NCBI RefSeq assembly: GCF_958295425.1
Contig: NC_081141.1
Coordinates: 22,184,884-22,248,883, forward strand
Length of the DNA: 64,000 bases
Reading direction: 5' to 3'
DNA from: Solea solea
Lineage: Eukaryota; Chordata; Actinopteri; Pleuronectiformes; Soleidae
This document shows, piece after piece, positions 1 through 64,000 of the stretch; the first letter of the stretch is position 1; the number at the start of each line of letters is the position of its first letter. Position numbers and translations under genes: made by a program. The notes beneath the pieces were generated by a model. It saw only the letters and a list, made by a program, of their open reading frames with translations, was not told where the DNA came from and made no database searches.

Positions 1-2371
1 GGCGATTGTGCAACACCTCGTAGACGTGCATCACACAATAAACAGGTGTTGGAATCCGATTCCAGCTGCAGTAAGAGAATTTACTACCTTCAGTTTATTT
101 AAAACACATCTCTTGATTTTATGTGAATATGTGTCACATTTAATGCTTTTTTCAATATTTATTTGCAATCCTGTGTTTTTCTGCGGATTGTCATTCATGC
201 TGTGCATTGTTTGATGGTTTGTTATTATTCGTATTTCTTGTTTTTGTAGCCTTTTGGCTAATTCTGGCATATGTTCATCAATACGCGTTTCATTTCAAAT
301 CTCAAAATTACATCTGCTGAAGTCTATGATATCTTAAAAATGTGTTTCCTGCTTTATCTCATCATTAGACAGCCTTTTTTTTTTTTGACGGGAAACTTAA
401 GTTTGTGTGACATTTGTAAACTGCTCACTCCCTGCACCAAAGCCCATACAGAAAATCTGCAATTTTACATCATGGTACAGAGGAGTTGTTGATCGACTGC
501 TGCCTCCATCAGTATAAAAAAGTGTCATTATGTGACTTCTGTGATTGAAGAACTTCTTCTAGGTTGATATAAATAACATAAACCGATCAAACTCAGCAGC
601 TGTAGCTCAGCAGCACCTGTGTCCCTGTCAGCTAAAGTGATGATTTTTCTCTACTGACTTTGGTGGGAAAGAGTGACGGGTATACAAACTTCACTTTCCT
701 GCTGGGAAAACTTATTTTTCAAATATCAGCCATGTTTTCAGGGAGAACAACCACATTTCAAACACCCTTAAATGACTTTTTAAGTGTTTTTCAGCATAAG
801 AAAGTTTGTTCACTGTCACCAAAATAACTTTTTCTGAAAAATTTGCCACAGAATCACAGCCAACAGCAACACAGGATCATACACTGAGCCAACTGGCACT
901 GGGTGGAGACATAAGGTGAGCGTGTATATACATATACTATATACTAAAGAGAGCAAGACCTGGACAAGTACTTATCGGCACAGGAAACCCTCACAGCAAC
1001 ACAAGTCTGAAAGAACTGAATACGAAAATAAAACGGGAAATATCCAACAATGACTAAAACATTAGAAAAGTTTCAGCGACGCACACAGCTGAGGACTTAC
1101 TGCCAGTCAGGATATGTTAATTCCCACAGCAGCCATTTAGAGACATGCAGCCTGCTGTCTTCACAGTGTGACTCCAAATCCCACTGTCCCCATCATGCTT
1201 TCATGCCTACCTGTCAGCAGAGCACAGCTCCTTACACCTGCGGCAGACTGCGCTGGTGTGTGTGTGCGCGTGCGTGTGTGTGTGTGCGTGTGTGTGCGTG
1301 TACACGCTCATGTGTGTGTTTGTGTTTACCCACAGAGGAGCTTACTGTGCGAGCACATTCACAGCCAACATGTCTGACAAGCCTAATGAATCTCCAGCGT
1401 ACAGCTACCTGCCAGCTCTCTCTTGTTCTGTCTTGTCTTCATTGTTCTCTCACTCTACCATCCTGCACCCCCCCCCGCCCCCCCCACCTCTCCCACCACC
1501 AGCACCAGCACCTCTCGCTGTTCGTCTGCTTAAACCAACACTGTCACTCTCACTCAGTGCGTTTCCATGCACAGTGATGTCAAGCTTAATTGGACTACTG
1601 TCCTTGTCCCAGAATACGCGCACGAGCGGGGAATCGATTTATGGGTGATATGCCCCAGTTTCAACTTGTTACCGCTAACCATTTTCCCACTGACCTATCT
1701 AGCTATAAATGATAGGGAACTCTGTCTGTCTGTTAATCGCACAAGTGTCCAACCCTTGGCAGGTGACCTAGTAAGGGCACGAGTGTGTGCAGTGCCGGCT
1801 TTCATGTTGTTTGGATGAGAAATGAGTGACTTATCGGTAGAAATGTGACAGATACTGTATATCCCGAAAAGTGCTGCTTCTGCCCCCCCTCAAAAAGCAG
1901 ACACATAAGCCGTGTTTCCAAAATAACCATCCCTAACCGTTCTATTCTTAACTACCCTTCCGTTGGGGTGGCAGAGTAAAATGGTACGGTACAGTTAGAC
2001 GGGCTCCACCCACAACAGTGAGCTGATTGGGCGACAGAAAACATCGTTCCTTTGCGATCGGTGTAAATATCCCATGGAAGTCGAGGCAAACGCTCGGCGT
2101 CGCGCTGTGTTGACGTCACATGATGCAGCCCCGCCTACCAAGTAAATTTACTGTTCTCAATGGAAGTTCAAGTCTGACCCAGGACTCTTCCATTCCAAAC
2201 TATACTGTACCAAACAAAATTGAACTGGTTCTGCACTATTTTCGTCAAGGACCAAATCAATGTTAGGCTAGGTGTTAGCATCGTTCCACGTTTTTTATAC
2301 CATCCATGAACTTTTAAATGCTTGAGCTGACAGAGCATACATTTGGTCTCCTCTTCAGTTCAAACCATAGA

Positions 2372-2373
<2 letters not shown>

Positions 2374-2424
<51 letters not shown>
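2374..2424. repeat. (AT)n microsatellite
   Basis: An uninterrupted run of about 25 AT dinucleotides, followed by ATGTACACAG. No coding meaning; the antisense frame that reads Tyr-Ile repeats is an artefact of it. Confidence 0.95.
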
Positions 2425-2426
<2 letters not shown>

Positions 2427-2503
2427 GTACACAGTTTTCCCCTGAAGCCAACCAGGAAATAAGAATATAATGAATAGCCACTGGGGAAAAAGAGCAGTGT
2501 TTA

Positions 2504-3093
2504 AAGGTGACATAGAATGCTTGTATCACACATATATGTTAGTTATGGAGGTCTACTTACATATATTAAGTTGTTTTCATGATTAAAAACCTCCTAATCG
2601 CTGCAAACGAGCCGATCAAAATATCTCCTCACTGACGCTCTCGTCAGCCGCGCTGTTTCAGACCAAACAGTTGCTGTGATTGGCCAGCCAACGAGAGCTT
2701 TCCTACTGTCCTGTGATTGGCCAGGTAGTGACGTAATAGATAGGCCAGCTCTCAGATACACAGCTCCCCCTCTGGCACGGTGGATGCTCTGCATCTCAGC
2801 AGCTACAACGAGACTAGTTCTTCTTCTTCTTCTGCGGTTGAATGTACGCAACCGGATGTGCCCGGACTAGTGCCCGCACCGGGAGGCGCTACGGTGGTGA
2901 GGATTTCTGATGACGACATCAAATTAAGGAAGTGTCGATCCGCTTCGCAGAGCCCAGGAAAACAATACAACACTATTTTCTCAGCAGTGGCTGAACTGTT
3001 TGTTCTGAAACTTTAGGGTTTCATAAACGAGGTAATGACGCAGATACACACACAGACGCAGCGTTAATTGGAGCTTCCGGTCTATGTCACCTT
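2504..3093. mobile_element. Non-autonomous DNA transposon with terminal inverted repeats
   Basis: The left end reads AAGGTGACATAGA and the right end reads TCTATGTCACCTT, perfect reverse complements about 590 bp apart. The interior is GC-richer than the flanks, contains two copies of a TGTGATTGGCCAG-type motif, and has no long open frame. This fits a MITE-like non-autonomous element. I could not identify a clear target-site duplication, so the superfamily is left open. Confidence 0.7.
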
Positions 3094-3232
3094 CAAATGA
3101 AAGTCTATTGGAAAATGAGCCAACTTCTCACTTGATTTATTACATGAGTGAACATTATCCTGAGGCGCAAATGGTCTCAAGCATTAGTTTCAACTCTTCT
3201 TTGATAGAAGTAACGTCAAGAGGAAATTAGAT

Positions 3233-3390
3233 GATAAATCATGGTACATATGAGTGGACATCATAGTGTGATTGAAATTTGATATTGTCCAATTAGAAAG
3301 TCCCTTTGCACAACATCAACACGGCCACTGTCACAGTGCGAATCTCGACACTTCAAAAGGGGAATTCAGAGTCATATGGGTGACGTCACG
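3233..3390. repeat. Dispersed repeat, copy 1 of family A
   Basis: Shares diverged blocks in the same order with 17430-17570: a TGTGATTGA block followed by a TATTGT-CAAT block, then an ACTTCAA block and TATGGGTGAC. The shared order shows an old interspersed repeat. Family unknown. Confidence 0.5.
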
Positions 3391-3611
3391 ACATGCTGCC
3401 ACACTCGTGTGATCTTTATTTAGACTTTTCCATGATACAGTTCCAGCACGGCTTGACTCGACTCTCCACATTTGTTTTGCTTTTCCATCAGTGATAGTAC
3501 CTGGTGCTTTTCTTTGGCACCTGCTCTGGCGAGGTTCCAACTGAGCCGATACTAAAATGGGACGTCGACAGACTGCCGGTCACTGATTTGTCACAGAGTG
3601 TCGTCACTGGA

Positions 3612-3740
3612 AGAGTCATGAGCACAACGTCCGAGACAAGAATCAAACCCAACAATGCCGGACTGTAGATCAGTTAAAAAGACTTTAAAATCCAGAGAAT
3701 CTCCAACATTTACCAAGGAAATGTCTCAAATGAGCAGTTT
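3612..3740. repeat. Dispersed repeat, copy 1 of family B
   Basis: Closely matches 19505-19610: both carry ACAAGAATCAAACC, then CTGTAGATCAGTTAAAAAGA, then AAGGAAATGTCT. An interspersed element with no coding capacity that I can see. The copy near 19500 holds a 98-codon open frame that I do not regard as a gene. Confidence 0.6.
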
Positions 3741-4370
3741 TACGCAGATGTGCCATGACGACTCGCCATGCTGAGGACGTACAGAAGTAATGTAAAACCG
3801 ATGATACCAAACTGTCGTAGCGTCGAGTAGTGCTAGAACATTAGCTTGTTACATCATGTAAACCTTGTGACTGTGAGGAAGTTTCTTTTTATCGCCCACT
3901 CCAGATTTGACGGCGTGCTACATCTATCGTATCGCCATTAAATCCCAAGGAGGTTAATCACACAAGAGGCCTGATTCAGGACGGGATGACACAAACCTCT
4001 CTCACAGTGATGCTGACTGATGCAGTCTCACTAAAACGTCTTGTGTGTGTGTGTGTGTGAGAGAGAGGGACGTGAGCCTCACACCAGAGACAGAGGCTTT
4101 AATTATACTTACCAATGATGTATTAGTCATGCCTCAGCTCAGCTTGTCTATCCAAAATCCATTACCTATGCCTAAGGAGGTCTTGTTAGTTCACAAGTGA
4201 GTGCTAATTGCACAGCATTATGATACATAGGCCTCATCTTGCTCTAATCACAGTAATTATGGTAAGTAAAGCCTGCTCACATGTGCAGGGAATCAGAGAA
4301 ATGACAAACATGGAGAACAAAAGAGTCGAATGTAATCAGAGTCTGGAATTCACCTTAAATGTCCCTCAAC

Positions 4371-4468
4371 ACACACACACACACACATACATATCCATGT
4401 CCCATGCTAGTTGCAGAGTTGTGACTGCATCACTGATCTGTTGCCTGGCGTGAACTGAAGGGTGGTGT

Positions 4469-4508
<40 letters not shown>

Positions 4509-4637
4509 AGCATGAGTAATGAAACGCTTCACACTCATTTGGCTTTTGCACTTCAAATGAGACTGGCATGGTGCAGCGTCTAAAACACAACCATTAGATC
4601 TATAATGACTCTACAGCCGACTCCCCGCGGGCCGACT

Positions 4638-4670
<33 letters not shown>

Positions 4671-4820
4671 CCTCCCAGCCCCCCAAATAGACTATGTATT
4701 ATGCATTCCACCCATCTGCCACTCTGTGAGCACTCTATCCCAGGGGGAAGAGAGGGGAGGAGATGGGGGAGGAAAAGAGGGGGAGACACTCACAGCTGGA
4801 TGCAGGAAAGAGAGAACTTT

Positions 4821-4860
<40 letters not shown>
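4371..4860. repeat. Cluster of CA and CT microsatellites
   Basis: Four simple repeats lie within 500 bp: (CA)n at about 4369-4388, (CA)n at 4471-4504, (CA)n at 4639-4666 and (CT)n at about 4828-4859. The open frames across them are low-complexity and not genes. Confidence 0.9.
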
Positions 4861-4861
<1 letters not shown>

Positions 4862-5009
4862 CCTCCATCTGCATATCTGTCAGGTTGAAGGCGGCTGGAA
4901 TGTGAGGGGCTCACCTGTGTTTGGGCTTCCTCTTCCTCACAGACAGGTATGAGCATATGGCTCTGATGTGTGAGTGATTTATAGATAGCTCCACATTCTA
5001 TGTGTGTGT

Positions 5010-5815
5010 GTGTGTGTGCACACTCATGTATTTGTTAAAACTCTTCAGAGTTTTTGTTCTGGTGTAAACACTGACTTTTTCAGTACTAGTAGTCCTTATG
5101 TTCTGGTTAGAGTAAGAATTTCGTAAGAAGATCTCAATTGTGGTTTGGTTAAGGTTAGTGATTCAGTGTGAGTGTTTGTGTATTGTTTAACCTCTGTAGG
5201 ACCTTTTCTGGCATAAACACCTGACCTTTTCAGGACCACTATGGAGACCAAAAACTCGTTCTAATGAGGCGGCAGAACCTCATTGATTATGTTTTAGGGC
5301 TAATTGAGGCTATTTGAATTATGGTTAGGTTAAGATCAGTCGAGGCATTTACTGGTTATGGTTAATGCTCTATTTAGGCTGTCCGAATGCAAGTCAGTGC
5401 AATATCCTACTTTCAGAAAAATAATTTGTGGCTTTGTGAGGACCAGAAATCGTATACACCACATGGAATGAGGACATTTTGGCTGGTCCTTGCATGTTTA
5501 AAGCACTTTTAGTTGGTTAAGACCTGGACAAATTGGGTTTAGGTTAGGGTTCAGGTCAAGGGTAAGGTTAGGTACTTAGTTGTGATGGGTAAGAGGCTAG
5601 GGAATGCAGTATGTACATGAAGGTCCTCACTATGAGTGAAGTATTCATTCTTCATTCAAAGTGTATTTGTGCCTTTTTGAGGACCAAAAAATGTATAAAC
5701 CATTTGAAGTGAGCACATTTTGGCAAAGTGAGGAGTCTTTAAAGGGCTTTTTCATGGTTAGGACCTGGTTTTTAGGGAATGGATTATGTCTTTGAGGGTC
5801 CTCACTCAGAATGCT
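5010..5815. repeat. Dispersed GT-flanked repeat with degenerate telomere-like motif
   Basis: Contains repeated phrases of the form TTTTGAGGACCA, TTTGGCAAAGTGAGGA and TTAGGGTTCAGG after a GT run (5000-5017). The same phrases recur at 21020-21250, 21480-21690, 29440-29790, 30050-30440 (reverse), 47400-47570, 51530-51690, 55600-55760 and 57000-57290. It behaves as a microsatellite-associated interspersed repeat. The TTAGGG words are too degenerate to be an internal telomere tract. Confidence 0.6.
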
Positions 5816-5916
5816 GCTCAAACACGTGTGTGCGTGTGCGGTAAAGAGGGTTTGTGTTTACCACTGGAAGACAGGGTCATCCCAGCAGGAGATGGGAGCT
5901 GACCATCTGTAGCTAC

Positions 5917-5938
5917 AACAACAACAACAACAACAACA
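5917..5938. repeat. (CAA)n microsatellite
   Basis: A run of about seven ACA/CAA trinucleotides, in intergenic DNA. Confidence 0.9.
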
Positions 5939-8071
5939 CTCTGACTGAAAATATCCGTGAAGCCCCAGTGTGAGTGAACATGTGTTAAAAACAGAAACGG
6001 CACATCCACGAAGCAGCCTGCCTGTGCATGTGTGAGAAATACCAGGAGACAGATTTGTGTGTGTGTGTGTGATCAAAGTAAATGCACAGAAAGCGGGAGG
6101 TGGGGGGGGGGGAATAGGTGAGAGACTTCCATAGCACTGCCTCCATGATTGTCTGCACAGGCTCGAGGAATAAAAACGAGCGTGGATGGTAGGATCACAC
6201 GGCTTCTGCTAATTAGGCTCAGTGTTTGCAGGCAAAGTGACTAACAGAACAAGTGTCAGTACAGAGCAGGCTGAAGGCGAGAGCAGTTTTATCAGTGCGT
6301 CTTTGTCCCGCAGCTGCCAAACATTCACGCTGACTCAAAGCATACTGCAACCCCATGATCCTCATCTGCCCCATTATGTCCCTCAGCTGTTTCCTACTTA
6401 CTGCTCTATGTGTGTGTGTGTTTGACCAGAGGAAACAGAGGCTCTGTTGTCACAGGGTGCGCTGTACGATGCAGCTGTGTGAGCTTCAGATGTTTTTTTA
6501 CACAAAGGATGAAATGATAGATAAAGGGAACGAAACTAAAGAGGATGAGGAGATAAATGGATGTTTATTATAGATTCACTCAGGCATCTGTTACACCGTT
6601 TACTAAAAATAATCTTATCAGCAGCATGGTTTTGGTTTTTTTCATGATACCTTGTCAAGTGACAGCGTGACTGTGTCGATATCCTACATTTGATGCAAGT
6701 TTGATTTAAAACTAATTAATAAATACTATAAATAAATGTTACATACAGTCAATGCGGTGGTAGAAGCACTTAACTCAAGGTTAAGTAAAATGTTTGACAA
6801 AGATATAATATGTAACATTTTTGCATTAAAATAATCAATGCTTCCAACACTCTTTAAATCCCTAGAAAACTGGGTTTATTTTCAATTGTGGTCACGTTTT
6901 ACTGACATCGTCTGCTTTACCGTCTGTGCTATATCTTCTGGGGCAAAATGCACAAACAAGACAACAACACGGCGAGTCCCGACATCATCAAACTAGATGT
7001 TTTCTTCCTGTTTTGATAGAGAGACCCCTATTAACAGAAATGACATACTGTCAACATATTGGATAATTACTTTTGATGTATTATCATTATCAAGTACTGT
7101 ATATTGTAGCTGTTTTCCAAGTTTTTTTTAATAATATCAATGTTTTATCCACAAGGAAACAACGTTTGCAGGAGCCCAAAAAGGCGAAAATCTCAAAATG
7201 CCACCCTTGCGTTTTCATGTATGATGTCACTACATAACAAAGACTGGCACAGATGGGTCCCCAGAAAAATATGCCGAATCGTTCCAACATTTTTAGTTCA
7301 GATTTATGTGCACATGTTTTAGATAACGTGCATAAAATGAAGTCGTAATTAATTTACCAAACACACAAATGTATATTAAAAAAATACAGATTTAGCTGAA
7401 AGTGTGTTGCTACATTGTGATTTGGGTCACGATTGTTTGCCATTTTTAAAAGATATGTAAAATCTGTGTGCTCGCCTCTGTTTCTATTTCAAACTGTATG
7501 AAAATATTTGGGTTTTGCATCAGTATCAGTCAATCAATGCACGGCAGCAGGCTGGTCTGGGAAAAGGAGACCGGCGTTGAGAGTGAGAGGGTAAGAAGAG
7601 AAGCGTCTATGATTATCTCCCAGCTCTCTGACTCACATTAAAGAAAAAAAAAAAACACACACTCTCCCACTGATCTGACTTCTCTGATGACGCTACATTT
7701 CTCCTGAGTGTTTTAAAAGATAAACTGACCACGAGATAAGCGCTCCTGCTTTTCCCACTCTGACACGTTTTACATGGAGGCACCTGAAACCAGCCTCGGC
7801 CTCTGTCCCTCTCTGTGTCTCTCTGTGTCTCTCTGTCCCTCTCTGTGTGTCTCTCTTTCTCTGCTTGTAACAGTGGAGTGAATGTGCAGACAAAGGACGG
7901 TCTGATAAGACTAAGTCAGGTGAAACATAGCATGATGTTTGGCCAGGGCAAGAAACAGCTATCAAACACGTTATTATAGGATTGGGTTTCCACTTGAGTT
8001 ATGAGAGGCTGTGATACCGTGATTTTATCTTTGGTGTTATCACCTCACATCAGGAATATAAACAAGCATGT

Positions 8072-8074
<3 letters not shown>

Positions 8075-8116
<42 letters not shown>
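8075..8116. repeat. (CA)n microsatellite
   Basis: About 20 uninterrupted CA units. The overlapping Thr-His open frames come from the repeat. Confidence 0.95.
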
Positions 8117-8117
<1 letters not shown>

Positions 8118-8526
8118 GCACCCACTTCGTTTACCATTTTATTCCCCTGTCTATCTGGATCAGACTTTGGATGTGTGGGGTTTGTGTTGGTATGCTGCTT
8201 TGACTGACACCAACACTGAGCACAGAATAACTGAATATAGTACGTTGAGTAGTGTCAAGTGGAAAAATGTAATTTCAATTCAATAAAGAATGACACTTTT
8301 CTATTATGTGAAGGCCACCGTAGTAGTTCCCTCACAAGCGTGTGTGTCCTCCACTTGTTACAGTCTCACCATTAGATGTCACTAACTCTTACACACTTAG
8401 AAATTCACTTCAATTAATTTGTTGTCCATGTTTTCAGAACGGAAATGTCATTTTACCCTAATTTTAGTGCTACATGCACCTTGCTTGTATCACGATGTGG
8501 TCAGACACAAGTCATTTTAGTTCGCG

Positions 8527-8650
8527 TGCTGTTTTGAACACACCTGATTCAAATAAATGGGTAGTTATCAGCAGGTGTGGTGGAGCAGGGGAAACATCGA
8601 AGACATGCAGGGGGCGGTGGGTGCACAAGAACCAGGATTGAGAACCACTG
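8527..8650 (-). mobile_element. hAT-like non-autonomous element, short copy
   Basis: Ends in AACCAGGATTGAGAACCACTG, whose reverse complement begins CAGTGGTTCTCAATCCTGG, a terminus typical of small fish hAT-type elements. The interior shares GAAACATC and ACACCTGATTC-type words with the copy in the lnpep intron (49152-49323), in opposite orientation. Confidence 0.55.
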
Positions 8651-8940
8651 TAGTCAGTTGTGGATGTCAACCAGCTGCAACAGTCCAGCAAATGTCCATA
8701 CACACAAATCCACCTGTGCTAGTTATGCATAAACCTATGTGACATATTATCTATTTACCAAATGAAAGAACATCTCTCTATTTTTACTTGGTGAGATATT
8801 TGTTTTTACTTAAAGCTGGAGTATCAAACGTTTGGTCATTTCTGTTGCTGTTGTTGTTGATTTTATTATTCTGCCTCTGTTTGTTCTTTGTGAACAGACA
8901 TGATAATATTATTATATCATATATATTATAAATAATATTT

Positions 8941-9236
8941 ATATGCTGTGTCCTTCATATGAAAACGGGCTCTGTCAAGCAATACTATCAGACCCGACTG
9001 AGGGAGCGTTTGTGTGTATACAGCAGCAAAGTGTTTATTATGAGCAGAAATCGTTTTGTAGATGCTTCCTTTTTTGTTTTCAATCACACTCGAACCTGTT
9101 TGCAACAATCTCACTTTACAAGTGCAATGTTGCAGTTGTCACAATTTGCCTTGACAACCTACGTGATTCATTTCCTGTGTGCAGAGTGGGAATGTTGCGA
9201 CAGGAGATCTAAAACTGAGAAACACAGAGACAGATA
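8941..9236. repeat. Dispersed repeat, copy 1 of family C
   Basis: Aligns by eye with 23297-23565 in rgmb intron 2: both read GGCTCTGTCAAGCAATACTA early, GACTGAGGGAGCGTTT next, CTTCCTGTGTGCAG or TTTCCTGTGTGCAG later, then GAGAAACACAG. A degenerate interspersed repeat; the open frames in it are not supported. Confidence 0.6.
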
Positions 9237-9392
9237 GTCGTGTAGCGTTGATGGGCTTAATTAAACAGACACTGTGAGAACTTCCTCTCGGTACGTTTGA
9301 ATTTGTGTTGTGAACGTTTGACAGATACTTGTTTATATTCAAATGTTACACAATGCGTCTTTAATTAGGGGATGGGAGTATTCCTGAGTGTA

Positions 9393-9720
9393 TGTGTGTG
9401 TGTGTGTGTGTGTGTTCTGAAGTTGAGTGTCTGCAGCAATGTAGCCACTCAACGTTCAGACACCGCGGCACACACACACACACACACACGCACACTCACA
9501 GGTGTTCCATGGAGTTTGCGAGAGCCATTTGTTGAATGACAGGCCGTGGTGTGGGGGAGGTGGTGAAAGGCAGAAGCGGAGGAGGGAGGCAGAGGTGTGG
9601 AGGTGAAGACAAGCTGGAAGCTTCCAAAGAAAGAAACAGACCGTCTTTGTGTCCCAGTTGCTGTGTATGAACGGCTGTGTAACTAAGCAGAGAGGGTCTG
9701 CAGTGTGTGTGTGTGCGTGT

Positions 9721-9755
<35 letters not shown>

Positions 9756-9883
9756 CGTGTGTGTGGCGAGGGGGAATGACAGGGTCCTGTGCTCCCCGTG
9801 TCTCAGCTGTGGTGTAATTGATTAAATTAATTAGTATGAAATATAGAATTAAACTCTGTGAATAGAGTCATTATGTTATCTGG

Positions 9884-9918
<35 letters not shown>

Positions 9919-9920
9919 TG
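9393..9920. repeat. Series of GT/CA microsatellites
   Basis: (GT)n at about 9393-9414, (CA)n at 9471-9490, compound (GT)n with GC interruptions at 9702-9765, and (TG)n at about 9888-9918. A purine-rich stretch lies between them (9550-9630). No gene. Confidence 0.9.
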
Positions 9921-10299
9921 TCGGCTGATGTGTGATCATAGTGAAATATGAAATTAGTCATGATCAATAGCGCCATATGCACACATGTAATTGAATTTAG
10001 CAGCCTGTGTTTGCATTCAGAGCATTGATGAGTGTGGCTCATCCCTCGGAGATGTACTTCACTAAATGTACTTAATGACTTTCAACCGACGCTCATCACA
10101 CATTCAACAAACCCTAAAATTCCCCGCACAGAAGCAAAGGCTCACTCATTATCTCCACACGTTCGGCCTCCTGCCCGTATGTTTATGTTTACCTCGTTCA
10201 GGCCTGCTATGAATACATGAATGATACAGTTAACATATGCAACATATGTCTTGTATAAAGGGATATCGTACTAGAAAATGAGTTTGCTCACCTTTTACA

Positions 10300-10460
10300 A
10301 TATCCATCCATACATCCATCCTACACCAGGGGGCGCTGGTGCTAATCCCAGCTGACATAGGGTGAAACGCGGTCTATCACGCGGCGGCATAGAGACAACA
10401 AACATTCACACCTATGGTCAATTTAGGGTGTCCAATTTGCCTAATCCCCAAATTAAATCA
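10300..10460 (+). repeat. Dispersed LINE-tail-like repeat, family D
   Basis: Contains TCCATCCATACATCCATCC, then a GGGGGCGCTGGTGCTAATCC block and a TATGGTCAATTTAGGGTGTCC block. The same succession appears at 58180-58515 and, inverted, at 56540-57000. This is a common fish interspersed repeat; I cannot assign the family firmly. Confidence 0.55.
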
Positions 10461-11020
10461 AATCAAATCCGGAGATTTACATGCATAGTTGAATCGAGCT
10501 AAGGCTGTAGTCTGACTAAGACAGGCAAACGCCACCACCGTATGATTTTGAGCAACAGTACTGCAGTTTATACTTTTGTATACTTCCTTCTACTTCCGGG
10601 TCCAAGACCTGGAACGACATTTTGGTGGGGCGACTCCATTCCAACGAAGTGTATACATGCAGAAGTAATCAGACTATGAATCACATTATCCAGGTATGTT
10701 AGTCCGACTAACAGGCTAGCTTCATTTACTAACTCCTATTCTGGTTTTATTTGGTAGTAATGAGTAATGAAGATGGTTAGAGGAAATGTAGTTACTAAGT
10801 TACTAGAAATATAAATGACAAAGTAAAGCACAGCACTGTACTGTATATACAAGTGTACAGCGATTCATATGACTTCCTCACTTATGGACTCCACATATCC
10901 TCATTGGTGAGATCAGAGGATTCTGGCAGAAACAGGAAGCTAATGTAATCTAATATGAGAGCCTGTGTGAGTCGCACACATCATCTCTCTTACTGTCAAA
11001 CCCTCGTGAGCTGTGCAGTG

Positions 11021-11023
<3 letters not shown>

Positions 11024-11057
<34 letters not shown>
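11024..11057. repeat. (TG)n microsatellite
   Basis: About 16 TG units. A shorter (CA)n follows at about 11175-11191. Confidence 0.9.
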
Positions 11058-11060
<3 letters not shown>

Positions 11061-11910
11061 TGAGTCATGTTGGAGTGAAAACTGTTCAGCTGTGACACAC
11101 ACGGCACATAAAATCTCGGCCACAGTGAAGCTCTGTTTGCTGCCCCGGCAAAGTTATGGAAACACACACTAAATAACACACACACACACACATACTGTAA
11201 ATATACACACGTAATGCACATACTCACACAAACAAGTTAAGCTATATGGCTATAAGGATCTGGCAAAATGTAGCCAAAGTGCTCTCTCGACAGAGTAAAC
11301 TGAGCATTAAAAGGAACAAACACTCAGTAGATAAGAACACTCAGTAAAATATTATCTAAATATAAAGCCGCTTCTGTTTCCACCTTAAAACTGGTCAAAC
11401 TCCACAGCTCTTAACAAAGAGAGAGAAAAAAAGAGCATTTTGGCTCAAGTTCAAAGTGGATTGTGGGTGTGAAGTTATTGATTTATGATCTGTAGGTGAA
11501 AGGAACAATAGTGATAGCAGTTTATGGGCTGTTTTGCATAGTGATCACTGTCTGTCCTCATTCCTGAAACAGTTTTATCTCCTCATAGTCTTCCTTCTGC
11601 AGTTTATGTTTTTGTTGCTGTTGTGTGTTAAAGAACGTTGATTGACTGATGCATCTGTTTATTTATATGTGTCATGCACTCATTAGTGCCCCGCCCATAA
11701 AGGCTTATAAGACACCACGTAGTATCTGACAATATACACATTCCCAAATCCATATTTGTAGTTCTACAAAAAGAAACGGCAACAGAAAGGTGATCATTTT
11801 AACTGGACACAATATTCTTCTACACATCTATAATTATGACTACGGCACGTAATAACAAATGTTGTTATTATTTTTTAAAATAGATAAGAACTTTGTTGAT
11901 CTTTGATCTT

Positions 11911-12690
11911 ATCTAGTACCTGCCTACCTACCTATATAACCTACCTACCTACATATATAACCTACTTACCTAGTACCTGCCTACCTGCCTACCTATATGA
12001 CCTAGTTATCTAGTACCTGCCTACCTACCTACATAACCTACTTATCTAGTACCTGCCTACCTACCTATATAACCTACCTACCTACATATATAACCTACTT
12101 ACCTAGTACCTGCCTACCTGCCTACCTATATGACCTAGTTATCTAGTACCTGCCTACCTACCTACATAACCTACTTATCTAGTACCTGCCTACCTACCTA
12201 TATAACCTACCTACCTACATATATAACCTACTTACCTAGTACTTACCTACCTGCCTATAAAACCTACCTACCTACATATATAACCTACTTATCTAGTACC
12301 TGCCTACCTGCTTACCTATATGACCTAGTTATCTAGTACCTATCTACCTACCTACCTACCTACCAACATAAAATATAACCTACTTATCTAGTACCTGCCT
12401 ACCTACCTACATAACCTACTTAACTAGTACCTGGCTACCTTCCTACCTACCTATATATCGTACCTACCGACGTAAAATATAACCTACTTATCTAGTACCT
12501 GCCTACCTACCTACATAACCTACTTAACTAGTACCTGGCTACCTTCCTACCTACCTATATATCGTACCTACCGACGTAAAATATAACCTACTTATCTAGT
12601 ACCTGCCTACCTACCTATATGACCTACTTATCTAGTACCTGATTGCCTACCTACCTACCTACCTACCTACATACATACCTACTATAGATT
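11911..12690. repeat. TACC/CTAC minisatellite with higher-order units
   Basis: Built from CTAC/CTGC tetranucleotide words joined by ATATAACC and TATCTAGTACC. The phrase ATCTAGTACCTGCCTACCTA followed by CCTATATAACC starts near 11911, 12044 and 12177, a 133-bp higher-order period. In the second half the phrase AAAATATAACCTACTTATC starts at 12370, 12474 and 12578, a 104-bp period. Non-coding. Confidence 0.9.
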
Positions 12691-13314
12691 TTTTCAAATC
12701 CACAACAATAACGTTCACTGACCTACTTCTAAGACACAATACAAGACAGGCCTGTGATGCTTCTTGCATTTATTACATTTATTATACAATGCTAACTATG
12801 GACTTGCTGTAAACCAGTCAAACCAGTTTTATCTGTGACTGTTGCTTTTAATCTTTTCATATGCCAAATTAAATCAGAGGACATAAAACAAGAAACCAAC
12901 CATGGATGTAGCCACTTGGTAGTGAATGCCCTCATTTCCTAAATGTTATGTTCAGTTGTTTTAGTTTTGGCAAAACATGAAGAAATCCAGAAAACAAAAT
13001 AAAAAAAGAGATAAAATGTATATTGTATTTTTATGCCCAAAGTTTCATGTAATAATCAAACACTTTCCTCCACTGTGAATGCTGTTAAAAGTTGAAAAAT
13101 ATGAATTCAAATGTATGAGAGGCAAAACATGATCAGGGTGCAATTGTGTACATGCTGTACAGTGTTGAAAAGTAACTAAGTACAAATACTGCACTTAAGT
13201 ACAAAATTCACGTATCTGTACTTTACTTTATATTTTTAGCAACTATTACTTTTACTCCACTACATTTCCTCTAACTCTCTGTTATCCGTTACTACCAAAC
13301 ACTATCGTTTTCAC

Positions 13315-13453
13315 CCATTCACCGATTCACACACTTCAAAGTGTTGTTGAGTGGCTTGCTTAAGGACACTATTATAGACTAGCAGAGCCAGGAATTGAAC
13401 CCACAACCTTCCAGTTCAAAAGACAACTCGCCCTACCACTGAGATGCCATGGC
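13315..13453 (-). mobile_element. tRNA-derived SINE fragment
   Basis: On the minus strand it begins GCCATGGCATCTCAGTGGTA, like a pol III A box (TCTCAGTGGTAGGGC), and about 45 bp on has GGGTTCAATTCC, like a B box (GGTTCRANTCC). It is the head of a tRNA-derived SINE. It continues with AAGCAAGCCACTCAAC and decays. Confidence 0.65.
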
Positions 13454-13799
13454 TCAATCCTTACATACGTTTACTTCTCAAACTAATAAAGGAGTATTTT
13501 ATTGGGAATAAATCTGCCTCCTGTGAAAAAGGGACTTTGATTTTAACGATAATGGTTTTACTTCAAGAGCTCAATATTGCCTTACAGGTGGTACTCGGTA
13601 TAAAGAGTTTGAAAACCACTGCTGTAGATGGTTGCAGGAAGAAAATAAAAATAAATAAGGCGAGCTCTGCTTTGTGTTGTATAGCTTTCAGTCAGTGGCA
13701 GTAATATAAGTCAGAGCTTGGCAACACTGCATCGGAAACACATTATTCTCCTCTTTGTACACAGTGATTTAATGGCATCTTACCAACGTTTTACAAGTT

Positions 13800-14389
13800 T
13801 TATATCAGGCCTCTCCACTGTTTCGCAGAATGCTCTCTCTCTCTCCCTCTCTCCCTCTCCCTAGAAAGACTTTTGTAGGCGGGTTTTCCGCCAACAGTGT
13901 TTGGTTGATTCACTATTGATTTGTTGGTGAGGCAGAGGAGGAGGAGAAGAAAGTGAAAGGGGGAGGAGTGGAGGAGAAACCCCGACCCCGCGAGGCAGAG
14001 AGAGACGGAGAGAGAGGTGTGATTGTGCGTAATTTGGAACGAGGGGAGAAAAGCACAGAGTGATCCTGAAACAGGAGTCGTATCGCGCTCTGACTGGATT
14101 TACACAGGGAGGGGGGAAAGTGAAAGTGCTGTCGGAGTGACTTCGGCTTCTACTTTGTTTTGCTCCTCTCTCCTCTGCCTCTCTCCGTCTCCACTCCTCC
14201 GCCCTGCATTCCGCGCTGCAGCTGTGCTTTAATGCGCACCCGAGGAGGAGAGGAAGGAGAGAAGAGTGAGGAAGAAGAGACAGAAGGAGAAGAAGAGGAG
14301 GAGGAAGGAGGTGAGAGGGCCTGGACACCACCCCTCCTCGCCCTCTGTAGGTCTGACCACTCTCCCCTCCTGGCCCTGCATGGACGGGG
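13800..14389 (+). promoter_or_regulatory. Probable rgmb promoter and 5'UTR region
   Basis: The 590 bp before the rgmb start codon change from AT-rich intergenic DNA to GC-rich, CpG-containing sequence with long purine tracts (13930-14010, 14240-14320) and CT repeats (13830-13860). This fits the promoter and leader of a developmental gene, but no TATA box or transcription start can be fixed by eye. An out-of-frame ATG at 14380 opens a 14-codon upstream frame ending at 14424 that overlaps the rgmb start. Confidence 0.5.
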
Positions 14390-17300
14390 ATGGGGAGAGC
14401 CGGATGCTGTTGCCGCGGGGCTGAGCGCCTCGCCTCCCCGTCTCTGGTGCGCCGTTTCCGGCCACTGCTGCTGCTGATCATCGCTCTCTGCTGCGGTGCT
14501 CACATAGGTAACTGTTACACACGCTTTTCTCTGTCAACTGTGATTTTTTTCTTTCTTTCTCGCACTCAGTTTGCGCCACTTTAAACATTTCTGTGCGCCC
14601 CTGCAGCGGCAACATTCCCCTTTCCCCTCAGTCTGTTACATTTATTATCCCACAGTCATCAGAGATACTCTATTAGCCCAGTTATTAGCGTTTGTAATCA
14701 TTGCGTTAGGCCCAGTTCTGCCTGACAATGGCTCTCTCTCCAGCGGCAGTGCAGCAGTCTGAGCACGGATCGAGTTTCTCCTCTCTCCTGGGCCGTCATT
14801 CTCCTGTCTGCCCCTTAATGGCTCATGGAGGAGGGGAGGAGAGGAGAGGCATAGAGAGGGTGACTGACTACTTCTCCTTATATCCATACATAACAGATCT
14901 CTGCTCTGCTCGGACCACTGCATAGAAAGAAGCAGGGAAGCAGAATATGGGAGAATGTAAATAGGATCACGAAAAGTTTGTATTTGAGATTTTACAGTGC
15001 CGTAAATCTGAATTAATAGAGCAGTTAATGTTCAGTTTTAGAGTGCTAAAAAAAAATCCCATTACAACTGACTTAAGTCTGGCCTGAGATAAGGAATAAA
15101 CGGATCATATAAATTAAGTTTTGAATCATTAAAAAAACACAATTTATCTGGTTTCTTTGCTTCAAATAACAAAGAAGATTATTATTAAAATGGAATAGTT
15201 TTGGTTTGTGGAAAAAACATTTGAGAACATCGTCATTTCAAGGTTTTTTTTGTTGGATGATATAATAATGAACTTTTATGGACAGATATATCACTTACCT
15301 ACATCATATATATCATATCTACTCTACTTGTCTTCCATTATCTTCTATATATATATATATATATATAAAGATATGAGCTGTTTCTGACGTGGTGTACTCA
15401 CAATTGTGAATCAGCTCAAAGGCAAGAACTGTCCATTATAGAAGAACCAAATTCCAATTGCATTGTTTTAAACTACAATTTTGATCCATTGTTCACTTTA
15501 GTTGTTGTGTTCCTGTTGTTTCTGGAAAGTCACATTCCAGTTTAAATCCACACCAGGTAGGAGAGAGATAAACAAAAGAAGACTGTACTGTGAAAGCCAA
15601 AGGTTAATAAGGTGTTTGTAAGGATTACTGACACTAATGTGACTCCTTTTTTGTGTGTGAGTGTGTCTGTAAATGATTTACTAGCTCCTTATTTACCACT
15701 TTGCTTGGACCGGTTTTCTGAATTCCTTTGCTTAAGTTTAGTGAAGACACAGATGCACGTCTCATTTGGTGCAAAGAGCAACATGCTCTTATTATCTTTT
15801 TCCTGCTCGTGTGTGTGTGTGTGTGTGTTGGTGTGTTGGTGTGCGTGCAGGGGTGGGGGAGTTGGCTGTTGTAGTGGCTGTCTGTTGAGCAGTCACACCT
15901 TCAGTAATTAGTTTAACACGGCTCGGGCAGCGGGACAAAACGGCCCCTGCCCGCAGTCTGACGGGAACAGAGAGACCCACTCTTTAAAGACCCTCTTGGC
16001 ACCTTCTGCCACGTCTGCGTCAACACCAAAGAATGTGCATTATTGAGTCTTTGTCGCCCAAACATGAGGTTGTTTTTGTCCAAATGTGTACATTTCAGCA
16101 GGTTTATGCCCATTTCATTGTTGCCCCAGCTGTCACCCCCCCCCATGCGGATGACACACAGGAATGTCTGTATTGTCCACCATTGTTTGCCGTGTCCACG
16201 GAGAGAGAGAGAGAGAGAGAGTGCGTGCCCTAATAAGCTCCAGCGAAGCCTCGTATCTCCAAGCTCTCAGGGCAGTTTGTGTGGTTTGAGCTCAGCGTGT
16301 GAGAGTGCACACAACAAGGTGATCAATAAGCACTTCTCCAGCCATTCCCTCCTCGCTCGAGAGATGATCCCAGTAGAGGCCTCTCTCTGATCTCCGGAGA
16401 TCAGAGAAGTTGGAAGCAGCTGGACAGTGAGACGCGAGGAAAATCACTAAACCCGTGGGAGATGCAGCTTGTGGATCTTTTGACCTCTGGCTGATGGTAG
16501 AGAAGGTGCCTAAGGATGCAGGGAGGAGAGGGTGAGAGATGACTAGAGGGTGAGGAGCCCGGTCAGGAGATTTGGCTGAAAACAAAGTAGCACTGATGGG
16601 GCAAAGATACACGGAAAAAAGAAAAAAAAAAGCATGACATGAAGAGTTCAGAGGAGAAAACGCTCGGGAGAAAAGAATACATGGGATGATAAAGACACCT
16701 TGTGGGGGGATGGAGTGAAAAAGAGGTTGATATAGGGCACGGAGGGAATGGTGTGGGCTTTTTCTGACTGTTTTATTGTGTCTATATTGGATATGTATCC
16801 CAGGGGGATGGAACAAACCAGGCTGTGGATGTATTAAACTGCCCTCACATGAGGAGTTCTTTATTCTCTTCCTAGCAACACTGTCAAGTCAATTCAGTAT
16901 TCATGACCCCGGCTTGATTCGATTCCCCACAAATTTCCAATGTAAATGCATAGGTGGGATTCTCCTTTGTACGCGTGGCCATGCATACTCAGAGAGAGAG
17001 CGAGAGAGGACGTTTTTTTTATTAAAGACAGCACACACGAAGCTTAGACAATCAAAAAGTGTGAAGAATTGTCCTTAAAATGACATCATACTTAAATTAT
17101 GAAGCAGAGTGAGAGAGAGAGCGAGCGCAGGAGAAGCTGCAGAGCAGTTCTGGTGTGAAACTGCTGACGCTTGTCATTAGCGAGGTTCTAACAAAGACTG
17201 AAACACTTCATTGTTTTTCAATTGAAATCTCAGTTTGAATGAAGGCAATTAGCAGACTGCACAGGCGGCTAGTTATTTTTTGATTATTGTACTTTATGCT

Positions 17301-18121
17301 CTATGCAAAGACCATAGGTTAGGTAGTGTATCTAAGAATAAGGTCTATGGGGAAAAAGAGCCTAGTTTTTATTTTAGATTTCACTTCCCTGAGGAGTTAA
17401 TGGTCCCATTTGCTAGTGTCAAGTCTCCATCAACAACACATGACGTCAATTCTTGTGTGATTGACAGCTGGTATTGTTCAATAGGAAAAATGTCCTTTTG
17501 CGCTGGCCAAAATACACATCTGGTGACTTCAAGACAGGAGATCAGATTCTTATGGGTGACATAATTACCAGTTGCCACCAGGGCTGCAATGATTTTTTTG
17601 ATGAATTGATTAATTAGTCAATTACTAAATGTCAAACTATTTTGATATGCAATTAATTGGTTTAAGTGGGGTTTTTTTGTTCAATCATTTTATCTTCTGC
17701 TTCTTAAATGTGAATATTTTCTGGTTTCTTTGCTCCATACAACAAAACAATAATCATTATAACTGAATCATTTTTGGTCATTGGAGAACACTGAACAAGA
17801 AGATAATCAAAAGATGAATTGATACATACTGTAAATGTTATTCATATCTTTAAGTTCTCATTCTTGTCATGTGGTGATGCACTGAACCCGTGTAGAAGTC
17901 AGTGCTTTTGATGACAATGTCACTGAACCAGAGCGACACCAGGAGTCAGATCCACTGCCCTCAGAATCAGAACAAGACATTCTGATTAGATTGGACGTGG
18001 TCTTCAGGTTCTGCGGGGCAGATAGGAGAGAAAGAAGGAGCCTGTTGGTGCACCAGTCAATCACACAATGTGGCCTCAGTGTTCAGACTGTCTGAGCAGC
18101 GGTGGCTGGCATGGAAGGCAG

Positions 18122-18165
<44 letters not shown>

Positions 18166-21100
18166 TGTGGGTTGTGGTGTCAGTTATTTAACAGGCTGGG
18201 GAGAGATTCTGAAGCACGATGTGAGTGAGTGGGGGTCCGTGTACCTGCACCCTGATTCCCTAAAACTCAGCGCTCTACTGCCCCCAAATGGTGGCGTGTC
18301 TTGACTCCTCGGTGCCCCCCCCCACACACACACACACACATCTGATCAATGTACAAAGACGAGCAGGAATGTGCTGTTTGCGTATGTGTGTGTGCGTGTG
18401 TGTGTGTTTATGTGCTCGTGGTAACTTCGTAGGCGAGGGAGTGACTTTGAGGGAATCTGTTGATTCAGGCACTGAAATCTTTTTCGCTCGGCCGTGAGAT
18501 CGTGGCAGCATCTGAAGATTGTGCGCCTTTAATGAAAGCATGACCAGCATTCTTTCTTGGACGGCAAATTGCATGTGTGTGTGTGTGTGTAGCTGCCCAT
18601 ACACTGCAGGGCCGCTCTCTTTCTCTCTCAGGTCTAATTTAATAGGAGCGTACTGTGACTGATGCATTAGGTCTGGTCTCTAATCTCTCTTTCTCACTCT
18701 GTTCCTCTCTCTCTCTCTCTCTGATGAGCTATGATATAAAAGGCTGGTTTTTACTCTTGTTACATTCAGAAATGTTGCTGCAGTTGGTGCACCAGGATAA
18801 AATAGAATAGGATAGAATGCCCTTTATTGTCATTATACAGTGTACAACGAGATTGGAGAGCTTCACACAGTTTTTAAATAACAACAGTTAAAAGAAAGTT
18901 CAAATATGCTTTATATACACACACACAGGATAAATATTTAAATATATACGATGTCAAAAAATAGGATCCATTTCCACACAAGAGTCTGTGGAATCACAAT
19001 TACGACTGTTAACGTACAATAAACACACACACGCACGCAATTCAAAGTCATTAGGTCACAAAGGGAGATTTTGATTCCTTTGTTGTCGTTTGTAACACAC
19101 ACTAATGTCTCAACACAGTTTAATCAACAGCTATAATAAGCTTTACACAACCATGGCAGTGGACGTGGATGCCAAGCACTCCCTGTATTGTCTAGTTATC
19201 TCCGTCACCATAATAATATACCTGTTAAGGGTTTGTAAGTGTCGTTTCACTTGCGTCTTGGCTGTATAAGCAGTATTATCTAACTCTGTGTGGGAAAACG
19301 GTCTTTATCTCTTCTCTGGCTGCTCTTTGGTTTATTACACTCGAGATTTATTACACTTACAGAGCGGCACTGCTGATTGATCAAGACTTTGAACGAGCGG
19401 CTGCCTCTTTTTCTATTTTTTATTAGGCTGGATTGTAACTAGCTGGTAGCATTGTGCGGTTCACATCAAAGCCTTCACATTGTAAATTTAATTGTTTAAT
19501 TGTACTTTTTGTTATGAGCGCGACGTCCAACACAAGAATCAAACCGAACAGTGCCGAACTGTAGATCAGTTAAAAAGACTTGCGTTTTTTTTAGCAAGGA
19601 AATGTCTAAAATGTCAATATTTAACAGAGGAGTCTGGTGTATTTAGCGACAGCACTGCTGAGAGCCGGCGATCGTTAGCCGAATCACAACCCGTTCAGCC
19701 GTATTTCAGGTCAGTGACTATGTCAGACAGAATCTGCGCTCCGGTCACGCAGGAAGTTCTGAACGATTCAGTGAACGAATCATTTTAATTCACTGATTCT
19801 AATGATTCAGCACTAGTGCTAGAACAAATGTATGTGGAAAAGTACAATTAGTCTCTTAGTCTTAGTGTTAGGTTAGCTCTTAAATGATCAGACATCAAGA
19901 CACCAAGTAACTGGCAATTGATAGTTACCTCATCCAAATCCAAACTCAAGATTCTCAATTTTACAAGTGCTGTGTTTAGGTTTTGCAACTGGAACTTTGC
20001 AGACGTCACCAGCTGTCCATCACACTGGTCTCCCCCTCATGTGCTGTACTTTATAGCCTGAACATCATTTACAAAATTTGCATCATGTGCTTTTGTAGAA
20101 GACTTGAAACTAGAAATTAACAACATCCTCAGGAGAGAATTAAACACATTTTCCATAGACCATCATTTAAATTAACCTATTTTTGCAACCAGTTGAGTCG
20201 CCCCCCCCGGTGGTTAATTTATACTTACTTCAAGCGTATCTTAATCCAGTATACCCTACATGTGCTCAGTCACCCGCCTAATAAGACTGTCTTGCAGTCC
20301 TCCTGACCATTTCTTTTGTGTGTGTCCTCTCCAGGTCAGTGTCAAGTGGTCACCCCACAGTGTCGTATCCAGAAGTGCACGACTGACTTTGTCTCCCTGA
20401 CCACCCACCTGTCACCGGCCGTGGATGGCTTTCACACTGAATTTTGCAAGGCTCTACGCGCGTACTCCGCCTGCACCCAGAGGACAGCCAAGTCCTGCCG
20501 GGGCAATCTGGTCTTTCACTCGGCCGTGTTGGGCATCTCAGACCTCATGACCCAGAGGAACTGCTCCAGAGATGGACCCACGTCTTCCACACACCCCGAG
20601 GTCCAGCCTGAGCCCTGCAACTACCACAGTCGCACCCAGCACGCGCACACACACGCGCACTCACACGCGCATGCACACGCCCACAGCAACAGCCACAGCC
20701 ACAGCCACAGCCACAGCCACTCTCAGCCTGGGTACCTGTTCTGCGGGCTGTTTGGGGACCCACACCTGAGGACGTTTAAGGACAATTTCCAGACTTGTAA
20801 GGTGGAAGGAGCCTGGCCTCTCATTGATAATGACTATCTGTCGGTGCAGGTCACTAACGTTCCTGTGGTGCCAGGCTCCAGTGCGACGGCAACCAATAAG
20901 GTAAGAGAAGAACTGGTGCAAAGATAAGTGGGCTTTTTGAGTCCAATTTGCTGTCATTAAGACTGTAGGAGTTACCTAAGTGAGAGCAGCTGCATGTGTG
21001 CGCGTGTGTGTGTGCTTGTTTGTGTACCCTTGTGAGGACCGTGACCATAGCCATAGGAAACAAGGACATTTTGGTCCTCACTTTCTGTCAAACCTCAGAA

Positions 21101-24100
21101 CGACTGTTCATGGTTAAAGGCCTGGTTTAAGGGTTAGAGTAAGGTTCATATTAGGGTTCGATTAAGAGTTGAGCTAGACGTTTAGCTGTGATGGTTGAGG
21201 TAAGGGAATGCATTATGTCTGTGAGTGGCCTCACCAAGATGTTCAGCTAAGAAGCCGTACAAACATTACAGCTGAGTGATTAATTATGCGATGTAATTAG
21301 CAAATCACAATGGCTATAATTTAGGCTTAGGGTTTTTAATTTAGGATACATGTTATGCAGCTTATCAGACCCAGACGTGATACTTTACTGTTAAGGGTTT
21401 CAGTTATGGTAATTCAGATAATTGCAGTATCAGAAATAATGCAATGAGGTATTTTTGCCCGAATCTTTCAGCCGTAACAAATGTGTGTGTGTGTGTGAGA
21501 GTGATTGTATTTATATCTTTGTGAGGTCCACAAAACATACAACCCTTTTTTTGTGAGGACATTTTGACCTTGTGGGGACATTTTGTCAAATTTATAGTAG
21601 GGTTAAGACCTGGTTTTAGGGTTAGGGTTAGAAATGGGTTTAGGTTTATTGCATTATGTCTATGATGTGTCATGTGCGTCTGTGTGTGTTTGAGAGGCCA
21701 CCATTGATTGGAATGACATAAAAGTTACAGTGTCCCGGGGAAAGAAATGGTATCAACAGATTCGGGAAAACACCCTGACTCTCTCTCTCTCTCTCTGTGC
21801 TCTGCTGTATTTTTCTTTTCTTTTTTTTCCTCCCCGTCTTTCTTTTGCTCAGAGTGTTTTTCACTCCCTCCTGACTCACAGATGTGAGGCAAAGAGTCAA
21901 AGATCTTGTGACTGTCTCCTCTGACTGAATGTTGCAAGTGTTGGAAAACCTATATTTGGCTAATGGCTGCATTTTGCATGACCTTTAATACCACGGAGCG
22001 AGAGGTGTGAATGGACTCACTGTTTACTAATGCATGTAGTATGTGTGTGTGTGTGTGTGAGTCACTGTGCGATAAATGTGTGTCCTTATCTGTGTATATG
22101 ACAACCATTTTCAGCATGACACTTATGGACACACTCTGCCCCAAGGATGTCGAGCCACACAAGCGGATCTTTGTGGTGTTAAAGAAGCAATGTTGATGTT
22201 TCCCCCGATGGTCTACCCTCTCTAGTTTAGTCGATAGCTTTAATTATTAAAACACATACACACCCATGCATACACTTAGTCATTCACTCACACACACATG
22301 CATGTATATTAAGCAAATAGTTGGGCTGCTATGCTGTGGAGCTGAAGGTCTAACCTTGTGTCAGAGGTGGGGCAAGTTATTAGTCATGATTATTAGAGAC
22401 ACACACACACACACACACACACACACATTAACAGTCCTCCAGGCTTAATGGCCTGCCAGGCCTCATTCCTCACAGCTGTCATGTGAACAAAGCAGCCATT
22501 CACCGGAACTATGATGTTAGTGCTAACCGTAATGCTCACACCACACCCTGTATCCACCACTGCTTCCACTCACCCACTGGCGCCCTGCGTGTTTTCATGC
22601 GTGTATGTATGTACGTGTGTGTGTGAGCACACATGTGTCAGCATGTTTGCATAGCTGTGTCAAATTACAACTTGTTAAAAATCCATTTAGTGATTTCTCA
22701 AATGTAGTGTGATGAGAGTCAATAACCTGTGTAATAGGTGCGCGTTTATATACGCGCGTGTGTGTGTGTGTGAGAGGGGGTGGCTCTTTTACTATGGGCT
22801 GTAACCACGGCTTCTTTTAGTTATGAATTAATCTGACGAAAATGACTTAACATACATTAACTTGGGACTAATCTTCACCTTTTTTAAAAATGTTCAATAT
22901 CTGTTAATCTGTTGCTCAGTTTAACGTCATTGTGGGACTGCACCTACTGTACTGAACTCTACTGTACAGTGAGTGCACATCGAGCCCAAAGTTATGGCTC
23001 CGAGGTCTTATTTTGTTGGACGGAGCAGATTAAAATCGCTCAGTTTACACAGTGAATATCGGGATGACGCGAGCAAATATTTCAAACAATTAACTGACAA
23101 TCACACTAGTTCCTTTCACTTCCCGCCGACTAGTTCTTCAAGTTGTGCGAGCTCCATGTGTTTCTTGGGTGAATGTTGTTTTTGTTCTGTTTGCCTGTGT
23201 TTTGTCTTTGTAGCAGTTGTAAACCATTATTCTCTCGAACTCTTTGTTGTTGTTATAATTGTATTATTATACAACAGAAACAATGTTACATCATTTATAT
23301 GCTGCGTCCTTCATCTGAAAACAGGCTCTGTCAAGCAATACTATCAGCCGTGACTGAGGGAGCGTTTCTTTGCATACAGTGGCGGCTCATCTCATGAAAC
23401 TGCCGAATAACAGTTTCCAAAACCTTTTGTGGGCACTTCTTTGTGTTGTCTGTCATACTTGACATAAAACAAATCACTTCCTGTGTGCAGTGTAGGAATG
23501 TCGACATGGGCGACATGAGAGCTAATCACGGCTATACTGAGAAACACAGGCAGAGTCACGTGGAGCTGAAAATCAGCTTTGTGCAAACTTATCTGTCAAT
23601 GGTTTAAAAGTGACAGACTTTTGTTGATTTTTAAAAGTTATGCAGTTTCTAGTCCCTATAACCAATGTCTCGCTCTCATATGCACTACAGATCACCATCA
23701 TCTTCAAGCCCTATGAGGGCTGCACAGACCAGAGGGTCTACCAGGCCGTCACCGACAACCTGCCCGCTGCGTTTGACGACGGCACCGTGAGCAGCGGCGA
23801 CCCCATCCACACTTTATCCGACATAGACGGCGCGACCAGGAGGATGCGAGCTCTGTGGATCTCTGAGCGCACGCCGGGGAACCACGTCGAGCTGCACGCT
23901 GGCTACATCGGCGTGACCGTAATTGTCCGCCAACTGGGACGCTACCTGACCCTGGCGGTGCGGATCCCGGAGGAGCTGGCTCAGGCCTACGACGCCACCC
24001 AAGACCTGCAGCTGTGTCTGAACGGCTGCCCCAGCGGAGAACGCATCGACCGAGCGGGGCATCTTCCCCTGCCTCTCTCGCCTCCTGCTCTCGGCCTCCA

Positions 24101-24449
24101 GCTTCAGCAGCAGCGTCGGCCCAGCTTCTCCTCACAGACACAAGCGTACCCCTACGGCACTGCACAGGTTTTCAGCGTGGAAGGGGCGAAGCAACTCTGC
24201 AGGGAGAAGCTGGAGGTGCAGGACATTTACTTCCTCTCCTGCGTGTTCGATCTCTTGACCACCGGAGATGCGAATTTCACGGTGGCGGCGTACAGCGCCC
24301 AGAAGGACATGGAGAGTCTCCACCCACACCAGGACAGGTGGAGGATCTACCCCAGCGGTTCTGCCACCTCCATTTTACACTCTGATTTTCAGCCTGTCCA
24401 CCGGTTACCCCTCCTTCTACTGTGCGCTCTGAGTTTGGCGTTGATGTGA
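14390..24449 (+). CDS. rgmb: Repulsive guidance molecule B (RGMb/DRAGON), BMP co-receptor
   Basis: Three coding exons: 14390-14507, 20335-20900 and 23691-24449, with consensus GT-AG introns of phase 1 and phase 0, giving 480 residues. RGMb is a GPI-anchored cell-surface protein that binds BMP ligands and neogenin and enhances BMP signalling. Exon 1 gives a hydrophobic signal peptide ([12 protein letters not shown]). Exon 2 starts the mature chain with [14 protein letters not shown], nearly identical to human RGMB and unlike RGMA. It also carries the partial von Willebrand D domain with the autocleavage motif GDPH (residues 180-183). Exon 3 has [13 protein letters not shown] and ends in a hydrophobic GPI-signal tail ([14 protein letters not shown]). 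Oddities: residues 142-168 alternate His with Ala, Ser or Thr (13 His), absent from human. Exon 3 also has a short insert before the ELHAGYIG block. Start chosen as the ATG that gives a signal peptide in frame. Confidence 0.97.
17430..17570. repeat. Dispersed repeat, copy 2 of family A
   Basis: Carries TGTGATTGACAGCTGGTATT, TTCAATAGGAAA and CTTATGGGTGAC in the same order as the relics at 3233-3390. Located in rgmb intron 1. Confidence 0.5.
18125..18163. repeat. (GT)n microsatellite in rgmb intron 1
   Basis: About 19 GT units; a (CA)n tract lies at 18323-18341. Confidence 0.95.
19505..19800. repeat. Dispersed repeat, copy 2 of family B
   Basis: Matches 3612-3740 over its first 100 bp. It continues with AACGATTCAGTGAACGAATC and TTCACTGATTCTAATGATTC, which look like self-complementary ends of a small transposon. 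The enclosed 98-codon frame is not supported as a gene. Confidence 0.5.
20640..20720 (+). repeat. rgmb: In-frame histidine-rich repeat in rgmb exon 2
   Basis: Two imperfect in-frame arrays, first CACGCG/CACACG-type and then five consecutive CACAGC hexamers, encode His-Ala/Thr/Ser and then His-Ser dipeptides. The tract sits between the cysteine-rich N-terminal domain and the GDPH partial vWD domain. Reading frame is intact on both sides. Confidence 0.9.
20901..23690 (+). other. rgmb intron 2, no internal gene seen
   Basis: A 2.8-kb intron with donor AAG|GTAAGA and acceptor CACTACAG. It holds two copies of the GT-flanked telomere-like repeat (21020-21250, 21480-21690), a (CA)n at about 22399-22428 and a family C repeat copy (23297-23565). 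Confidence 0.75.
23297..23565. repeat. Dispersed repeat, copy 2 of family C
   Basis: Carries the same ordered blocks as 8941-9236, including GGCTCTGTCAAGCAATACTA and GACTGAGGGAGCGTTT. Confidence 0.6.
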
Positions 24450-26856
24450 GAGTGGGAGTGGAAATCGTTTTGTGCGCCTGTGTGCGTGTGGGCTTGTGTA
24501 TGTCTGTGCACTAGCAACAAAAGTGTGTTTTTGGTTTGTTTTGTTTTTGCTGAGCACTGATATAGAGCACTGATTCATCATGCAGATACTAAACAGCAGG
24601 CATGACAGGTTCCAGTTTTTGTAGAGGAGGCGGCAGATCCGAGTGACACTGACTACGTCTGACCTGCAACAATCAGCCGTCTGGAGGCGACGACGCGATG
24701 GAGACGCGACGGCGGCTCCATCGCGTCCGTCTTCACCTTTCAATAGGACACGATGTGCAGTGACATGAACACTGGGTGAAGTGTGTGTGTGGATAAACAC
24801 CACAAACTGTAAATATTTCATTTTGTCTTCAGTGCACAGTGTAATGGCGTAGAGTTGTTTTGGTTTTGTGCCATTTGATGTGAGTTTTCTTCAATACCTC
24901 AGACAGAGGATGTTTGTTTTAATGGAAGCACTTTATTTTGATTTTTTTCTCCTTTTACAAATCCACATCAGTGTTTTCTCCCTTCACTTAACTCTGACTC
25001 AAACGCTTTTGCAGACTCGCTTCACTTTTTGGGTTAGAAAGAAAAAGTCAGCTGACTTACAGTTTTCTCAAATGAATCATTCTTTCAGTGGCTGATTTGA
25101 CTCAGCGTCCCATTTCTAAGTCAATGTGAGTATTTCTGTTGAATGTATTGTGTAAAAGCAAATGCCATCATTACTCTTTTTTTCTTGCTGTACATATGTG
25201 TTGTTTTTCCTCAGTCCTGATTTCAACTGTGCGTGCGTGCGTGCGTGTGTACATGTTTAAGTGTGTGTGTGTTTTAGTTAAGCAGCTGGTGACATACGGG
25301 CTTGAATCTGTTTTAATTTCACCTGAGAATCACATCAGAGGGACCGTTTTCTCTTTGCCAGGAGGCTGTGTGTCAGCACTGCTTCTTTGTTTGGATAGTT
25401 TGTGTTATATCATTTGAGCCAAAGATGGATGATAGATGGTTTTTTATGTACAAAGGAAATCACAACTCACCACCAGACCAGCACCCTCCTCCTCCTCCTC
25501 CTCCTCACAGTCTCCCACTCTCCCCTCTGTTTTTACACTTAACTACTGTAGACTATTTTTCTCCTTAATGAGGTATGTGTACGAGACTGGAGTGAAGACA
25601 AAACACTGCAAATCACAGAGGAAACGTTGGGATACATCTACAGTCCTTCATCACGTTGGTGGGAAGTGAACGTGTCATTTGATTCCCGGTTGTTTTAAAT
25701 GCCAACCCCTTCAACTGTGAGCTTTCCATACAATATTTGTCATCCTGTAGTACGTACGTATGTACGGCGACGATGACGTCCCCCCTCGTTTTTTGCTTTA
25801 TAAGCTTAAGTCTGTTTTGTGACCTCGTACATCGCGTGTGAGCGTCAGTTTGGTGAAGAGTTGACTGGTCAGTGTTTGAAATACCTAACTTATTTATAAA
25901 CGTAGTGTCCTGTAGAGGAAGTTAAGCTCCATATTCTTGCTGTTGGATAATAATTTAAAAAAGAAATGTCAGATGTGATTGTACTGCCACCTAGTGGTGC
26001 TCTGTTGCTATGTGTGTTCTGCTCAAAAAAAGGAAGAAAAAAAATGAGGAAACAAAACTGTGTGCAAGTGTTTTTATTTAACACCCCCCCCCCCCCCATT
26101 TACTCTATGTTAGTTATTTTTTACAAGACAAACAAGAATATAGAAAATATCAGCAATATTTGAAACATAATGCCGTAATAGTATGTAATAATTTTGTATT
26201 AGGGAGTTTTTCTAATGCCATTTCCATCTAGAGCCATGGTTCTCAAACTGTGGTACACAAGCTTCCTCTGGTGGTACTTGGAGGAATATCAGAAATACTG
26301 TTCCACTGTATAAACCAGGGTTTGTGATTAGAGTGTAGCTGAGGAATTTTGACCGGAAAATGAAACAAATAACAGTAAAATTAAATAATAATACGTAGAG
26401 AGTCACCGTATCTCACTAAAGTAGTGTGTGAGGAAGAGGAGGATGATGAGAGAGCAACTTATCTTTTTGGGGAATTTATATAAAAAATAAATCTATGAAT
26501 TTCAAAAACAGAATCAAATCTGGACAACTGTAATTAAAACACCAAACAGGCTTTTATATATGCAATTAATAATGTCCTTTAATGTTGAAGGCAATACATT
26601 TAATACTGTGATAATTACAACCAAATGTCTTATTACTATTATAAAAAAATACTGCTAACAAACACATTTAGTATTAAATTGTGTTTGAACACATGATATT
26701 AAGTGGTGGGCCACATGTAATCCATTCGGGGGGCCGCCAGTTTGACACCGCTGGTGTAAAACCTTCACAGGAAAAGTATGTGAGAATCTAATCCCTGAGA
26801 AATGTAATCCCCGTGTGAAATTGGGTTTTGTTACAGTTACTCTAACAAAGAATAAA
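24450..26856 (+). other. Probable rgmb 3'UTR and downstream DNA
   Basis: No gene seen. AATAAA occurs at about 26486-26491 and at 26851-26856 on the plus strand; either could end rgmb, giving a 2.0-2.4 kb 3'UTR. Contents include a (CTC)n tract near 25487-25505, a poly-C run near 26085, a hAT-type terminus CATGGTTCTCAAACTGTGG at about 26233, and the end of another hAT-like repeat near 26700-26757 (GGCCGCCAGTTTGACACCGCTG). Confidence 0.45.
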
Positions 26857-26909
26857 AAACATTTTTATAAACGTTCAATTACCTTAAGCCGCGTTTACAC
26901 TCTCAATTT

Positions 26910-27206
26910 TCAGTAAAGATTAGTGGCCATGCTGTACAAACTCACACACACAACCACAAACATGCTGTACATACAATAGACAACGTTGTATTTGTAACCC
27001 ATTTGTCTGAGGTTAGGTTTTGAACAGATTCCAACGTTTGGCTTCTCAAACTGCCACAGCCGGCGCTGTATCACACCTGGCATCATGTCAGTGTGTGTCG
27101 ACGGCTCTGAAAATGGCGCGAGGGAAAATATCCGCAGTGTTTTAGAGCTGAGGGATTCCCCTGATATTTCACTGTAGGACTGAAGGAGCATCATCATCCT
27201 CTCCGT
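26910..27206 (-). other. Possible 3' untranslated exon of the ptcra-like gene
   Basis: On the minus strand a strong acceptor (GTGTGACTTTTCAG) lies at 27207-27220, before a region with an 80-100 codon open frame of no recognisable domain. Splicing from the GTGAGG donor inside the end of the transmembrane exon (last base 27288) would join TG to A and recreate a TGA stop, so this exon would be untranslated. That is the arrangement of the TCR-alpha constant gene, whose last exon is 3'UTR. Inference only; transcripts would be needed to confirm it. Confidence 0.35.
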
Positions 27207-27283
27207 CTGAAAAGTCACACAGACTCAAAATGAGTCCAATAAACCCAGTGTTACGTTCATTTGAAGACAAAGCACAAAGACCC

Positions 27284-28960
27284 TCACCACTTAATAACTG
27301 CGTACGTCGTCATCAGAGTGTTGAAGACCATGATCTTCATGAGGAGCAGCCTCATCGACAGGACGACCACCGTGTTCGTCCACATGACGACATCTGCAGG
27401 TCAAACCACACAGACTGAAGCAGAAGGAACTATTTCTGTGCAACAGGAGTGACAATTTATTAACAGGGGGGAAAAAATTAAGATGTACCGTCTATCTCTT
27501 TCTCTTCAAAGCAAACCTTGCCTTCATGACCTGGAAATATAAAAAAAATAAAGAAACATTGATGAAATGAGCTGTGAAATCTAATATATGTGTGTGTAAA
27601 ATACTGTATATTATACAGTTATTATGCAATAGCCCTTAATTTCTCTTTATCACAATGTGTGCACCTTCTATAGGTGGAGAGTGTACGGAGTTGTGGTAAA
27701 AACAGCAACAAAAAAAAAGGAAAATGAGGGTTGAAGGTAAAAATTACACTGGTAGTTTTTGTCAATGACGAGGCTACTGCTTATTCACTGTTATTTAGCT
27801 AACGTTAATATTATAGCTATACAAATTAAGTGGTGATTATACAGTAATACTATGTTGTTTCCAATTTAATATCCTGGAAATAACATGGTAACTGTGTGAA
27901 AATGAGATTATTTTAGTCCCATTGTTTTTCCCACATAATTAAATGGTGATTACATAGGAAAAAGATGGTGTTATGATAATAAAACTTCTCTATTACAAAA
28001 TGGTATATACAAAATCGCATTTTGTCCTACCTGACGAAGTGATGTGGTGTCGCCTGTTGACCTTTGGACGTCGTCTCTTAGTCACAGAGCAGCTGTACGA
28101 AGGCCAGTCCCTGGTCACCACCGTGATTATGGACACGGGGCCGTGTCCGTGGCCGCGGCGCCTCCTGCTGAGAGCCACGCTGTTCGGCGCAGTCGTCACG
28201 AGGTCCTCTGACGGTGACCTCCAGCTGACCTCCAGGTGACCCCGCCGGAAGTCGCTGACCATACAAACCAGCAGAGTCCAGCCGAGCCTTTCCCCCGTCA
28301 AGTGGACCGGGGGACCCAGCGACGCCAGGACGTGACCTTTCACCCCTCCTGATCAGAGGAAGGTGATGGATTGTGCACATCACTGAACGTTAATGTTTCA
28401 AATCTTAATATACAATACCAGAACATTATAGTCCATGAGCACATGGAGAAGAATATATTCGTTTTAATGACTTAGAAGTATAAAACATTAACAGCATTAA
28501 ACAAAATCCTCTTTGTATTTATGTTACAATCCCTAACAAACCCTTAATAGAGATTACTACTTTGTAGATTAGCTCATATCGAACTCTGGGGCAGCTGTGC
28601 ATTGTCCCTATTAATTATAAAAATCTAAATTAATAATTTACACAGTAGTTACAGGAGAACAGTTCCAGTAAACGTCAGAAAACATGAACACTTGCTCATA
28701 CACTTGCACACAGAGAACCTGGACTCCCACATCTGTACCAGACGTTTAATCTTGTTCAGACTGTAACCTGACATTCACACAGTGAATTATTCCAAGCACC
28801 AGGTGTCAAAAACCTAGACGCTTTCTTTCCCAATCAACATTTTCAGTGTTAGAAACAACAAATCACAAGATCGGGATGACGTCTTAGAGATTTTAAAACT
28901 CTTACCGGTCCACAGATAGATAATAGGAAGGTAGAATAGACTCTTGGACGCCTCAGTCAT
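27284..28960 (-). CDS. ptcra: Pre-T-cell-receptor alpha-like chain (one Ig C1 domain, TCR-alpha-type transmembrane helix)
   Basis: Four minus-strand exons, all joined in phase 1: 28960-28906, 28348-28031, 27530-27489 and 27393-27284, giving 174 residues. Exon 1 is a leader with a hydrophobic core (LFYLPIIYLW) and donor G|GTAAGA. Exon 2 is a C1-type Ig domain: Cys47 in TLLVCMVSDF, Trp61 in EVSWR and Cys105 in YSCSV; its start, ASLGPPVHL, resembles the pTalpha segment SLAPPIML. Exon 3 is a 14-residue connecting peptide with one cysteine (HEGKVCFEEKEID), placed as the TCR interchain cysteine. Exon 4 is a helix, RLLLMKIMVFNTLMT, with Arg153 and Lys158 spaced as in TCR-alpha and pTalpha, where they contact CD3; it ends after a few residues. 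No V domain or J segment adjoins. In mammals pTalpha pairs with TCR-beta in thymocytes. The alternative is a displaced TCR-alpha constant-like gene. The gene symbol is provisional. Confidence 0.7.
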
Positions 28961-31284
28961 GTTTGTCTCAGTCTGTGATAACTGTCCCTAGTGTGTGTGT
29001 GTGTGCGCACCTTGACTGTGTGAAATGGGGGCATGCCGTTTGGATTTGGCAGGAGCATTGCATTATGGGGGATTTACATTGTTGTGCCCTTTCCATTACA
29101 ATGGTATCCCCTCATAGCACACACACACACACACATGGACAGAGGGAGCAAGTGGGAGAGAAACACAGAGTGAGCTCAAACATAAATGAAGCTCTACCTA
29201 CATTTAAGAAGAAAGGGGAAAATAAAGCAACAGGACATTCATGTGGACAAGAGACAGTGAGTGACTGGAGACACACCTGTGTTTGGCTGTTAGATCTGAG
29301 GTGAGAAACTGATCATATCAACACACCCAGAGCATGAGACAACACTGTTGTAGGCTACACCTGTGCGGCACACACACACACACACACACACACACATGCA
29401 CTCACATGCACACACATGCACACACATGCACACGTTTTTGGGGGTTTTGTTGAACGATTGTGAGGATACTCATCGTCCTAATGCATCTCCTAACCCTTTA
29501 CTCATTTGATCATTCACACACTCAAACAGCTGACACAAACCTAACCTAGACCTACACTGAATTCTACCCTAAAACCTAACAATAACCACTTAATCCCTAA
29601 CCACATTTAAAATTTTAGCTCTCAACTTTACCAGTTCCTCATTGGGATCAGGTTTTGGTATCCACGAGACCTAATGGCACTTACAAGGTCAGTGTTTATG
29701 CCAGAAACTGTCCTAAAGATAAATAAATAATAAATACAAGTACACACATGTCACTGTAGGATTGACCCTAACCCTAATCCTGAGGACACATTATCGATCC
29801 AGTGAAACATAGCAATATTTTGCATGATGATATATTGCCTTTAAAACTCTAAGTATGTCATTGTTTAACTGATGTTACAAATAAACATTAAACCATTTGT
29901 GGATTAGCATAAAAAAAGAAAAATCAAAAATCAATTCACGTTTCCGTCCACTAGATAGCGCCAAGTGCACACACTCATGAGAGCTGGTGTAAACGCAATA
30001 TATGATTTCGCAAATACTCGTGATAATATCGCATCCGTGGGGTCTCTGGCAATTAGGACACATCACAGACATAATGCCTTCCCTAACCCCTTAACCTAAC
30101 CTTAACCATCACAACCTTAAGTGTCTAACCCTAACCCTTAACCTCACCCTAATTTAACCTCATTCTAAACTCAAGTCTTTGTGAGGACCAGACACAATGT
30201 CCCCACAAGCAGTGGTGGGAGGGGAGTCAGTTGCATGTTGAATCCTCCTGTACAGTAGTTGGCGCTGTGAACCACAAAGAGTTGTAATCCACCTTACTAG
30301 GAGAAGAAGAAGAATCACCACAGAAGAAGAAGAATGAACAGCCTTGATGGACAGTGAAGTCTTCATTCTAAGTCTAAGTTTTACAGTGGGTGCCTAATGA
30401 CCCTAACCCTAGGTCAAAGGTCAAACGTCCTCACAAAGATAGGTTGTCTCAGTGAGCACATACACACACACACACACACACATAAACACACACAATGGCA
30501 GTGGGAGGGAGGAGTTATAAACAGAAAGTGAAAGTTAACAGCATTCTCTATGAGGAAGTATGATGAGGCCAAACTGACTGAGGTAAAGCTTTTCTTACCA
30601 TTTCTGTGAACACGGGAGAGCTTTATTTTACTTAACTGTTGTTACCTTTAAAAGCGTACGCAACTGTCCTTTTATTGAACAGCCTCGGGTTGTTTGTGAG
30701 GCAGCAGCGGTAGCAGCAGCAGCAGCAGCAGCAGCTTCATTTGTTCTGTGCGACTCCACATATCATGTGCTGCTGCTGCATGTGTGGCCTGACTCGACCT
30801 GCATGTTACAGTTATGCTCGTGCAGCTGTTGTCTCCTCACACTTTTAGCTGTGTCCTCAACCTGTTTAGTTTGCTTTGAAAGTCATGTGGTTCGACTACA
30901 GTCCAGTGAGACACCCTGGAAAATAATAGTAAAGCAGTAATTGTATTCATCCATTTATTCATGTCAAAGTTTTACTGTGACCTTAGCGTCTGGAGGAAGC
31001 AGTGCATTACATTCAGACTTTTATTAGTTTAAGGAAAGCATTATGAGTGTTTTTAAAGGAATAATGTGTCCTTCATCCTCCGCTAATGTCTTTCAGATTC
31101 AAGCAGAAGTCCTGGGTACTTACAGTACGTGCCTGATGTGTTTGCTTCAGCAGTGTCTCTGACGCTCCTCAGTTTCTCTCCCCGAGTCTCAGTTGTGACC
31201 TAAGGATTTAAATACCAGCTGTCACACTGTCACATGATAGGTTTGCCTTTTTAAATCAAGCACCGAAAGGACATCACCTCCACA
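28961..31284. promoter_or_regulatory. Shared intergenic region between divergent ptcra-like and erap2 genes
   Basis: The two genes are head to head with 2.3 kb between start codons. The region holds GT and CA microsatellites (28991-29006, 29119-29135, 29372-29396, 30466-30480), a GT-flanked telomere-like repeat in both orientations (29440-29790, 30050-30440) and a (GCA)n tract (30702-30735). At 30523-30537 lies an ISRE-like motif. No extra gene is seen. Confidence 0.5.
30523..30559 (+). promoter_or_regulatory. ISRE-like and PU.1-type motifs, candidate erap2 promoter
   Basis: AGAAAGTGAAAGTTA (30523-30537) matches the interferon-stimulated response element core GAAANNGAAA. GAGGAAGT (30552-30559), a typical PU.1/ETS word, follows within 20 bp, and a TATAAA-like GTTATAAAC precedes. 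A plausible untranslated first exon ends at 30582 (GAG|GTAAAG) and could splice to 31097 (TCTTTCAG), upstream of the erap2 ATG. ERAP genes are interferon-inducible in mammals, so the placement makes sense. Transcription start not proven. Confidence 0.45.
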
Positions 31285-34200
31285 ATGGTCTCGGCGAGGC
31301 TGTTGGCACTGTCCCTGTTTCACGTGTCTCTGGTTGCGTGTCAGAGTTCACAGCAGGCGTCAAACATTACAGGAGGACAACCTATGGGTACAGATCATCT
31401 GTCTTTCCCATGGAGTCGTTTTCGCCTGCCTAGGTACCCTTCACTCTAGTCTAGTTTTACTCCCATATATGCAGGAAATGTACAGAAAACTGATTTAAAA
31501 AGGCTCCAAACATTGTTTTGTGTTATGTTTGTGTTACTGTAGGTACATCATCCCTCTTCACTATCGCCTCCTCCTGCACCCCAACCTCACAAGTCTCAGT
31601 TTCACTGGTTCAGTGCAGATCCAGATCGATGTCCAGAACAATACGAACTGGGTTGTATTACACAGCAAGGGTCTGAACATCACCAGAGCCACGATACTGA
31701 ACCAGAACCTCGCTCATCTCTCTGACCAGGTAGTGTATCCTGAACGTCTTCCTGTTTCACACTCACAGAGCATTAAATGACTTCTTCCCTTTTTAGGTTC
31801 TTCCTGTTCTTCACAACCCGTCACATGAGCAGATTGGCATTTTCTCTCCCAGAGTGCTCAGCAGTGGGCAAAAGTACTTCCTGTATATTGAGTTTGGGGC
31901 AGACCTGGTAGACGGCTTCCATGGGTTTTACATGAGCACGTACAGAACCACCACAGGGGAGACCAGGTAGGACTTCTGATGGATTCTTCCGCAGAGTTTG
32001 GTAAAATACCCAACGCAGTACAATGCACAGACAATCTGCTTATGTCTCTTTCTCAGAACCTTAGCTTCGACTCATTTTGAGCCGACAAGTGCTCGGACGG
32101 CGTTCCCTTGTTTTGACGAGCCAATCTTCAAAGCCAACTTCTCTGTACGGATTAGGAGAAGCCCAGAGTTTATTGCTCTCTCCAATATGCCCATAGTGAG
32201 TGTTACATAGTCTCTGTGCTGTACACAACATATGAAGATGGACGTATTCTTCCAGTTTGCAAAATTAAGCCTCAATATTTGCATTTTGACAACCAAAAAT
32301 TCACCTGCAAACAGGCAAATCCCGGATGATACCAGCTGTCAATCACACTGGGGTCCACCCATATGTGCTGCTCTTTAGCGACTGTTTCCCAGATTATGGG
32401 AACATCATCCATCTTCTACCACGTTATCCTCCACATCCATCCATCCATCCATCTTCTACCACGTTATTCTCCACATACATCCATCCATCCACTACCACTT
32501 TATCCTCCACATCCATCCATCTTCTACCACTTTATCCTCCACATCCATGCATCCATCTACTACCACTTTACCCTCTACAGCCATGCATCCATCCATCCAT
32601 CTACTACCACTTTACCCTCCACATCCATGCATCCATCCATCCATCTTCTACCACTTTATCCTCCACATCCATGCATCCATCCATCTTCTACCACTTTATC
32701 CTCCACATCCATCCATGCATCCATCCATCTACTACCACTTTATCCTCCACATCCATCCATCCATCCATCCATCCATCTACTACCACATCCATGCATCCAT
32801 CCATCTACTACCACTTTATCCTCCACATCCATGCATCCATGCATCCATCCATCCATCCATCTTCTACCACTTTATCCTCCACATCCATCTTTTACCACTT
32901 TATGATATTTGAGAATATCATCATTTCCAGGTTCCAAACTAATTTTCTGACATTTTACGGCCCAAACAAGTTTTTGATTAATCAGAAAATGTTTAGTGTT
33001 GAAGTAGAAGCTCATTCTCTCATAGACTTCTATTCAAACTAAATTATTATCGCCTCCTGGTGTCTAACTAGTACCTCCATTAGACTTCCTTGGCTTCACT
33101 TTTCAAACCAGGAGACCACGTCCATATGTGTACGACATGATCCATCGTATATGTTTTAAACGTGCTTGGAAGATTTTGTTCCAGTGACATACATTTGCAA
33201 TTCAGGTGAACTCGGTCCAGATAAACGCTGACCTGCATGAGGACAGGTTTGCTGTGAGTGTGAAGATGAGCACTTACCTGGTAGCATTTATCATCTGTGA
33301 CTTCAAATCTGTCACTGCATCCACATCCTCTGGAGTGAAGGTACAGTAACGCTTTGCTTTTTCATCTCAGCCCTCAGGTCACATTTTATGTCCTCACTCA
33401 TTTCTTGTGCATTTATAGGTTTCCATCTATGCCTCCCCTGAGAAATGGTCTCAGACCCACTATGCCCTGGAGGTTGCTGTCAAAATGCTGGACTTTTACG
33501 AGGACTACTTCAACATCCGTTATCCTTTACCCAAACAAGGTAACATTTCTCTTGTTTCCTTGTCTTTACCCTGTCACTTTTTATTACCTGACCTGTTTTT
33601 TTTCTTCTTCTCAGACCTGGTAGCCATCCCAGATTTTCAGTCTGGTGCGATGGAGAACTGGGGTCTGACCACCTACCGAGAGACAAGTCTTCTCTTTGAC
33701 CCTGCCTCTTCCTCGCTGTCTGACAAACTCTGGGTTACTATGGTGATCGGCCACGAGCTCGCTCATCAGGTGAGAGCATCAACACAATAGTGGCACACAG
33801 AAGCAAGTGCCTGTTTATTTACAGCAGCTCAAATGTTTTATTGTATTTATTGTTTTCTGATGTTATTTGTTGTTGTTTATGTGGTTATTCATATGCATGG
33901 GTGGTTTGAATTTTCCTGTCATGATTATCATGATTATAACAATTGTGATTCATGATGTAACTGTAAGATTTGTAAATAGGGATGAGCCAATACGATACTC
34001 GGTATCGGTATTGGTCCACTACTGGTCACAATCACTGGATCAGATATCAGACAGATAAAAATCCTATATGTATGCAGTAAAATACCCGAATAAAAGTCGC
34101 CAACAGCATTTTAGCTGAGTAATGTTGTGGACTGTTTCTTTCTTCGTTATGGGAGACGAATATTTGTTACAGTATTGGAGAATTATTTTCTTGAAACAGC

Positions 34201-36378
34201 TTGAAATTCATGAGCATGAAAAAGTAGTATCGTGTCTTCCCTTTCCTTAAGTGTAAACAGGCAGAGTATTTTTGTGTAACTTCATTTGGTTCAAATCGTA
34301 ATAAATGCTCAATAAAAACCTGCACTTTTGCCTGCAGTGGTTTGGTAACTTGGTGACAATGGTGTGGTGGAACGATCTCTGGCTGAATGAAGGATTTGCC
34401 AAATACATGGAGTACATCTCAGTGGAAGCCACGTACCCTGACCTCGCAGTGGTAAGAGCGTTATTATTATTATTATTACTATGAGGATTCACTGATGGAT
34501 AAATGAAGAGGGACAGGTTTTAAAATGATGTTCTGTGCACAATCTTGCAGGAGGAATATCTTCTGAATGCCTGCTTTGTAGCAATGAGCCATGATTCGCT
34601 GAATTCCTCTCGACCGATATCCAGTGCGGCAGAGAACCCCACTCAGATCGAAGAGATGTTCGACGAAATCTCCTATGAGAAAGTATGTTTTCCGTCGCGT
34701 ACGCGTGTTTCACTCTACGAGATTATGAATCTGGACAGTCACTGAGAAATTATAAGAACTTCTCCTAATTTTTCATTGGTCTGTTTAAAACAGAACCACT
34801 TGTGATTGTGCATCTTAATTTTTGACATCAGTAATATGACTTGTATACTGTATATGTAACTTAAAATGAAATCAGTATGTTCTCTTTCTTCCACCAGGGG
34901 GCCTGTGTCCTTCACATGCTGCGACACTTTCTGACCACTGATGTGTTCCAGAGCGGGATAGTGCGATACTTACGCAAATACAGCTACAAAAACGCACTCA
35001 ACCAGGACCTTTGGGACAGTCTGGCCAATGTATGACCACAAATGACATTTTCCTGTTATTTGTTTTTGTTTCAGTAAATCAATTTGCAGCCTTCAAGCTA
35101 TAGTACTTAACTTTTAATTTTAATTTCAAACAGTTGTCAAATTAGTTCAATGCTGCCCAAAGTCTATCAGCTCCACATGATGATGTTCTGAGTATAGCTG
35201 TACATAGGAAGTAATTTGCTTTAAATCAGAACAGTGGCAGCAGCAACATTGCATTAGTGAAGCGAGACACCTGCTTACAGGTTGATATGTGACTGACGAT
35301 GCCACAAAAACTCTCAGAAGTTGATGTAACTTGTAACAAAACAAAAAAGGAAGACCACACTGCTTAAGTGTGAGGTCTGCAAAACCTTCCATGCATTTCA
35401 ACAGGAATGAATTCCGATTGTGTTTTGCAGACATGCTCTGAAGAGGACTTTATGTCAGGAAAACACTGTTACAGCAGCAGCCAGGCCACCAAGAATGCAG
35501 TGAGTTAACAGTTCAACAGAAACTCTCTGGTCTCTCTCCTAAAATGTCCATGTCCATTTCCCGTTCACCTGTGTTGATATCCAGCTGTTTCCTGCAGTAC
35601 CTGTTTGCAGGGGAACATCTGGACCTCACAGCCATGATGAACACTTGGACTCTGCAGAAAGGCATCCCTCTGGTAACAGTCACAAGAAGCGGTTCTCGTC
35701 TACTGCTGAGACAGCACAGGTTCCTGAGGACAGTCCTGCCCTCTGACCCTCAGTGGTCCAAGTTACAGGAGGGGTGAGCGTTGGCCTACAGCTGTGCAAC
35801 CTTTGCTAGAATTGTCATGATTTCAAATAACTCTCAGACATTATCTGGAACTTATAGTTCTGGTCTGACTTTTGCTCCTGGTGTGTCACGTGTCAAATCC
35901 TGTGCATCATTTTTGATTTTCATATGATAGTAGTGATAAAATAACCGATTGTTTTTGTACAGTTTCTTGTGGCACATCCCTCTGACATACAAGACTGACA
36001 CCTCCAGCACAATTCACAGACACCTGATGACAACATACACAGGTAAAACCATGAGAGAATGTTAAATGCAGCTCTTATCTTCATGTTTTCCTCCTGCATT
36101 TAATTGTTTTCCGTCCCTTTATTTTGCTTTTTTGTGTGACTTTTAGACAGTATACCCATAGGAGAGGAGGTCAGCTGGGTGAAGGTAAACACTGACATGA
36201 CCGGCTATTATGTGGTCCACTATGAGGATGGTGGCTGGGATGACATCACCAAACTCCTGAGGGAGAACCACACGGCTCTGAGCTACAAAGACAGGACTGA
36301 CTTGATACACAGCGCTTTTCAGTTGGTCTCGTAAGCATCAGATGTGTGACTCAATTGTGGATATATATATATATGTGC

Positions 36379-36438
<60 letters not shown>

Positions 36439-38542
36439 ATATATATATATATATATTCTTGTTTGTCTCTAAAGTGCAGGTCACCTGCCGATCGATAAAG
36501 CCTTAGACCTGATTGGTTATGTGCAAAAGGAGACACACACAGTCCCTCTCCTCCAAGGACTGGGATATCTGGAGACCTTTTACTGGATGATTGAGCACAG
36601 GAATGAGCAGGAGTTGACACAAGTCCTGGTGGTGAGAAGACACAGACACAGTGTGATATTTAAGTCTGTGTCAGCACGAAACTGAGGTCTGTGTGCTTCG
36701 GTGCAGATGTACATCCTGCGATTTTCCCGCGCCATCATCGACCAGCAGACGTGGAGCGACGACGGCTCTGTGTCAGAGCGGCGGCTGAGGTCGCAGGTCC
36801 TCTCTCTGGCTTGTCATCTGGACGACCCTCCCTGTCTCCAAAGGGCCCGTCAGAGCTTCAAGGACTGGCTCGAGTCCAACGGAACTCTCAAGTATTTACA
36901 TTTCAAACACATTGTTATCAGCCAACATCCACTGGTTTAACTCACATAAACAACAGCTCTCTGATCTCTGACATGTTTGTGCTTTGTGCTTGTGTTTGCT
37001 GTAGTTTACCCACGGATGTTGCAGAGACCGTGTATGCAGTAGGAGCTCAGGAAGACCATGGCTGGGCTTCACTCCTGCACACATACAAAACCTCGCTCTC
37101 TGAAGCACAGAAAAACAAAATCCTTTTCGCCTTGACCTGCAGCAGAGACATCAGCAAGCTACAATTGTAAGTATTCCCTCTGCTACCTTTTTCCACAAAG
37201 ATAATGTTGCCACCCTGTGGCTCTCTTGGGGTACTGCTGCCAACACTGTACCATTTTTATTATTGGTCAATATAACAGAAATGAAAAAGCAACTTCAGGA
37301 AGACAGTAATAGATACATATACTATGTCATAAATGTATTATTTTATCTTTTAAGTCAGGAGCTTGTATGTGTGCATGTGTTTTTGTTGCAGACTGCTGGA
37401 GCTAGGTCTGGAGGGGAAGGTGATTCGAACGCAGGATCTGTCTCATGTCATCCTCATGGTGTCCAGAAACCCACGGGGACAACACTTGGCCTGGAACTTT
37501 GTCAAAAACAACTGGGACACACTGGTTAAAAAGTTAGTAGAATAAATATGTACATAATACATTACCTGATATACAAACCAAGTCTTAAACACAGTTTGAT
37601 ACAAATGCTGTGTGCAAGTTGACCTCTTTGTGGGTTTTGTGCATTCTAATACAGAGTTCCCACAGGTCAGTGAAATCGTAGACTAGTAGACTAGGCCTAA
37701 GCAGAATAAATAACTACTAGCGGTGTTGTGGACACGGTCCACTGTCTCTCTCCGCCGTTGACGTGAGATTCTGTGCAGAACAATGAGCGAGTAAAGTTGA
37801 GCAAGACAGAGCAAAATATGTGATGCCTGAAAAATAAAAATTCCAAGATTTCTGTCTCACCAAAGAAAATTACAAAGACTGACTTTAACCAAGATCCCAA
37901 GGACAATCACTTGTCCAGGTGAAGTTGTGTCAGCACATTCTGTCCTTGAATTTTAGGGAATTGGTCCTGGAAAGTCCTTGAATTTCATGTCAACTAAGGT
38001 GTGAGAACCCTGTTATAACAACTGGAACAGTTTTTTCCCTATTCATGTGAGTCAAGTATCATTAGTGTGTGTTTGCTCATGCTTGTCCTCACTGTTGTGT
38101 CTTTCTGACCTGCAGGCTCCAGTTGGCCTCATCTTGTATTAGACACATCCTCATCGGCACAACCAGACAGTTTTCCTCTGCGGAGGAGCTCACTGATGTG
38201 AGTATACTCCTCAATCTTCAATTTGTCTTTATTCTACAAAGAAATGTCTAATGATATCTAAGGCTTGATCATAATTGTTTCCATTTCTTAAAAATATTTG
38301 GAGATTGAACCAGGAAAAATACATCTGAGAAACCAAAGGTCACTTTTCTTGTGTACATTTGTGTAAATGTGTGTTTGTGTGTGTTTGACCCGCAGGTACA
38401 GCTTTTCTTTGAATCCATCGAAGAACAGGCGTCTCAGCTGAGAGTGACTCAGCTCGTCCTCGACATTGTGCAGAAAAACGTTCGCTGGATGCAGAGGAAC
38501 CTGGAGACTCTGAGGAACTGGCTAAATGAGCAAGTGAAGTGA
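31285..38542 (+). CDS. erap2: Endoplasmic reticulum aminopeptidase 2 (M1 zinc aminopeptidase)
   Basis: Twenty coding exons: 31285-31433, 31543-31729, 31797-31966, 32057-32195, 33206-33340, 33419-33539, 33615-33769, 34338-34451, 34551-34682, 34898-35029, 35431-35499, 35598-35773, 35963-36042, 36147-36330, 36475-36631, 36707-36891, 37005-37166, 37392-37532, 38116-38197, 38396-38542. All boundaries are GT-AG and frames close to 938 residues (human ERAP1 941). The enzyme trims N-termini of peptides in the ER lumen for MHC class I. A signal peptide ([14 protein letters not shown]) is followed by FPWSRFRLP. The substrate motif GAMEN is at 311-315, the zinc site HELAH at 347-351 with Glu370, and the catalytic Tyr at 432 (SYEKGA). 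Wording such as [20 protein letters not shown] and ELGLEGKVI is nearer to ERAP2 than ERAP1 from memory. Exon 11 encodes the ERAP-specific two-cysteine loop missing in lnpep. No defects seen. Confidence 0.94.
32240..33140 (+). repeat. Repeat block in erap2 intron 4 with CCAT-based minisatellite
   Basis: 32436-32900 is an array of CATCCATCCATC words separated by TTCTACCACTTTATCCTCCA or CTACTACCACTTTATCC, about 14 imperfect units of 30-45 bp. It is derived from the same tail as the family D repeat. The flanks include family E sequence: CCAGCTGTCAATCACACTGG and CATATGTGCTG, also found near 20000-20050. Long open frames through the array (up to 238 codons) are repeat artefacts inside an intron. 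Confidence 0.8.
36361..36457. repeat. (AT)n microsatellite in erap2 intron 14
   Basis: Two long AT/TA runs split by GTGCGT and GTGTGTGTG, occupying most of the 144-bp intron between exons 14 and 15. Confidence 0.95.
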
Positions 38543-38731
38543 ATGAAGTTCTGCAGGAGCGTTGGTGGTGGCAGTTAACAACAAAGGAAGGGGAATTTTG
38601 AAATCACTGGACTGCTGGTAGTTTTGTATGTTAAAAGTATTTTGTAAACTTTGACAAGATGTGTGTTTGAATACAATTACAGCAAAATTACTGATGTTGA
38701 ACTGAACTGATAGAACATTTGAATATTTGTC

Positions 38732-38768
<37 letters not shown>

Positions 38769-39670
38769 CGAGAGAGAGCAGTACACAAACTTTGTGAATG
38801 GATTCTTCAGTAAAATGGTTCACTTTACCACATTTGTGTGTAACTTGTGTTATTGTGCGTAAGTATAACCTTTTCGTTTGTGTGTGTGTATGTGTGTTTG
38901 GTATTTCTTGTGTTATCTATGTTGGGGTTAAGATATGGTTTTAAGGCTATAGAATTGTTTTTTTTACACTATTTTATAGCCGACATAAGCTTAATATAAC
39001 TTAAGTATTAACTCAAATCAACATTATGTTTTTTAATAATTAACTGTTCCATTTACTAATTTAATTATTTATAAATCAGTTTCTTCATAGTGTATAATTT
39101 AAATTTCAGGACACATTGTCAATACAGTCACTTAGAATAAGCTGTAAAATGTAGGGGTCATGTTTTAATATTTATTTATTATTGCAATCATTTATTGGGT
39201 CATGGAGACATTCTTTTCAAGATTTAAACCCGCGATTTATTTAGTAACATATGCATAAAATGAAGTTATGATCCATTTATCTTGGAAATGGCTGGATTGC
39301 CTTTAAAAAATATTAGTTGCGAAAAGTTGTTTGTTTAAAAAAAAAATGCTTTAATATACTCAGATTTGCTCTTGTGACGATGTTTATTATGAATTGAGTC
39401 ACGACAACTTGTTATCTTTGAAAAGTGGGTTCCTTCAAAATAAAAGTGTTAGTTTTGAGATGGAACGACATATAGTTCACAATAAAAGACATTTATTGTA
39501 GAAATAATACATAATAATAATAGAAAAAACATACAGAAATGATTTGATTTTAAGTGGTGGACCGAATAAGATTGACTGGGGGCCCGGAAATGGCCCACGG
39601 GCTGCGAGTTTGAGACCCCTGACTTTTAAAGGCAACACAAAAAAAAGGTGTGTGTTGAGTACAGCACTCT
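38543..39670 (+). other. erap2 3'UTR and erap2-lnpep spacer
   Basis: Follows the erap2 stop codon. A (GT)n lies at 38733-38762. AATAAA occurs at 39439-39444 and 39481-39486 and could terminate erap2. The stretch 39540-39630 ends GGGCTGCGAGTTTGAGACCCCTG, a hAT-like repeat end also seen near 26700-26757. No gene. Confidence 0.5.
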
Positions 39671-40146
39671 GGCCCCGCCCCTCCTCAGTATATCACCCAA
39701 TCCGGCGCGAGCGTCGTAATATGATGGGAGGTTGTCAACAACTGCTCGCTTTGGAAACAAAGTGACATTCACTCAGTCGCTCGCTCTGTCTTCTTGATGT
39801 TCGTGTCAGAATGACAGTTGTTTACATGTTTCCGTGCTAAGGCAGACATTTTAAACAAACACCTTCCGTGATTTGTGTGACTTTCAGTCAACAGTTATGG
39901 ACGACAAAGTTGTGCGGAGCAGCTAGCGTTCGCTGAATGAATGTCAGCGTGATTTGTTGGAAGTTGGTTGTCTCACCGCTAGCTCGCCTGCCGTTGTGTC
40001 CACAGAGACCGTGATTAAAAAGCAGCCACATAACATCTGCGGAGCTGCCGTGAACGTGCGCTTGTCCTTTTGTTTTCGGACGCGAAGAAGCTCTGTGAGA
40101 TATTTACACATATACATATATATATTATTATTTTATTTGTTTTACC
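39671..40146 (+). promoter_or_regulatory. Probable lnpep promoter and 5'UTR
   Basis: A GC box (GGCCCCGCCCCTCC, 39671-39684) and a CCAAT word (39697-39701) are followed by a CpG-containing stretch with no TATA box. The lnpep ATG lies at 40147 in good context (ACCATGG). This is typical of a TATA-less housekeeping promoter. Spacing to erap2 is only about 1.1 kb. Confidence 0.55.
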
Positions 40147-43100
40147 ATGGATCCATTTGACAACAACAGCACAGGTAAGCAAAGCCTATAAGAATCCTCT
40201 CAGTGTGGGTAAGCTAACAAGCAGCAGGCCAGCTAATAACTGACGTTAGCTGCCTTCAAGCTCCCACAGAGTGACATTTACCGGAGGACATGTCCACGGA
40301 CATGTGGCCTAGATTGACTTTAGACAAACCAAACGAAAGCTACGTCTGTGTTTTCAGAGTCATGTGTGTCTTTATTGTTGTCCCTTTACAGTTGAGGAAG
40401 TGTCGGAAGCTAACTTAATCGCATTATCAGTCTGTTTACAGTGGCATGATAATGTTTTATTGTACATGAGACTGCTGCGTCTTTACTGTCAAAATCTAAA
40501 TTAGAACGCTCCATAACGTAAAGGTTTTATGCCCCTTAAAGTTGAGCAAAACGTCTAATAAGGCTCATGCCCAGATATGAACATTAGCAAGAATGAAATA
40601 AACAACCTTGTAATTGTTTTCCTCTCCTCGTTGTCAATATAAATCAACATATTCTTCTTATTTTGTGTTTGTACGGTACCCTTTCTTATTCCTTATCCTA
40701 ATATTTACGATTATAATGTAAGCCATAACATTTTACATGTAAACACAGCATCTATCATTACAAGAAAGAATATACACACTTTGGGAGGCATTTTAGATGT
40801 GCTTTATATATGTTATTTAAACTGCACAATGCTTTCTCACTGTTCTAACAGTGGCTGTCTTGTCTTTGTTGTAACACAGCAGCACTGTTGTTTTTGTGGT
40901 AATAACAATGTTTTGTCTTTGGTGCGGAGCTGCAGATAACTCGTGCTCGGCCCTGGCTTCCAGCTGCCATGGCTCCTTTATAACCCATGTTATGGTCCCA
41001 GGGCGTCAGGGGTTTTATTAAAACAAACACATGCGCCAGTGAACACACACGAACAGGAACCAGTTGTCTTGAACGAATAAAGCATAGACCAAATCACAGT
41101 AATCTCACTTCCCTTTTTTTGTAACTTGGTGATTTTTTTTTATTGTTGCTGAAGAAACAATCATCCATTTTTACTTTCACTTTTTAGCCCATATGCTTTT
41201 CATTATCACAAACTTACAGAGAACTGTGGAATAATTTTTACTAGGCATGAATCAGTGGTCAAAAACTCCGACCGATATGTAAGTGACTTTCAGGAAGAGC
41301 ACAGGCAGCACAGACAATATCCTACTTCCTGCTGTGTTTACATACAAACTAGACAAAATGCACTGAAGTTGTTTGTTATTCCCATTCGCTTAATTGTAGT
41401 CTAGATCATAACCATTACATGAAGCAGCTCTGTCATGCAATTTAACTAACAACATAACATCATAACAACATCGTAGAGCAGTAAGAAATAGGTGCGTCTT
41501 ATATTTATAATGTTATCTGCTCTGGACATTACACATAACCTACTACTTAACCACTAGCCTATTTTTAAACATTCATACCACAGTAATGAAGTCCAGACAT
41601 GAGACAATGATAGCCTATATAGTCATATCAGCCACTCGCCTTCCTTTTAGGGAGTTGTAGCTCACGTTTTTGTTGTCATTTGGAATTCTGAGAACAATGT
41701 GCTTTCACTTTCTGTTACTTACCAATTCCCAGTCCATCTCCATCACCAAGTAAGACTGAAAATGCTTTGTCTTTACCTTGTAGAAAATGCAAATGGAATG
41801 TGGTGCAAAATGGGAGACATGCACTGCATAGCATTTCCCTACTTAAGATATTATTAAATCAGGAAGTGGAGCATGCCTCTTATTGTTTCACAAATTATGG
41901 AGGAGAGAATCTGGCAGCCGGCAAAATCACGTAGATTGTAGAGGGAGCTCCTCCTATAATGCTGAAGATGCACATTATTTTGTGGAAATGTAGACTTTAA
42001 AATGCAGAGGCACAGAACATGTTTGGATGATTAACATTCATTACATTTTTATATTTGCTTTTTTGACAGGTTTTGAAGCCAATTTCAAAGTTGTTGGGGT
42101 TTTTTTTGCACTGTTATAAAACGAGTGTACTCTGCAAGATACTGAATGATTCATCATGTCCAAACAAACTTAGTTTATAATACTTCTTGTGTCTGTTTTA
42201 CCAGTTATGTAGGTCAAAGTATCAGGAAATATCGCAGGAGATTTTTCTTACAGGAAACTAACCCAGACACCACCCCCCCCTTCCCATCAAAGTAGTTTAC
42301 GAGTTTTATGTTGAGAGCACGTTCAGTGATATTGATAAGTCCTTGTTTTACTGTTACATAGTATCTATTTCGTTGTTTTTAGAAAGCACATATACATTCA
42401 TACTGTAAGTGTGTGTCAGTGTAGCTAAGAATCTGCTCTTTCTCACACCTTTCAGTTCCTCTTTCTAAAAGTGATTTCTCTGATTTCTCCTTTCTCAGAC
42501 CGAGCAAACCTGCCGAGAAACATGATTGAGAACAGCATGTTTGAAGAAGAGCCTGATGTCATGGATTTGGCCAAAGACTCTGCAGCATTTCCGGTACACT
42601 CAGTTCCTCTAATACTGTGTATGTTATGCACATGCAAACCCCTTCAAGGGGCTAGTCTAATAATTTGCATATCTCCCATTTCATATTTGCTCCACTCTGC
42701 ACATTTCTCACGGGCACTTTTATTTGTAAATCTTACATATTCATGATTGGCTAAGAATCCGATCATTTGAGGATGGCTTACGCCGTGATACTCTGCTCAT
42801 TTGCAGCTCGGCCCGTTTGCTTATCTAAAATTATTTTATGGGATCTTTCATATCTATAATAAACACAGAGTAAATTACTTTGAGCTAAAAGGAAAGCGAC
42901 TTTATTTCAGTGTAATGAAGGCGCTGGATCCTCACGACGTTCATAATATCAACAGTATCCCTTTCTGGTTCAGCAGTGACCCATTTTCCCCCACAGAAGC
43001 CATTTAAATTTGATCTTATCTTTACAATGCACTTGCCCTTGTGTCAATATCTGTTACTTAAGGGCTTACTGTATCAGTCACCCAACAAAACCTCATATTT

Positions 43101-46100
43101 CATTTCCCTTTGTGTTCTGTTTGGCTAAGATTATTATTTTTGCATGTACTGGATGAAATTACAATAAAAAAAACATTAACCTGTCATCTGTGGCCTGCTG
43201 TTTCAAGACATTTCTGTCTTGATCATTTTCATTTATGATATGATATACCCCTGTGCTAATTAATGTACCTGGCTGGAAATTAAATCCACTTTAAAGGTAT
43301 TACATGTAAAATTTCTTTAACTCCATAGAAATTCATATTAATATTGAAGTTACTGGGCTGTTTCATTCATTTTGGTAGTTTTTTTTTTTTTTTTTTTAAA
43401 TGTGGTACTCCTGCTACGTTTTGCACGGGGTTTGCCTCTGAAAATCACCAAAATAACAACATTTTAACAGCTCTAAATGCTGCTCTGTACTCAATATAAT
43501 ACCAGCACTTAAGTGTGAAGGTACACCTCCATTAGTCCTGCAAGTATTTTACAAAAGAAGCTTTTATCTCAATAAATGATTGGAAACGGAACAGAGACAC
43601 TTGCTTTTACTCGGCTGTAAAAAAGGAGGATTATTCCCTCAATCAGGAAGTGAGCTGAAGCTCGTGATCACACTCTGCTCCCCAATGTCATCAAACTAGG
43701 CCATATGTTATTATTTAGATCGAGAGAGAGATGAAGTGGCAGAAATGACGTACTGTGCATTTAACTTGAGAAGTAAGGCGTGTGCTTTTGTGTGCTTTCT
43801 GCAGACATTTCCCACCCTTGACCCAGACGAGGTGGTGTTTGAGCCCAGTAGTTCACGGCTGCTCGTGCGAGGCCTGGGAGAGCACGACATTGACGAGGAC
43901 GAGGAGGACTGTGAGTCTTCGGCCCGTCTGCTCGGCATGTCCTTCATGAACCGCAGCTCGGCTCATAGGTCCGGCTCTTCCCCGTACACCAGACAGTCTC
44001 CACCCAGGTAATGGCCTGAGAAAGGTCATCTTGAGAGCTGTGTAGTATGTTGGTATACGAAACATTTGTCTCAGTCGCTACACTGCTGTTTCACAGCATT
44101 ACTCAAAGGCTTATGCAAAGGTAGTTATGAAATCTGATTTATTATGTGAGTCTATTATACTTTACCTTAGTTTCTAAAAGTTCTATTTTAGTATTTTTAA
44201 AGTACTTTTTCATGACCATAGCTTTTACATAGCATTATCATTATTATTAAAGTAACCTGTGGAGGTGTTGGTGTACATCCTGTTTCTAGATCAGCAGAGA
44301 AACATTTCTCATCTTCACCTTTCGACATCCTGCCCGAAATCTTGTGGTTACAGTTGCTAAGTAAAACGGAAATTGTGTGGGATTACAAATGTAGTGCTTT
44401 TGAGACTCTATCTTCATTGTGTACTGATCAAATAAAAGGAATGTCTAATGCATCATGAATTGGCCTAAAAAATGAAGCGCTACTTAATATACAACAGTCC
44501 ATTTAATCTCTTGAGCAGTTTAAGTGCATGAAGATTGTAGCTGGGTAAGATTCAGTTTACTACATCACCATCAATTAAATGTAGTAATTAAATGCCAAAG
44601 TATTTCGTCTTCTACACAGAAACAAAGAAACCTTTGCTGGTCTTTATTTGACTGAACATTCTGAAGTATGGTTAGTTTTTTTTCACAGTGTGGCTGCCTC
44701 ACTAACATCAATTCTAACCGCATGTGTGGCTTATAGACAGCCTGTTACTGTCTGTTATCTGTTGAGTTTTATGATGCAGATATGAAAAAACAAACATGCA
44801 GGTTTACATACTGTATGTGGGACAATGAGTAACAGAGGACCAATTTTGCACTGCTGATCTTTGTATGTACCTTTTTTTTTTTTTTTTTTTAAGGTCATGT
44901 TCACGTCCCTCTGCCCGGACAATGGTTGTATGTGTGTTATTACTGGTGATAGTGGCATCTATGACTATGGTACTATACTTTTTACCTGGATGCACCTTTA
45001 CTAAGGTAAGAAAAATATTCAGTTATTTTTTTCCCAATTGTAGTAACCTATGTTTCTTTGCATTAAGCAAATATCTTAAGTTGAAAAAGTCAAACAGTTT
45101 CTCTTGCTCAATCTCAAAACAATTTCCTTGGCTCAAACCAACCCTCTGTCCTCCTGCAGGCAGGCTGTCCTAAGACAAACAACACCGCGCCTCTCGAGCC
45201 CGTCTACCCCATCTCCACAAATGGCAAACCTTTTCCATGGGCCCAGTTCCGGCTGCCTTTCAGTATACATCCCGTTAGCTATGACATCACCCTGAACCCG
45301 GACCTGGACAACATGACCTTCACTGGGTGCACCGTCATCACTATGTCTGTCCATCACAACACTTCGCTCATTGTCTTTCATGGTGCCAACCTCAACATTA
45401 CTAAAGCTTCCTTCAAGGTGCGCGTGGAAGGTGTTTGTGTGCAGATGATACTTTACAATGACAAACTTAAAGCGGAACCATGCAGGATTTACCCTAATAT
45501 AACCGCTTTGGAGTCATTGTAACGGTTAAACAGCTTGATGTAGGGAGAATGGTCTACTGTCTTTCAGCCGGAAACCTGGGGAAAGTCTGGGGTCATGCGG
45601 CATTACACACACACACACACGCCTCCCAGCTGTAAGATCAAGGCAGCGATAGCCTTATTTTGGACATTCATTAAGGCCGAGCCGGGGGAAAAAGAAGTAG
45701 GGAAAACTGTTGTCTGAGAAAGGGATGAATAGGAAATGGCTGTCTGACAGAGCGTGGGGCCACACACGAGTAAACATCAACCAGTTTGCACCAAAGTCAT
45801 GCCGAAGAGGTCCGGAACCTCTTCTGTGATTATTTTAAACTACAAAAATGATTTATCAAAAACTCTCGTCCGAATAACAAGAACTAAAAAACACAGAAGC
45901 ATGCAAAGGGGATGCCGACCTGGCGTTTTTGCTATTGCACTTGTAAGTCTCTCTGTTTTCTATGTATTTATGTGTGTTTGCACATGGCTCCATGTCTCCT
46001 GTTTGGCAGCTCTGTTGCAAACAAATGCACATGGCCAGAAGGGGGGAGTGTCAGCAGGGAGTTTTTACTACAGTGAGGATAACAGTAGACACAAGGGGGA

Positions 46101-49100
46101 GCTCCATAGAGAAAAGGAGACTTGCAAAGTTCTGCTTTAAGAGTGACTTGAATGTCATTCCTGAATAATTGACATCTATACTATGATTTTTTTTTTTTGT
46201 GCCTGAAGAAAAGAAATGTTTCAAAGCTTTTTGCTTTGGTCATCTTTTTCAGTAGTTGTCAACTGTTCGATCCTCTCTTCCAGGTGGGTGATGGGGAGGC
46301 ACATGATGTGACTCTGCTGGAATACAAACCCAGGCAGCAGTTAGCCTTTAAATCAGCTGCAGAGCTGAAGCCGGGCCAGCTCTGCGTTCTGACCCTGGAC
46401 TACTCTGCCAGCCTCTCACACACTTACGATGGTTTCTACAACAGCTCGTACACGGATAAAGATGGAAACAAAAGGTACGCTTGACTAAACATCTCTGCTG
46501 TGAGTATTTTCACCACTGACTCAAAGCAGTTGCTGTAAGATCTTTTAGCACAATCGTCCTCATGTACCTGTTGTCACTAGGGTCCTGGCTGCAACCCAGT
46601 TTGAACCTCTGTCAGCCAGGAAGGCCTTCCCTTGCTTCGACGAGCCTGCTTTCAAAGCCACCTTTCTGATTAAAATCAACAGGAAAGCAAACTACATGAC
46701 TCTTTCTAACATGCCCAAGGTACTGTAATAATACTGAATCAAAGAAATGAAATGTATGTGCTCAGTGTCCCTATCTCAGGACAGATATTTAAAATGCTTA
46801 ATGTGCAGTAGAACAGCATTTGCAGTCTCCCTCTCTCTCTGTATAACGTCTCTCTTTGTCCTGAAGAAGCTGTGAGTCGTTCCTGTGACCGCTGTCATTT
46901 TAAAAGCTTAGATTGAGAAGGATTTTAAGAAGAATGAGCACAGTTGAGTGAAAGATGCATGCGTTTCATTTCAGGCCAAATCCACGCCACTTTCAGGAGG
47001 CCTCGTGCAAGACGAGTTTGAAAAGACCTCTGTCAACATGAGCACCTACCTGGTGGCGTTCATTGTTGCTAATTTCTCCCCGGTCAGCAAAAATGTCTCA
47101 AAAACTCAAGTAAGTCTGACACAGACGTAACTCTGTGATGATCTGATGATGATGATAATATAATATAGGTTTTATATTTAGTATTCAGCGATTGTTTGAC
47201 GCCTGCTTTGCTTCAGGTGTCGGTGTATTCAGTGCCGGAGAAGGAACAGCACACAGAATACGCTCTGGAGACGGCCTCCAAACTGCTGGAGTTCTACAAT
47301 AATTTCTTTGAAATAGACTACCCCCTCAAAAAACTAGGTGAGTACAGTAGTACTAGGTGTCATATCTTAGCGAGGACACCTCATAGAAAATAATGCATTC
47401 CCTTGCCCCTTACTCGAACCTCAACCATCACAACCAGGTGCCTAAACTAAATCTTATTCTAACCTTAAGCCTAGGAACCAGGTCTTAACCCTGAAAAAGC
47501 GCTTTAAAGTTGTGGGTCCCAGACAAAATGTCCTCACAAAGATATAAATACAAGTACACAAACACACAGAGTTAATACAATATGTACTATATGCACATGC
47601 TTGTTTTGGCCCCTCTAGGGTTGTGAACTGTTCACATTAGAATCAATAAGGTAAAGTTCCTTGAGATTTAAGTCATGAACAAAGTTCAAACACCTCAATT
47701 TGACCCACCTGAATAAACAAGTGTGCACTGAACTGAGATGTCAAATATTTCTCCATTACACTAAGTTTTTTTTTCATAGATTTAATGCTTTAAAGTTTAG
47801 GTCTCTTTTATTCAATTGATATTTTTTTATAATAGTTGGTTTTAAGAAGTTGCTGACTGATGAAGTTCTTTCTCTCAAAGTGTCTCTTGTAACAGACGGT
47901 AAAAAAATGTAAATGTGTTACATTCTATGACGCCATGAAATGTGTTTTTTGTGTGTTCTGTCACGTTAGCCGGTCTTCTTATTTGTCTATATCTATGCAT
48001 ATTAATGCTCGTTTGCACTACACGAATCTGTACAGACACAAAAACAGAAACCATGTTAGGAGACAAAGCAGCTCACAATTCTCTGTGACACATGAAGCTT
48101 CTCTCTTTCTGTCTCATTAGGAGTTTTGCTCATTCTCTTTGCTCAGATGCACATGTGGTTTGTACAAATGTACAAACCACATGTTGGGGACCTTTGTTTT
48201 TTTTTTTACTCACCCAATATGCTCCGTTTCCCTTTCGCCAGATTTGGTAGCCATCCCAGACTTCCTGGCAGGTGCCATGGAGAACTGGGGGCTCATCACT
48301 TTCCGAGAGACCACCCTGCTGGTGGGCAAACAGTCGTCGCCCCTGGAGAAACAAGTGGTTGCGTCCGTCATAGCGCACGAGCTTGCCCATCAGGTAGCTT
48401 TTGTCCTCCTTTTGTGTTTGTGAAAGGAGCAGTGAGTGTGGTTTTAGCGCTAGCTCATGATCTTGTATCTCTCACCTGTTGTGTTTCAGTGGTTTGGAAA
48501 CCTGGTAACGATGAGATGGTGGAACGACCTGTGGCTCAATGAAGGCTTTGCCACATACATGCAGTACACGTCCCTGCAGACAGTGTATCCCCAGCTGGAC
48601 ATTGTACGCCGTAGCATCCGTCTCATGCATTACTTGTCGCGTACTTTGGAGCAGATTAAAACGTCCTCTCCGCTGTGTACATGCGCAGTTCATTTCTTTT
48701 GTTTGTTTGCAGGGTAACTTGTTCCTGGCAGTGCGTTTCAGAGCGTTGGACAAAGACGCACTTAACTCATCCCATGCTGTGTCAACAGAGGTGAACGCAG
48801 CAGAGCAGGTGGAAGAAATGTTTGACTCCGTCTCATATGAAAAGGTGAGGGGGGGGTGACACCGGAGGAATTGTTGTTTTAATCACCTTATCAAACTTCC
48901 ATGTCCTCTGGGCGTCACACTGAGCTTCAGGTGTGACCACAGACTCTTCAGGCCTCTCTCTCCCTGTCTTTAGGGTGCGTCTATACTTTTGATGCTGAAT
49001 GCTTCGCTGCCAGGGGATCAACAGTTTAAAAAGGGTATCATTCAATACCTAAACCAGTTCCGTGGTTTAAACACAGACACCAATGACCTCTGGAACAGCC

Positions 49101-51482
49101 TCACACAGGTGTGTTTGTGTGGTCTTCACAGTGCTCTTTAAATCTAACTTTTCTCAACCCCGGTCCTCGACGACCCCTGTCCTCCATGTTTTAGATGTTT
49201 CTCTGCTCCAACACATCTGATTCGATTAGTCAGCTCATCATCAAGCTCTGCAAAAGCCTGACAACACAACCCACTCATTTGAAAACATGCAGGACAGCGG
49301 TCCCCGAGGACCAGGATCTGGGAAAAAAACCTGGTCTCGAGAAATGCCAGTGAACACAGATTTCTCTTCCCATCTTTCAGGTTTCAATGCTGAACCAGAA
49401 TGTGTCAGAGATGATGAGCTCGTGGACTTCACAGAAAGGCTTCCCATTGGTCACTGTGAGCCTCAAGGGCGACCAAGTGACCTTCACCCAAGAGCACTTT
49501 CTACTCACATCTGATAATGCGACACATACGTCCACGTGGGTCGCATTAGCACAAACTGAGATCAACTCACAGATCATAAAAATGCTGTAATCAACCTGTA
49601 ATAACCATGTAATGTGCTCTCTCTCTCTCCAGCTTGTGGAATATTCCACTGACGTACGTAAACGACAGCTGTAGTTCGGCCCCTGAATGCAGACAGGTGT
49701 TTACGCTGAAGACCAAGACAGGTAAAACACTTTGATTCATCTTTTACTTCTCAAGATAAACCAGTGTTGTTGTTGTTGTTATTGTTTTTTTAAACATTCT
49801 ATATGGGGACCCACTTTTTAAAGATGACAAACCATTGTCACCCAATTCATGGGATTTTTATTGCCTTTACCGTAATACCTTATATTATTTTGAATAGGTA
49901 AACCAGACATTTTCAAACGATTGTATTTGATAAATGAATTGTATGCATGCATGTTATGTAAAACATACACATGTTAACAAACAACAAGACATACTATGAT
50001 AAACCAACACATACAAGACAAATGGGCTGAGACACTAAAAGAAAGAAGAAAAAGAATGAATGACAAATAACAGTGATGTCACATTTTAAGCAACATATTT
50101 AAAGTACTGTCTATTGGGAGTGACTTATCAAAATTAATTGTAAATGAACAGAAAAATCTAGTGCAGCATATTTTACCATAGTTTTTTGACCAAATATATT
50201 CTAATATGATTACAGTCAAAAACTTGGGAAATGGATTATCTTAATCCTGACAAGCTGGCTTTTTGTTTTAAGATCCTATGCCATATTATCGGTTATTGGT
50301 TTGCGGCATGCGGACTGCTGTGTGCCCGGGTTAGACTCAAATCTTTAGTCTTGTGTTTTATCGCCGTTTCTCCCCCAGAACAATGTGAGTTTCCTGACCG
50401 TGTGCGCGTGTTTCTCCACGTCTTTGTCATGATTTCAGGCACTCTTAAACTGCCGGGCAGTGTGAAGTGGCTGAAACTGAACTACAGGAACACGGGCTTC
50501 TACGTCGTCAACTACGGAGACGAAGGCTGGGCTGCTCTTAGGGAGGCTTTGTCCAGCAACGTCGGTGTCCTTACAAGTGATGACCGGGCCTCGCTCATAC
50601 ACAACATCTTTGCTCTCTCCAGGTATGAGAGACAAATTCTCCTTTTCCCGTTTTCACTCTTTTCCACCACTTTTCCCCTCACTTGCTTTTGTGTTCAACA
50701 GACTGGGACGCGTGTCCTTCCATCAAGTCCTCAACCATTTATACTACATGACCAATGAAACGGAGACCTCTCCAGTGACGGAGGCCTTGTTGCAGCTTCA
50801 AAACATTTACAGGCTGCTTGACAAGAGACAGGAGGTTGGTCTGGTGGCTCGCATGAAGGTAATAAACACACACGCTCTCCTCATACTCAAATATAATCAT
50901 TATCGTGGTGAACCAAAAGTGAAATAGGCTGTTTTCCTAAGTTCCTGTTGCCCCATATAGTGTTTAAATGATAGTTTATGATAACATTTCTACTGTTTTA
51001 ATGTTTGCGTACTAATCTTTTCTTTTCTTCCTTTCCTATGACAGAATTACATTCTGCGTCAGTTTGGTTCACTGATGGCTAACCAAACGTGGGGAGAAGA
51101 GAACAGCGTGTCTAAACAGGAGCTGCGCTCAGCCCTGCTGGAGACGGCTTGTCGTCTGAGAGAAGAAAACTGCATCAGGCGAGCCAAAGCGCTGTTCAAA
51201 CAGCACGTCGAGTCCAACGGGACGATGCGGTACGTAAAAAACACACAAGGGAAAACCTCCGGGAACAGAGAAGTAACACACGTTCACACGTTTCCCGTTC
51301 CTTTCTGTAGGATACCAGGCGATCTGCAGCGAGTTGTGTTCACCGTGGCTGCGCAGTCAGACGAGGACTGGGTGACTCTGCTCAACATGTACGCCAACAC
51401 CACATATGATGCGGAGAAGCGGAAAATGATACGGGGCCTGGCGTCCACGCAGAACACTCGCCAATTAGTATGGTAAGCTAGT

Positions 51483-51516
<34 letters not shown>

Positions 51517-52708
51517 TCCAGGTAATACTCATGTTACACAGTCACACTTTGGGGACTTGTCTTCCTTATGGGGACAATTACATTTTAAGGCAAAGGCATG
51601 TTGTATGGTTTGGATAAGGTCAGGGTAAGGGTAAGGTTAAGGTTAAGGAGATGGCTATGACCTGGATGACTGAGAACCTTCACAGACTTCATGTAACTGG
51701 ATTTACTAAATCTAATCTTGAAAGGAAGTCTCATCAGTGCTCTCTGATGCACAGTCTATGTAGCACATGAGTTGTAACTTCTTGGCTGACACCTGTAGTT
51801 CAGTGAGCACAAAGGACACGTTTTTTTTGTTAAAATGAAAGATTTCTGATTTTTCAGCTCCTTGAATGTGAATATTTTCTGGTTTCTTTGCGCCGCATAA
51901 CGAAGAAATCGTTAAAAGTGAATCATTTTTGGTTCGTGGACAAAAGAAGACTTCATCATTTCCAGATCTAACATTTTTCAACATTTTATGGACCAAACGA
52001 TTAATAAATTAAATTGTCGTTAGTTGCAAAACCTAGTTTGAACTACGAACGGGTTGTTTTAAAGAAGTTTGAGAAATCATTTGAGGCGACTGTAGCGACG
52101 TGAAGAGCGCTTGAACTGAGCACTTACTTCATCCTGTGTAGGATTCTGAAGACGGCTCTGAACGGAGACATCATCCAGACACAGGAGTTGCCCTTGGTCA
52201 TCAGCACTGTGTGCAACAACTTTGCTGGCTACTTGTTTGCCTGGGATTTCATCCGAGAAAACTGGGACCGACTCATAGAAAAGTAAGCGTTTGCTCTCTG
52301 GCTTCACGTATGTTCTAAAAACTAATAAAAGAACAAGATGAAAGACACTTTTATTACATTGTTCTCACTCTAGGTTCCCTGTGGGCTCGTATGCCCTCCA
52401 GTCAATCATCAAATCTTCCACCTCTCAGTTCTCCACACCAGCACACCTCGATCAAGTACGTGCTGTAGCATATGCCACTCAATGAATTGAATCTTTTCAT
52501 GTACGTAATGAAGTCTGAATTGAAATAAGATGGACCTGGCCACAGCTTAACATGTGTTTTTGTGTGCGTGGTGCAGGTGCAGTGTTTCTTCTCCAGTCTG
52601 AAGGAGCGCGGCTCTCAGATGAGGAGCGTACAGGAAGCTTTAGAAACCATTAGGCTGAATCAGCGCTGGATGGACCAGAACCTGTCTACACTCCGAAAAT
52701 GGCTCTAA
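40147..52708 (+). CDS. lnpep: Leucyl-cystinyl aminopeptidase (IRAP/oxytocinase), M1 family
   Basis: Twenty-two coding exons: 40147-40174, 42499-42593, 43805-44007, 44894-45005, 45160-45417, 46284-46474, 46581-46719, 46975-47109, 47217-47337, 48242-48393, 48490-48603, 48713-48844, 48974-49108, 49381-49535, 49633-49721, 50439-50622, 50702-50858, 51045-51229, 51311-51472, 52142-52282, 52374-52455, 52577-52708. Frames close to 1033 residues (human 1025). It is a type II membrane enzyme of GLUT4 storage vesicles and endosomes; it cleaves oxytocin, vasopressin and angiotensin IV-class peptides and trims cross-presented antigen. The cytoplasmic part keeps [17 protein letters not shown], the two dileucine motifs ([14 protein letters not shown]) and the acidic cluster between them. 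The membrane helix is in exon 4. GAMEN is at 438-442, HELAH at 473-477 with Glu496 eighteen residues on, and the catalytic Tyr at 558. Start chosen from MDPF matching human MEPF. Intact. Confidence 0.97.
40175..42498 (+). other. lnpep intron 1
   Basis: A 2.3-kb intron (donor G|GTAAGC, acceptor CTTTCTCAG) in AT-rich unique-looking DNA. No repeat array or internal gene seen. Intron 2 (42594-43804) is similar, with a poly-T run near 43380-43397. Confidence 0.7.
48151..48184. repeat. Perfect inverted repeat in lnpep intron 9
   Basis: ACATGTGGTTTGTAC, then AAAT, then GTACAAACCACATGT: 15-bp perfect arms with a 4-bp loop. It lies 57 bp upstream of the acceptor of exon 10, the exon encoding GAMEN and HELAH. 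Confidence 0.9.
49152..49323 (+). mobile_element. hAT-like non-autonomous element in lnpep intron 13
   Basis: Left end TCTCAACCCCGGTCCTCG and right end CGAGGACCAGGATCTGGGA are imperfect inverted repeats. The interior has GATGTTTCTCTGCTCC and ACACATCTGATTC, shared with 8527-8650 in opposite orientation. A common small fish element, harmlessly intronic here. Confidence 0.65.
51485..51514. repeat. (TG)n microsatellite in lnpep intron 19
   Basis: About 14 TG units directly after the exon 19 donor, followed by a GT-flanked telomere-like repeat copy (51530-51690). Confidence 0.9.
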
Positions 52709-55465
52709 TACAGACACTCCACCTCGTGTCGGGCTCAGTGACAGACGAACGGAGAGAGTGTTGGAATGATAACAGCAGTGTTTGCACTACTGTAGGGACT
52801 GTGTCTCCTAACTTTATCCACAGAGAAGTAAACAAACCCAGAGTCTGTCTTTCACCTGGCTGGACAAGGTGTCAGATTTTCTGAGACTGGGACCTGTAGA
52901 TCCCGAGCTCAGGGTGCCAGTCCTGGTATCAATCTCAGTCCTCATTGAGGATAGCGACTGATCACTGACCACATGAGGTCAGTTTGACACCACTTCCCCC
53001 CGCCCCCTTCCCTTTACTCAAATATACACATAGACATCAACAAAATGATGTCTGTACACGTGATTGTATGTGTTTGCACAAGTCCAGGATGGATTGGGAG
53101 CATTCAGACCTGTACTTGGTGTAATCCAGATGTGATTTAAATCACTCAGGATGGATGTTCATACCAGGTCTGAACGCGGCTCAGTGCGTTTGACAGCGAA
53201 GCCCCATGTCTAACAAAGTGGTACAGTTCGGTTTCGTATGACACCTTTTGCAAGTACGCGCTCCTTCGATTGTCAGAATTTGTGACGGTACCAAAATGAG
53301 CATTCCGTACATCCCCACCTCTCAGTACCCTTCTGCTGGGCTACCGAGCGCAGAGGTCCAGCACCTGAAGAGTGGAGCTGGAACTGGGAATGTCTGTTTG
53401 TCTGTTTGTCTGTTTGTTTATTTGTTTGTTTGTTTTTTTACGCGTGTCATTCTGGTGTGATGTCACGCTATTTATATACAGTAGCTGGGTGGAAACGCAA
53501 GTCAGACCAGGTTTTTGTACCACTGTGAGCTCGAGCGCTCTGAACCGCTTTGTTGAAACGCAGCCAAAACAAACGCAACCTCCTCAGCGCTACGTTGCGG
53601 TGTCGACCAAGCTCTCACATAATGCAGTCCTCACGCCTGAGCAGACAATCAAGCTTCTCCCAAACTTAGGCTCAGCTCGCTCTCAGGCACTTCACTCCAT
53701 GAGCTGTTTGATGGCCACTTCACAAAAAAGAAAAAGGAGCAAGTTTGAAGAATGTCTGTGTGTTTGTGTCGTCTGTAGACGCAGCTGCCGCTGACCCCTC
53801 CGTACTCGAGATGTGTTAGGGTTCTTAATTAAGCTACGCTCATGTCACTGTCGTACTACTTTAGTCATAGTTTGGCAAGAAGACTGGGGGTTTATTTCAC
53901 CGATAGCTTTATATTTCTGCATCACATGAATGTACTGACGAAACCTCCCCACTGTGTGCAGTAGATGGCGCGCTGCTCACAACACGTGCAGATTTGAATC
54001 AACAGCCAATGTGTCTTAGACGAGAGAAGGCCGCGCACACTGGAGCCAAATGTTTCCTTCCTGTCTTTCCTCCTTCCTTCCTATCAGCCCAATTTACCTC
54101 AAATTTAAAGCGTATCTATTTTAATTGCTCTCTCGCGATCATTGCGGTCTCTGTAAACTCATTCTTTACCTCCGCGTGCTTGTATAAACTTGTAATTATG
54201 ATGTAAATATGCTCAAGCCGACTGTACAACCCTCGCAGTTTTAGATGTTAAAACATTTTTACATATGCTTTATTTTCTGTAAGCACACTATATGTGTATA
54301 TATGTATATATATATATATATATATACACACACATATATATATATATATACTTATTACCGTGTTTCCTGATTTTAGAGCACCCACCACAGGGAGGTACGT
54401 TGTTGTTGTTGAATGTTTTAGTTTTAAGGGCTAATGTGCAAAGTGTATAGAAGGACATCCGTATTGGCCGTAATGAGTCTGTCCAGCTCATTGGCCAATA
54501 AGAAATACAGAAGATGAACCAGCTGCATTGCTCCTGATAAAAACAAACAAAAAAACATTTATTTGCTCCGAGATGTTATTTAAACACAGTTGTACTCTCT
54601 CACTCCAAGCTTTATTTTAAGTCCGTACTCGTCGACTTCATCCTCTTGCGTTAATGAAGATAATTGCTGTTTTATTTAGATTTTTTTTGTCACGCTTGTG
54701 TTTTGAATTTGTGGTTCTCATATTTGTGTTACAGCCTCTATGTGTGAATTATGTGTTTTATAGAAGGAATACAATCATTAGTGTAAAAGAACCCCTCTTC
54801 CACCTGACCGTGTGCATTAATGGGATCATTTGCTTATGTGTGCCCTTGTCACTCCTGCAGGTTATTTAGTTAGTTAGTTGGTTAGTAGGGGTGGTTGTTA
54901 TGTTTTGGTACGGGTTTGCTGGTTGAACCTCAGAGCAGTTCCGTTTTACTGACGCTGTAAAAGAAACGACTGAGTCCACACTCTCCCCGGGTTAACAGTG
55001 GAGCGACTCACTCCAATCTTGTTCGTTCTAGTTTCAGAGACTGTGACCCTGTGATCCACGCCTACCTATGCCTTTAAGTGCACATTGAATAGTTTAAAAT
55101 CCTGAATGTATAAAGGATTATATTATATACATATATATGAAGGATTGTACTGTTGTGGAGACACATTGTCATTCTAGACACTTTTCCTTTTAAATTGACA
55201 GAGGAGATCCCCTTTAACGAGTGGGACATTGCAATTAGCATGATGGCACATGATGATTTCCCCTTTATTTTTCGGTTAGGAAATGAAAATGATCAGGTAC
55301 AGGGTTCAGTCAGAGCAGAGGTGTAGTAGAGAAGAATACCTTATGTATTCTGCCTTTAATGTTTTCTTTATTCTTGCACTGGGAGAAATACTGCAGATGC
55401 TTTGACAATGTGTTGCTTTCCATGTGAATGAAAAATAATATAAATAAAGTTGTTGTTTTTTTTTC
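52709..55465 (+). other. Probable lnpep 3'UTR
   Basis: Runs from the lnpep stop to just past AATAAA at 55443-55448, which is followed by a GT/T-rich stretch as expected of a cleavage site. It would make a 2.7-kb 3'UTR; human LNPEP also has a long one. It contains a (TTTG/TCTG)n tract at 53390-53440 and an AT/CA repeat at 54297-54350. No coding feature. Confidence 0.5.
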
Positions 55466-55606
55466 CTGAAAGTGAAACTGAACGCTTCTCAGTCGTACCG
55501 CTAGATGTCTTTCTTGCTCTTCTAGAAACTTGCTTGTTTTGGCTGTTAACCTCTTTCAAATGGTTCACGTGAGAGACGCACGACTGCAGTTTAACTAATT
55601 GGCCTC

Positions 55607-55612
<6 letters not shown>

Positions 55613-55640
<28 letters not shown>
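55613..55640. repeat. (TG)n microsatellite
   Basis: About 13 TG units, followed by a GT-flanked repeat copy with TCAGGACCAGCAG wording. Confidence 0.9.
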
Positions 55641-55641
<1 letters not shown>

Positions 55642-56539
55642 ACTTGTGGATCGCTGCAGGATCTTTTCTGACCTGGTCAGGACCAGCAGTCCACACAGAG
55701 ACCAAAACCTGGCCCTAATGATTTCACAATTAAGATTTGAATTATGATTGAGTGAAGGGTGAAGGAAGTGTTCAGGGTGGAGTATTTGAGCAAGAGAGCG
55801 AGGGAGTGGTGCAGTTTGGTGTATCTTACCAGAAAATGACTTCGGTAGAAGTTGAAGTAACTTTCTTTTTTTACTTTTTATTACTTAAATCTCAATCTGT
55901 GCCGCTTTATCTTTAAAATCTTTCAAATTTCCCCATGCATTATATTTTACATTGCCACAAATATAAAGTTTAACCTCAGTAATCCTTGACCCACCTCTCG
56001 TGGACATAAACCATAATATGCAGCAGCAGCAGCCTTTATCAGGTACTCTCAGTTCCGGGCTCTTGTTTATCAGTGAAGAAAAATCATTTGATGCTCTCTT
56101 CAAAATGTCTTTAGTCTTTCTCTTCCAGGACCTAGGCATACTGAAATTGAAAGAAAACATGAAATATAAAGAAAACTTCGTTTGGGGGTAGGTTGTAACA
56201 TTTAAGAATGTTGTTCCAACTAACCCAAACTCTTGTATCCATGAACTAAAAACAAATATTTTATTTGACGTTTGCTACATGGTGCTAATTCTTCTCATGT
56301 GGAATAAGTACTGAAAAGAGCTTGTGGAAAGTGAATCAGGCGATTCCTAACTTGAATGTGTTACAACTGACCCATGTTACAACTATCCCCGGTCCCCCCC
56401 CCCCTTATCATTTTTAAATATGTTTTTCAAATGGAAATAAGAAAAAAATTTGTAATTTCACCCTAATCCTGACACTAACCTTAACTTAACCTTAACCTCA
56501 CTTTAAAATGTAGTCATTTACATTTTTGGGACTTTTTGT

Positions 56540-57000
56540 GTGCGTGGGTTTTCTCCGGGTTCTCCGGCTTCCTCCCACAGTCCAAAAACATGCAATATGG
56601 GGATTAGGTAATTGGTCACTCTAAATTGGGCAGCCTGTGACCAAATGGAAAGGGAACTTGGCTTGTAACCAGAAGGTCGCTGGTTCAAGTCCCCACCAGG
56701 TCGAAAGGGCTGGGGTACCCAACCCCCATTGCTCCCCGGGCGCTACTTAGTGTGACAGCCCACTGCTCCTTATTCTAGGATGGGTCAAAATGCAGAGAAT
56801 AATTTCCCTAAGGGAATTAGTAAAGTATCTAAAATAAAATTAAAAAAATTGACCGTAGGTGTGAATGTGAGAGTGAATGGTTGTGTGGCCCTGCGATGGA
56901 CTGCCGAACTGTCCAGAGTGTACCTCGCCTATCGCCCTATGTCAGCTGAGATTGGCACAGCACCCCTCCAGTGGAGGATAGATGATGGATGGATTTTTGT
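56540..57000 (-). repeat. Family D dispersed repeat, inverted copy, split by a SINE
   Basis: Reads GGGTTCTCCGGCTTCCTCCC and CAGTCCAAAAACATGCAATA to the left and GTGTGAATGTGAGAGTGAATG, GGCCCTGCGATGGACTG to the right. This is the reverse-strand version of the repeat at 58180-58515. The two halves are separated by the SINE at 56629-56845. Confidence 0.65.
56629..56845 (+). mobile_element. tRNA-derived SINE inserted in a family D repeat
   Basis: A tRNA-like head with a B box, GGTTCAAGTCC (56682-56692), is followed by a body ending AATTAGTAAAGTATCTAAAA and an A-rich tail. The host repeat word AAATTG occurs on both sides (56623-56628 and 56846-56851), as expected of a target-site duplication. Confidence 0.75.
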
Positions 57001-57599
57001 CTCCATAATGATGACAAGTCCCCACAGATTTAGGTCCCCACAACATGAGGAATACCAGGAACACACAACACACGCAAGTTCATGCAGCTATTCTTTAAAA
57101 AAACACTGTTGACTTCCTTTGATTTGGACAGCATGACCGAAACACCTCCCCTAACCTTTACCACAACTAGTTGCTACTTGCTTAACCCTATCATTAACCT
57201 AACCACATTTTAAATCTTAGCCTTAAACTTAAACAGTTTCTCAGAAATGGACCACAATTTGGTCTCCAACGGTGTCGTGTTCTTAACATAGTGTTTGCGG
57301 GACAAAACTGTGTCTGAACACAAGCGACCACTTTATTATCCTGCCTCACCCACACATCCGCCTGTCATCACCGGACACCAACACACCAATACAAAAAGTG
57401 GTCAAGACTGTAACTTTCCAAAACAACAGCTCTTTTCTGCATACTCCAGGACATCTTCAGGGGTATCAGGTGTCCATGGTTGTGTCTCACTACTTCCTGA
57501 AATAAATCCACAATGTAGGATCTTGGCGTGCAATGGCTCTGGATCACAATTCCTCATGTTTTTAGTGTTGGTGACCCATGCTTGCTCTCCTGGAGACAG

Positions 57600-58080
57600 G
57601 TCACTGAGATTTCTTTGCCACAAGCAGCATCAGACATCCTCTTCTCCCTTTCCTGGCGAGACGGCGAGCTGCAGTCTGGCAGCGCACGATCCAGCTCTGA
57701 GGCACTGTGGTGCGCAGACGTGGACCCATGAGGAGTCGAGCGGGGCTGTAACCATCCTGAAGAGGTGTGGCCCCGTAGGCAAGTAGAGCCATATAAGGTT
57801 CATCCGCCTTTTTCAGGAGATTCATCACTGTTGGGGCCCGCTCATTCCGCCTCACCGTTACCTTATGGAACCTGTGGCTGCTGTGGCTGCTGGTGACATG
57901 TTTGAAACCATATGAGGCTGCAAAGGACGTGAAAGCTTGAGGACATCAAAGTCTCAGGAATGCCATGACGAAAAATTGAAGTGTGTGATTACATTCGTGA
58001 ATACCTGGAATAGTCAACTACAAGCACATACATTTTGAGATTTGTGCCAAGGCCTGTAAGGGTATTGTGATGGAACGAAT
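57600..58080 (-). mobile_element. Ty3/gypsy-type retrotransposon integrase relic
   Basis: On the minus strand a broken frame reads a DYSRY-type integrase core motif near 58020. Further on, SYGFKHVTSS and NERAPTVMNLLKKADEPY are followed by YGATPLQDGYSPARLLMG, all hallmarks of Ty3/gypsy pol integrase. The 84-codon open part is 57855-57601. The upstream part is frame-broken, and no reverse transcriptase or LTR is evident nearby. This is a dead fragment, not a gene. Confidence 0.75.
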
Positions 58081-58179
58081 GAGCGGCTCCCTGTAATGGT
58101 GTTTCTCTTGGCGTTTCTCTCACGTCACACCATGAAAGAGATGATGATAATTGTTATTTCTCACTCACTCACTCATCTT

Positions 58180-58515
58180 CTACCGCTTTATCCTCCCCAT
58201 GAGGGTCGTGGAGGTCAATGGTGCCAATCTCAGCTTGACGTAGTGCGAAAGACGGGGTAGCAGTCAGCGGTCCATCACAGGGACACAGAGACAAACAACC
58301 ATCCACTTTCAATTTTGAGTGTCCAATTTACCTCATACCCTCATTTTTGGACTGTGGTTGGAAACTGAGAACCCGGAAAAAAAACCCACGCACACACAGG
58401 GAGAACATGCAAACTACATGCAGAAAGACCCTTGTTCCGACCGGGGCGCGGACCCTGGTCTTCTTTCTGCAAAGTCAAGAGTGCTAACCGCTCCGCCAAC
58501 CCTGTGGCCCCTAAT
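58180..58515 (+). repeat. Family D dispersed repeat, best copy
   Basis: Opens CATCTTCTACCGCTTTATCC, passes through GTGTCCAATTTACC and ACCCACGCACACACAGGGAG, and ends with a tRNA-like inverse head (AGAGTGCTAACCGCTCCGCC). Related copies lie at 10300-10460 and 56540-57000, a short fragment lies at 61130-61205, and the erap2 intron 4 array derives from its first part. Confidence 0.6.
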
Positions 58516-58679
58516 TGTTATTATTAATGTTATTACATTTTTGAAATGCACCTCGTCTCCGTCTCTCCTCTCATGTGAGCTTTTTCATGTGAAAAATGTG
58601 AATCTTCAACTTCGGTGTCATCAGTTCTACTCAATGGTTCAAGGACCTGGAGGGAAACCAGAACAATGCAACAAAAGTC

Positions 58680-59505
58680 AAGTTCATGCAGGTCCAGATT
58701 CTTGCTTCATGCAGGTCCAGATTCTTTCTTCACGCAGGTCAAGATTCTTTCTTCATGCAGGTCAAGATTCTTTCTTCACGCAGGTCAAGATTCTTTCTTC
58801 ACGCAGGTCCAGATTCTTTCTTCATGCAGGTCCAGATTCTTTCTTCACGCAGGTCAAGATTCTTTCTTCATGCAGGTCAAGATTCTTTCTTCACGCAGGT
58901 CAAGATTCTTTCTTCATGCAGGTCAATATTCTTTCTTCATGCAGGTCAATATTCTTTCTTCATGCAGGTCAAGATTCTTTCTTCATGCAGGTCAATATTC
59001 TTTCTTCATGCAGGTCAAGATTCTTTCTTCATGCAGGTCAATATTCTTTCTTCATGCAGGTCAATATTCTTTCTTCATGCAGGTCAATATTCTTTCTTCA
59101 TGCAGGTCAAGATTCTTTCTTCATGCAGGTCAATATTCTTTCTTCACGCAGGTCAAGATTCTTTCTTCATGCAGGTCAATATTCTTTCTTCACGCAGGTC
59201 AAGATTCTTTCTTCATGCAGGTCCAGATTCTTTCTTCATGCAGGTCCAGATTCTTTCTTCATGCAGGTCTAGATTCTTTCTTCATGCAGGTCCAGATTCT
59301 TTCTTCATGCAGGTCCAGATTCTTTCTTCATGCAGGTCCAGATTCTTTCTTCATGCAGGTCAAGATTCTGTCTTTACGCAGGTCCTGATTCTTTCTTCAC
59401 GCAGGTCCTGATTCTTTCTTCACGCAGGTCCAGATTCTGTCTTCGTGCAGGTCCAGATTCTGTCTTCGTGCAGGTCCAGATTCTGTCTTCATGCAGATCC
59501 AGACA
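58680..59505. repeat. 24-bp minisatellite, about 34 copies
   Basis: The unit is ATTCTTTCTTCATGCAGGTC followed by AAGA, with CACGCAG for CATGCAG and CCAGA or AATA variants. Because 24 is a multiple of 3 and the unit has no stop in any plus frame, three overlapping open frames of 240-320 codons arise. None has a start context, domain or splice context that supports a gene. Confidence 0.95.
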
Positions 59506-59734
59506 CGTAACATAAATAATAATAAACAATATGCATGACCAGTGTACCCTCACAAAGACGAAAACTTTAATACATTTTCGCTACAATTTAGTTTCAGTTA
59601 AGTGTCCGCATCTGGAGTTTGAAGAGAGGGTGCTGGAAAGTAAGTGTTATAACGTGATACAACTGTTGTATATCTGCTCCTCTCTCTTCTGTCTCTACCC
59701 ACGCCAACCCCCCCCCTGTCTCCCATTTTTCCTT

Positions 59735-59855
59735 TCACCCCAACCGGTCGAGGCAGATGGCCACAAATGTTTGTGTCTGGTTCTGTCAGAGATTTCTTCC
59801 CTTGTGATTCGGTGCTATACAAATAAAATTGAACTGAATAGAATTGAATTGAATC
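59735..59855 (+). repeat. LINE L2-type 3' tail fragment
   Basis: Contains CCAACCGGTCGAGGCAGATG, TCTGGTTCTGTCAGAG, TTTCTTCC and GGTGCTATACAAATAAAATT, ending in tandem GAATTGAATTGAAT. This is the typical end of the fish L2-type non-LTR element, here with its middle deleted. Confidence 0.7.
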
Positions 59856-59859
59856 AGAA

Positions 59860-62800
59860 AGAAAATAAATGCTGGGAGGAGTTGGCCACGTGCATGGTTA
59901 CACAATATGAAATTCAGGGAGGGAATCACCAGCGACAGCTCACGAGGCCTGCACCCGAGACGCTGCATGAGCCACGCTGATTGTAAACTGAGACAACAAC
60001 GCCCAGTAGGAAGGACAGGCACAAGGCAGTACGTGAGACACACGCTGGTTGATAACACACAGGTATTACAGCATTTTAGACTATGATTAGACCCTGATTA
60101 GTAGGAGTGGATGAGGGATGCGTGACACACACTCAGCAGCACGCACATGCTGACCAAAATCTTAACAGGTGTGAAGAAAGAAAACCGACCTATGTGCAGA
60201 TAAAAATCTCCACCTGCACCTGCAACGTGCAACATTTGCTCCAATACTCCATAATAATGAAAGGAGGAAGTACTGCATGCAGAGATAATCCGTCGTTTAA
60301 TCAAAGAGGAAGGAAGGGTGGGTTTCGTTTATGTTTAAGTCGCCAGTGAGTCTCCATTTGTTTTTTGTATTTTTGGTTCATTGCTGCAGGAAGGAAAAAA
60401 CAAACTGTGGAACCTTTTGAGTCCAGCTGAAGCAGCAAGCAGCAGGTGTCAGAAAGCTATTTTGGAAAGGAACTATTTGCATACTTATTGGTAACAAATG
60501 ACATACAGCACAAATTTGAGTAGAGATTGAGGCAACCAGATATAGAGGAACAGCTCAAGACCCCACAGTCAACTACTGTTAAATAAATATATATTCTTAT
60601 ATTATTCCACTTCTTCTGATGAAATCCCTACATGTTTAAGTTAAATAAATGTCAACCACTTTTCTCTTGTTTATTGGATATATTGTAAGGTGAATTATAA
60701 TATGTACATATTTGATACCACTTTGTTTTGGTGTCCGATACAGATACTGTTATCAAGACATAATTCTCTCGTAAAGGAGGAAAATAAACGCAACACGACA
60801 CGACTCGGCTGAAACGACAATCGTATCATACTTCACGCGAGTTTCTTGAGGCACAAGACGACGCAGATAAATACCTTGTCGTCAAGCCGTGATTGATGTG
60901 GATAATTTGTTATTGGAGTTATAATTACCCAGCGCGTTTCTAAACAATGTTGACTCCATTTCAAGCTGTCAAAGAGACTCACACTCTCACACTGTCTTCA
61001 TCTTTTGAATTCTTCTGCTGAAGAACAGAGGACGCATTATGTTGGAAGGGCCTTTGTGTTTGCAGTCGTCTCGCTTTACTAGCGCAATGTTGCCGTTTCC
61101 TCTTGTCTGTTACATAAACAAATTGGATTTAAAAGGTCAATTTAGAGTGCCGACTCCAAATCCGAATGTTTTTTGGACTGGGGGAGGAAACCGGGAGCCT
61201 CACAAACAGTACGAACAGCTAATTCGTACAGAGGGCTTGGGCAAATACTCTTTTTCTAGGATTGCATAATTCTCTCGCCACATTGTGTTGTTGAATTTAG
61301 CACAGAATTTGACCAAGTTCAGACTCACGTTCACTTTTATCTATCACATGTGAATAGCACTTATGTAACATTGTTCATACCTGGTATGATGATGCGTCAT
61401 GGATGTGTCTCATGTGACCACAGGAGATCACATCTGACTTCCCCGCCTCTTTGTGTGCGTCTGCACAAGTGAATGGGTTTTTTTTATTTGTAGTTTATCA
61501 ACCATCTATTGCAACCTGTATGATGCACTGCAGTGATGGAAGGATACCACAAACTTTCCACCCTAACTGAATTCTCTTTGCATCACATGTTGGGCTATTT
61601 TTATTAGACAGTTCTAGCACTGCTCTGCTCGCCTCGCCTCGACTCGACCACAGCAGATTCTGGCAATGTCTGATTTACAAGTTAAGAACTGTAGTGTGCA
61701 ACTTATATACGTTAACATTTACGTTATTTACACTCAAACCTCTGTCAAAAGGGTTCACATAATTCTGATATAAGCCTTTCAGCTCCAAAACGACTTTATG
61801 CAATTTACTCTCTCTCACGAAAGCCCGGCAACACTCCTGCACTGCGCACAGGAAGTGATAGAAAGACGGAGGTAACAGCAACAGTGTGCCGGTAAAGCTA
61901 GAGGACAGCAAAGAGGATGCAGTGAGACAGAAAAAAAGAAATTTGCAGAAGTGAATTCTCCTGCTCCGAAAACTAAGCATTTTATCAAATGGCATTAAAT
62001 AGTTTGATAAACTTTCCTTTTCCCTTTCCTGATTCCCAAAAAATGCAGCATAAAAATCACAATTCCTGATTTCTGTTGACCAAGACCAAACAGAGGCAAA
62101 ATAACACCAAAAATAATCAAAGGTTATGCTTCAGGCAAATGCTGCAACCCGTCATGCTCCTGTGTCAGTTCTATAGCAATTACTTCAGTTTGAATGATTT
62201 GTTTCACTTAATCTGTGACAGCTTTGCCTCCAAGCTCCCGGAGGGCGAGCTACGTCCATTGTTAGAATACTTTTCATGTCATATTGCATGAGGTTTAACA
62301 ACGTGCAGCGCTGCTTTGCAAACGGTGAACACTGTACACGGTGATTTAGTTTTCTAAACAAGTAGCAGGAAGGAATCTGGATGACACAGGATCGGTTATC
62401 TGATCTACGCAGAGTGTAGTTGACACATGCATTGACATAGAAAGAAAGGCCTATAGAAGCTTATGACATGATTCTTGTCTAAACACAGCATCAAAAAACG
62501 ATTACTTTAACAGCTACTTCAACTTTGCATAGCTTAATCTCTTGAATCTTAAAATAAAAAAGGCACGTGGCCAATCGAGATAGTCTCCGTGTGAACCTCT
62601 CAAGACACAGACTTAACACCATTTTTAACTAACCGTAACCAAGTGTTTCTGTTTAAGTTAAGCATTTTCTGACTGTGGGAGTGGGAGTCGTGAGTTTATT
62701 ATTGATGATGACGGATGTGCTGAGATCTGTTATTACATTGTGAAGCAAGCAAAAATAGGTTTCTCCTAATCATGTCATCATGTTATTACATCGTGGAGTG

Positions 62801-63213
62801 AGTCAGCGTGGAATGACGAGGCTTGTGGAATGACATTAAAACCTTTATTTCTTTTTCAGTGAATGTTATGGCAAAATTTTATAGAAGTAGTAAAATGTCA
62901 GTGGCTCTTATTTTGAAAGCCAGGTTACAGGGAGGGGTGGTAAGTAAGTAAGATTGTATAAGTGACTATTGTGTTGAAGAAAAAAAAAAAAAACAGTCGG
63001 CTGGTAACCGGTTCACGTGTTCATATCGTGTGTTGCGCGTCTTGTAAAGTTTATTTTAGAAAAGGTACAATCCCTTTCCTTAAGGTGTTTTCACGTTTTG
63101 TAATAATGGTTTGCACTTCCAGGCCACCGTAGTGAATTAACTCCCATCTTTCACCTTTAATATTGTTCTGACAACAAAACCACCATGGACATAGACAGAG
63201 CATAAAAAAAATA
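59860..63213. other. Intergenic region between lnpep and slc14a2-like
   Basis: No gene recognised. It contains a short family D fragment at 61130-61205 (GGTCAATTTAGAGTGCCGAC), a poly-A run at about 62982-62993, and otherwise AT-rich sequence with scattered short open frames under 110 codons and no familiar domain. Confidence 0.6.
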
Positions 63214-63219
63214 TTTATT
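63214..63219 (-). other. Polyadenylation signal of slc14a2-like gene
   Basis: TTTATT on the plus strand is AATAAA on the minus strand, 37 bp after the stop codon of the urea transporter. It would give a very short 3'UTR; alternatives further downstream cannot be excluded. Confidence 0.55.
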
Positions 63220-63255
63220 AGAAATATAGATTTTTGGATTTGTGCAGCATGTTAT

Positions 63256-64000
63256 TTACGTAGACTCGGCGAAACTGATTGCAACGTCATCGTCTTCGCT
63301 GGCATTTTCTTTGGACACAAATATTTTCAAATCGTTATAATCTGATGCCTCGCTGTCAGCTCTCCCTTCCTCTGCCATGGCGAGCTCAAGCCTCAACTGC
63401 TCCTTCTCATTTACCATTTCCCTTTCCTCGTTGGCTCTCTGCTCCTCCTCCTCCTCCTTTTTCTCCTTCTCTGCCTTCTCCCTCTTCTCGTCCTTCTTCA
63501 TTTTCCAGAAGAAGGCCAGGTTCTTCTCGGGGTAGACGACTTTGGCCAGTGGGAGTTTGAAGATCTTTTTGGTCTCGGTGGTTAAGTGAAGGAACGTAAG
63601 TGCAGAGAGGCAGAAAGGCCAGGTGCAGGCGGGCAGACCAAACTGTGGATGAAAAACACATTATATAGCTGCGAGTCTGATTTTATAACGAGCTGTTGTA
63701 CATTTATGTGAACATGCGCTCACCCTGGACATAATGTTGGCAATGGCTGAGCCGAGGTATGCACAGAAAAATGCTGCGGAGGAAAAAAATACAAGAGATA
63801 ATTAGCACATGCACATGACTACATGTCACATGTTTGTCATGTTTAGATAAGATGCACTGTTAGATAGTGAGTCTGTCCTCACCACATGTACTCACCACAT
63901 GTAAGTGCGAGCAGGTGTACCTGCCAGGTGAGAGCATAAAACATCCCCCCTATAGCGATGCAGGCTAACACACAGTTGTATCCCCAGAGGCCAAAGTAAA
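63256..64000 (-). CDS. slc14a2: Urea transporter, SLC14 family, C-terminal part (partial at window edge)
   Basis: Three minus-strand exons are visible: 64000-63896 (continues outside the window), 63773-63724 and 63642-63256 with the stop. Junctions are GT-AG and in frame. The encoded segments [45 protein letters not shown] and [16 protein letters not shown] followed by [11 protein letters not shown] match the second half of SLC14 urea transporters, passive urea channels of the plasma membrane. Human UT-B has [16 protein letters not shown]. After YPEKN the fish protein adds about 85 residues rich in Lys and Glu, then an acidic end ([12 protein letters not shown]), unlike the short human UT-B tail. 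Fish usually carry one such gene, named slc14a2; the a1/a2 choice is by convention. It is convergent with lnpep. Confidence 0.92.

Follow-up and report, generated by a model that had tools for sequence, protein, structure and literature searches.

Analysis of the window, i.e., the whole stretch of 64,000 nucleotides, revealed on its minus strand what is probably a real gene of the TCR-alpha family that does not rearrange, whose sequence suggests that it most likely encodes a surrogate TCR-alpha (pre-TCR-alpha) chain. This reading is based on the exon plan, the intact frame, the C1 domain, the extra cysteine, the membrane helix, the absence from the window of V segments, J segments and convincing recombination signals, and the presence of neighbouring genes that differ from those of published fish TR loci.

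Gene structure and coding signal

The four-exon gene proposed by the initial annotation on the minus strand at 28960-27284 was reproduced exactly, with 174 codons and a TGA stop (525 nt when joined) and GT-AG introns in phase 1. Exon 1 (28906..28960, minus strand, 55 nt) contains the start codon, the leader MTEASKSLFYLPIIYLWT, which has a hydrophobic core (best 11-residue mean KD 1.58), and the first base of the next codon, and it ends in phase 1 at the donor GTAAGA. After an intron of 557 nt (28349..28905, minus strand), exon 2 (28031..28348, minus strand, 318 nt, flanked by phase-1 introns) encodes the C1-set Ig domain with Cys47, Cys105 and, between these Ig cysteines, Trp61. Exon 3 (27489..27530, minus strand, 42 nt) corresponds to the connecting peptide HEGKVCFEEKEID of 14 residues, with Cys131 as the sole extra cysteine of the protein. 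Exon 4 (27284..27393, minus strand, 110 nt), which follows an intron of only 95 nt, encodes the transmembrane helix SMRLLLMKIMVFNTLMT, with Arg153 and Lys158 in the motif RLLLMK starting at residue 153, then FN-x2-MT and the stop codon. The leader, the single Ig domain with its two cysteines and Trp, the one-cysteine connecting peptide and the Arg-Lys helix that had been described initially were all present in the translation. Reading by eye, a donor-like GTGAGG was seen to overlap the stop codon of exon 4, with an acceptor-like TTTTCAG about 80 bases further on (window 27289-27207, minus strand); splicing at this pair would bring in an immediate new stop, with loss of only the last residue.

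Pfam assigned the candidate to the C1-set family (E 2.7e-4; 21.6 bits, with a cut-off of 21), and no other family was listed up to E 10, the list being limited by the HMMER filters, which discard most matches above about E 0.1. When a profile of six C1 domains was run on all six frames of the window, exon 2 ranked first with 18.2 bits (runner-up 8.1), and the best score in 30 windows shuffled in two-base blocks was 9.9 bits. A transmembrane profile built from five helices, of TCR-alpha, TCR-delta and pTalpha, ranked exon 4 first in all six frames (12.8 bits; runner-up 8.1), the best of the 30 shuffles reaching 12.4, so that the transmembrane signal is marginal by itself. The case beyond chance is made by the two top ranks sharing a strand at a distance of 0.6 kb, in the expected order and with phase-compatible splice sites. 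When the rgmb exons nearby were used to train a codon model, the candidate coding sequence scored +41 bits in its own frame, compared to -27 and -13 bits in the other two, and none of 398 overlapping open stretches of 105 codons from the flanking non-coding DNA reached the 46.1 of exon 2 (best -5.9). In one antisense frame, exon 2 scored 48.0, compared to 46.1 for the sense frame, and the strand was therefore assigned from splice sites and homology and not from the codon model.

Relation to pTalpha and proposed role

The candidate shares with amniote PTCRA a V-less plan of leader, C1 domain, connecting peptide with a cysteine and transmembrane helix with R-x4-K, as well as the central Trp, a distance of 17 residues from the Pro motif to the first Cys and a location outside the TR loci. 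The pair of Ig cysteines with the Trp (Cys47, Trp61, Cys105), the single cysteine of the connecting peptide (Cys131), which may form the bond to TCR-beta, and the Arg and Lys five residues apart, of TCR-alpha type, correspond one by one to features of PTCRA, in all of which the stabilising Trp is described as kept (PMC9614664). The invariance of PTCRA is found as well, since the gene consists of a leader and a single C1 domain, with no V or rearranging segments within the 64 kb for the patterns used.

Differences between the two were also revealed. Overall similarity of the Ig domain to pTalpha is low, and Ig lambda, MHC II beta, TRBC and Ig kappa all score higher. The spacing from Cys to Trp is 14, a value shared by Ig, TRBC and TRGC, compared to 15 in pTalpha. 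Unlike PTCRA, the candidate protein has no N-glycosylation motif. No match to the Pfam PTCRA family (PF15028; PMC12529555) was listed for the candidate up to E 10. PTCRA lies beside CNPY3 in the amniotes examined in PMC9614664, whereas CNPY3 is not beside the candidate, the closest genes identified on its two flanks being rgmb and an ERAP2-like peptidase. In a tree of 12 C1 domains, built with human and mouse rows only, the placement of the candidate had a support of 45/41. Given the family profile, the synteny and this support, the candidate was classed more broadly as a probable surrogate alpha chain. The initial designation as a pre-TCR-alpha gene was partly supported: a V-less chain of the TCR-alpha family with real exons was upheld, while for PTCRA orthology the family-profile match was missing and the synteny was different. 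True orthology with PTCRA is conceivable, if rather doubtful. The evolutionary history that goes with it is put forward tentatively: a true pre-TCR alpha of ray-finned fish, sharing a common ancestor with PTCRA and located between rgmb and erap2, would have a short tail, beta-selection through a pre-TCR would be older than the fish-tetrapod divergence, and the gene would have been lost in amphibians.

If the count starts at the Thr that aligns with Thr168 of human pTalpha, the tail of the candidate has 8 residues, whereas that of PTCRA is long, being shorter and with fewer or no prolines in non-eutherians (PMC9614664). The tailless human pTalpha p.Thr168* is described as the sole truncation with complete loss of function, p.Pro175* keeps seven intracellular residues and shows normal surface expression, and two more distal truncations are hypomorphic (PMC12842982). 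Since p.Pro175* is normal with seven residues and the candidate keeps eight, its short tail would be no bar to a pre-TCR role, while the hypomorphic distal truncations indicate that tail effects are not simple.

PTCRA itself is characterised by expression in immature thymocytes, pairing with TCR-beta and signalling via CD3. In the proposed role as a surrogate alpha chain, the candidate chain would enter the ER by its own leader, and its C1 domain and Cys131 would bind a TCR-beta chain that has just been rearranged. The Arg and Lys of the TCR-alpha helix recruit the CD3 and zeta dimers, and by this rule Arg153 and Lys158 would be expected to do the same. The resulting complex, without an alpha V domain, would signal successful beta rearrangement before TCR-alpha rearranges. 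A fairly unlikely alternative is that the gene is an orphan of the TCR-alpha family with another job and an origin independent of PTCRA, either as an invariant partner of TCR-gamma or TCR-beta in lymphocytes of mature or innate-like type, or as a regulator of TCR assembly. Against this stands that no V-less TCR-alpha-like chain other than pTalpha is known to have such a plan of leader, C1 domain, connecting peptide and transmembrane helix, and that, among the 12 domains compared, the candidate shares the combination of a short A-B segment and the central Trp with pTalpha alone.

The initial statement that there is no established fish orthologue of pTalpha agrees with the literature (PMC9614664, PMC12529555, PMC11759298). 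PTCRA is reported from amniotes only, with no obvious surrogate genes in fish (PMC9614664), and as not found in axolotl and absent in Xenopus and zebrafish, an amniote innovation being favoured (PMC12529555); it is also dated to Amniota (PMC11594159). Further studies state that teleosts or fish lack it or that it has not been identified in them (PMC6747487, PMC8559430, PMC10464911, PMC11759298), and the publications with such statements on fish or zebrafish date from 2019-2025. A medaka single-cell study could not pin down the timing of beta-selection and notes that no fish PTCRA is known (PMC11759298), and the accessible text of a review on the teleost thymus mentions pre-TCR expression and names no fish gene (PMC7824517). 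No report of a fish pTalpha was found among the literature matches listed, preprints and most subscription journals being outside their scope. Should the thymus make use of the putative surrogate alpha chain, a T-cell checkpoint deemed an amniote invention may be far older. A candidate with exact exons makes directly testable the question of how a new TCR-beta chain is checked in fish T cells, and either outcome would be informative, pointing to an old checkpoint or to a second, independent surrogate alpha chain drawn from TCR-alpha stock.

Comparison with TCR and Ig constant genes

Exons 2-4 of the candidate have the same order of Ig domain, connecting peptide and transmembrane region as the three C exons described for teleost TRAC (PMC5972329). 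The A-B segment of 17 residues is as long as that of human and mouse TRAC, and a transmembrane helix with R-x4-K is also found in TRDC. Unlike TRAC, the candidate has its own leader, the Trp, and no J or V. The three exons of salmon TRAC are reported to encode 110 residues (PMC8559430), compared to 155 residues in exons 2-4 of the candidate. The published exon-1 signatures are CLxTD followed by F or xF for TRAC and CLxxxFxP for TRDC (PMC10322711), and the CMVSDFRRG of the candidate agrees with neither CLxTD(x)F nor CLxxxFxP. The TRAD locus of teleosts is described as flanked by SMG7 (PMC5972329, PMC8656973), whereas the candidate adjoins rgmb and erap-type genes; the TR neighbours reported for catfish are SMG7 for TRAD, papilin and an ARID gene for TRB, and AMPH and STARD3NL on the two sides of TRG (PMC8656973). 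With other neighbours, neither signature and 155 instead of 110 residues, the candidate appears unlike the fish TRAC and TRDC segments described in these publications. On the same signatures and lengths, together with the predicted leader, a recent copy of TRAC was rejected as the probable source of the gene.

Unlike in TRAC and TRDC, no J segments with recombination signals precede the C exon of the candidate in the window. A scan of the window for recombination signals gave nothing convincing, the one site with 13/16 agreement lying in a CA repeat at 22069, and neither the J motif FGxGTx[LV]x[VI] nor, with one regular expression, a V-like frame was found in the window; a rearranging TR locus in the window was rejected on these results. 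Intron 1 contains no minus-strand open frame of at least 60 codons wholly within it, which argues that there is no V exon between the leader and the Ig exon. A tandem copy was rejected as well, since tblastn of the candidate against the window returned its own exons and one match at E 5. The Ig lambda constant gene is not known to have a transmembrane exon, and the Ig lambda constant domain has an A-B segment of 22 residues, compared to 17 in the candidate; an Ig light-chain gene was rejected given the helix in exon 4 and the PDB matches of exons 3 and 4, all of TCR-alpha type.

That the gene is a decaying relic, i.e., a constant gene that once functioned or was displaced, is no longer used and has kept its frame open by chance or because the change is recent, is improbable. 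The third donor, ACG|GTACAT, with 6 of 9 consensus bases, would be in accordance with decay, whereas the four open exons, the intact splice sites and phases and the coding-type codon score speak against it. A displaced TRAC would be without a leader, which the candidate has, and neither the motif CMVSDFRRG, outside the TRAC and TRDC signatures, nor the length of 155 residues, against 110 in salmon TRAC (PMC8559430), would be expected of it.

Structure searches and neighbouring genes

When exons 3 and 4 were compared with the PDB, just two chains were matched up to E 10, both bearing a transmembrane segment of TCR-alpha type, and the best match was a TCR-alpha C region. Among six helices compared, that of human TRAC had the top score against the candidate helix. 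Structure prediction of the Ig exon without alignment gave seven strands at low confidence (pLDDT 61), and Foldseek with this model returned 1612 matches up to E 10, with none at 0.001 or better. Of the 50 rows listed for each fold search with the pLDDT 61 model, most were MHC and antibody domains and some were unrelated beta-sandwiches; pTalpha (3of6) was absent from these rows. An unrelated membrane protein with one Ig domain and a helix that became TCR-alpha-like by convergence is very improbable, for the generic C1 domain, the helix match near the shuffle limit and the many beta-sandwich matches of the predicted model, all weaker than E 0.001, would fit it, but the separate 42-nt exon with one Cys, the R-x4-K followed by FN-x2-MT and the TCR-alpha C region as best match of exons 3 and 4 in the whole PDB argue against it. 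No relative was found in bacterial and archaeal genomes (64 pattern matches) or, for the Ig exon only, in IMG/VR (9 pattern matches), both of which are by their descriptions collections without fish genomes.

Genomic context analysis showed that the rgmb exons (20307..24446, plus strand; RGM_N and RGM_C by Pfam) lie beyond the 3' end of the candidate, and the four PDB sequences matched by them are RGMB entries, the best being also labelled RGMC. A first M1 aminopeptidase gene (33419..37167, plus strand) has an M1 exon at 33.4 kb, ERAP2 as best PDB match and an ERAP1_C match at 36.7 kb below the Pfam cut-off. The second, of ERAP/LNPEP type (46173..51473, plus strand), has M1_N just under the cut-off at 46.2 kb and ERAP1_C exons above it at 50.2-51.5 kb. 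Tandem ERAP/LNPEP-type genes, the first closest to ERAP2, thus adjoin the candidate, so that genes of peptide-trimming type are neighbours of a TCR-like gene. The presence of rgmb and of C1/TCR-type genes points to a vertebrate as the source of the window. In the 2 kb upstream of the candidate, E-box and RBPJ motifs were not enriched (no RBPJ site), and the counts of six T-lineage motifs upstream were unremarkable. A tandem array of CATCCATC type (window 32406-32903, about 0.5 kb), with units of about 32-84 bases, precedes the M1 exon of the first aminopeptidase gene. Elsewhere in the window, a 23-bp minisatellite (58683-59503) contains about 36 copies of the unit TTCATGCAGGTCAAGATTCTTTC with 94% matches, and its three plus-strand frames are open across most of the array.
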